NCBI GenBank assembly: GCA_030747595.1
Contig: JASLKK010000016.1
Location: 1 to 33,724, forward strand
Source: Acidimicrobiales bacterium
GTDB taxonomy: Bacteria > Actinomycetota > Acidimicrobiia > Acidimicrobiales > MedAcidi-G1
DNA: 33,724 nt
Direction: 5' to 3'
A program made the position numbers and the translations under genes. Shown one piece after another: positions 1-33,724 of the stretch. The first letter of the stretch is position 1. Each line of letters opens with the position of its first letter. The notes under the pieces are model-generated. The model made no database searches and was not told the origin of the DNA. It worked only from the letters and a program-made list of their open reading frames with translations.

Positions 1-1
1 G

Positions 2-367
2 TCACGGGCCATGTCGGCCCTTGAACAGGTCGGCCTTGGTGAGCGCCACGACCACCGCCCAGTGCAGATGTCGGGCGGCGAGCAGCAGCGGGTGGCCATT
101 GCGCGGGCCATCTCGACGGACCCCGGGGTTGTGTTGGCCGATGAGCCGACCGGGGCACTCGACAGCCGCAATGCCGAGAACGTGATGCAGATCTTTGCGG
201 ACCTGCAGTCGCCCGAACGAGCCATCTGCATTGTCACCCATGACATGCACGTGGCAGATGCGACCCGGCGCAGGATCTCCATGCTGGATGGGAAGATCGT
301 GGCCGACGAGTTGCTCGGTGGCCCATCTGGTGGCCGTGTTGTGACAGGGGCGGGGGCCGGATCGTGA
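2..367 (+). CDS. ABC transporter ATP-binding protein, MacB/LolD type (5' end missing)
   Basis: C-terminal part of an ATPase that would power a MacB-type exporter or lipoprotein-release complex at the inner face of the membrane. The frame is open from the window edge, so the Walker A half lies outside. Visible are the ABC signature ([14 protein letters not shown]), Walker B followed by the D-loop (VVLADEPTGALDS) and the switch histidine (IVTHDMH), in the order and wording of the MacB/LolD/FtsE group. The last codons overlap the start of the permease gene (GTGA, 4 bases), so the two are translationally coupled and form one transporter. Substrate unknown. The family call is firm; any specific role such as macrolide export is not supported. 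Confidence 0.93.
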   Translation, partial: SRAMSALEQVGLGERHDHRPVQMSGGEQQRVAIARAISTDPGVVLADEPTGALDSRNAENVMQIFADLQSPERAICIVTHDMHVADATRRRISMLDGKIVADELLGGPSGGRVVTGAGAGS

Positions 368-1551
368 GACGCTTCCGGGAACTGGTCGGCGTGGCCACCG
401 CCGGGTTGACGGCCCGCAAGATCCGGACGTTGCTCATCATGCTCGGCCCGATCCTGGGCGTGTCGGCCATCGTGGCCGCCATCGGCATCAACGAGAGTTC
501 CAAGGGTCACCTCAAGGCCAAGCTCCAGGAGCTGGGTACCGACCTGATCGTGGTCAATGCCTCGGCAGGGTTCGGATTCGGCCAGGACCCAGTCATCGAG
601 GCTGCCGCCGTGGCCCGTGTCGGGCGACTGCCCGACGTGGTGGCGGTGACTGGCACCCGTCAGCTGTCTGACATCGTGACCGTGCCGTTTGCCGGAGCGG
701 AGGACTACTACCGGGCCTTCCCCGTCCCGGTGATAGCCACGGGCCCCGAGCTGCCCGCCACCCTGGAGGTGCCGATGGTCTCGGGACGGTTCCTGAACGC
801 CTTCGACAAGGAGTCCAGCGCCCGGGTGGCCGTCATCGGGCGGGATCTGGCCGACGAGTACGGCTATCTGGCGGGGGAGTCGCGCACCATTGAGCTGAAC
901 GGCTTGGAGTACGGGGTGGTCGGGGTTCTGGACTGGGTCCTGTTGGAACCGTCGATGGATTCGGCGGTGTTCGTGACGTTCGCTGCTGCGATTGCCGACT
1001 GGGATCTGGACGATCCCGATCCGAATCGTCTGTACGTCCGGGCTCCCACCAACACCGCGATGGTGGCCAAGGAGATCCCCATCGTGGTCAGCCTCGGCGG
1101 GCCGGACGGGGCTAATGCCTCGGTCCCCACGGATCTGCTGGACGCTCAGTCGCAGGTTGACGAGAGTCTCAACAACCTGACCAAGATGATGGGTGGGCTG
1201 GCCCTCATCGTGGGTGGTGTGGGCATCGCCAATGTGATGTCCATCTCGGTGATCCAGCGATCTTCGGAGATTGGGATCCGGCGGGCCCTCGGACACAGTC
1301 GAGGGACCATCGCCGTCCAGTTTTTGTTCGAGGCCCTCGTGGTGGGGGTGTTCGGGGGGATCCTCGGGGCGCTGGTAGGTGCCGGCGTGGTCTGGGGGGT
1401 GGCGGCCCAAAGGGGCTACACCATGGTGCTCAGCGTGACCGGACTCGCCGGGTGGGCACTGGTCTCGGTCGGCGTTGCCGTGGTGGCGGGCCTCTATCCG
1501 TCGTCCAAGGCCGCCCGTCTGGAGCCGTTGGAGACCCTCCGCCTCGGATGA
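364..1551 (+). CDS. ABC transporter permease, MacB/FtsX family
   Basis: Membrane subunit partnering the preceding ATPase. The 395 residues show the MacB layout: an N-terminal membrane segment (about residues 22-44), a long extracytoplasmic domain, then three C-terminal membrane segments of the FtsX domain (about 275-295, 318-349 and 360-380). The cytoplasmic motif SSEIGIRRALGHSRG between the first and second of these is the usual coupling helix region that contacts the ATPase. The GTG start is fixed by the 4-base overlap with the ATPase stop. Such pairs move lipoproteins, peptides or hydrophobic compounds outward rather than import nutrients; nothing here tells which. No outer-membrane partner is expected in this lineage. 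Confidence 0.93.
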   Translation: MRRFRELVGVATAGLTARKIRTLLIMLGPILGVSAIVAAIGINESSKGHLKAKLQELGTDLIVVNASAGFGFGQDPVIEAAAVARVGRLPDVVAVTGTRQLSDIVTVPFAGAEDYYRAFPVPVIATGPELPATLEVPMVSGRFLNAFDKESSARVAVIGRDLADEYGYLAGESRTIELNGLEYGVVGVLDWVLLEPSMDSAVFVTFAAAIADWDLDDPDPNRLYVRAPTNTAMVAKEIPIVVSLGGPDGANASVPTDLLDAQSQVDESLNNLTKMMGGLALIVGGVGIANVMSISVIQRSSEIGIRRALGHSRGTIAVQFLFEALVVGVFGGILGALVGAGVVWGVAAQRGYTMVLSVTGLAGWALVSVGVAVVAGLYPSSKAARLEPLETLRLG

Positions 1552-1571
1552 TGGCGCCCTATTGAGGGCCC

Positions 1572-1577
1572 TAGCAT
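1572..1577 (+). promoter_or_regulatory. -10 hexamer TAGCAT for rsgA
   Basis: TAGCAT lies 8 bases before the ATG at 1586. With a TAnnnT hexamer at this distance the transcript would begin at or next to the start codon, so the mRNA is probably leaderless. No Shine-Dalgarno sequence is seen. Confidence 0.45.
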
Positions 1578-1585
1578 CGGTCCCG

Positions 1586-2590
1586 ATGGATCCTGACCTC
1601 CTACAAGCCTTCGGCTGGACCGGCGGAGCGCGCCCCGATGACGGCCGTCTGGGTCGGATCGTGCGGGTCGACCGGGGCGAGTGCGACGTGGTGACTGACG
1701 AGGGTCGCCTCCGGGTGCTCTCTGATTCACAACGTTCTCAGGACCTGCTGGCGCCGGCCACCGGCGACTGGGTGGTGGTGGTCGACGATCCCGAGTTGGG
1801 TCCGCTGATCTCGCGTGTGCTGGACCGGGCCAATACGGTGTCGCGCCGTGACCCGTCCGAGGCGGTCATCGAGCAGGTCCTGGTGGCCAACGTGGACCTG
1901 GTACTCATCGTGCATGGACTGGACCGGCCCCTTCCGCCGGGGCGTCTCGAGCGGTTCCTGGTCGTGGGTTGGGATAGCGGAGCCGAGGTGGTCGTGGTCC
2001 TGACCAAGGCGGATCGAGAACCGGAGGCCGCCATCGAGGTTGCGGCCACCGTCCGGGCGCTGGCTCCCGATGTCGAGGTTCTGACCGTCGGCATGGGGCG
2101 TGACTATCCAGGGCATGAACAGGTCGCCTCGCTGATGACGCCGGGACGCACCGTGGCTCTGTTGGGGGAGTCGGGAGCCGGAAAGTCGACGCTGGTCAAC
2201 GCCCTGGTGGGCGACGAGGTGCTGGCTACTGCGGCGGTGCGAGCCGGTGACTCTAAGGGGCGCCACACCACAGTGAGCCGGGAGCTGGTCCTGCGTCCTG
2301 GCGGGGGCTTGCTGGTCGATACGCCGGGAATCCGGGCCGTGGGGATCTGGGATGCCGAGGAGTCTCTTTCCCGGGTGTTCGGCGACCTCGAGGAGCGGTC
2401 CGCCGACTGTCGGTTTGCCGATTGTGCCCATGACACCGAGCCGGACTGCGCAGTCCGGGCCGAGGTGGAAGCCGGCCGGGTGGATCACCGACGGGTTGAC
2501 CGTTTCCGTTCGTTGCGGGCCGAACTGGCCGAGCAGCGCGAACGTGAGGTGGGCCGGGAACGGAGATCCGGTCGGGGCCGCCGCCGCTAG
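1586..2590 (+). CDS. rsgA: Ribosome small-subunit-dependent GTPase RsgA
   Basis: Circularly permuted GTPase that acts late in 30S ribosome maturation. The 334 residues begin with an OB-fold region, then show G motifs in permuted order: TKAD (140-143, G4) ahead of the P-loop GESGAGKST (194-202, G1) and DTPG (245-248, G3). A C-terminal zinc site Cys275-x4-Cys280-x-His282-x5-Cys288 completes the family pattern. ATG 1586 was chosen over an upstream in-frame start at 1475, because the extra residues are arginine-rich, unlike the family, and overlap the permease gene. A -10-like TAGCAT 8 bases upstream also fits. The gene converges on the acyl-CoA ligase with only 4 bases between stops. Confidence 0.93.
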   Translation: MDPDLLQAFGWTGGARPDDGRLGRIVRVDRGECDVVTDEGRLRVLSDSQRSQDLLAPATGDWVVVVDDPELGPLISRVLDRANTVSRRDPSEAVIEQVLVANVDLVLIVHGLDRPLPPGRLERFLVVGWDSGAEVVVVLTKADREPEAAIEVAATVRALAPDVEVLTVGMGRDYPGHEQVASLMTPGRTVALLGESGAGKSTLVNALVGDEVLATAAVRAGDSKGRHTTVSRELVLRPGGGLLVDTPGIRAVGIWDAEESLSRVFGDLEERSADCRFADCAHDTEPDCAVRAEVEAGRVDHRRVDRFRSLRAELAEQREREVGRERRSGRGRRR

Positions 2591-2594
2591 GAGT

Positions 2595-4112
2595 TCAGTC
2601 GCCTGTCTGGCTTCGCGCCTCTTGGGCGGCCAGGGTTCGGCGGTCCAGCTTGTCGCCTGCGTTCAGCGGAAGCCGATCCACGATGCGGATGGCCCCGGGC
2701 AGCTTGTAGCCCGACAGGTCGTCGTGACCGTGGGCCACCAGGTCATGCAGGGCCGGCGGGTGGTCGGGATCGGTCGGAACGATGACGGCCACACCGATCT
2801 CGCCCATGGTTGAGTCAGGCCGGGGCACCACAGCCACCTGGGCAACAGCGGGATGGGTGCCCAGCACCGCCTCGACTTCGAGCGGGTAGACGTTGTAGCC
2901 GCCACGGATGTACATCTCCTTGACCCGTCCGGCTAGCCGGAAGCAACCGGCGTCGTCCACATGGGCCAGGTCGCCGGTTCGGAGCCAGCCGTCGACCAGG
3001 GCTTCGGTGGTGCCCTCTGGGTCGTTCCAGTAGCCGGACATGGCGCTCGGCGTCTGTAGCCAGAGTTCGCCCACCTCGCCGTCGATGAGGGCCTGACCGT
3101 CGTCATCGCGGACCTCGGCGGCAACCCCTGGGCGGGGTCGCCCCACCGTGTGGAGCGCCTCGTCGTCGTCGGCGTCCAAGGCCGTACTCAGACCGGTGCC
3201 ACCGGATTCGGTGGACGAGTAACGAATCGAATAGGCGGCACCGAATCGTTCGCGGGCCTCAATGACCAGCGCTGGCGGTGACGGCCCTGCACCGACCACG
3301 ATGGACTGCACGCATGACAGGTCTCGATCGTCGAATCCAGGCTCCTGCATGAGGAGCGAGATCTGGGAGGCCACCCCGTTCACGGCCGGGAGGCGGTACC
3401 GCTCCACCAGGTCCAGGAAGCCGCTGGCTGTCCAGCGGTCCATGACGTGGATGGTGGCGCCTGAGGCCAGCTGCCACCCGAGTTTGGTCATCACGCCGAC
3501 GTGGGCGAACGCCGTGCCGCTGACCATGTGACCGCCCGATCCCCATGCGCCACCGGCATCCAGCGCGTGGATGGCTACCAGTTGCCGGTCGGTGAACCAG
3601 GCGCCGCGGGGGTCGCCGGTGGTGCCGGATGTGAAACAGATGCAGGTCGGCCGGTAAGGGTCCGCGGGGACGGCCGGGACGACTTCGCCGTGGCCCCGGA
3701 GGCCGGCTAGCAGTTGGGTTGGATCGTTACCGTCACCGACCAGTTCGACGCGACGATCTTCGGGAATGCCGTCGGAGAGGGCGTCGTTGGCCAGGATCAG
3801 GTCAGGATCGACGGCCTCGATGATGCGAGATCGTTCTCGGGCCCGGAGACGGGGATTGGCGCCAGCGGTGGTCACTCCGGCCTTGGCGGCCGCCAGATAT
3901 CCCACCGCGTACTCGAGGCCGGAAGGCAGGGAGAGAAGGAGGACGTTTCCGGGCCCTAATCCTCGGCCGGCTAGTCCGGCGGCCACCTCGTCGCTGGCCC
4001 GGTCGAGTTCCCGGTAGGACAATTCGGTGCCGTCGGCCAACTGGAACGCTGCCCGGTCGCCGAACCGGCGGGCGGCCTCGGCCACCGTTTCAGCCAGCAG
4101 GGGCCTGCTCAT
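2595..4112 (-). CDS. AMP-dependent acyl-CoA synthetase/ligase (class I adenylate-forming)
   Basis: Activates a carboxylic acid to its acyl-AMP and then the CoA thioester in the cytoplasm. The 505 residues carry the phosphate loop TSGTTGDPRG (161-170, with Arg where Lys is commoner), YSSTESGG, the WLRTGDLA hinge region, GGYNVYPLEVE, and the C-terminal catalytic lysine in AGDKLDRRTL (about 490). Length and order match medium- or long-chain fatty-acid and aromatic-acid CoA ligases; the substrate cannot be read from sequence. ATG 4112 is preceded by an AGGA-type ribosome site. It lies 50 bases after the stop of the TGA-containing arsC-like gene on the same strand, so the two probably share a transcript. 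Confidence 0.92.
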   Translation of the reverse strand: MSRPLLAETVAEAARRFGDRAAFQLADGTELSYRELDRASDEVAAGLAGRGLGPGNVLLLSLPSGLEYAVGYLAAAKAGVTTAGANPRLRARERSRIIEAVDPDLILANDALSDGIPEDRRVELVGDGNDPTQLLAGLRGHGEVVPAVPADPYRPTCICFTSGTTGDPRGAWFTDRQLVAIHALDAGGAWGSGGHMVSGTAFAHVGVMTKLGWQLASGATIHVMDRWTASGFLDLVERYRLPAVNGVASQISLLMQEPGFDDRDLSCVQSIVVGAGPSPPALVIEARERFGAAYSIRYSSTESGGTGLSTALDADDDEALHTVGRPRPGVAAEVRDDDGQALIDGEVGELWLQTPSAMSGYWNDPEGTTEALVDGWLRTGDLAHVDDAGCFRLAGRVKEMYIRGGYNVYPLEVEAVLGTHPAVAQVAVVPRPDSTMGEIGVAVIVPTDPDHPPALHDLVAHGHDDLSGYKLPGAIRIVDRLPLNAGDKLDRRTLAAQEARSQTGD

Positions 4113-4162
4113 CTGGTTCTCGTCCTGCGAGCAGTCATCGGGTCACCGGTCGATTGGAGATC

Positions 4163-4534
4163 TCAGGTGTCGAGGAGTTCGAGGATGCGATCGGCTGGTC
4201 GGGCGACTACTGCCCGGTTGCCGAGGATTCCAATGGGTCGCTGCATGAGTTCGGGATGTGCGGAGATCAGGTCGACCACGACGGTCGGGTCGTCCAGCGA
4301 CGCCGGGTTGACGTTCAACGCATCGAACCCATCGCCCCGGCGGATCATCTCCGCAGGGCCCAGAGCGACCATGTCCAGGATTCGCACCAGCAGGTCGTGA
4401 TCCAGCGGCTCGTCCATGTACTCGATGACGTCGAACTCGACGCCGCGCTCCTCGAGAATTTCGAGGGCGCCCCGGGACTTCCCTCAGACCGGGTTGTGGA
4501 CGAGTAGGAGCCGACGCGGATCGATGGAAGCCAT
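4163..4534 (-). CDS. ArsC-family protein, candidate selenoprotein (in-frame TGA at catalytic Cys)
   Basis: A 123-codon thioredoxin-fold gene of the ArsC/Spx type, interrupted only by TGA at 4484-4486 (codon 17). Around it the reading is HNPV-U-GKSR, matching the HNPxCSxSR active site of glutaredoxin-coupled arsenate reductases with TGA exactly on the cysteine. The frame continues with family features: MIRRG, the conserved LMQRPI arginine and the VARP arginine near the C-terminus, then ILELL. There is no other cysteine in the protein. It ends in TGA, so TGA also works as stop here. The ATG is supported by TACCGT 7 bases upstream. Most likely a Sec-containing reductase of arsenate or of another oxidised substrate. 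The remaining alternative is a pseudogene with a nonsense mutation, unlikely given the twin at 10397. Confidence 0.8.
4445..4470 (-). promoter_or_regulatory. Possible SECIS stem-loop of the first arsC-like gene
   Basis: Downstream of the TGA on the minus strand, GCGC (14-17 bases after TGA) pairs with GCGC (36-39) and CTCGA (19-23) with TCGAG (29-33), leaving an AATTC loop 24-28 bases from the TGA. The distance suits a bacterial SECIS, but the loop lacks the usual G. A competing fold using bases 28-48 would give a GG-starting loop. The assignment is therefore weaker than for the second gene. Confidence 0.4.
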
Positions 4535-4541
4535 GGGCCGG

Positions 4542-4547
4542 ACGGTA
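4542..4547 (-). promoter_or_regulatory. -10 hexamer TACCGT for the first arsC-like gene
   Basis: On the minus strand TACCGT stands 7 bases before ATG 4534, the same arrangement as at 9069, 21655 and 20470. It supports a leaderless transcript and confirms that translation starts upstream of the in-frame TGA. Confidence 0.5.
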
Positions 4548-4567
4548 CCGCGCGCTTCGCCCGCCCC

Positions 4568-4573
4568 TAGAAT
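4568..4573 (+). promoter_or_regulatory. -10 hexamer TAGAAT for ybaK-like gene
   Basis: TAGAAT is followed 6 bases later by a GTG at 4580 in frame with the deacylase. Transcription probably starts near 4580, either giving a leaderless longer protein or an 80-base leader before ATG 4661. It is divergent from the arsC-like promoter, only about 20 bases away. Confidence 0.4.
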
Positions 4574-4660
4574 CGTCGCGTGGCCCACGCATCATGTGGG
4601 CTGCACAGAACCTGGACGGACCGAGCATCGGCCGCCCCTTCGATCCCGGGAGTTCGACCC

Positions 4661-5134
4661 ATGAGCCGACGAAGCGACGCCATTGAGCGCTTCACCGTCG
4701 AAGCCGAGGCCTCGGGGCTCGACATCGAGGTACAGCTATATCCCGGTGGAACCCGGACGGCGGCCGATGCGGCTGACGCCGTGGGTTGCCACGTGGATCA
4801 GATCGTGAAGTCGTTGGTGTTCATGGCCGACGTCCGGCCGGTACTCGTGTTGTGCTCAGGCGGCCGCCGGGTCGATGAGGAACGCCTGGCGTCCTACCTG
4901 GGTACTGAGATCAGGATCGCCGGGGCCAGCGAGGTCCGGGCGGCCACCGGATTCGCTATTGGTGGGACGCCGCCGCTGGGGCACACCGTTCCGTTGCGGA
5001 CCTTGGTCGACCCTCATCTCATGGACTTCGATGAGGTTTGGGCGGCGGCCGGCACCCCCGATTCGGTGTTCCCCGTGAAGCCCAAGGACCTGGTCAAGGC
5101 CACTTCGGGTGCGGTGGTCGGCGTCACCCGCTGA
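4661..5134 (+). CDS. YbaK/EbsC-family aminoacyl-tRNA deacylase
   Basis: Small cytoplasmic editing-domain protein of the YbaK/ProX type, which hydrolyses mischarged tRNA such as Cys-tRNA(Pro) or Ala-tRNA(Pro). Its 157 residues show the family's features: the conserved lysine region in QIVKSLVF, LVLCSGGRRVDEERLA, the ATGFAIGGTPPLGH stretch and a final VFPVKPKDLVKATSGAVV. ATG 4661 is chosen because GGGAG lies 8 bases upstream and homologues begin near here. A GTG at 4580 would add 27 residues of low similarity but sits right after a -10-like TAGAAT, so a leaderless longer form is possible. Which tRNA it edits is not determined. Confidence 0.88.
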   Translation: MSRRSDAIERFTVEAEASGLDIEVQLYPGGTRTAADAADAVGCHVDQIVKSLVFMADVRPVLVLCSGGRRVDEERLASYLGTEIRIAGASEVRAATGFAIGGTPPLGHTVPLRTLVDPHLMDFDEVWAAAGTPDSVFPVKPKDLVKATSGAVVGVTR

Positions 5135-5143
5135 CCGGCGATC

Positions 5144-5605
5144 TCAGGCGTGGTCGTCCAGTGGGACGGCGGTGGTGGACTTGAGTTCCTCCATGACGAA
5201 GATCGAACGGAAGCCCGAGAAACCGACACGCTGGGTCATCCGCTTGTAAAAGTCGTCGTAGGCGGCGATGTCGCGGACGAGTACCCGAAGCATGTAGTCC
5301 ACTTCACCACTGGTTCGCCAGGCGTTCACGATTTCGGGAAACTCGGCGATGCCCAGGGTGAACTGCTCCAACCAATCGGCGGAGTGGTCAGTGGTGCGGA
5401 TCTCCACGAGGGCGGTGAGGCCGCGTCCGACCGCCGCTGGATCGACGAGGGCCACCCGCCCACGAAGGATGCCCTGGTCCTGAAGGCGTTGGACCCGCCG
5501 CCAACACGATGTGGCCGAGAGGCCGACCCGTTCGCCGAGTTCGGTGGTGGAGAGGGAGGCATCGTCCTGGAGGAGACGCAGCAGATCCCGATCGATGATA
5601 TCCAT
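5144..5605 (-). CDS. Lrp/AsnC-family transcriptional regulator
   Basis: A 153-residue feast/famine regulator with an N-terminal winged helix-turn-helix (DRDLLRLLQDDASLSTTELGERVGLS, read in two parts at about 4-29) and a C-terminal RAM ligand-binding domain containing the signature SGEVDYMLRVLVRD. Such proteins form octamers and respond to amino acids. ATG 5605 is preferred over an upstream in-frame start that would add 26 unrelated residues, because the HTH of the family begins a few residues from the N-terminus and TATACT lies 6 bases upstream. It lies next to DUF6356 and asparaginase II genes transcribed the other way, which makes amino-acid control of the asparaginase a reasonable guess. 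Confidence 0.92.
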   Translation of the reverse strand: MDIIDRDLLRLLQDDASLSTTELGERVGLSATSCWRRVQRLQDQGILRGRVALVDPAAVGRGLTALVEIRTTDHSADWLEQFTLGIAEFPEIVNAWRTSGEVDYMLRVLVRDIAAYDDFYKRMTQRVGFSGFRSIFVMEELKSTTAVPLDDHA

Positions 5606-5624
5606 TGTGCAAGTATATTGCAGA
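5606..5624. promoter_or_regulatory. Palindromic operator candidate overlapping the lrp-type promoter
   Basis: TGTGCAAGTATATTGCAGA is symmetric at 14 of 19 positions (TnTGCAA-N5-TTGCAnA). It touches the ATG of the Lrp-type gene and covers its -10 hexamer TATACT on the minus strand. Lrp/AsnC proteins commonly repress their own gene from such sites, so autoregulation is likely. The surrounding 5606-5717 is clearly AT-rich compared with its neighbours. Confidence 0.5.
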
Positions 5625-5705
5625 TTAGAGGTTATATCTGGATAACTAATGCACAAATAGGCTGAGATATCGCAATAGCGCACGGATATCCCGGGGATTC
5701 TCCAA

Positions 5706-5711
5706 TAGGTT
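5706..5711 (+). promoter_or_regulatory. -10 hexamer TAGGTT for the DUF6356 gene
   Basis: TAGGTT is 6 bases ahead of GTG 5718, consistent with a leaderless transcript. It fixes the start where no ribosome-binding sequence is visible. Confidence 0.4.
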
Positions 5712-5717
5712 CATGCC

Positions 5718-6011
5718 GTGGTCACGCACTACGACGCCAACTCCCACAACGTCAACCCCCGGCATCCATCCACGCTGTTCACGGCGCATCCGGCATCGGT
5801 CGGTGAGACGTGGTCGCAGCACGCTCGGTTTGCATTTTCGGCAGCCGGAAGATTGGTTGTTGCTGCCATGGCCGCAGCGGTGCACGCCCTGTTTCCCTTT
5901 CTTTTTCAGACGACGGCCAGTCGGACCATCGACGTACTCCACTCCCGGATTCACGGCCCTCGGGGCAACGAGTCGGTGGTGACCACCACCACGGAGCTTC
6001 TGGCTGAGTAA
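5718..6011 (+). CDS. DUF6356-type small membrane protein
   Basis: A 97-residue protein with the pattern of the DUF6356 family: HPxSVGETWxxH near residue 24, then one hydrophobic segment (GRLVVAAMAAAVHALFPFLF, about 44-63) ending in the conserved HALFPFLFQTTASRT, and a short polar tail. One membrane-embedded segment is expected; the function of the family is unknown to me. Reading starts at GTG 5718 because the preceding TAGGTT is 6 bases away; an overlapping ATG in another frame yields an arginine-rich product unlike any protein. It stands 10 bases before the asparaginase gene and may be co-transcribed with it. Confidence 0.75.
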   Translation: MVTHYDANSHNVNPRHPSTLFTAHPASVGETWSQHARFAFSAAGRLVVAAMAAAVHALFPFLFQTTASRTIDVLHSRIHGPRGNESVVTTTTELLAE

Positions 6012-6021
6012 TCCTGTTCCC

Positions 6022-6993
6022 ATGAGCCCGGCGTCGCACCTCCCTCCGCTGGTCGTCGAGGTCACTCGGGGTGATCGGCTTGAGAGTCGACACGAGGTTG
6101 ACGTGGCCATCGTCGATGCAGACGGCCGATTGGTCCGCGCCCACGGCGATGCCCATCGTGACGTGATGCCCCGTTCAGCGTGCAAGCCCGTCCAGGCGTT
6201 GCCGCTGGTAACCACCGGCGCCGCCGACGCCTTCAGTCTGGGCAATGTCGAGTTGGCCCTGGCGTGCGCCAGTCACGACGGTGAGCCGGGTCATGTCTCC
6301 GCTGTCAGGGCCTGGCTCGGTCGACTCGGTCTGGACGCCGATGCCTTGGCGTGTGGAAGCCACCTTCCGATGCACGAGGGCTCGGCCGCCGACATGGTGG
6401 CTGCCGGTGACACACCGGACCAGACGCACAATAACTGCTCTGGCAAGCACGTCGGCTTCCTCACCGTTCTCCGCCACCTCGACCTGCCACTGGACGGATA
6501 CCTGGATCCCTCCCATCCGCTGCATGCCGATCACGTGACTCCGGCGCTGGCCGAGGCTTGCGGGGTCGACCTGGACAGCCAGGTTCCCGGCATCGACGGA
6601 TGTGGTATCCCGGTCTGGTCCGTGCCCCTCGATGGCCTTGCCGGCGCCTGGGCCGGGCTCGGTTCGGCGGCGGCCAACGCACCGGCCACCCGCCTGTTGG
6701 ACGCCATGCGTGCCGAACCGTTCCACGTGGCTGGTAGCGACCGGACCTGCACCCGGATCATCCGCGCGGCGTCGGGCTCCGCCGTGGTCAAGACCGGCGC
6801 AGAGGGCGTGTTCTGCGCTGCCCTACCTGCCAGTGGGCTGGGCCTGGGGTTGAAGGTTCGGGACGGCGCGAGGCGGGCCGCCGATGCGGCAGTCCTCCAC
6901 CTGCTGACAGATCTGGGATGCCTCCCGGACGATGGCCCTGAACTGCTCCGCAACCGGGCCGGCACGATCGTGGGCCAGGTTCGCGTGACGTAG
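6022..6993 (+). CDS. Asparaginase II family protein (Rhizobium etli type)
   Basis: L-asparaginase of the thermolabile type II family (PF06089), unrelated to the E. coli enzymes, hydrolysing L-Asn to L-Asp and ammonia in the cytoplasm. The 323 residues contain MPRSACKPVQALPL (about 50-63), ASHDGEPGH, the THNNCSGKHVGFL core and GIDGCGIPVWSVPL, the blocks that define the family and hold its catalytic Ser/Lys/Cys cluster. ATG 6022 is the first plausible start; no strong ribosome site is visible. Together with the divergent Lrp-type regulator it suggests an amino-acid-responsive nitrogen unit. Activity on asparagine is inferred from the family. Confidence 0.88.
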   Translation: MSPASHLPPLVVEVTRGDRLESRHEVDVAIVDADGRLVRAHGDAHRDVMPRSACKPVQALPLVTTGAADAFSLGNVELALACASHDGEPGHVSAVRAWLGRLGLDADALACGSHLPMHEGSAADMVAAGDTPDQTHNNCSGKHVGFLTVLRHLDLPLDGYLDPSHPLHADHVTPALAEACGVDLDSQVPGIDGCGIPVWSVPLDGLAGAWAGLGSAAANAPATRLLDAMRAEPFHVAGSDRTCTRIIRAASGSAVVKTGAEGVFCAALPASGLGLGLKVRDGARRAADAAVLHLLTDLGCLPDDGPELLRNRAGTIVGQVRVT

Positions 6994-7051
6994 TTGCCCG
7001 TACCGGATTACCCCTGGCAGGACCACCGTATGGCTGGCCTGAAGGCTCTGT

Positions 7052-7077
7052 TCCCTAGGGTGGGCTCCCTAGGGTGG
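7052..7077 (+). repeat. Tandem direct repeat of CCCTAGGGTGG upstream of an SDR gene
   Basis: TCCCTAGGGTGG occurs at 7052-7063 and again at 7066-7077, a 14-base period. Each copy contains the perfect palindrome CCCTAGGG and a -10-like TAGGGT. The 136-base gap 6994-7129 holds nothing else that stands out. It may be a doubled promoter or a two-site operator for the dehydrogenase gene. Confidence 0.55.
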
Positions 7078-7129
7078 CGGGCTGAAGACGACGGAGATCC
7101 GAGGGACCGCTTCGATGGAGAGGACTTCA

Positions 7130-8032
7130 ATGGGCAGTTGTGACGGACGGGTGGTGATCGTGACCGGAGCCGGTCGTGGTCTTGGGCGGGCCCATGCCCT
7201 GGCCTTTGCGGCTGAGGGCGCCCATGTGGTGGTCAACGACCTCGGGGTGGGACGCGAGGGACAGGACCCCGATGCGGCCGTCAGCCCGGCCCACGAAGTG
7301 GTGGCCGTCATCGAGGCCATGGGTGGTCAAGCCATTGTCGACGGAGCGGACGTAGCCGACTGGGATCAGGCCGAGTCCATGGTGGCCCGGGCCGTCGATA
7401 CGTGGGGCCGCCTCGACACGCTGGTCTGCAACGCCGGGTTCCTTCGGGATCGAATGCTGGCCAACATGGGTGAGGACGAGTGGGACTCGGTGACCCGGGT
7501 CCACCTGAAGGGGCACTTCGCCCCGGCCCGTCATGCCATTGCCCACTGGCGCGAGCGGTCCAAAGGCGGTGAGGAGGTGGCCGGTCGGGTGGTCATGACG
7601 TCGTCCGGCGCGGGCCTGATGGGCAGCATCGGGCAGGGCAACTATGCGGCGGCCAAGGCTGGGATCGCCTTGCTGGTCGTCCAGGCGGCGGCTGAGTGGG
7701 GCCGTTACGGGGTGTTAGTCAACGGGGTGGCCCCCGATGCGAGGACTCGCATGACCGAGGGCGTGTTCTACGGCGATGCACCTGACAATGCATGGGACGA
7801 GAAGGACCCGGCCAACGTGTCACCCCTAATGGTCTGGTTGGGGAGCGAGGCTTGTGACGTGACCGGCCGGGTCTTCGAGGCCACCGGTGGCCAGTTGAAC
7901 GTGTGCGATGGATGGCAGCACGGCCCCGTGGTCTCGGTGGGGGAGCGTCGGTTCACCGTCGACGAGGTGGGCGAGGCTGTACACCGGTCGATCGCCGAGG
8001 GCCCCGAGCCGGCGCCCGTCTTTGGAAGCTGA
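7130..8032 (+). CDS. Short-chain dehydrogenase/reductase, MFE-2-like 3-hydroxyacyl-CoA dehydrogenase type
   Basis: NAD(P)-dependent oxidoreductase of 300 residues. It has the cofactor motif TGAGRGLGRAHALAFA (about 13-28), VVNDLGVG, CNAGFLRDRM, the catalytic serine in MTSSGAGLMG and the YAAAK pair Tyr/Lys. The wording GRAHALAFAAEGA...VVNDLGV is that of the dehydrogenase domain of peroxisomal multifunctional enzyme 2 and bacterial relatives acting on 3-hydroxyacyl-CoA or steroid alcohols. ATG 7130 is chosen for GAGAGGA 5 bases upstream; ATG 7115 (GAGGG 9 bases upstream) would add five residues. With several crotonase, thiolase and ligase genes nearby a beta-oxidation role is likely; the exact substrate is unknown. 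Confidence 0.88.
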   Translation: MGSCDGRVVIVTGAGRGLGRAHALAFAAEGAHVVVNDLGVGREGQDPDAAVSPAHEVVAVIEAMGGQAIVDGADVADWDQAESMVARAVDTWGRLDTLVCNAGFLRDRMLANMGEDEWDSVTRVHLKGHFAPARHAIAHWRERSKGGEEVAGRVVMTSSGAGLMGSIGQGNYAAAKAGIALLVVQAAAEWGRYGVLVNGVAPDARTRMTEGVFYGDAPDNAWDEKDPANVSPLMVWLGSEACDVTGRVFEATGGQLNVCDGWQHGPVVSVGERRFTVDEVGEAVHRSIAEGPEPAPVFGS

Positions 8033-8076
8033 TTGCCGGTACCTGAGGGTCCAAACGGTGGTTGACCGGGTGGGTA

Positions 8077-9018
<942 letters not shown>

Positions 9019-9035
9019 TTCCTGCAGGCAGGCAT

Positions 9036-9058
9036 CTCCCGGTCGTCTCGTCTGGGAG
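9036..9058 (+). terminator. Weak stem-loop after glnB
   Basis: CTCCC at 9036-9040 can pair with GGGAG at 9054-9058, leaving a 13-base loop and no T-run. It may end or stabilise the P-II transcript but is only suggestive. Confidence 0.2.
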
Positions 9059-9068
9059 GGGTGACGAC

Positions 9069-9074
9069 TACCGT
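9069..9074 (+). promoter_or_regulatory. -10 hexamer TACCGT for the crotonase gene
   Basis: TACCGT is 8 bases before ATG 9083 with no ribosome-binding sequence between, consistent with a leaderless transcript. Confidence 0.45.
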
Positions 9075-9082
9075 CGACGGTA

Positions 9083-9943
9083 ATGAGCGACGACCCGACC
9101 CCCCAGCAGTCTGATATTGAGCAGCCTGACGTCGAGGAACAGGTCCGGTTCGAGATCCGGAACCAGGTGGCGTGGATCACCATCGACAACCCGACCAAGG
9201 GCAACGCCATCTCGCCGGACATGCGGGATCGCATGGCTTCGCTGATCAACGGTTGCAACGGCCGGTTCGAGGCCCGTGCCATCGTGATCACCGCTGTAGG
9301 TCGGAAACTCTTCTGCCCGGGGGCCGACATAAGCGTTGGTCGTGAGTTCGCTCCGCGACCCGACGATGCGCCACCGCTCGCCGTCGGCGAGTCCCGACGC
9401 ATGATGCTCGAGGGTCAACTCAAGTTGATGCCGGCCATACTGGACAGCGAGCTGCCGGTGATCGCCGCGGTGAACGGCACGGCGGCCGGCGTGGGGGCCC
9501 ACCTGGCGTTGTGTTGTGACCTGGTGATCATGGCCGACAACGCCAAGTTCATCGAGGTATTCGCTCGCCGGGGCCTGGTGCCTGACGGGCTCGGTGCCTG
9601 GATCCTGCCCCGCCTGGTGGGACTACAGAAGGCTAAGGAACTCATGTTCTTTGCCGAGGACATCAGCGCCGAAGAGGCTCTCCGAATCGGACTCTGCAAC
9701 CGAGTAGTTCCCGGCGACGATCTCATCGAGGCCGCCACCGAATGGGCGGAACGGCTGGCCAGCGGCCCGACCCGAAGCTTCATGCTCACTAAGTGGCTGG
9801 TGAACCGGTCGTTGGACGTCGACCGGCGCACGCTGGAGGACAATGAGGCGTGGGCCGTTGAACTCAACAACGGCACCGTGGACTCCGCCGAGGGCCTGGC
9901 CAGCTTCCGCGAGCGTCGCGATCCGGTGTGGCGGGGTTTCTAG
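9083..9943 (+). CDS. Enoyl-CoA hydratase/isomerase family protein
   Basis: Crotonase-fold enzyme of 286 residues acting on acyl-CoA thioesters. The oxyanion-hole segments are present (KLFCPGADI near 77 and NGTAAGVGAHLALCCDLV near 132). The two catalytic glutamates of true hydratases are not: the first position is His in GVGAHLAL, and the second region reads FARRGLVPDGLGAW with an aspartate. A single acidic residue there is typical of isomerases such as PaaG rather than hydratases, so isomerisation of an unsaturated CoA ester is the better guess. Start supported by TACCGT 8 bases upstream. Transcribed after the P-II gene but probably from its own promoter. Confidence 0.88.
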   Translation: MSDDPTPQQSDIEQPDVEEQVRFEIRNQVAWITIDNPTKGNAISPDMRDRMASLINGCNGRFEARAIVITAVGRKLFCPGADISVGREFAPRPDDAPPLAVGESRRMMLEGQLKLMPAILDSELPVIAAVNGTAAGVGAHLALCCDLVIMADNAKFIEVFARRGLVPDGLGAWILPRLVGLQKAKELMFFAEDISAEEALRIGLCNRVVPGDDLIEAATEWAERLASGPTRSFMLTKWLVNRSLDVDRRTLEDNEAWAVELNNGTVDSAEGLASFRERRDPVWRGF

Positions 9944-9970
9944 GACCCGTGCGCCCAGGGCCAGTGCTTC

Positions 9971-9976
9971 TAATGT
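9971..9976 (+). promoter_or_regulatory. -10 hexamer TAATGT ahead of the leader ORF and selenoprotein operon
   Basis: TAATGT stands 8 bases before an ATG at 9985. It probably starts the transcript that carries the small unknown protein, the second arsC-like gene and rraA. Confidence 0.4.
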
Positions 9977-9984
9977 CAGCCGCG

Positions 9985-10014
9985 ATGACGGCGTACAGAC
10001 GAGGGCTGGACTGA
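9985..10014 (+). CDS. Nine-codon leader ORF (MTAYRRGLD)
   Basis: ATG 9985 to TGA 10012-10014 encodes MTAYRRGLD, with two consecutive arginine codons AGA CGA that are unusual for this GC-rich DNA. Its stop overlaps the next ATG (TGATG), so ribosomes finishing it could re-initiate on the downstream gene. The hexamer TAATGT 8 bases upstream suggests that the mRNA starts at this ATG. It may be a regulatory leader peptide or simply a coupling device. Confidence 0.35.
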   Translation: MTAYRRGLD

Positions 10015-10319
10015 TGATCATCCGGGTTGATGCAGCGGGTGAGATCCGGGTCGACGAGCACGACGTGTTCACCGACTTCCACGTCGAGGACAGCGCCGGG
10101 TGTTCCACCGCTGACCTGGCAGCCACCATGGGCGAGGACACCCGGGCCGACGGCGAGTACCTCTGGATCGCCGAGACGGCTGTCCGCCATTGGCTGTCAG
10201 GCCGCATCGACGAAACGTGGGACGAGGGCTTCTCGGGCATGTTCGCCTATGCCCGTTCTAAGGGTTGGACCAACGACGCAGGCACCCATCTACGGTCCCA
10301 CGTCGAGCACCCCGACTGA
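10014..10319 (+). CDS. Small conserved-looking protein of unknown function (101 aa)
   Basis: I do not recognise this family. The 101-residue product is acidic and soluble, with no membrane segment or signal. It has a beta-rich start (MIIRVDAAGEIRVDEHDVF), a single cysteine at about 30, and a helical, tryptophan-rich middle (EYLWIAETAVRHWL, WDEGFSGMFAYARSKGW). Codon use is typical of the genome, supporting a real gene. ATG 10014 is preferred to longer in-frame starts because those overlap the crotonase gene; GAGGG lies 9 bases upstream and the leader ORF stop overlaps the start. It sits 77 bases ahead of the second arsC-like gene, likely in the same transcript. Confidence 0.7.
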   Translation: MIIRVDAAGEIRVDEHDVFTDFHVEDSAGCSTADLAATMGEDTRADGEYLWIAETAVRHWLSGRIDETWDEGFSGMFAYARSKGWTNDAGTHLRSHVEHPD

Positions 10320-10396
10320 TTCGCTTCCGATCGACTTATTCCAGACTGAGAATCCGGCCCATCGAGTTTCAGGCCCCGAACATGACAGGAGTTTTC

Positions 10397-10783
10397 GTGG
10401 CAGACCTCACCGTCCTACACAACCCCCATTGACACGCATCCAAGAACGCCTTGGCGGTCGCCGAGGAGTTGGGAGTCGACGCCCACGTCGTGCTCTACAT
10501 GAAGGAACCACCGGACGAGGCGTTGCTGCGACGCATCGCCGCGGGGCTGTCCGATCCCGTGGAGGACCTGGTCCGTAAGGACTCGCAGTTCAAGAAGTTG
10601 GAGTTGGTCGAGGAAGATTACGTGGGCGACGCCGATGCGGTGGTTGAACTACTGGCCCGCCGCAAGGCCCTCCTGCAGCGACCCATCCTGGTGCGGGGCG
10701 ATCTGGCAGGCGATGGACCGCTGGTGACCACCGTGGGGCGGCCCAAGGACCGGCTCTACGAGTTCATCGGCGGCGGAAGCTGA
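10397..10783 (+). CDS. ArsC-family protein, strong candidate selenoprotein (in-frame TGA at codon 12)
   Basis: A 128-codon ArsC/thioredoxin-fold gene starting at GTG 10397 with AGGAG 5 bases upstream. Codon 12 is TGA (10430-10432), giving LHNPH-U-HASKNAL, which lines up with the HNPxCSxSR active site; E. coli ArsC has its catalytic cysteine at the same number, 12. The family's three substrate arginines are kept (VRKDSQFKKL, LLQRPI, TVGRPKD). The product has no cysteine at all and ends in TGA. A SECIS-like hairpin follows the TGA. Beginning instead at TTG 10451 would remove the active site and leave a fragment. A Sec-dependent, probably glutaredoxin-coupled reductase is inferred; arsenate is only one possible substrate. 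It ends 7 bases before rraA. Confidence 0.87.
10445..10470 (+). promoter_or_regulatory. Bacterial-type SECIS element
   Basis: Thirteen bases after the TGA a stem-loop forms: AAC pairs with GTT, and CCTTGGC (10449-10455) with GCCGAGG (10460-10466), capped by the tetraloop GGTC (10456-10459). A single G/A mismatch separates the two stems. The apical GGUC, and a U (10452) three pairs below it, are the key features bound by SelB in the E. coli fdhF SECIS; here the U faces a G instead of bulging. The loop lies 24-27 bases from the TGA, within the usual range. Confidence 0.75.
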
Positions 10784-10790
10784 GCCCGAA

Positions 10791-11273
10791 GTGAAACCCA
10801 CCGCTGACCTTTGTGACGACCACGGTGATGCGGTTCAGGTGCTGACCGGCGGCTTCGGGTCCTACGGAGGCGTGGACGCCTTTCGTGGACCGGTGTCGAC
10901 CCTGGCTGTGTTCGAGGACAACACGTTGGTCCGTGACGCGTTGACCGAGCGGGGTGACGGTCGCGTCCTGGTGGTGGCCGGTGGCGGCTCGGAGCAGTGC
11001 GCGCTGGTCGGCGGCAACCTTGGTGTTCTGGCTGTCGAAAACGGTTGGTCGGGCATCGTGGTGGACGGCTGCGTCCGCGACGTCGCCGAACTCCGAGCAT
11101 TGGCCGTTGGTATCCGCGCCAGGGGCACGTGTCCCCGCCGGAGCGTCAAGAGTGGTGTGGGCGATCGTGACGTACCGGTCACCGTGGCAGGCGTGGACTT
11201 CGTGCCTGGCATGTGGTTGTGGGCCGACGACGACGGCATCGTCGTGGCCAAGACTGATCTGGGACGGACCTAG
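10791..11273 (+). CDS. rraA: RraA, regulator of RNase E activity
   Basis: Trimeric protein that binds RNase E-type ribonucleases and restrains RNA decay. The 160 residues follow E. coli RraA closely: TADLCDDH at the start, FEDNTLVRDAL, GRVLVVAGGGSEQCAL, then VENGWSGIVVDGCVRDV and the final WLWADDDGIVV. The metal-binding aspartate found 20 residues before the RD pair in the related hydroxymethyl-oxoglutarate aldolases is glycine here, which favours RraA over an aldolase. GTG 10791 aligns with the E. coli start and is 7 bases after the selenoprotein-like gene, so the two are very probably one operon. Its effect on the actinobacterial RNase E/G is inferred. Confidence 0.85.
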   Translation: MKPTADLCDDHGDAVQVLTGGFGSYGGVDAFRGPVSTLAVFEDNTLVRDALTERGDGRVLVVAGGGSEQCALVGGNLGVLAVENGWSGIVVDGCVRDVAELRALAVGIRARGTCPRRSVKSGVGDRDVPVTVAGVDFVPGMWLWADDDGIVVAKTDLGRT

Positions 11274-11411
11274 CGCAAGTCGGTACGACGTTTTTCAGCC
11301 ACGCCCGGGAGCCTCCACGTCCCGAAGGTGTCGAAAAGAGCGGCCCTCCGGACGGAGCGGGAACACCCGATCGCGTGTCCGGCGGGCTTCTCGCCGGGAC
11401 GATCCGACCGG

Positions 11412-11417
11412 TACCGT
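11412..11417 (+). promoter_or_regulatory. -10 hexamer TACCGT for the alcohol dehydrogenase operon
   Basis: TACCGTCG occurs 44 bases before ATG 11462 and would give a leader of about 37 bases containing a GGAGA ribosome site (11450-11454). The rest of the 188-base gap 11274-11461 shows no gene or clear terminator. Confidence 0.4.
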
Positions 11418-11461
11418 CGGCTACTTGGGCACCACCCGTTGCCCAGAACGGAGAATCCCTG

Positions 11462-12544
11462 ATGCTCGCAGCGATCCTGACCGAGACGCCCACCGAGGAG
11501 TTGGTCATCGCCGACGACGTGACCCTCCGGGATATCGCCCCCGGCGACGTCCAGGTAAAGATTGCCCACAGCGGCGTCTGTCATTCAGACCTGTCGGCCA
11601 TGAACGGCACCATCCCGCTGGCCCCGCCGGCCGTGCTGGGCCACGAAGGTGCCGGCGTGGTGACCGCGGTAGGTGACGGGGTCACCCACGTGGCGCCCGG
11701 CGACCATGTGATCATCGCCTTCTCGCCGCCGTGCGGGACCTGTCCGTACTGCACTGGTCGCGGGCAGCCCAACCTCTGCCTGAACGGCATGACCTCGATG
11801 TTCCTAAACCAGCAGTTCCGCCGGGGTGACGAGGTCGTCGGTTCGATGACGGGCTGCGGGACGTTCGCCGAGGAGACCATCGTCCCGGGCATCGCGGCCG
11901 TCAAGATCGACAACGACATTCCGTTGGACGTGGCTGCACTGGTGGGCTGCGGCGTCACCACCGGTGTGGGTGCGGCACTCAACACTGCCAAGGTCACACC
12001 GGGTTCGTCGGTGCTGGTCATCGGCGCCGGCGGGGTCGGGGTGGCCGCCATCCAGGGGGCTCGCATCGCCGGGGCTGCGGTGATCGTGGCCGTCGACCTG
12101 CATGAGGGCAAACTCGACCGCGCCAAGGCGTTCGGAGCCACTCACGGAGTCACCCCTGACGACCTGCCGGCCGCTCTGGCCGAGGTCACCGGTGGCGAGG
12201 GCTTCGACTTCACGTTGGAGTGCATTGGCATGCCGAGCACCATGCGTCAGGCCTTCGACATGACCCGTCGGGGCGGCACGGCGTGCATCGTCGGCGTAGG
12301 CCGAGCCGAGGAGACGTTTGCCCTGTCGGCCTTCGAGATGTTCTTCAGCGAGAAGACGCTGGTGGGGTCGATGTACGGCGGTGCCGACGTGCGGACTGAC
12401 TTCAACAGGTTCCTACGGCTCTACAAGGCGGGTCGACTCGACCTCGAGGGGATGATTACCCGTCGCATCCGGATCGACGAGGTGAACGACGCCATGTCCT
12501 GCATGGGAGATGCCGACGTGATCCGACAAGTCATCGACTTCTGA
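11462..12544 (+). CDS. Zinc-dependent alcohol dehydrogenase (MDR superfamily)
   Basis: Medium-chain dehydrogenase of 360 residues oxidising an alcohol with a nicotinamide cofactor. Catalytic zinc ligands are Cys40 (GVCHSD), His61-Glu62 (GHE) and Cys163 (GCG). The structural zinc site is Cys91, 94, 97 and 106, with one more residue than usual before the last cysteine. The Rossmann motif GAGGVG is at 188-193, followed by an acidic VDL that favours NAD(H). Overall wording resembles actinobacterial NDMA/mycofactocin-linked dehydrogenases, but no mycofactocin gene is in view. ATG 11462 has GGAGA 7 bases upstream; the longer frame start lacks support. It leads the DUF35-thiolase-ferredoxin block and may supply an aldehyde or ketone to that pathway. 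Confidence 0.9.
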   Translation: MLAAILTETPTEELVIADDVTLRDIAPGDVQVKIAHSGVCHSDLSAMNGTIPLAPPAVLGHEGAGVVTAVGDGVTHVAPGDHVIIAFSPPCGTCPYCTGRGQPNLCLNGMTSMFLNQQFRRGDEVVGSMTGCGTFAEETIVPGIAAVKIDNDIPLDVAALVGCGVTTGVGAALNTAKVTPGSSVLVIGAGGVGVAAIQGARIAGAAVIVAVDLHEGKLDRAKAFGATHGVTPDDLPAALAEVTGGEGFDFTLECIGMPSTMRQAFDMTRRGGTACIVGVGRAEETFALSAFEMFFSEKTLVGSMYGGADVRTDFNRFLRLYKAGRLDLEGMITRRIRIDEVNDAMSCMGDADVIRQVIDF

Positions 12545-12587
12545 TCAGGCTGGTTCCCAGGGTGGTGGTTCACGCGCCGGATATGAC

Positions 12588-13622
12588 GTGGTGACGGTCG
12601 GATCGGTGGACCCCGCACCCCTACGGGCTGACCTGGTCATTGAATATCCGTTCACACGGACCACCGGACCGGTGGTGGGGGCCTTCATGACCGGCCTGCG
12701 TGACGGTCGGATCGTGGGCTCACGTCGCGCCGACGGACGGGTCTTCGTGCCGCCCGCCGAGGTCGATCCTGAGACCGGTGACGCCATTGTCGAAATGGTC
12801 GAGGTTTCATCGGCCGGTGTGGTCGAGACGTGGACGTGGGTGGATCCGCCCCGACCCGGCTCACCGTGGGAGGTGCCTCACGGGCTGGCCCTCATCCGAA
12901 TGGACGGGGCCGATACGCCGATGCTCCACGGGGTGCTCGTGGACTCGGTGGATGACATGGCCACCGGCATGCGGGTCGAGGCCGTCTGGCGAGACGAACG
13001 GGTCGGTCACATCACCGACCTCGTGGGGTTCGCGCCAGAGGGAACCGACACCAATGTCGAGTCGGCTGCCGGGGAAACCGCGTTGACGGTTGGTGTCGCA
13101 GTGGCCGGAGAACCCGTCCGATCCATCAGGACGCCCATCCGTCTCGAATACGACTTCATCCCCAGCGCGGCGGCTCAGGAGTACCTCCGCGCCTATGCCG
13201 ACAAGCGAATTCTTGGCAACCGCTCGCCGGTCGACGGGGCGGTATTCGTCCCGCCCCGGGGCGTGGACCCCCGTCACGGTGTGGAGGCCACCGAGATGGT
13301 CGATCTGGCCGACACCGGTCACGTAGGCAACTTCTGTGTCACCCATCTGCCCATTCCGGGCCGCAGCGACCTCCCAACGCCGTACGTGAGTGCCTGGATT
13401 CATCTGGATGGCGCCGACATCGGGTTCCTGGGTCTGGTGTCGGGTTGCGACCTTGACGATGTACGGATCGGCATGCGGGTCCGGGCCGTCTGGAAGCCCG
13501 ACGATGAGTTGGGGGCCACGGCCGAGAACGTCCGGTACTGGGAACCCACCGGTGAACCAGACGTGCCCGTCGAACAGGCCGGCAACCAGGCGTGGTCAGC
13601 GAAGGGGTCTCCCGATGCGTGA
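12588..13622 (+). CDS. Tandem DUF35 (OB-fold) acyl-CoA-associated protein
   Basis: A 344-residue protein made of two similar halves (about 10-150 and 165-320). Each has the DUF35 pattern of an OB-fold region: FVPPAEVDPETG versus FVPPRGVDPRHG, followed by HGLALIRMDGADTPMLHGVL versus SAWIHLDGADIGFLGLV, and GMRVEAVW versus GMRVRAVW. DUF35 proteins such as ChsH2 bind acyl-CoA and partner SCP-x thiolases. Normal DUF35 proteins are about 130 residues and carry a four-cysteine zinc ribbon; both halves here lack those cysteines. GTG 12588 or 12591 are both possible starts. The stop overlaps the next thiolase start by 8 bases, supporting a complex of the two products. Confidence 0.82.
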   Translation: MVTVGSVDPAPLRADLVIEYPFTRTTGPVVGAFMTGLRDGRIVGSRRADGRVFVPPAEVDPETGDAIVEMVEVSSAGVVETWTWVDPPRPGSPWEVPHGLALIRMDGADTPMLHGVLVDSVDDMATGMRVEAVWRDERVGHITDLVGFAPEGTDTNVESAAGETALTVGVAVAGEPVRSIRTPIRLEYDFIPSAAAQEYLRAYADKRILGNRSPVDGAVFVPPRGVDPRHGVEATEMVDLADTGHVGNFCVTHLPIPGRSDLPTPYVSAWIHLDGADIGFLGLVSGCDLDDVRIGMRVRAVWKPDDELGATAENVRYWEPTGEPDVPVEQAGNQAWSAKGSPDA

Positions 13623-14697
13623 GGTGGCCGTCGTTTCCTCCGCCATCCACCAAGTCAAGGCGTTGACCCTCACCACCGATGTCCAGTTGATGGTGCCCCT
13701 CATCAACGAGGCCCGTGACGCCGTCGGGCTCACTCAGGCCGACATCGGTTTCACCTGTTCCGGGAGCAGCGACTTCCTGGCCGGGCAAGGTTTCTCCTTC
13801 GTTCAGACGTTGGATGCCGTGGGCGCCTTTCCACCCATCGCCGAGAGCCACGTAGAGATGGACGGAGCCTTCGCCCTCTACGAGGCATGGGTGAAACTCC
13901 AGATCGGCGAGGTCGACATCGCGCTCGTCTACTCATACGGGAAGTCATCACCCGGCTCGCGCCGTGACGTGCTGGCCGTTCAGCTCGATCCGTACGCGGT
14001 GGCACCGCTGTGGCCCGACGCCCATTCGGTGGCCGCCCTCCAAGCCCGGCTGCTGCTCGAGTCCGGTGCCGTGACCGTCGAGGAACTAGCAGCCATTGCC
14101 GTACGCAGTCAACGCAATGCGGTGGGCAATCCGAACGCCCTTCGTGCCTCGCCCGACGTCACGGTGGATGACGTGCTGGCCGGTGCCGTGGTGGCCGACC
14201 CGCTGCGGGCCAGCGACCTGGCCGCCGAGGCTGATGGGGGTTGTGTCGTGGTTCTAGCTGCCGGTGACCGGGCCCGGGACCTGTGTGAACGACCGGTGTG
14301 GATCCGCGGCATTGACCACCGCATCGACGCCCATGGCCTCGGGGTGCGTGACCTGACCCTCGCCGCGTCGGCAGCGTTGGCCGCCGGGAAGGCCGCCGAA
14401 CGGGCGGGCTTTGCCGCCGATGCCGTCGACGTGGCCGAACTGCATGCCGCGAGCACCGCCCAGGCCCATGTGCTGGCCACCGCGATGGGGCTCGGAGGGG
14501 CGACCTCGGGCAATGGTGTTCGGATCGACCCGTCTGGCGGTTCGCTGGCCGCCGACACGCTGATGGCCGCCGGCCTAGTGCGAATCGCCGAGGCGGCCCG
14601 CTGGGTCTCGGGTGGCGATGCCGACCGGGCCCTGGCCCATGCCTCGTCGGGTCCCTGCCTGCAACAAAACATGGTCTGCCTGCTGGAGGGGGAGTAA
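13615..14697 (+). CDS. SCP-x/Ltp-type thiolase-fold protein lacking the nucleophilic Cys
   Basis: Thiolase superfamily protein of 360 residues related to sterol-carrier thiolases and lipid-transfer proteins. The C-terminal half keeps the ELHAAST histidine (His277), a DPSGGSLAADTLMAAG loop and GPCLQQN with Cys348. Where thiolases carry the acylated cysteine (CASG), the sequence reads EMDGAFAL, so the nucleophile is replaced by Glu81 and normal acyl-enzyme chemistry is not expected. ATG 13615 overlaps the DUF35 gene by 8 bases, and the next thiolase starts 2 bases after the stop. A carbon-carbon lyase/aldolase or structural partner role is more likely than thiolysis. Confidence 0.85.
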   Translation: MREVAVVSSAIHQVKALTLTTDVQLMVPLINEARDAVGLTQADIGFTCSGSSDFLAGQGFSFVQTLDAVGAFPPIAESHVEMDGAFALYEAWVKLQIGEVDIALVYSYGKSSPGSRRDVLAVQLDPYAVAPLWPDAHSVAALQARLLLESGAVTVEELAAIAVRSQRNAVGNPNALRASPDVTVDDVLAGAVVADPLRASDLAAEADGGCVVVLAAGDRARDLCERPVWIRGIDHRIDAHGLGVRDLTLAASAALAAGKAAERAGFAADAVDVAELHAASTAQAHVLATAMGLGGATSGNGVRIDPSGGSLAADTLMAAGLVRIAEAARWVSGGDADRALAHASSGPCLQQNMVCLLEGE

Positions 14698-14699
14698 CG

Positions 14700-15869
14700 G
14701 TGGGAACCCTCGGGGAACGCACCGCCGTGCTGGGAGTCGGCCAGACGAAGTACCAGTCAACCCGCGGTGATGTCTCCATTGCCGGTCTGGTTCGCGAAGC
14801 CGGCCTGCGGGCCCTAGAGGACGCCGCCTGCACATGGGCCGACATCGACGCCGTGGTCATCGGCAAGGCGCCCGACTTCTTCGAGGGCCTGATGATGCCT
14901 GAGTTGTTCCTGGCTGATGCCCTGGGTTGTGTGGGAAAGCCCATCCTGAGGGTCCACACCGCCGGGTCGGTAGGCGGTTCGACGGCGCTGGTGGCTGCCT
15001 CTCTGATCCAGGGCCGGATCCACCGTCGGGTGCTCACGATCGGCTTTGAGAAGCAGTCCGAGTCCAACGCGACGTGGGCCCTGTCGTTGCCCCAGCCGTT
15101 CTCGGTGTCCATCAACGCTGGGGCCGGGGGATACTTCTCTCCGATCATCCGCCGCTACATGGCTCGCTCGGGCGCCCCCGAGTTGATTGGCTGCATGGTG
15201 GCCTTCAAAGATCGCCAGCAGGCCCTTCGTAACCCCTACGCACACCTTCACCAAGCTGATCTGACCTTCGACCAGGTGGTTGAGGCCCCGATGCTCTGGG
15301 ATCCCATCCGGTTCTCTGAGACCTGTCCGTCCTCGGACGGGGCGTGCGCCATGGTGCTGGGTGACGAAGCGGCAGGCGACGCTGCCGAGGGCCCGGTGGC
15401 CTGGGTGCACGGCACAGCCATGCGTTCGGAGGCCAATAACTTTCCGGGTCGGGACGAGGTCAGCCCACAGGCCAGCCGGGACTGCGCCGCCGAAGTGTTT
15501 GACAAGGCGGGCATCACCGACCCTCGCTCGGAGATCGACGTGGTCGAGATGTACGTGCCCTTCTCGTGGTATGAGCCGATGTGGCTAGAGAGTCTCGGTT
15601 TCGCCGAGAGGGACCGAGGCTGGCGCATGGTGGAGGACGGTTCGACGAACCTCGACGGCGGTGATCTTCCGGTTAACTGCTCGGGAGGCGTCCTGTCGTC
15701 CAACCCCATAGGTGCGTCGGGAATGATCCGATTTGCTGAGGCGGCCCTCCAAGTCCGGGGGATGGCTGGCAACCACCAGGTCGAGGGCGCCCGTCGGGCC
15801 TTCGGGCATGCCTACGGCGGTGGGGCCCAGTACTTCGCCATGTGGGTGGTTGGAGCGGACAAGCCCTAA
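14700..15869 (+). CDS. Thiolase-fold protein, Ltp2-like aldolase candidate
   Basis: A 389-residue SCP-x-type thiolase homologue. The nucleophile position has Ser90 (TAGSVGGSTAL), the usual ELHDAF histidine is Tyr285 (EMYVPFSWYE), and the GHP histidine is Asn335 (SSNPIGASG). A further tyrosine, Tyr372, lies in GHAYGGGAQYF. In Ltp2, which splits the last carbons off steroid side chains together with the DUF35 part of ChsH2, two tyrosines replace the thiolase catalytic residues, so retro-aldol cleavage is a sound guess. GTG 14700 follows the previous gene by 2 bases. It is probably the catalytic partner of the tandem DUF35 protein and of the other thiolase-like subunit. Confidence 0.85.
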   Translation: MGTLGERTAVLGVGQTKYQSTRGDVSIAGLVREAGLRALEDAACTWADIDAVVIGKAPDFFEGLMMPELFLADALGCVGKPILRVHTAGSVGGSTALVAASLIQGRIHRRVLTIGFEKQSESNATWALSLPQPFSVSINAGAGGYFSPIIRRYMARSGAPELIGCMVAFKDRQQALRNPYAHLHQADLTFDQVVEAPMLWDPIRFSETCPSSDGACAMVLGDEAAGDAAEGPVAWVHGTAMRSEANNFPGRDEVSPQASRDCAAEVFDKAGITDPRSEIDVVEMYVPFSWYEPMWLESLGFAERDRGWRMVEDGSTNLDGGDLPVNCSGGVLSSNPIGASGMIRFAEAALQVRGMAGNHQVEGARRAFGHAYGGGAQYFAMWVVGADKP

Positions 15870-15884
15870 CGGGCCCGCGGCGCC

Positions 15885-15890
15885 TATGTT
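15885..15890 (+). promoter_or_regulatory. Possible -10 hexamer TATGTT before the ferredoxin gene
   Basis: TATGTT lies about 60 bases before ATG 15953 and would give a leader carrying the strong AGGAGAG ribosome site (15941-15947). It may let ferredoxin and its reductase be made apart from the thiolases. Confidence 0.25.
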
Positions 15891-15952
15891 CTGGTCCCGG
15901 CCGACTTCCGGTCCGGACACCGATTTGGATAACCGAGACCAGGAGAGCCGCC

Positions 15953-16144
15953 ATGCGAGTAGTTGTCGACTACGACCTGTGCGAGAGCAACGCGATCTGC
16001 ATGCAGATCGCCCCCGATGTGTTCGAGGTACGCGACGACGACTTCCTGTACGTCCTCGACGAGAACCCGGGTGACGATCGGCGGGCTGCTCTCGAAGAGT
16101 CCGTCCAACGCTGCCCCAAGCAGGCCATTTCGTTGGAGGACTGA
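15953..16144 (+). CDS. Ferredoxin, [3Fe-4S], cytochrome P450 type
   Basis: A 63-residue single-cluster ferredoxin that carries electrons to a monooxygenase. Cluster ligands are Cys10, Cys16 and the cysteine of RCPKQAI; the spacing Cys-x5-Cys without a cysteine between points to a 3Fe-4S cluster, as in actinobacterial P450 ferredoxins. The acidic middle (PDVFEVRDDDFLYVLDE) is typical. ATG 15953 has AGGAGAG 5 bases upstream. The reductase gene follows after 3 bases. No P450 or Rieske oxygenase gene is in this window, so the electron acceptor is encoded elsewhere or belongs to the same pathway outside the region. Confidence 0.92.
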   Translation: MRVVVDYDLCESNAICMQIAPDVFEVRDDDFLYVLDENPGDDRRAALEESVQRCPKQAISLED

Positions 16145-16147
16145 CTG

Positions 16148-17386
16148 GTGCCTGTCGGGCGGGACAGGGTAACCATCGTCGGGGCGTCCCTGGCCGGCTA
16201 CTGGGCCGCCGAAACCCTGCGGCGTGACGGGTTCGAGGGGGCCATCAGCCTGATCGGCGACGAGGGGCATGAGCCCTACGACCGACCACCCCTTTCCAAG
16301 AAGTACCTGGCCGGCGAGGTCGGGCGCGACCGGGTCGATCTCGGCAACGCTGAGAAGTTGGCCGCCCTAGACCTTGACCTGCGACTGGGTCGCCGGGCCA
16401 CCGGTCTGGACGTGGCCGCACGCACCCTCGAGGTCGAAGGTGTGTCAGAACCGTTCGACGGTCTGGTCATCGCCACCGGGGCCCGATGCCGGACCCTCCC
16501 GGGAACCGACGGTGTGGCCGGGGCGCACACCCTTCGCACCATCGATGACGCCGATGCGGTGCGAGCCGCCATGGACGGCGGAGCCGAACGGATGGTCGTG
16601 GTGGGAGCCGGTTTCATCGGTGCCGAGGTGGCGTCGACCGCCGTGGCTCGCGGCTTGGCTGTGACCATGGTGGAGGCGCTTGAAGCCCCGTTCGGACGGG
16701 TTCTCGGCCTAGAGATGGGTGCCGTGCTGGCCGACGTGCACCGCGGTCATGGCGTGGACCTGCGTGCCGGTGTCGGTGTGGACGAGGTGTTGACCGAGCC
16801 CGATAGGGGCACAGGAGCAGGCCTCCGGGTGGTCGGCATCCGTCTGGTGGACGGCTCCGAGGTGGCATGTGATCTTCTGGTGGTCGGTATTGGGGTCATC
16901 CCCAATGTGGACTGGCTGGAGGGTTCGGGCTTGGAGGTGGCCGACGGGGTGGTGTGCGATGAGACCTGTCTGGCAGCGCCGGACGTGGTGGCGGCCGGCG
17001 ACGTGGCCCGATGGACCAACGCGCGCTACGGCGAGTCGATGCGGGTGGAACACTGGGACAACGCCGTTCAGCAGGGGGTCCACGCGGCCCGCAGGCTGTT
17101 GCAGTCCGACGAGGAGGCCGAGCCGTTCACCCCCGTGCCGTGGTTTTGGAGCGACCAGTACGACCGCAAGGTGCAGTTGGCCGGCCGCACCCACCCCGAC
17201 GCCGAGGTCCGGGTGGTGGCCGGATCGCTCGCCGAACATCGCTTCGTGGCGTACTACCGACTCGGCGAGCGATTCCTGGGCGTGCTTGGCGTGAACCGGC
17301 CCCGGCAAGTGATGCAGTCCAAGGGGTTACTCGAGCAGGACGCCTCGTGGGACGAGGCCCTGGCATTCGCCGCCGACTGGGACTGA
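16148..17386 (+). CDS. Ferredoxin reductase, FAD/NAD(P)H-dependent (CamA/rhodocoxin reductase type)
   Basis: Flavoprotein of 412 residues passing electrons from NAD(P)H to the ferredoxin encoded just upstream. It has the FAD-binding motif IVGASLAGYWAAETLRR (10-26), DRPPLSKKYL, the ATGARCRTLPG strand, a second Rossmann motif VVGAGFIGAEVAS near 151 for NAD(P)H, and the FAD-closing AAGDVARW near 284. This order is that of putidaredoxin reductase homologues. GTG 16148 starts 3 bases after the ferredoxin stop. Its last 40 bases overlap the start of the following lipoprotein gene. Coenzyme preference is not fixed by what I can see. Confidence 0.92.
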   Translation: MPVGRDRVTIVGASLAGYWAAETLRRDGFEGAISLIGDEGHEPYDRPPLSKKYLAGEVGRDRVDLGNAEKLAALDLDLRLGRRATGLDVAARTLEVEGVSEPFDGLVIATGARCRTLPGTDGVAGAHTLRTIDDADAVRAAMDGGAERMVVVGAGFIGAEVASTAVARGLAVTMVEALEAPFGRVLGLEMGAVLADVHRGHGVDLRAGVGVDEVLTEPDRGTGAGLRVVGIRLVDGSEVACDLLVVGIGVIPNVDWLEGSGLEVADGVVCDETCLAAPDVVAAGDVARWTNARYGESMRVEHWDNAVQQGVHAARRLLQSDEEAEPFTPVPWFWSDQYDRKVQLAGRTHPDAEVRVVAGSLAEHRFVAYYRLGERFLGVLGVNRPRQVMQSKGLLEQDASWDEALAFAADWD

Positions 17387-17880
17387 CCGCGCTCCTGAGC
17401 CTGCTGGGCATCGTGGCATCGGCCTGTGGCGCCGACGGATCGACGCCCCTCGACCTCGAAGCTGTCGAGCGTCAGGTCCCGGAGGTGTTGCTCCCCGCTC
17501 ATCCCGACTTGATCACCGACGTGGACTGCGGCGAACCTGCGTCGACCGGGTTAGGTCCGATGTCGTGCACCGCATTGGTGGCCGGCGTGGAGATCCCGGT
17601 CATCGTCCACCGGCCGGCGGTCGACGGCCGGATCCGTGTCGAGTCCCCGGCCGACCTGGTAGCCGCCGTGGACCTGGCTGGACTGGCCGCTGAGCGTCTG
17701 ACCATCGACACCGGAGTGACGGCACAAGTGTCGTGTGCCCCGGCCGTGCGGGTGGCCTTCGCCGGCCAGACTTTCGACTGTGTGGCCACCGATCCCGACG
17801 GTCGCACCCTTGACCTGGTGATCACACTGGTCGATGCCGGCGGCGGCTTTCGACTCGACGCTGCTCCCGCCTCCGACTGA
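17347..17880 (+). CDS. Lipoprotein with DUF4333-like repeats
   Basis: A 177-residue exported lipoprotein. GTG 17347 gives a classical signal: Arg-rich start (GRGPGIRRR), hydrophobic core LGLTALLSLLGIVA and lipobox ASAC with the lipidated cysteine near 26. The rest contains two similar cysteine-pair units (DVDCGEPASTGLGPMSCTALVAG and VSCAPAVRVAFAGQTFDCVAT), resembling tandem DUF4333 domains, small extracytoplasmic domains common in actinobacteria. Function unknown. The start overlaps the reductase gene by 40 bases; later starts would delete the signal, while earlier ones only translate the reductase in the wrong frame. It converges on the aminopeptidase gene with 17 bases between stops. Confidence 0.75.
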   Translation: MGRGPGIRRRLGLTALLSLLGIVASACGADGSTPLDLEAVERQVPEVLLPAHPDLITDVDCGEPASTGLGPMSCTALVAGVEIPVIVHRPAVDGRIRVESPADLVAAVDLAGLAAERLTIDTGVTAQVSCAPAVRVAFAGQTFDCVATDPDGRTLDLVITLVDAGGGFRLDAAPASD

Positions 17881-17897
17881 TGGACGGACACCGCCGT

Positions 17898-20462
17898 TCA
17901 GGTGTCGAGCAGACGGTTCCGTAGCCGTTGGTTGACTAGACGTCGCTCCCGATGCTGAGCCACCACGAGGGCTCCCTGAGGCACCGGGTGGGCATCCAGG
18001 AACGCATCCACCTCTGGGTCTACGTCACCGACGAGGGCCCGGACGCCCTCGAGCATCCGGGAGATGCTGTTGGAAGGAAGGCGTTCGGACAGGTCGGTCC
18101 ACCGGTCAGTGATCGACTGCCAGACGGCGACCCGCTCCGTCGGGTGGGTCAACGCTGACCGCAACAGGAAGGGCGCGTCCTGGGTTCGGATCATGCCGCC
18201 GTGGACCTCCTCCAACAGGAGCCCGACCTCGGTGGAGGCCGGGAAGAGGGCCAACGCCCGCAGGTGCCGCTGTTCGTCCTGGGCCGTGGCGGCGGTCTTG
18301 GATCGGTGGCGACACTCGGACCGGTCGACAGCGTCGCCGTTGGAGGCCACGATCGACACCACGGCGGCGGCCACCGCCGGATCACTGTCGATGGTGGGAT
18401 CAGCCCAACGGCGGCGGGCCTCAGCCAGCACCGCACCATCGTCGGCCAAGGTTCCCGCGGCGGCTAGTACCGAACCCCGCAGCTGACGGGTCCGGTCGTC
18501 CTCGTCGAGTCGGGGTATCCAGCCGAGGTGATCGACGATGCCGGCCAGGAGGTCACCAGCCTGGCCAGCCCACCGGGCGTGCCGTTCGGGTGCCACGAGG
18601 TCGATGGTTCCCAGTCCCCGCAGTACGGCCTGCCAGACGGCCAGGTCAACCTCGCCTCCGGGTCGTCCCGTCACCGAGGCGACCAGGTCCAGAAAGCCAG
18701 TGGGGTGGCTCAGGTCGGCCAGGATGGCCGCCCAGCAGTCGTCGACTACCGCGGCCCGTTCGGTGGCCGTCAGCGCCGACGAGTCCACCCCTGTGAGGCC
18801 CATGCTCCGGTGGAAGCCGGTGGCGCCCGCGTTCAGGGTGAGGAGCGGGCCATCCAACGTGACCTCCGCTGGTTCGGCGCCCAACAGGGCCCGGTGTTCG
18901 CCTCCCGTGGTGCGAAGTCGAATCGGGACCTGCCACGTGGGGAAGGTCTGGGTCTGTGCCGGATCTTCTTCGGGTAGCAGATACTGGAATGGCCGCTGGA
19001 AGAGGGTGCAGGTCGAGCCATCCACCGCTACGACGGCCTCGACGACGGGATGCCCACCCTGAAAGATCCAACTATCCATTAGGTCGCCCACCGGTTCGCC
19101 CGAGGCCTCCGCGAGGGCTGCCCACAGATCGCCGTTGTCGGTGTTCTGGTACAGGTGGGCGGCCAGGTATCGGCGCACCCCGTCACGGAACACGTCCTCG
19201 CCGAGGAACTGCTCGAGCATGCGGACGACCGCCGCGCCCTTCTCGTAGGTGAGGAGATCGAACATCGATTCGGCGTCGGCCGGGGTGACCACCGGGTACT
19301 CGATGGGTCGGGTGGCGGCCAGGGCATCGACGTCCATGGCTGCCGAGCGGGCGGCCGTGAATCCGGCCCATACCTGCCAGTCGGGTCGGAACGTCTCGAC
19401 AGCCTTCATTTCCATGAAGGTGGCGAAGGCCTCGTTAAGCCAGATGCCGTTCCACCAGCGCATGGTCACCAGATCACCGAACCACAGATGGGCCAATTCG
19501 TGGCTGAGCACGGCGGCCACGCTCTCCAGTTCACGCTGATCGGCAGTGGACGGATCGACGAGCAGGAGGACCTCCCGAAAGGTGATGCAGCCCAGGTTTT
19601 CCATGGCCCCGAAGGCGAAGTCGGGCAGCGCCACCAGGTCGACCTTGCCGCCCGGGACGGCAATGTCGTACCAGTCAGCCAGCCAACGCAGTGAGTGGGC
19701 GGCCACTTCAAGGGCGAACGCCGTCTGATCGCCCTTTCCCGGTGGGTGGATGACCCTTACCGGCACGCCGTCCACGTCGACCGGTTGAGTCGCCTCCAGA
19801 GGCCCGACTACGAACGCCACCAGGTAGGTGGACAGCGGGATGGTGTCGATGAACACCACCCGGTCGGTGCCGTTACCCAGCGGTGTACGGGACTCCTCGG
19901 CGCCGTTGGACACGGCCAACAGGTCCGAGGCCACCACCAGTGTGACGGCGAACGTGGCCTTGAGGTCCGGCTCGTCAAAGCAGGGGAAGGCCCGGCGAGC
20001 GTCGGTGGACTGGAACTGGGTGGTGGCAATGGTCCGCTCCTCCCCGTCTAGTACCAGCGTGCTGCGGTAGAAGCCCCGCAGGCGGTCGTTCAGTACCCCG
20101 GTGAAGGCCAGTTCGAGGCGGGCCGGACCGGCACCAAGGTTGGGCCCATGCAACGACAGCTGTTCGGTCGCCTCGTCGAGCGTGACCGTCAGGTCGTGGC
20201 GAACGCCGTCGATGACGGCCACGGCTGAGGCCACCTCCAGGTCGGCAGCGTGCAGGACCACCTCGTTGCAGGCTGCCATCACGTCCACGTCGATGGCCAC
20301 GGTGCCGCTGAACGTCCCTGTATCCAGGTTGGGGAACAGTTCCAAGGCGTAGTGACGGGGGAGGACGTGGCGGGGGAGTCGTCCGGGGCCGGGTGCATCA
20401 TGGGAGGCGACGCCGTCCGGGGGGCCGGTGGTCTGGGGGCTGTTGTTCTGAGAACTCGTCAC
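17898..20462 (-). CDS. pepN: Aminopeptidase N, M1 family zinc metallopeptidase
   Basis: Cytoplasmic enzyme removing N-terminal residues from peptides. With the start used here it has 854 residues, in the actinobacterial PepN range. It contains GAMENLG (from 285), the zinc motif HELAH (321-325) and the third ligand Glu344 in WLNEAFA, 18 residues beyond the second histidine. A beta domain and a long helical C-terminal domain of the ERAP1 type (DEDDRTRQLRGSVLAAAG and on) follow. The chosen GTG at 20462 has TACCGT 7 bases upstream, the arrangement seen at other genes in this window. An earlier GTG at 20483 would add seven residues and overlap that promoter. Confidence 0.94.
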   Translation of the reverse strand: MTSSQNNSPQTTGPPDGVASHDAPGPGRLPRHVLPRHYALELFPNLDTGTFSGTVAIDVDVMAACNEVVLHAADLEVASAVAVIDGVRHDLTVTLDEATEQLSLHGPNLGAGPARLELAFTGVLNDRLRGFYRSTLVLDGEERTIATTQFQSTDARRAFPCFDEPDLKATFAVTLVVASDLLAVSNGAEESRTPLGNGTDRVVFIDTIPLSTYLVAFVVGPLEATQPVDVDGVPVRVIHPPGKGDQTAFALEVAAHSLRWLADWYDIAVPGGKVDLVALPDFAFGAMENLGCITFREVLLLVDPSTADQRELESVAAVLSHELAHLWFGDLVTMRWWNGIWLNEAFATFMEMKAVETFRPDWQVWAGFTAARSAAMDVDALAATRPIEYPVVTPADAESMFDLLTYEKGAAVVRMLEQFLGEDVFRDGVRRYLAAHLYQNTDNGDLWAALAEASGEPVGDLMDSWIFQGGHPVVEAVVAVDGSTCTLFQRPFQYLLPEEDPAQTQTFPTWQVPIRLRTTGGEHRALLGAEPAEVTLDGPLLTLNAGATGFHRSMGLTGVDSSALTATERAAVVDDCWAAILADLSHPTGFLDLVASVTGRPGGEVDLAVWQAVLRGLGTIDLVAPERHARWAGQAGDLLAGIVDHLGWIPRLDEDDRTRQLRGSVLAAAGTLADDGAVLAEARRRWADPTIDSDPAVAAAVVSIVASNGDAVDRSECRHRSKTAATAQDEQRHLRALALFPASTEVGLLLEEVHGGMIRTQDAPFLLRSALTHPTERVAVWQSITDRWTDLSERLPSNSISRMLEGVRALVGDVDPEVDAFLDAHPVPQGALVVAQHRERRLVNQRLRNRLLDT

Positions 20463-20469
20463 CGGCGGA

Positions 20470-20475
20470 ACGGTA
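20470..20475 (-). promoter_or_regulatory. -10 hexamer TACCGT for pepN
   Basis: On the minus strand TACCGT is 7 bases before GTG 20462, implying a leaderless message and moving the start seven codons inward from the longest frame. Confidence 0.45.
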
Positions 20476-20578
20476 CCGGTCACGGGGAGACTGGGATCCA
20501 GCGGGCATGATGTCGCCCGGACGCTCGTCGAGCCTGCCGAGACCCCCCCCGAGACCGCATCCGAAAAGGAATCTGCCC

Positions 20579-21598
20579 GTGGCCACCAACGAGATACCCC
20601 CCAAGCAGGATCTCGCCGCGTTGGATGTCGTCGGCATCGGCAATGCCATAGTGGACGTTCTGGCCGAGGTGGACGACGACTTCATCGACGAGCACGCCCT
20701 GGCCAAGGGCGCCATGACGCTCATCGATGCCGACCGGGCAGTGCAGCTCTACGCGGCCATGCCGCCGGGGCTCGAGGAGTCCGGGGGATCGGCGGCCAAC
20801 ACCATGGTGGGCGTAGCGTCCTTCGGGGGCCGGGCTGCCTACATCGGCCTGGTGGCCGACGACTTCCTGGGTGAGGTGTTCCGACGCGATATGCGCCACG
20901 TAGGTGTCGACTTCGACGTGCCCGGGGTGGCCGGCAACGAACCAACCGCTCGCTGCCTCATTCAGGTCACCCCCGACGCGCAACGCACCTTGAACACCCA
21001 CCTCGGCATTTCGTCACACCTTTCGACCGCCGAGATCGACGGCGACCTGGTGGCCTCCGCGTCGCACCTGTACTGCGAGGGCTACCTGTGGGACACCGAG
21101 GAGGCCAAGGGGGCCATCCGCTACGCCATGGATCTGGCCCATGACGCAGGACGGACGGTCTCGCTCACCCTGTCCGACGGGTTCTGCGTGGATCGCCATC
21201 GTGAAGAGTGGCTTGAGCTGCTCACCGACCGGGTCGACGTGGTCTTCGGCAACGCGTCGGAGCTTTGTTCGCTATTCGAGGTCGATGATGTGGAACAGGC
21301 CACCGATGCGGTGGCCGCCGAGGTGGATCTCGCATTCGTGACGCTCGGCAAGCAGGGGTCGATGGTGGTGGCCGGGTCAGATCGGATCCGGATCGAGGCC
21401 GACGAACTCGAGGCTGTGGTCGACACCACAGGCGCCGGCGACCTCTACGCGGCGGGGGTCCTGTTCGGCCTCAGCAGGGGCGCCGACCTGCCCGACGCCG
21501 CCCGTCTGGGAAGTATCGCGGCGGCTGAGGTGATCAGCCACTTGGGGGCCCGCCCGGGCAGGGCGTTGTCGGCCGTGGCAAGGTCGATCCTGGGCTGA
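20579..21598 (+). CDS. PfkB-family kinase, probable adenosine kinase
   Basis: Ribokinase-fold enzyme of 339 residues that phosphorylates a sugar hydroxyl with ATP. It shows GIGNAIVDVLAEVDDDF near the N-terminus, the first PfkB signature region GGSAANTMVGVASFGGRAAYIG, and the second signature DTTGAGDLYAAG holding the catalytic aspartate and anion hole. The wording GNAIVDVLA, LAKGAMTLIDADRA and LSDGFCVDRHR is that of the alphaproteobacterial-type adenosine kinase group, so AMP formation from adenosine is the best guess. GTG 20579 has AAGGA about 9 bases upstream; longer frames overlap the divergent pepN gene. Together with adenosine deaminase and a nucleoside importer downstream it suggests purine nucleoside salvage. 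Confidence 0.82.
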   Translation: MATNEIPPKQDLAALDVVGIGNAIVDVLAEVDDDFIDEHALAKGAMTLIDADRAVQLYAAMPPGLEESGGSAANTMVGVASFGGRAAYIGLVADDFLGEVFRRDMRHVGVDFDVPGVAGNEPTARCLIQVTPDAQRTLNTHLGISSHLSTAEIDGDLVASASHLYCEGYLWDTEEAKGAIRYAMDLAHDAGRTVSLTLSDGFCVDRHREEWLELLTDRVDVVFGNASELCSLFEVDDVEQATDAVAAEVDLAFVTLGKQGSMVVAGSDRIRIEADELEAVVDTTGAGDLYAAGVLFGLSRGADLPDAARLGSIAAAEVISHLGARPGRALSAVARSILG

Positions 21599-21654
21599 GC
21601 TGCTGACCATGCTCATGAAGCGTGCCGGATGGCCGGGGGATCGGAACCGGGGTC

Positions 21655-21660
21655 TACCGT
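21655..21660 (+). promoter_or_regulatory. -10 hexamer TACCGT for the dienoyl-CoA isomerase gene
   Basis: TACCGT is 7 bases before ATG 21668 with no ribosome site between them, matching the arrangement at 9069 and on the minus strand at 4547. Confidence 0.45.
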
Positions 21661-21667
21661 CGGGACC

Positions 21668-22522
21668 ATGAGCGACGGATACACGTGTTTCGAGACAACG
21701 TTGGATGGTGGCGTGGCCACCGTGACCCTCAGCCGGGGTGATCAGCTGAACACCATGGTCCCGGCCTTCTGGGATGAGCTCCCGGCGCTGGTCCGGGAGT
21801 TGGACGCCACCGGTGAGGCCCGGGTGGTGGTGCTGGCCTCCACCGGCCGTCACTTCTGTGCCGGAATGGACCTAGCGGTGTTCGGCGACGGAGACCGGCC
21901 GAACCCGGGAGCCCCCCAGGGCCAGGTTCGGGCCAACATGCGAGCCAACGTGCTGCACCTCCAGGAGTCCTTTTCGGCTCTCGAGACGGCCCGGATGCCT
22001 GTGCTGGCCGCCATCCAGGGTGGGTGCATCGGCGGCGCGGTGGACATGGTCACGGCGTGCGACATGCGCTACGCGTCGGAGGACGCTTTCTTCTGTATCC
22101 AGGAGATCAACATCGGGATGACGGCCGACGTGGGCACCCTGCAACGCCTCCCCAAGCTCATCCCCGAAGGTGTCTGTCGTGAGTTGGCCTACACGGGGCG
22201 CCGCATGTCGGCCACCGAGGCCAGGTCGGTGGGGCTGGTCAACGAGGTGTTTGCCGACCACGAGGCGCTGCTGGAGGGGGTCCAGGAGGTGGCCCGGATG
22301 ATCGCCTCGAAGCCGCCGCTGGCCATCTACGGCTCCAAGGAGATGATCACCTACAGCCGTGACCACTCGACGGCTGATTCGCTGGACTACATCGCCACCT
22401 GGCAGGCCGGGATGTTCCAGCCCTCGGATATGGGTGAGGCGTTCGCCGCCAAGTCCGAGGGCCGTGACGGCGACTTCGCTGACCTGCTTCCCTTCCGGGG
22501 CGGGGTCGGACAGGGCGTCTGA
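21668..22522 (+). CDS. Crotonase-family delta(3,5)-delta(2,4)-dienoyl-CoA isomerase
   Basis: A 284-residue crotonase that fits ECH1, the enzyme shifting paired double bonds during beta-oxidation of odd-position unsaturated fatty acids. The segment CIGGAVDMVTACDMRYASEDAFF followed by EINIGMTADVGTLQRLPK keeps all three acidic residues of ECH1 (Asp in GGAVD, Glu in QEIN, Asp in TADVG), and the surrounding wording is almost that of the eukaryotic enzyme. Oxyanion motif HFCAGMDL is near 62. ATG 21668 is chosen for its TACCGT 7 bases upstream. The final TGA overlaps a possible ATT start of the next gene. Enoyl-CoA hydratase activity is the less likely alternative. Confidence 0.88.
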   Translation: MSDGYTCFETTLDGGVATVTLSRGDQLNTMVPAFWDELPALVRELDATGEARVVVLASTGRHFCAGMDLAVFGDGDRPNPGAPQGQVRANMRANVLHLQESFSALETARMPVLAAIQGGCIGGAVDMVTACDMRYASEDAFFCIQEINIGMTADVGTLQRLPKLIPEGVCRELAYTGRRMSATEARSVGLVNEVFADHEALLEGVQEVARMIASKPPLAIYGSKEMITYSRDHSTADSLDYIATWQAGMFQPSDMGEAFAAKSEGRDGDFADLLPFRGGVGQGV

Positions 22523-23751
22523 TTCCTGCATCGGTCTCCCTCGACACCTCCGCGGCACGGCGCATTGCGCTGGCCGCCCAGGGGTTCTGCGACAAGGCGC
22601 CGGCCAGTCGGGTAGACACCCGACATTTTCGTCGGGTGGTGGGACGCCTCGGCCTGCTGCAGTTGGATTCCGTGCAGGCTGTCTGCCGGTCGCACTACCT
22701 GCCCGTGTACAGCCGTCTTGGGGTCTACGACCGCGACCATCTCGACGACTGGTTGTGGCAGTCCGGTGAGATGTTCGAGACGTGGTCTCACGAGGCGTCC
22801 ATCGCTCCCGTGAAACTCGAACCGCTGCTGCGGTGGTCGAAGGCCCGGGCCCGAGCGGGCCGGACGTGGGCGGGGTTGGCGGCGCTGGCCGAGAATCGGG
22901 CCGAGTACGTGGAATCGGTGCTCGATGAGGTTCGTGCCAACGGGCCGGTGACAGCCGGCAACCTGAGCGACCCACGCCCTCGCGACGGTTCGTGGTGGGA
23001 CGGGCGGTCCGACGGGAAGCGGGCGGTGGATTGGCTTTTCCGGATTGGCGAAGTGGGCAGCCGCCGTATCGGGAACTTCGAACGCACCTACGAGGCGTTC
23101 GACCGGCTCGTGCCCGCCGAGGTTCTGGCCCGGCCTACGCCGACTGAGGCCGATGCCCAACGTGATCTGTTGGAGGTCGCGGCGCGGTGTCACGGCATCG
23201 GGACAGCGGTTGACCTGGCTGACTACTTCCGCATCAGCCCCCGTGATGCTCGGCCGCTGGTGGCCGACCTGGCCGATTCGGGGCGGCTGGTGCCGGCCTC
23301 CGTGGAGGGTTGGCGGAATCCCGCCTTCCTCCACCCCGACGTAGTTCGCCCCCGGGAGGTGCAGGCCCGCGCCCTGCTGTCACCGTTCGATCCGGTGGTG
23401 TGGTTCCGGCCCCGGGCCGAGCGACTGTTCGACTTTCGGTACCGCATCGAGATCTACGTGCCAGAAGCGGATCGGGAGTACGGCTACTACGTACTGCCAT
23501 TCCTCCTGGGCGACCGGTTGGTGGGTCGGGTCGACGTCAAGGCTGACCGCCGGGCAAGAGGGGGTACTGGCAAGGGGACCGGTCTTTTGCTGGCGCGAGG
23601 CGTGTTTGCCGAGGACGGGGTGGATCGGGACCATGTGGCCGTCGAGTTGTCGGCAGAGTTGGACCGGCTGGCTACGTTCCTGGGCCTGGACGGCGTCGAA
23701 GTGGGTAGTCGCGGCAATCTCGCCGGCGCCCTCCGTTCAGCCCGTCGCTGA
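22522..23751 (+). CDS. YcaQ/AlkX-like winged-helix DNA glycosylase family protein
   Basis: Member of the HTH_42 family, whose characterised members unhook DNA interstrand crosslinks or excise alkylated bases. Conserved blocks are ARRIALAAQGF near the N-terminus, LLQLDSVQAVCRSHYLPVYSRLG with the catalytic Q-x-D, LRWSKARA, and a C-terminal ALLSPFDPVVWFRPRAERLFDFRYRIEIY (in two parts). The QxD form matches the YcaQ branch rather than AlkZ (QxQ). No ATG, GTG or TTG precedes the ARRIALAAQGF block in frame. ATT 22522, overlapping the previous stop as TGATT, or CTG 22519, must be the start; GTG 22636 would remove conserved sequence. About 409 residues result. Confidence 0.78.
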   Translation: MPASVSLDTSAARRIALAAQGFCDKAPASRVDTRHFRRVVGRLGLLQLDSVQAVCRSHYLPVYSRLGVYDRDHLDDWLWQSGEMFETWSHEASIAPVKLEPLLRWSKARARAGRTWAGLAALAENRAEYVESVLDEVRANGPVTAGNLSDPRPRDGSWWDGRSDGKRAVDWLFRIGEVGSRRIGNFERTYEAFDRLVPAEVLARPTPTEADAQRDLLEVAARCHGIGTAVDLADYFRISPRDARPLVADLADSGRLVPASVEGWRNPAFLHPDVVRPREVQARALLSPFDPVVWFRPRAERLFDFRYRIEIYVPEADREYGYYVLPFLLGDRLVGRVDVKADRRARGGTGKGTGLLLARGVFAEDGVDRDHVAVELSAELDRLATFLGLDGVEVGSRGNLAGALRSARR

Positions 23752-23798
23752 CCCTGTTTCTGATTGAGCCGTTGACCGGGTGGTGGTGATGGCCACGG

Positions 23799-23813
23799 TC
23801 CAGCCGGGCTGGA
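23799..23813. terminator. Small hairpin between converging genes
   Basis: TCCAGC-CGG-GCTGGA forms a 6-pair stem with a 3-base loop in the 129-base gap between the YcaQ-like gene and the acyl-CoA synthetase gene, which face each other. No T-run follows on either strand, so it is a weak terminator candidate. Confidence 0.3.
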
Positions 23814-23880
23814 GGCTGGGCGGGTGCTCGATAGTCATGGCCCGGACCTTCCACCCTGCTTCGAAAAGCGGTTAGTCCGG

Positions 23881-25356
23881 TCAAGCGCGGGCCCGGCGCC
23901 ACGCGGAGTACCAGACCAGATGGCCGAGGGCTGCCACGGCCCGGTCGGCCGATGGGTAGCAGAGTCGGTCCGTGCCCCTTACGGCGCCCACCATCGGGTT
24001 GTCGGGTTGGGTCACGGCCAGTTCGGAGGCCACCAGTACCGGCTTGTTATGGGCTGTCGATGCGTCGGCGGCTGCCTCGGCGTAGCGGCGCTCCTGACGC
24101 TCGTGAAAGTCCACGATACGTTCCAGGCCGTGGTGGGGGTGGAACGGTCCGCTACGTGTCAACGCCGCGGTGTTGCCCTGAATGCCCAACCCCAGCTGGA
24201 CCACCGAGTCCACGCCCGGGTGGCCGGCCACCATGTCGAGCAACTCGGGGATGGTCTCCCGGGTCTCGCCGCCGGCCAGGTCAACCGGGTTGTTGCGGCT
24301 CCAACGGGGCGGAAGCATCGCGTCCACTGCGGTCAGCAGGTCGTCGGGAAGTGTGGTGAGCGTCAGATCTCGATGGGTGGTTATCGCGTCGGCGGTCACC
24401 ACGCCCCAGCCGCCGGCGGTAGTCAGCACCACCACGCCGCTGCCGCCCGGTAGTGGCTGGGTGGCCAGGGTGGCGGCCGCTTCGAACGCCGCCTCGATGG
24501 TGGAAGCCCGGACCAGACCGGCTTGCCGGGCCATGCCGTCGAACACGCGATCATCGGACGCCAGTGAACCGGTGTGGGATGCTGCGGCCCGTTGGCCACC
24601 GGTGGTCGCCCCACCCTTGACGACCACCACGGGCATCCGGGGAGTGATGGCCCGGACCCGCTCGAAGAAGTCGCGCCCATCGGTGAGACCCTCCACGTAG
24701 CAGAGACCGACGTCGGTCTCCGGGTCGTCGGCGAACCACTCCAGATAGTCGGCGACGCTGGTGGCTGCAGCGTTTCCAGCGGATACAGAACGGCTGATGC
24801 CAACCCCTGTCTGTCCTGCGTAGTTCTGGAAGGCCGAGACGAAGTTGCCGGACTGCGACGCCACGCCGATTCGACCTCGGGGTGGAAAGGGCGCCACGAT
24901 CTGGGCGCACAGGCCCACCGGTGGGGAGGTGATGCCCTGTCCGTTGGGCCCGGCCAGGACGAGGTCCAGTTCATCGGCCAGGGCTACCAGGCGTGTCTCG
25001 GCCGCAGCGCCCTCTTCGCCGGCTTCTGAATACCCGCCGGCGGCCACGAACACGGCTCGTACGCCACGCTCGGCAGCCGTGCGGATTATCTGCTCGTTGG
25101 CCGACACGGGGGTACAGACCACGAGCAGCTCGGCTGCCCCCTCGGGCAGCGCGTCAACGGAGGCCAGAACGGGGCAGTTCAAAATGATGGTGGCTCCTCC
25201 CTCGGGATCGGGTCGACCCACGGCGAAGACCTCGCCCTGATAGCCACACGACAAGAGGTTGTGGAGGGTCACGAAGCCGAACTTGCCCGGATGGCTGGAC
25301 ACGCCGGTCACCACCACACCGCGGGGTTCGAACAGTGGGGTCAGGTCGCGCGCCAT
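23881..25356 (-). CDS. NDP-forming acyl-CoA synthetase, alpha (CoA-binding) subunit
   Basis: Half of an ADP-forming acyl-CoA synthetase of the acetyl-CoA synthetase/succinyl-CoA synthetase superfamily, interconverting acyl-CoA plus ADP with acid plus ATP. The 491 residues hold a CoA-binding Rossmann domain (PRGVVVTGVSSHPGKFG, about 12-28), VVCTPVS, AGPNGQG, then two flavodoxin-like ligase domains with SQSGNFVSAF and the phosphohistidine segment AASHTGSLA. The beta (ATP-grasp) subunit is a separate gene just upstream; stop and start overlap as TGATG. Many relatives are single fused chains in alpha-beta order, so a split beta-then-alpha layout is notable. Acid specificity unknown. Confidence 0.88.
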   Translation of the reverse strand: MARDLTPLFEPRGVVVTGVSSHPGKFGFVTLHNLLSCGYQGEVFAVGRPDPEGGATIILNCPVLASVDALPEGAAELLVVCTPVSANEQIIRTAAERGVRAVFVAAGGYSEAGEEGAAAETRLVALADELDLVLAGPNGQGITSPPVGLCAQIVAPFPPRGRIGVASQSGNFVSAFQNYAGQTGVGISRSVSAGNAAATSVADYLEWFADDPETDVGLCYVEGLTDGRDFFERVRAITPRMPVVVVKGGATTGGQRAAASHTGSLASDDRVFDGMARQAGLVRASTIEAAFEAAATLATQPLPGGSGVVVLTTAGGWGVVTADAITTHRDLTLTTLPDDLLTAVDAMLPPRWSRNNPVDLAGGETRETIPELLDMVAGHPGVDSVVQLGLGIQGNTAALTRSGPFHPHHGLERIVDFHERQERRYAEAAADASTAHNKPVLVASELAVTQPDNPMVGAVRGTDRLCYPSADRAVAALGHLVWYSAWRRARA

Positions 25357-25994
25357 CAGGTGCGCTCCACGAGAGCGTCGACGGCCACCGGTTGGCCCTC
25401 CACCACGATCAACGGGTTCAGGTCGATCGAGGCGATAGCTGGGTCGACGGCTAGGTCACCCAGGGCGCACAGGGTGTCGGCCAGGGCGTCGCGGTCGACG
25501 GCCGGCTGGCCCCGGAATGGTCCGAGCAGCGTCTGGGATCCCAGGTCGTCGATCAGCTCGTGGGCATCGAGCCGTTCCAGAGGCGCCAGGCGGAAGGCCA
25601 CGTCGGCAACCGCTTCGGCCAGGACGCCGCCCACGCCCAGCATTACGCACGGTCCGAACTGGGGGTCACGCACCAGTCCGGCGATGAGTTCCCGGTCGCC
25701 CCTCACCATGGTCGAAACCAGCAGTTCTACGTCGCCGTCGGACTCGGTGGCCGCATCCAACAGGTCGGTCACCGCGGCCCGCACATCGTCGGCCGAGGTC
25801 AAGGACAGGCGCACCAGCCCCCGTTCGGACTTGTGGGCAATGGCATCACCGCACAGCTTGACCACCACGGGGAAGCCCATTTCCTCGGCCGCCACAGCCG
25901 CGTTGTCGGCAGTATCGGCCGTGGCCCACCTCGATACGATCACGCCGGCTTCGGCGACCAGGGTCCGGGAATCGGCTTCGGACAGCGTGGTCAT
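25356..25994 (-). CDS. NDP-forming acyl-CoA synthetase, beta (ATP-grasp) subunit
   Basis: ATP-grasp domain protein of 212 residues that binds nucleotide for the alpha subunit. It shows the ATP-grasp lysine region [23 protein letters not shown] (two blocks, about 41-63), a [23 protein letters not shown] segment and [18 protein letters not shown], ending with IDLNPLIV, which carries the metal-binding Asp-x-Asn. This matches the beta part of ADP-forming acetate- or pimeloyl-type CoA ligases. It overlaps adenosine deaminase by 4 bases (ATGA) and the alpha gene by 1 base, so all three should be translated together. Confidence 0.87.
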
Positions 25995-27088
25995 CCGGTC
26001 TCCGCCATTAGCTCGGCGTACCCGGGCTTGACGACATCCTCGATGATGGCCAGCCGCTCATCGAAGGGCAGGAAGGCGCTCTTCATGGAGTTGATGGTCA
26101 GCCAACGCAGGTCGGCCAGACCCCAGCCGAACGTCTCGTTCAAGGAGGCCATCTCGGAGGTCATCGAGACGTCGCTCATCAGGCGATTATCGGTGTTGAC
26201 GGTCACCCGGAAACCGAGCCGCCGTAGGTCGCCAATGGGGTGCGACGCGATGTCGGCTGCCGCCCCGGTGTGCACGTTGGACGTCGGGCAGAGCTCAAGG
26301 GGGATGCGGCGGTCCCGGACGAAGGAGGCCAGCCGCCCCAGGTGAGCCTCGCTGTCGGCGTTGGTCGTGATGTCATCCACGATTCGCACCCCATGGCCCA
26401 GACGTTCGGCACCGCAGTACTGCACGGCCTCCCAGATCGACGCAGGACCGAACGCCTCGCCAGCGTGGATGGTGAAGTGAAAGTTCTCCCGTTGCAGGTA
26501 CTGGAAGGCCGCCAGGTGCAGCGTCGGGGGGTAGCCGGCTTCGCGGCCGGCAATGTCGAAACCCACTACGCCGCGGTCCCGGTACCGGACCGCCAGTTCA
26601 GCCACCTCGAGTGAATCGGTCGAGGTTCGCATGGCCGTGACTAGCGTGCGGACGGTTAGCGGGGTGCCTACCGAACCGTCTGCAAAACCAGCCAGGACAG
26701 CTTCGAGGACCTGGTCAAGCCCCATGCCCTGATCGGTATGCAACGCCGGCGCGAAGCGGACCTCGGCGTACACGCAGCCGTCGTCGGCCAGGTCGCTGGC
26801 GCATTCGGTGGCTACCCGATGGCAGGCCTCCGGGGTCTGCATGACGCCGACCGTGTGTTCGAAGGTCTCGAGGTAGAGACCCAGGTCGCGGCGATCGGCG
26901 CCCCGGTGGAACCAGGTGGACAGAGAGGCCTCGTCGGCGGCGGGAAGGACGTGCCCGGCGTCGTCGGCCAGATCCAGCACCGTGGACGGTCGAAGGCCGC
27001 CGTCGAGGTGGTCGTGGAGGAGCACCTTGGGGGCCCGGCGGATCGTCTCCAACCGGAGCGGCTGGTTGAGGTTGGCATCAGTTCCCAT
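25991..27088 (-). CDS. add: Adenosine deaminase
   Basis: Zinc hydrolase of 365 residues turning adenosine into inosine and ammonia in the cytoplasm. Metal ligands are His25 and His27 (LLHDHLDG), His in [10 protein letters not shown] and the aspartate in [17 protein letters not shown] carries the catalytic histidine. NTDN instead of NTDD, and the long form, match actinobacterial adenosine deaminases. ATG 27088 is preceded by a TAGCCT hexamer 5 bases away, so the gene may have its own promoter despite lying 44 bases after the PhyH gene. It overlaps the synthetase beta gene by 4 bases. With the upstream nucleoside importer it gives a coherent route for imported adenosine. Confidence 0.92.
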
Positions 27089-27093
27089 GGGTC

Positions 27094-27099
27094 AGGCTA
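27094..27099 (-). promoter_or_regulatory. -10 hexamer TAGCCT before adenosine deaminase
   Basis: On the minus strand TAGCCT lies 5 bases before ATG 27088. With the hairpin just upstream this suggests an internal promoter that separates the deaminase and synthetase genes from the transporter operon. Confidence 0.3.
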
Positions 27100-27103
27100 C
27101 CCA

Positions 27104-27119
27104 GACCCACTGATGGGTC
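27104..27119 (-). terminator. Intercistronic hairpin between the PhyH and adenosine deaminase genes
   Basis: GACCCA and TGGGTC form a perfect 6-pair stem with a 4-base loop, 14 bases past the dioxygenase stop. It has no T-run, so it may attenuate, protect mRNA ends or mark a transcript boundary. Confidence 0.35.
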
Positions 27120-27132
27120 CGAAAGACAGGGC

Positions 27133-27987
27133 TCAGAATCCACGAAGGGGGAGGTCGGGGCTCCGTTGTAGCCAGTTGTCAGGCGAGTAGTGGGCCGTAC
27201 CATCGATGAGGTGCAGCGTGTAGGCCAGCCGGGGTTGGTCCGAGGTGTTGGGGCCGCTCCAGTGTGGAAGGCAACCATGGAAGGCGATGCAGGTGCCCGC
27301 TTCCACCTCGAGGGGTACCAGGGCATCCATGTCGTACGGGGTGGGGTCCAGCACGTCGGTGGTCGTGCCGGCGCCCTCACGGCGGAACCGGGTGCGGGCC
27401 CCGCCGGTCTGTCCGCCGGGGATGGCCCACATACAGCCATTGTCGATCGTGGCGTCATCCAGGGCGAACCAGAAACCGACCACCGTCTGGGGCTCGGTCC
27501 ACAGGAATGAGTGGTCGCAGTGGCAGATCACTTCGCCACCTATGTGGGAAGGCTTGAAGATGACCATGGACTGCAGGAGAAGGGGATCGACGAACCCCAG
27601 GTCGGCAGCCAATCTGGCCACGGCCGGGGTGCGCGAGAAGCGGTCGAACACGGGGTCCAGATCGTGCATGGCGTGACCCAACTTGTTGAGCGCCTGGTCC
27701 ATGGGGACGATCTGATTGCCAACACCGTCGAAGGCTCCTGCTTCAAGGAATGGTCGGATTACATCGCCAGAAGTGAGAAACCAGTCGTCTTGAGCGTGGG
27801 TCTGTTCAGTGGTTGAGAATACGGAGACTGCGCCGTCTGGAAGGCCAGAAGCGGAGTAGTCGGCCACGATTTCAGCAATACGGTCCCGGAGGTCGGCTTG
27901 GAGTTCGGTGTCCACGAAGTCGGGGAGCACCACAAACCCGTCGCGGTCCCAGGAAGCCCGCTGGTCGGGGTCAAGGACACGGTCCAC
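27133..27987 (-). CDS. Phytanoyl-CoA dioxygenase (PhyH) family Fe(II)/2-oxoglutarate oxygenase
   Basis: Non-haem iron hydroxylase of 284 residues. The metal triad is visible: His-x-Asp in CHCDHSFL and the distal histidine in GCLPHWSGPN, with the 2-oxoglutarate arginine in QPRLAYTLHL. The block FKPSHIGGEV...HCDHSFLWTEP is that of the PHYHD1-like branch. GTG 27987 shares its G with the TAG stop of the second nucleoside permease (TAGTG), so it is translated as part of the importer operon. This context argues for a substrate brought in by the importer, perhaps a modified nucleoside, rather than phytanoyl-CoA. That is inference; the family acts on many small molecules. Confidence 0.87.
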   Translation of the reverse strand: MDRVLDPDQRASWDRDGFVVLPDFVDTELQADLRDRIAEIVADYSASGLPDGAVSVFSTTEQTHAQDDWFLTSGDVIRPFLEAGAFDGVGNQIVPMDQALNKLGHAMHDLDPVFDRFSRTPAVARLAADLGFVDPLLLQSMVIFKPSHIGGEVICHCDHSFLWTEPQTVVGFWFALDDATIDNGCMWAIPGGQTGGARTRFRREGAGTTTDVLDPTPYDMDALVPLEVEAGTCIAFHGCLPHWSGPNTSDQPRLAYTLHLIDGTAHYSPDNWLQRSPDLPLRGF

Positions 27988-29237
27988 TATTCCTGCCCAC
28001 GTCGGTAGCGGAGGCCGTTTGCCGCAGGCATCCGGAGCCTGCTGGTAGCGAACACCAGGACAAGCAGGGTGACCACATGGGGCGTGATGGGTGGTAGCTC
28101 ACCGGCTACTTCATCGGTTACCGCGTACCACCAAAGCACGGCTGCCGATGAGCTCGCCAGCAACACCGCAGAACCGTGTCTGTGCTTCAGTAGGGCTCGT
28201 AGGGCCAGTCCCGCGAGGGCTACGCCGGCGAGCAGCAGCAGGGCATGCACTGCCGTGCGGTCTCTAAGTTGCAACGCATCGGCGAAGCCGAAGAGTAGCG
28301 ATCCGAGGAAGGCGCCCACGGGTTGCCAGTTGCCAAAGATCACCGTAGCTAGGCCGATGAAACCCCTGCCCTGAACCTGTCCTTCCCGGTAGACGCCCGT
28401 CTGTTCTATGGCAATGAATGCTCCACCGAAGCCGGCCAATGCGCCGCTGACCACTACCGCGGTGAACTTCATCTTGTATACGGACACGCCGAGACTGTCG
28501 GCGGCCACGGGATGTTCCCCTGAGGCTCGGATCTGGAGGCCGAAGGGTGTTCGCCACAGCACGAATACTGAAACGGGAACCAGGGTCAGTGCCAGGAGAG
28601 TCGCCCACGAGAGGCTGCTGGTAATGCCCGATAGGACAGCGGCCAAGTCGGAGACGAGCAACCAATCTTGATCCACGGTCCATCCGAGCAGGTCGGGGGT
28701 TTTCCACCCAAGGAATTCGCCACCTGACAGGAATGGAAGATCGAAATGGCCGACGGACTCGACCCGGGGCGACTGCGTTATGCCTCCACCCGATCGTCCG
28801 GAGAACACCTCGCCGGACAGGAATCGTGCCAGCGCTGGTGCGACGATGTTGACGGCCACCCCTGAGACAATGTGGTCTACGCCGAATCCCACAGTGGCTA
28901 CAGCATGGAGTAGGCCGCCGGCCGCGCCACCAGCAACACCGATCGCTATTCCCCACCAAGGGCCGAACTCGAGTGCGCCCCAGGCACCGAACCATGTGCC
29001 GAGAACCATCATTCCCTCGAGTCCGATGTTGACGACGCCGGCTCTCTCAGCCCAAATGCCACCAAGCCCGGCCAACAAGATTGGTACGGCCCGACGGAGA
29101 GTTGACTCGGCGGTGCCAACAGAGACGAGGTCGATTGTCGCTGGTCGGGCCAGTTCCTGCAAGACGGATAGGACGACTACCACCCCGAGCGCGGCAAGCA
29201 TCCAACGAAGCACCGTCGAGGACCGTAGGAGTTCCAT
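27987..29237 (-). CDS. Nucleoside-type ABC importer permease (BMP/YufQ-like)
   Basis: Integral membrane subunit of 416 residues, one of two different permeases forming the channel of a basic-membrane-protein-type nucleoside importer. Multiple hydrophobic segments are spread throughout. The core wording ERAGVVNIGLEGMMVLG (about 63-79), then IVSGVAVNIVAPALARFL and GRGFIGLATVIFGNWQPVGAFLGSLLFG, is the family signature (NIGxEG and the coupling loop). It starts 1 base inside the stop of the first permease (TAATG) and ends 1 base inside the PhyH start. A C-terminal extension with further hydrophobic segments (320-400) is longer than usual for the family. Confidence 0.88.
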   Translation of the reverse strand: MELLRSSTVLRWMLAALGVVVVLSVLQELARPATIDLVSVGTAESTLRRAVPILLAGLGGIWAERAGVVNIGLEGMMVLGTWFGAWGALEFGPWWGIAIGVAGGAAGGLLHAVATVGFGVDHIVSGVAVNIVAPALARFLSGEVFSGRSGGGITQSPRVESVGHFDLPFLSGGEFLGWKTPDLLGWTVDQDWLLVSDLAAVLSGITSSLSWATLLALTLVPVSVFVLWRTPFGLQIRASGEHPVAADSLGVSVYKMKFTAVVVSGALAGFGGAFIAIEQTGVYREGQVQGRGFIGLATVIFGNWQPVGAFLGSLLFGFADALQLRDRTAVHALLLLAGVALAGLALRALLKHRHGSAVLLASSSAAVLWWYAVTDEVAGELPPITPHVVTLLVLVFATSRLRMPAANGLRYRRGQE

Positions 29238-30364
29238 TACGCGGTATCCCCGTTGGAGGTTTTGACCGGCAGTCGGACGGCTACTGCAGCATCTCGGGCT
29301 TCAGATACACGGCGAATCCGGTTCACTACCTCGTAGGCCACTACGGCCGACAACACCACAACCCCCTGGAGGATCGAAACAATCTCGCGGGGAGCGTCCC
29401 CAACAACATCCAGGATCGGGGCTGAACTATCGAGCCAGCCGAACAACAGGGCTGCAATCGCGATTCCTCCGGGATGGTTCCGTCCGACAAGGGCCACGGC
29501 GATTCCTGTGAATCCAAGACCGCGGGCGAATCCAAGGTCATATTTGTGGGCGTCGCCCAACACTTCGGGAAGGCCGATCAGGCCAGCGACGGCCCCCGAC
29601 AGCAACATGGCTCGGACGATGTTGGTTGACGGATCTGCCCCCGACGCTTCAGCAGCGAACGGGTTGAGGCCAGTGGCTCGAAGGTCGAAACCGGCTCGCG
29701 TGCGGTTGAGGAAGACGTGAAAGAGCACACCCACGAATACCGCTACCAGTAGGAAGCCCCAGAGTTCTCGACCTCGACTAATTTCTCGCGTGAACGTCTC
29801 GACAAGAGAGTTGAGGTGAGGGAACTGGCCTGATGCCGGTATTTCCGGCGTCATCATGTTGAGAGTGGTGTCACTCTCGTCAAGGAGCCAGTTGCGCAGA
29901 AGGAAGCCCACGGCGGCTAGTGCCACGGCGTTCAGCATGATGGTGGAGATCACCTCATGGACGCCTCTGCTGACCTTCAGGTAGCCCGCGACCCCAGCGA
30001 ACGCTGAGCCGACCGCCATGGCGACAGCCATGATGAGGGCAACATGTAGAACCGGGGGCAGATCGACCGCGGCACCCGCTGATGCGGCTAGCAGCGCGGC
30101 GAGTACGTACTGGCCTTCTACCCCGATATTGAAGAGGTTCATGCGGAAGCCGATTGCCACCGCAATGCCAGCCAGATACAGGGGAGTCGCGCGGTTGCCT
30201 GTCTCAACGAAGGTCTCTAGGCGGGTGCCATACGACAGCATCTCGGCCCATGCGTCAATTGGATTGGTTCCAAAGGCCATCAGGACCAGTGAAGACACCC
30301 CTATAGAGAAGGTGAATGCGCATGCGGGCGCGGCCAAGGCGAGTACGAAGCGCCGAACGCTCAT
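29237..30364 (-). CDS. Nucleoside-type ABC importer permease (BMP/YufP-like)
   Basis: First permease of the same importer, 375 residues with about eight or more hydrophobic segments. Recognisable blocks are the N-terminal LALAAPACAFTFSIGVSSLVL, FRMNLFNIGVEGQYVLAALLA (two short blocks around 74-94), HEVISTIMLNAVALAAVGFLLRNWL and FTGIAVALVGRNHPGGIAIAALLFGWL, matching YufP/NupP-type subunits. ATG 30364 overlaps the ATPase stop by 4 bases (ATGA). Base composition from about 27.7 to 30.4 kb looks lower in GC than the flanks by eye (34 of 60 bases G+C at 29281-29340), in line with high membrane content or with acquisition. Confidence 0.88.
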   Translation of the reverse strand: MSVRRFVLALAAPACAFTFSIGVSSLVLMAFGTNPIDAWAEMLSYGTRLETFVETGNRATPLYLAGIAVAIGFRMNLFNIGVEGQYVLAALLAASAGAAVDLPPVLHVALIMAVAMAVGSAFAGVAGYLKVSRGVHEVISTIMLNAVALAAVGFLLRNWLLDESDTTLNMMTPEIPASGQFPHLNSLVETFTREISRGRELWGFLLVAVFVGVLFHVFLNRTRAGFDLRATGLNPFAAEASGADPSTNIVRAMLLSGAVAGLIGLPEVLGDAHKYDLGFARGLGFTGIAVALVGRNHPGGIAIAALLFGWLDSSAPILDVVGDAPREIVSILQGVVVLSAVVAYEVVNRIRRVSEARDAAVAVRLPVKTSNGDTA

Positions 30365-31944
30365 TGGACACCACCTTGGTCATCCACTGCCGCCCCAGTC
30401 ATGTGGCTTCCCAACAGGCGTGGCGAAGTATTGGTCGGGTCCAATTCGGCAGCAATCCGCCCGCGGAGCATGACCACTAGGCGATCGGCTAGTCCGATCA
30501 GTTCCTCCAGGTCGGCTGACACCAGTAGGACGGCCATTCCTTCGCGACGCGCTTCTCGCAACTCATCCCATACCGCAGCTTGAGCGCCCACATCAATACC
30601 GCGTGTGGGGTGGGCGGCAATAAGCATTCGTGGTCGAGAAGCCATTTCCCGCCCGATGATCAACTTCTGCTGGTTTCCACCCGATAACGCACGGGCCGTG
30701 GTGTCCACGCCCGGCGCCCTGACGTCAAAATCCGAGAGGATCGTTCCCGCAGCAGCCCGAGCGCTGGAACGATCCAGCCATGGGCCCCGCGCATAGGGCC
30801 GCTGGGTTTGGTGGCCGAGCACGACGTTTTCCCATAAGGGAGCGTCGAGCAGCAGTCCGCGCCGTTGCCGGTCCTCTGGCACGTAACCGAGACCGGCGTC
30901 GCGTCGATGACGGACCGGCCAGTTGGTGATGGGTTCCCCATCTAGGAGCAGTTCGCCCCCAGTGAAGGGGCGGAGTCCAAGAATCGCCTCGATGAGCTCC
31001 CCTTGACCATTGCCTTCCACGCCGGCCACTCCCAGGACCTCACCGCGGTGTATTTCGAGATTGACGGCTTCTAGGGCGGGTCGGCCGTCATCTCCCGGAA
31101 CAGTTGCCGAACGAAGTGACAGCGTCACGTGTTGATCGGCTACCCGCGGTTCAGTGGACGGCTTCGGTAGTTCGGAACCAACCATCAGTTCCGCCAACTC
31201 GGCAGCCGTGACCTGGTCAGGTGTCGTAGTGGCGACGGTGCGACCCCGGCGAAGGACGGTGATGGTGTCAGCGATGGCCAAGACCTCCTCGAGCTTGTGG
31301 TCGATGAAGATGATGGTGTGGCCCCGAGCCTTGAGCTCTCGTAGGTTGTCGAACAGTTTTTCCACTTCTTGGGGGACGAGCACTGACGTCGGTTCATCGA
31401 GGATTAGGACCTTCGCCCCCCTGTAGAGGACCTTGATGATCTCCACACGCTGGCGTTCGCCAACCTCTAGGGATTCCACAAAGTCATTGGGGTGTAGGTC
31501 GAGTCCATAGGAACTGCCCAACTCGTCGAGATGGCGGCGAGCCGAGTGGTAGTCGATCACTCCCCGGCGGGTCGGTTCGGCCCCCAGAACGACGTTCTCC
31601 AGCACCGTGAGCTGGTCGGCCAGCATGAAGTGTTGGTGGACCATCCCGATGCCTGCGTCAATGGCCTCCGATGGTGAGGAGAACTGCACTTCGACGCCAC
31701 CGACCAGCATCTGCCCCTCATCGGCCGTCTGCATTCCGTAGAGGATCTTCATGAGCGTCGACTTGCCGGCCCCGTTTTCGCCAACTACCGCGTGGATCTC
31801 GCCCTCGGCGACTCGAAGGTCGACCCGGTCGTTGGCCACGACACCCGGAAACCGCTTGGTGATCCCGGCGAGCTCTACAGCTGGAGTAGGCGACGATCCG
31901 ACCGTCACCGGTCCAGTCCCACGGTCAGTGGATGATGGCGACAC
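30361..31944 (-). CDS. Nucleoside-type ABC importer ATPase with two nucleotide-binding domains (BMP/YufO-like)
   Basis: A 527-residue ATPase with two fused ABC domains, typical of sugar and nucleoside importers. Domain 1 (about 24-260) has Walker A GENGAGKST, the signature region ESLEVGERQRVEIIKVL and Walker B LILDEPTSVL. Domain 2 (about 280-510) has a degenerate Walker A (GVEGNGQGEL, no lysine), LSGGNQQKLIIGREM and AHPTRGIDVGA, the usual asymmetry of this family. It begins 2 bases after the stop of the amino-acid ATPase and overlaps the permease by 4 bases. The substrate-binding lipoprotein that normally heads such operons is not in this window. Confidence 0.9.
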   Translation of the reverse strand: MSPSSTDRGTGPVTVGSSPTPAVELAGITKRFPGVVANDRVDLRVAEGEIHAVVGENGAGKSTLMKILYGMQTADEGQMLVGGVEVQFSSPSEAIDAGIGMVHQHFMLADQLTVLENVVLGAEPTRRGVIDYHSARRHLDELGSSYGLDLHPNDFVESLEVGERQRVEIIKVLYRGAKVLILDEPTSVLVPQEVEKLFDNLRELKARGHTIIFIDHKLEEVLAIADTITVLRRGRTVATTTPDQVTAAELAELMVGSELPKPSTEPRVADQHVTLSLRSATVPGDDGRPALEAVNLEIHRGEVLGVAGVEGNGQGELIEAILGLRPFTGGELLLDGEPITNWPVRHRRDAGLGYVPEDRQRRGLLLDAPLWENVVLGHQTQRPYARGPWLDRSSARAAAGTILSDFDVRAPGVDTTARALSGGNQQKLIIGREMASRPRMLIAAHPTRGIDVGAQAAVWDELREARREGMAVLLVSADLEELIGLADRLVVMLRGRIAAELDPTNTSPRLLGSHMTGAAVDDQGGVQ

Positions 31945-31946
31945 GG

Positions 31947-32696
31947 TCAGTAGAGGATCTTGTCGAAGAAGGCCCGGGTGCGGTCCTGGCTTGGGTTGGA
32001 GAAGACCTCCTCGGGGGCGCCAACCTCCACGATCTCGCCCTCGTCAATGAACACCAGACGATCAGCGGCAGCCTTAGCGAAGCCCATCTCATGGGTGACC
32101 ACCACCATGGTCATGCCCTCGCTGGCCAACTCCAACATGACGTCTAGAACCTCCTTGACCATCTCGGGGTCGAGTGCCGAGGTGGGTTCGTCGAAGAGCA
32201 TCACGCGGGGTTCCATGGCGAGCGCTCGGGCGATCGCCACCCGCTGCTGCTGGCCTCCGGAGAGTTGGCGAGGGAAGGCGTCGGCTTTATCGGGAATGCC
32301 CACCCTGGTGAGTTGGCGCATGCCCATTTCGCTGGCCTCGGACTTGGAACGACCCCGGACCTTCCGCTGGGCCAGGGTGATGTTTTCGAGCACTGTCAGA
32401 TGGGGGAACAGGTTGAACTGCTGGAAGACCATGCCTACTTCGGCTCGCACGTGGTCGAGATCGGTGGCCACGTCGGTGAGGTTGGAGCCGTCGACGATGA
32501 CGATGCCAGTGGTCGGTATCTCCAGGAGGTTGATGCATCGCAGCACGGTGGACTTGCCTGAACCGCTGGGCCCCACGATGACCACTACCTCGCCCTCCGC
32601 CACGTCAAGATCCACGTCCCGTACAGCGTGGATAGTGCGGTTGAATGTCTTGGAGACGCCCTGCAGGCTGATCATTGGCGTGTTGGGCGCAGTCAT
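31947..32696 (-). CDS. Polar amino-acid ABC importer ATPase (GlnQ/ArtP type)
   Basis: ATPase of 249 residues driving uptake of a polar amino acid. Walker A is GPSGSGKST (about 39-47), the Q-loop lies in [18 protein letters not shown], the signature is [15 protein letters not shown], Walker B is [14 protein letters not shown] and the switch histidine is VTHEMGF. The Q-loop wording FQQFNLFPH is diagnostic of the HisP/GlnQ class. It overlaps the permease gene by 4 bases and precedes the nucleoside ATPase gene by 2 bases. Substrate could be Gln, Glu, Arg or another amino acid; the binding protein that would tell lies beyond the right edge. Confidence 0.93.
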
Positions 32697-33520
32697 CGTT
32701 CGCCCTTTCGGTCACGGGTCATGCGCCGCTCCAGTACACCCAGAAGCACTGAGAGGCTGAGGGTCAGGACTAGGTAGATGAAGGCCGACACGAAGTAACC
32801 CTCACGGAACTTGAACGTGCTGGCTGAGAACTGGCGGGCTCGTTGGGTGATCTCCAGGGCCCCAAGTACCGAAAGCAGTGATGTGTCCTTGAGGATGGCA
32901 ATGAAGTCATTGCCCATAGGCGGAATGATGGCCCGCATGGCCTGGGGCAGGACCACTGATCGCATGGTCTGGCGACGGTTTAGCCCTAGAGACCGGCCAG
33001 CTTCGGTCTGGCCCGGTGGGATCGATTGGATACCGCCTCGGAAGATTTCGGCCATGTAGGCCCCATAGATGACCGCGAGAGTCACCGTGGCCCGCATCTC
33101 GAACGACAGGTTGAACTCCCAACCGAACCACGCATTCAGGCGGGTGTTGAGCAGGTCGGTGAACTCTGGAACGAGGATCAGGGCCACGGTGAAGATCAGG
33201 GGCAGCATGGGGATGCCCCGGACGAACTCGACGTAGGTGCGGGCCAGATTTCGGATTATCACGTTGCGCGACATCTGGCCGGTACCGGCGATCAGCGCTA
33301 TTCCCAGAGCAATGCCGAAGGCGTAGATGGTGGAGCGAAGAGTGAGCCCAAGGCCGGGAATGATCCGTTCCCAGGCGAGGCCGTAGTCGTCGTTGACGAT
33401 GATCTGGAAGCCCATCCACACCAGCACAGCGAGAATGATCACCGACCACCACGGGAAGGTGTCCCACCACGGCCGTTCGTCGGTGATACGGCCGTCGCGC
33501 GACGACCGAAATTCGCTCAT
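32693..33520 (-). CDS. Polar amino-acid ABC importer permease (HisM/GlnP type)
   Basis: Membrane subunit of 275 residues. One long membrane segment near 24-44 ([20 protein letters not shown]) precedes the conserved HisMQ domain, with [37 protein letters not shown] and the ATPase-contact loop [22 protein letters not shown] final helix and a basic tail (RRMTRDRKG) follow. ATG 33520 has GGTGAGG about 8 bases upstream. It forms a homodimer or pairs with a second permease; only one is seen here, which is common in actinobacteria. It lies downstream of a strong hairpin that may separate it from the gene for the binding protein. Confidence 0.92.
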
Positions 33521-33565
33521 CGGGCGGACCTCACCGCTGTGACCCGTGTCGCTGCAAGGCAGCAG

Positions 33566-33571
33566 ACCCTA
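33566..33571 (-). promoter_or_regulatory. Possible -10 hexamer TAGGGT for the transporter operon
   Basis: On the minus strand TAGGGT lies 45 bases before ATG 33520 and would give a leader of roughly 38 bases with a GGTGAGG ribosome site. The same hexamer occurs twice at 7052-7077. Confidence 0.3.
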
Positions 33572-33579
33572 TCGGTTGG

Positions 33580-33637
33580 CTTCTAGTGGTGTCGCCCCGG
33601 CAGGGCTCGGTGAACGGTGCAACGGCCCGACTAGAAG
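33580..33637. repeat. Inverted repeat CTTCTAGT ... ACTAGAAG
   Basis: CTTCTAGT (33580-33587) and ACTAGAAG (33630-33637) are perfect inverted copies 42 bases apart. A second symmetric motif AAGAAG-G-CTTCTT (33635-33647) overlaps the right arm. Both lie between the hairpin and the permease gene and could be regulator sites or alternative RNA folds. The non-coding stretch 33521-33724 otherwise holds the hairpin at 33657. Confidence 0.35.
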
Positions 33638-33656
33638 AAGGCTTCTTAAAACGGTG

Positions 33657-33686
33657 GGAGGCCGGGCCCTTGTGGGCCCGGCCTCC
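33657..33686 (-). terminator. Strong 13-pair hairpin upstream of the amino-acid transporter genes
   Basis: GGAGGCCGGGCCC pairs perfectly with GGGCCCGGCCTCC across a TTGT loop. On the minus strand a TTTT run follows 6 bases later, so it may be a terminator or partial terminator for a gene beyond the right edge, presumably the substrate-binding protein. Such hairpins often let the binding protein be made in excess of the permease and ATPase. Confidence 0.7.
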
Positions 33687-33724
33687 GGTCACCGTGTCCC
33701 GTTGCCTGCCCCTCAGAGAGGGAC

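Follow-up and report, generated by a model that had tools for sequence, protein, structure and literature searches.

A probable ArsC-family selenoprotein, with selenocysteine at the catalytic position, in an Acidimicrobiales bacterium

The gene at 10397..10783 on the forward strand of the window (the whole 33,724-nucleotide stretch of Acidimicrobiales DNA that was analysed) almost certainly encodes a selenoprotein, and very probably one of the R773-type ArsC family. This is a judgment from sequence comparison: relatives have TGA or a cysteine codon at the catalytic position, the genome contains the machinery for selenocysteine (Sec) insertion, and the TGA is followed by a SECIS hairpin with covariation. 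These results support an earlier, sequence-only reading of this DNA, which had proposed a selenoprotein. As that reading described, the gene begins with GTG at 10397, and the AGGAG at 10387..10391 (+), five bases 5' of the start, is the likely ribosome-binding site, as read in the sequence. Codon 12 (10430..10432, +) is a TGA at the site of the HNPxC cysteine: the motif around it is VLHNPH-U-HASK, and it aligns to the catalytic Cys12 of R773 ArsC (1jzw). The frame then continues to an ordinary end (the stop TGA at 10781-10783), giving 128 residues with Sec at 12 and not a single cysteine codon. The read-through protein matches the ArsC family of Pfam (PF03960) with E 5.4e-10 and 39.9 bits, against a cut-off of 24. 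We propose that SelB and tRNA-Sec would decode UGA at codon 12 as selenocysteine and that the hairpin, with its GGUC loop, would direct this. A gene caller that takes TGA as a stop would lose the active site. This is what happens in our mechanical list of open reading frames, where the frame begins at TTG 10451 and yields 110 amino acids without the active site, just as had been expected of automatic annotation.

One mark of a bacterial selenoprotein is an in-frame UGA where homologues have cysteine. We sampled 198 genomes from the order, of which 117 contain a homologue, with 126 matches in all. At codon 12, 64 of the matches have TGA, 61 have TGC or TGT, and one is a fragment that falls short of the codon; none of the 125 readable matches has TAA, TAG, or another sense codon. 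In a second collection of genome contigs, we looked at the best 80 of 215 confirmed loci, picked by protein similarity alone, and all 80 have TGA, even though the query carried Cys at position 12. (The two collections overlap in some contigs, for example L022 and L064.) So the alignment of U against C in ArsC homologues, which had been suggested as a check, is confirmed, with TGA or Cys codons only. Other stops at this codon in relatives were also sought, and there are none among the 125 order matches or the best 80 of the 215 loci.

The TGA form is the best match in 58 of the 198 order genomes, and it goes with selA. We found selA in 57 of the 58 TGA genomes, in 32 of the 58 Cys genomes, and in 28 of the 82 genomes without a readable match. 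(The 82 include G165, whose ArsC fragment is short of codon 12; weak selA fragments in G021 and G180 were left out of this tally, which took the genomes with selA from 119 to 117.) The difference between TGA and Cys genomes has a Fisher p of 1.4e-8 if kinship is ignored. The sole TGA genome without a selA match, G170, is 83% complete. Both states occur within one genus (g90), with TGA in G375 (L235) and TGC in G102 (L133/L234); G102 has no selA match and no GGUC at the fixed place. A quick tree (103 rows, 119 columns) has seven changes between Sec and Cys, of which well-supported branches force only two. Because just those two are forced, and 48 of the 100 inner branches are open, we do not claim any direction of change.

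A second mark is the presence of selA, selB, selC, and selD. We searched the source genome (2.46 Mb in 84 contigs, 95.9% complete), as the sequence-only reading had recommended, and all four are present rather than missing: selA scores 398 bits, selB 266, tRNA-Sec 67, and selD 357, all above their cut-offs. selA adjoins selB on contig 2, with tRNA-Sec about 14 kb further, and ARAGORN confirmed the tRNA-Sec on that stretch, with anticodon TCA. The selD gene (contig 4, 97546; L228) has its own in-frame TGA, at GAG-U-GCK, and from this sequence SelD itself is likely to be a selenoprotein. A second place, on contig 8 (107077-107160), scores exactly at the tRNA-Sec gathering score of 47.0 bits; it is perhaps another tRNA of similar shape.

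The SECIS hairpin is at 10449..10466 (+), with the stem CCUUGGC/GCCGAGG and the loop GGUC at 10456-10459. A stem-loop had been placed 13 bases after the TGA; the hairpin exists, but its seven-pair stem begins 16 bases after the TGA, and the distance from TGA to loop is 23 nt. A model of bacterial SECIS elements, as given in PMC13188914, has a loop of 3-9 nt, a stem of 4-16 bp, G in the first two loop positions, a spacing of 16-37 nt, and an energy of -7.5 or lower. The hairpin lies within these limits, with a loop of 4 nt that begins with G, a stem of 7 bp, a spacing of 23, and -12.0 kcal/mol when folded alone. We also fetched and folded the SECIS of E. coli fdhF, which it had been said to resemble. 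The two share the GGUC apical loop, three closing pairs, and a U next below, so the features of loop and closing pairs stand. The bulge does not, as the U is unpaired in fdhF but forms a U-G pair in our gene. Also, the fdhF loop comes 18 nt after the UGA instead of 23. The two strands of the window together have 857 TGA trinucleotides, and only the one at codon 12 has a GGUC tetraloop on seven pairs 16-37 nt after it, by a criterion that was fixed after the site had been seen. Because Rfam has no match at gathering score anywhere in the window, the case for a SECIS rests on comparison and not on a curated family.

In that comparison, every one of the best 80 of 215 second-collection loci has GGUC at the fixed place, as do 34 of the 64 order TGA loci (the other 30 do not), versus 0 of the 61 Cys loci. 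(If rows with N are excluded, there are 122 distinct TGA stretches, of which 92 have GGUC.) Similarly, at least six of the seven pairs form in 116 of 144 TGA loci versus 6 of 61 Cys loci. Covariation, which the sequence-only reading had named as a check, holds as well: among 43 diverged sequences, pairing holds in 99.3% of cells, both partners change in three of the pairs, and the covariation is 0.234, versus 0.122 in shuffles. None of 500 shuffles was as high, and every slid version of the stem was lower. Having GGUCGC was the condition for including these 43 sequences, so the loop and the 3' strand of the two innermost pairs are fixed by selection; the pairs that covary are outside this stretch. 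The codons around the loop are nearly invariant. Across the best 80 of 215 loci, all 80 encode Val21 by GTC, a codon used for 334 of 767 valines elsewhere in the same genes; Ala20 is GCG in 79 of 79 (elsewhere, 146 of 564); and Leu19 is TTG or TTA in 79 of 80 (elsewhere, 167 of 986). Codon tallies over loci that were picked for GGUC were discarded, as the picking itself fixes Val21 as GTC.

Relative to shuffled synonymous codons, TGA genes have a more stable hairpin region (mean z -1.42, n = 124) than Cys genes (0.01, n = 61). For the hairpin region of the window, z is -2.58, and 0 of 200 shuffles were as low; single genes of the GGUC group have a median p of 0.06. In 18 further sequences, including the window's own paralogue, z is -1.18, and 11 sequences with another loop, that of the hairpin AAUGC-CGUGC-GCAUU, are no more stable than their shuffled versions (mean z +0.62). 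As the rows are related and partly repeated, the shuffle and rank tests overstate significance. Several other lineages (L049, L050, L137, L138, L140, L142, L148, and others) have a different hairpin, AAUGC-CGUGC-GCAUU, after the TGA. Given the varied loops and stabilities among TGA genes, we conclude that the family holds more than one type of signal. A search with the pattern TGA-N21-GCGGTCGC matched 116 of 260 loci (L233 and L236, which are among the matches, are ArsC loci). The sole match off an ArsC codon, L010, is in the window's own genome and sits in a short frame between stops; we took it as chance.

The protein has a confidently predicted fold (mean pLDDT 93.1) that matches E. coli ArsC (1i9d) with Z 14.2 and 2.5 Å over 116 residues, at 27% identity. 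Because Spx (1z3e, Z 14.6) is tied with this and other ArsC relatives reach 15.3, the fold by itself is not enough to assign a function. The conserved residues say more. PMC5593903 lists His8, Asn9, Cys12, Ser15, Arg60, Arg94, and Arg107 as residues of arsenic resistance or of the active site, and Pro108 as well. Among the 203 loci with complete proteins, 184 proteins are distinct (125 with Sec and 59 with Cys). The Sec proteins keep His8, Asn9, and Ser15 in 124 of 125 cases each and Arg60, Arg94, Arg107, and Pro108 (in R773 numbering) in 125 of 125 each; all seven are present in the window protein. Its Arg60 (codon at 10574..10576, +; also Arg60 in R773) is Arg in all 125 Sec and all 59 Cys proteins. 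Its Arg95 (10679..10681, +; Arg94 in R773) and Arg115 (10739..10741, +; Arg107 in R773, as aligned by profile) are each Arg in 184 of 184 proteins. So our protein is like R773 ArsC (1i9d, 1jzw) in its fold, in its catalytic residue 12, and in Arg60/94/107, His8, Asn9, and Ser15. It differs in having Sec for Cys12, in its 128 residues versus chains of 138-141, and in that there are no ars genes among the window neighbours that were scanned. Since it scores 65.7 bits on TIGR00014, below the curated cut-off of 106.05, we file it as an ArsC-family, arsenate-reductase-like protein and not as the named equivalog.

We think that arsenate reduction is the likely chemistry of the Sec protein, given which residues it keeps. 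In the reaction of R773 ArsC, as described in PMC10820871, a single cysteine (Cys12) acts in a pocket of three arginines, and the other two thiols come from glutathione and glutaredoxin. This scheme suits a protein whose Sec12 is accompanied by no cysteine. The selenolate of Sec12, with His8 beside it, would attack arsenate in the pocket of Arg60, Arg95, and Arg115. With no cysteine of its own, the protein would need a small thiol and a redoxin to resolve the adduct. (Some further Cys is present in 30 of the 125 Sec proteins.) In an actinobacterium, mycothiol and mycoredoxin could replace glutathione and glutaredoxin. An mshC-like gene (442 bits, cut-off 485) and a mycoredoxin-like gene (75.8, cut-off 89.5) both score below cut-off, and at E 0.001 these families also match in 14 and 11, respectively, of 14 control genomes.

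The genome context does not back a role in arsenic resistance, because there is no match to ACR3 or ArsB in the bacterium's own genome (95.9% complete) and because ACR3 does not track the gene across the order. ACR3 has a match in 48 genomes, of which we counted the 38 above cut-off: 7 of 58 Sec genomes, 10 of 58 Cys genomes, and 21 of 82 other genomes; for Sec-ArsC genomes versus all others (31 of 140), p is 0.12. The same-strand neighbours upstream are a gene for a PII nitrogen regulatory protein (8680..9018, +; Pfam P-II), an enoyl-CoA hydratase, and a small acidic ORF, and those downstream are an RraA-like gene and an alcohol dehydrogenase. We treat the PII gene as context rather than as a part of the selenoprotein. 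Among the best 80 of 215 loci, 46 have a PII gene ahead of the ArsC gene in the same orientation, and in 20 of these the two are 16-99 bp apart; counting just the 66 of these 80 loci with at least 2.9 kb of upstream sequence, 38 have it. In another 95 loci of the order, where flanks extend about 1 kb, PII is found in 1 of 33 with TGA (L144, from another family) and 0 of 62 others. So the linkage to PII belongs mainly to one clade, and it is a hint that the role may not concern arsenic. The small acidic ORF (10014-10319, +; 101 residues) has a relative ahead of the selenoprotein gene in 24 of the best 80 of 215 loci; Pfam gave no match for the longer frame around it.

About 6 kb from the gene is a second ArsC-family gene (4163..4534, -), which the sequence-only reading of the first gene does not mention. 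It also has an in-frame TGA (4484-4486) at the catalytic position, in the motif HNPV-U-GKS (UxxS), and no GGUC at the fixed place after that TGA. A second TGA copy of ArsC is found in 5 of the 6 genomes of the same family in our sample.

Could the TGA at codon 12 be a true stop, whether in a pseudogene, by sequencing error, or ahead of a shorter protein, begun at TTG 10451, that would have no active site? The mechanical ORF of 110 amino acids would suit the last of these, but we find all of them extremely improbable. The TGA recurs at this very codon in 64 order loci and 80 second-collection loci (partly on the same contigs), and the only alternative is Cys. Downstream of it, over codons 13-102, dN/dS is 0.045-0.188 in 15 pairs of the window gene and a relative, with dS saturated in some (15 of 16 pairs were used; L053 was left out for N). 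On the 5' side, which a protein from TTG would not include, His8 and Asn9 are each kept in 124 of 125 Sec proteins. The codons around the hairpin loop, after the TGA, are frozen. It is even harder to credit that TGA has been reassigned genome-wide to an ordinary amino acid (Cys or Trp). The alignment of TGA with Cys is what one would see if it had been, but both this gene and its paralogue end at a TGA, the genome has a tRNA-Sec whose anticodon is TCA (by ARAGORN on that stretch), and TGA at codon 12 goes with selA and, for a large part of the family, with a hairpin missing from the Cys homologues.

If the protein is a selenoprotein, as we maintain, it might still have a housekeeping function, as a selenol-dependent reductase of thiols or mycothiol or as a reductase of an oxyanion other than arsenate. 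We view this as a possibility to be taken seriously, if a clearly lesser one than arsenate reduction. It would account for a genome without a match to ACR3 or ArsB, for the lack of association between the gene and ACR3, for the PII gene that precedes it in 46 of the best 80 of 215 loci, 20 times by less than 100 bp, and for the TIGR00014 score below cut-off. On the other hand, the arsenic-resistance residues listed in PMC5593903 are kept, with Sec for Cys12, and the protein does not look like the YffB/YusI paralogues: their mark, according to the same source, is Lys93, and the matching position is Gln in 125 of 125 Sec proteins. A narrower version, in which the protein is a selenol reductase with a housekeeping role, linked to nitrogen signalling and not to arsenic resistance in the Acidimicrobiia, is more doubtful still; we raise it because of the nearby PII gene, the lack of ACR3 and ArsB here, and a Sec/Cys state that follows the host's Sec machinery. 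If it were true, then the substrate would be new. Finally, the protein has the same fold as Spx (tied with ArsC, as noted), so it could conceivably bind RNA polymerase as a redox regulator of the Spx kind. This seems very improbable to us. Regulators of the Spx/MgsR type have a CxxC switch, but where CxxC has its second Cys (position +3), the window protein and 124 of the 125 Sec proteins have Ser, giving UxxS. Also, the best profile match to Spx has E 8e-16, versus 1e-30 for arsenate reductase, and the His/Arg set of ArsC is kept. So we continue to favour an arsenate-reductase-like selenoprotein.

Because UxxS selenoproteins of the arsenate reductase type have been catalogued since 2005, our gene adds to a type that is already known. 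Fourteen such sequences were reported from the Sargasso Sea in 2005 (PMC1088965), a set from Global Ocean Sampling lists ArsC 1 with 77 (PMC2398784), and the UxxS type appears in later lists (PMC9312934 and PMC13188914). So the sequence-only reading was right that ArsC-like selenoproteins have been reported from marine metagenomes. The marine proteins and ours share the family (PF03960/COG1393), the catalytic Sec, the UxxS motif, and a downstream SECIS, and those too were predicted from marine DNA. The descriptions of them that are available to us name no host lineage, whereas here the genomes are Acidimicrobiales-like and have sel genes, and we follow the Sec/Cys state against selA. By the description in PMC1794560, Desulfotalea and Desulfuromonas, which are Deltaproteobacteria, have ArsC-like selenoproteins; these are alike in family and in having Sec but belong to another phylum. 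The arsenate reductase-like selenoprotein UxxC (NF041106), as listed in PMC13188914, is also an ArsC-family selenoprotein, and it differs in having a second Cys at +3, where the window protein has Ser15. In a search of open-licence papers, we did not find a description of the Acidimicrobiia as host lineage or of the pattern of Sec/Cys state versus selA.

Our results tie a selenoprotein family that is known from marine fragments to a bacterial lineage that has its own decoding machinery. And since Sec and Cys forms of the one enzyme occur as a natural set, the reason for using selenium can be tested.
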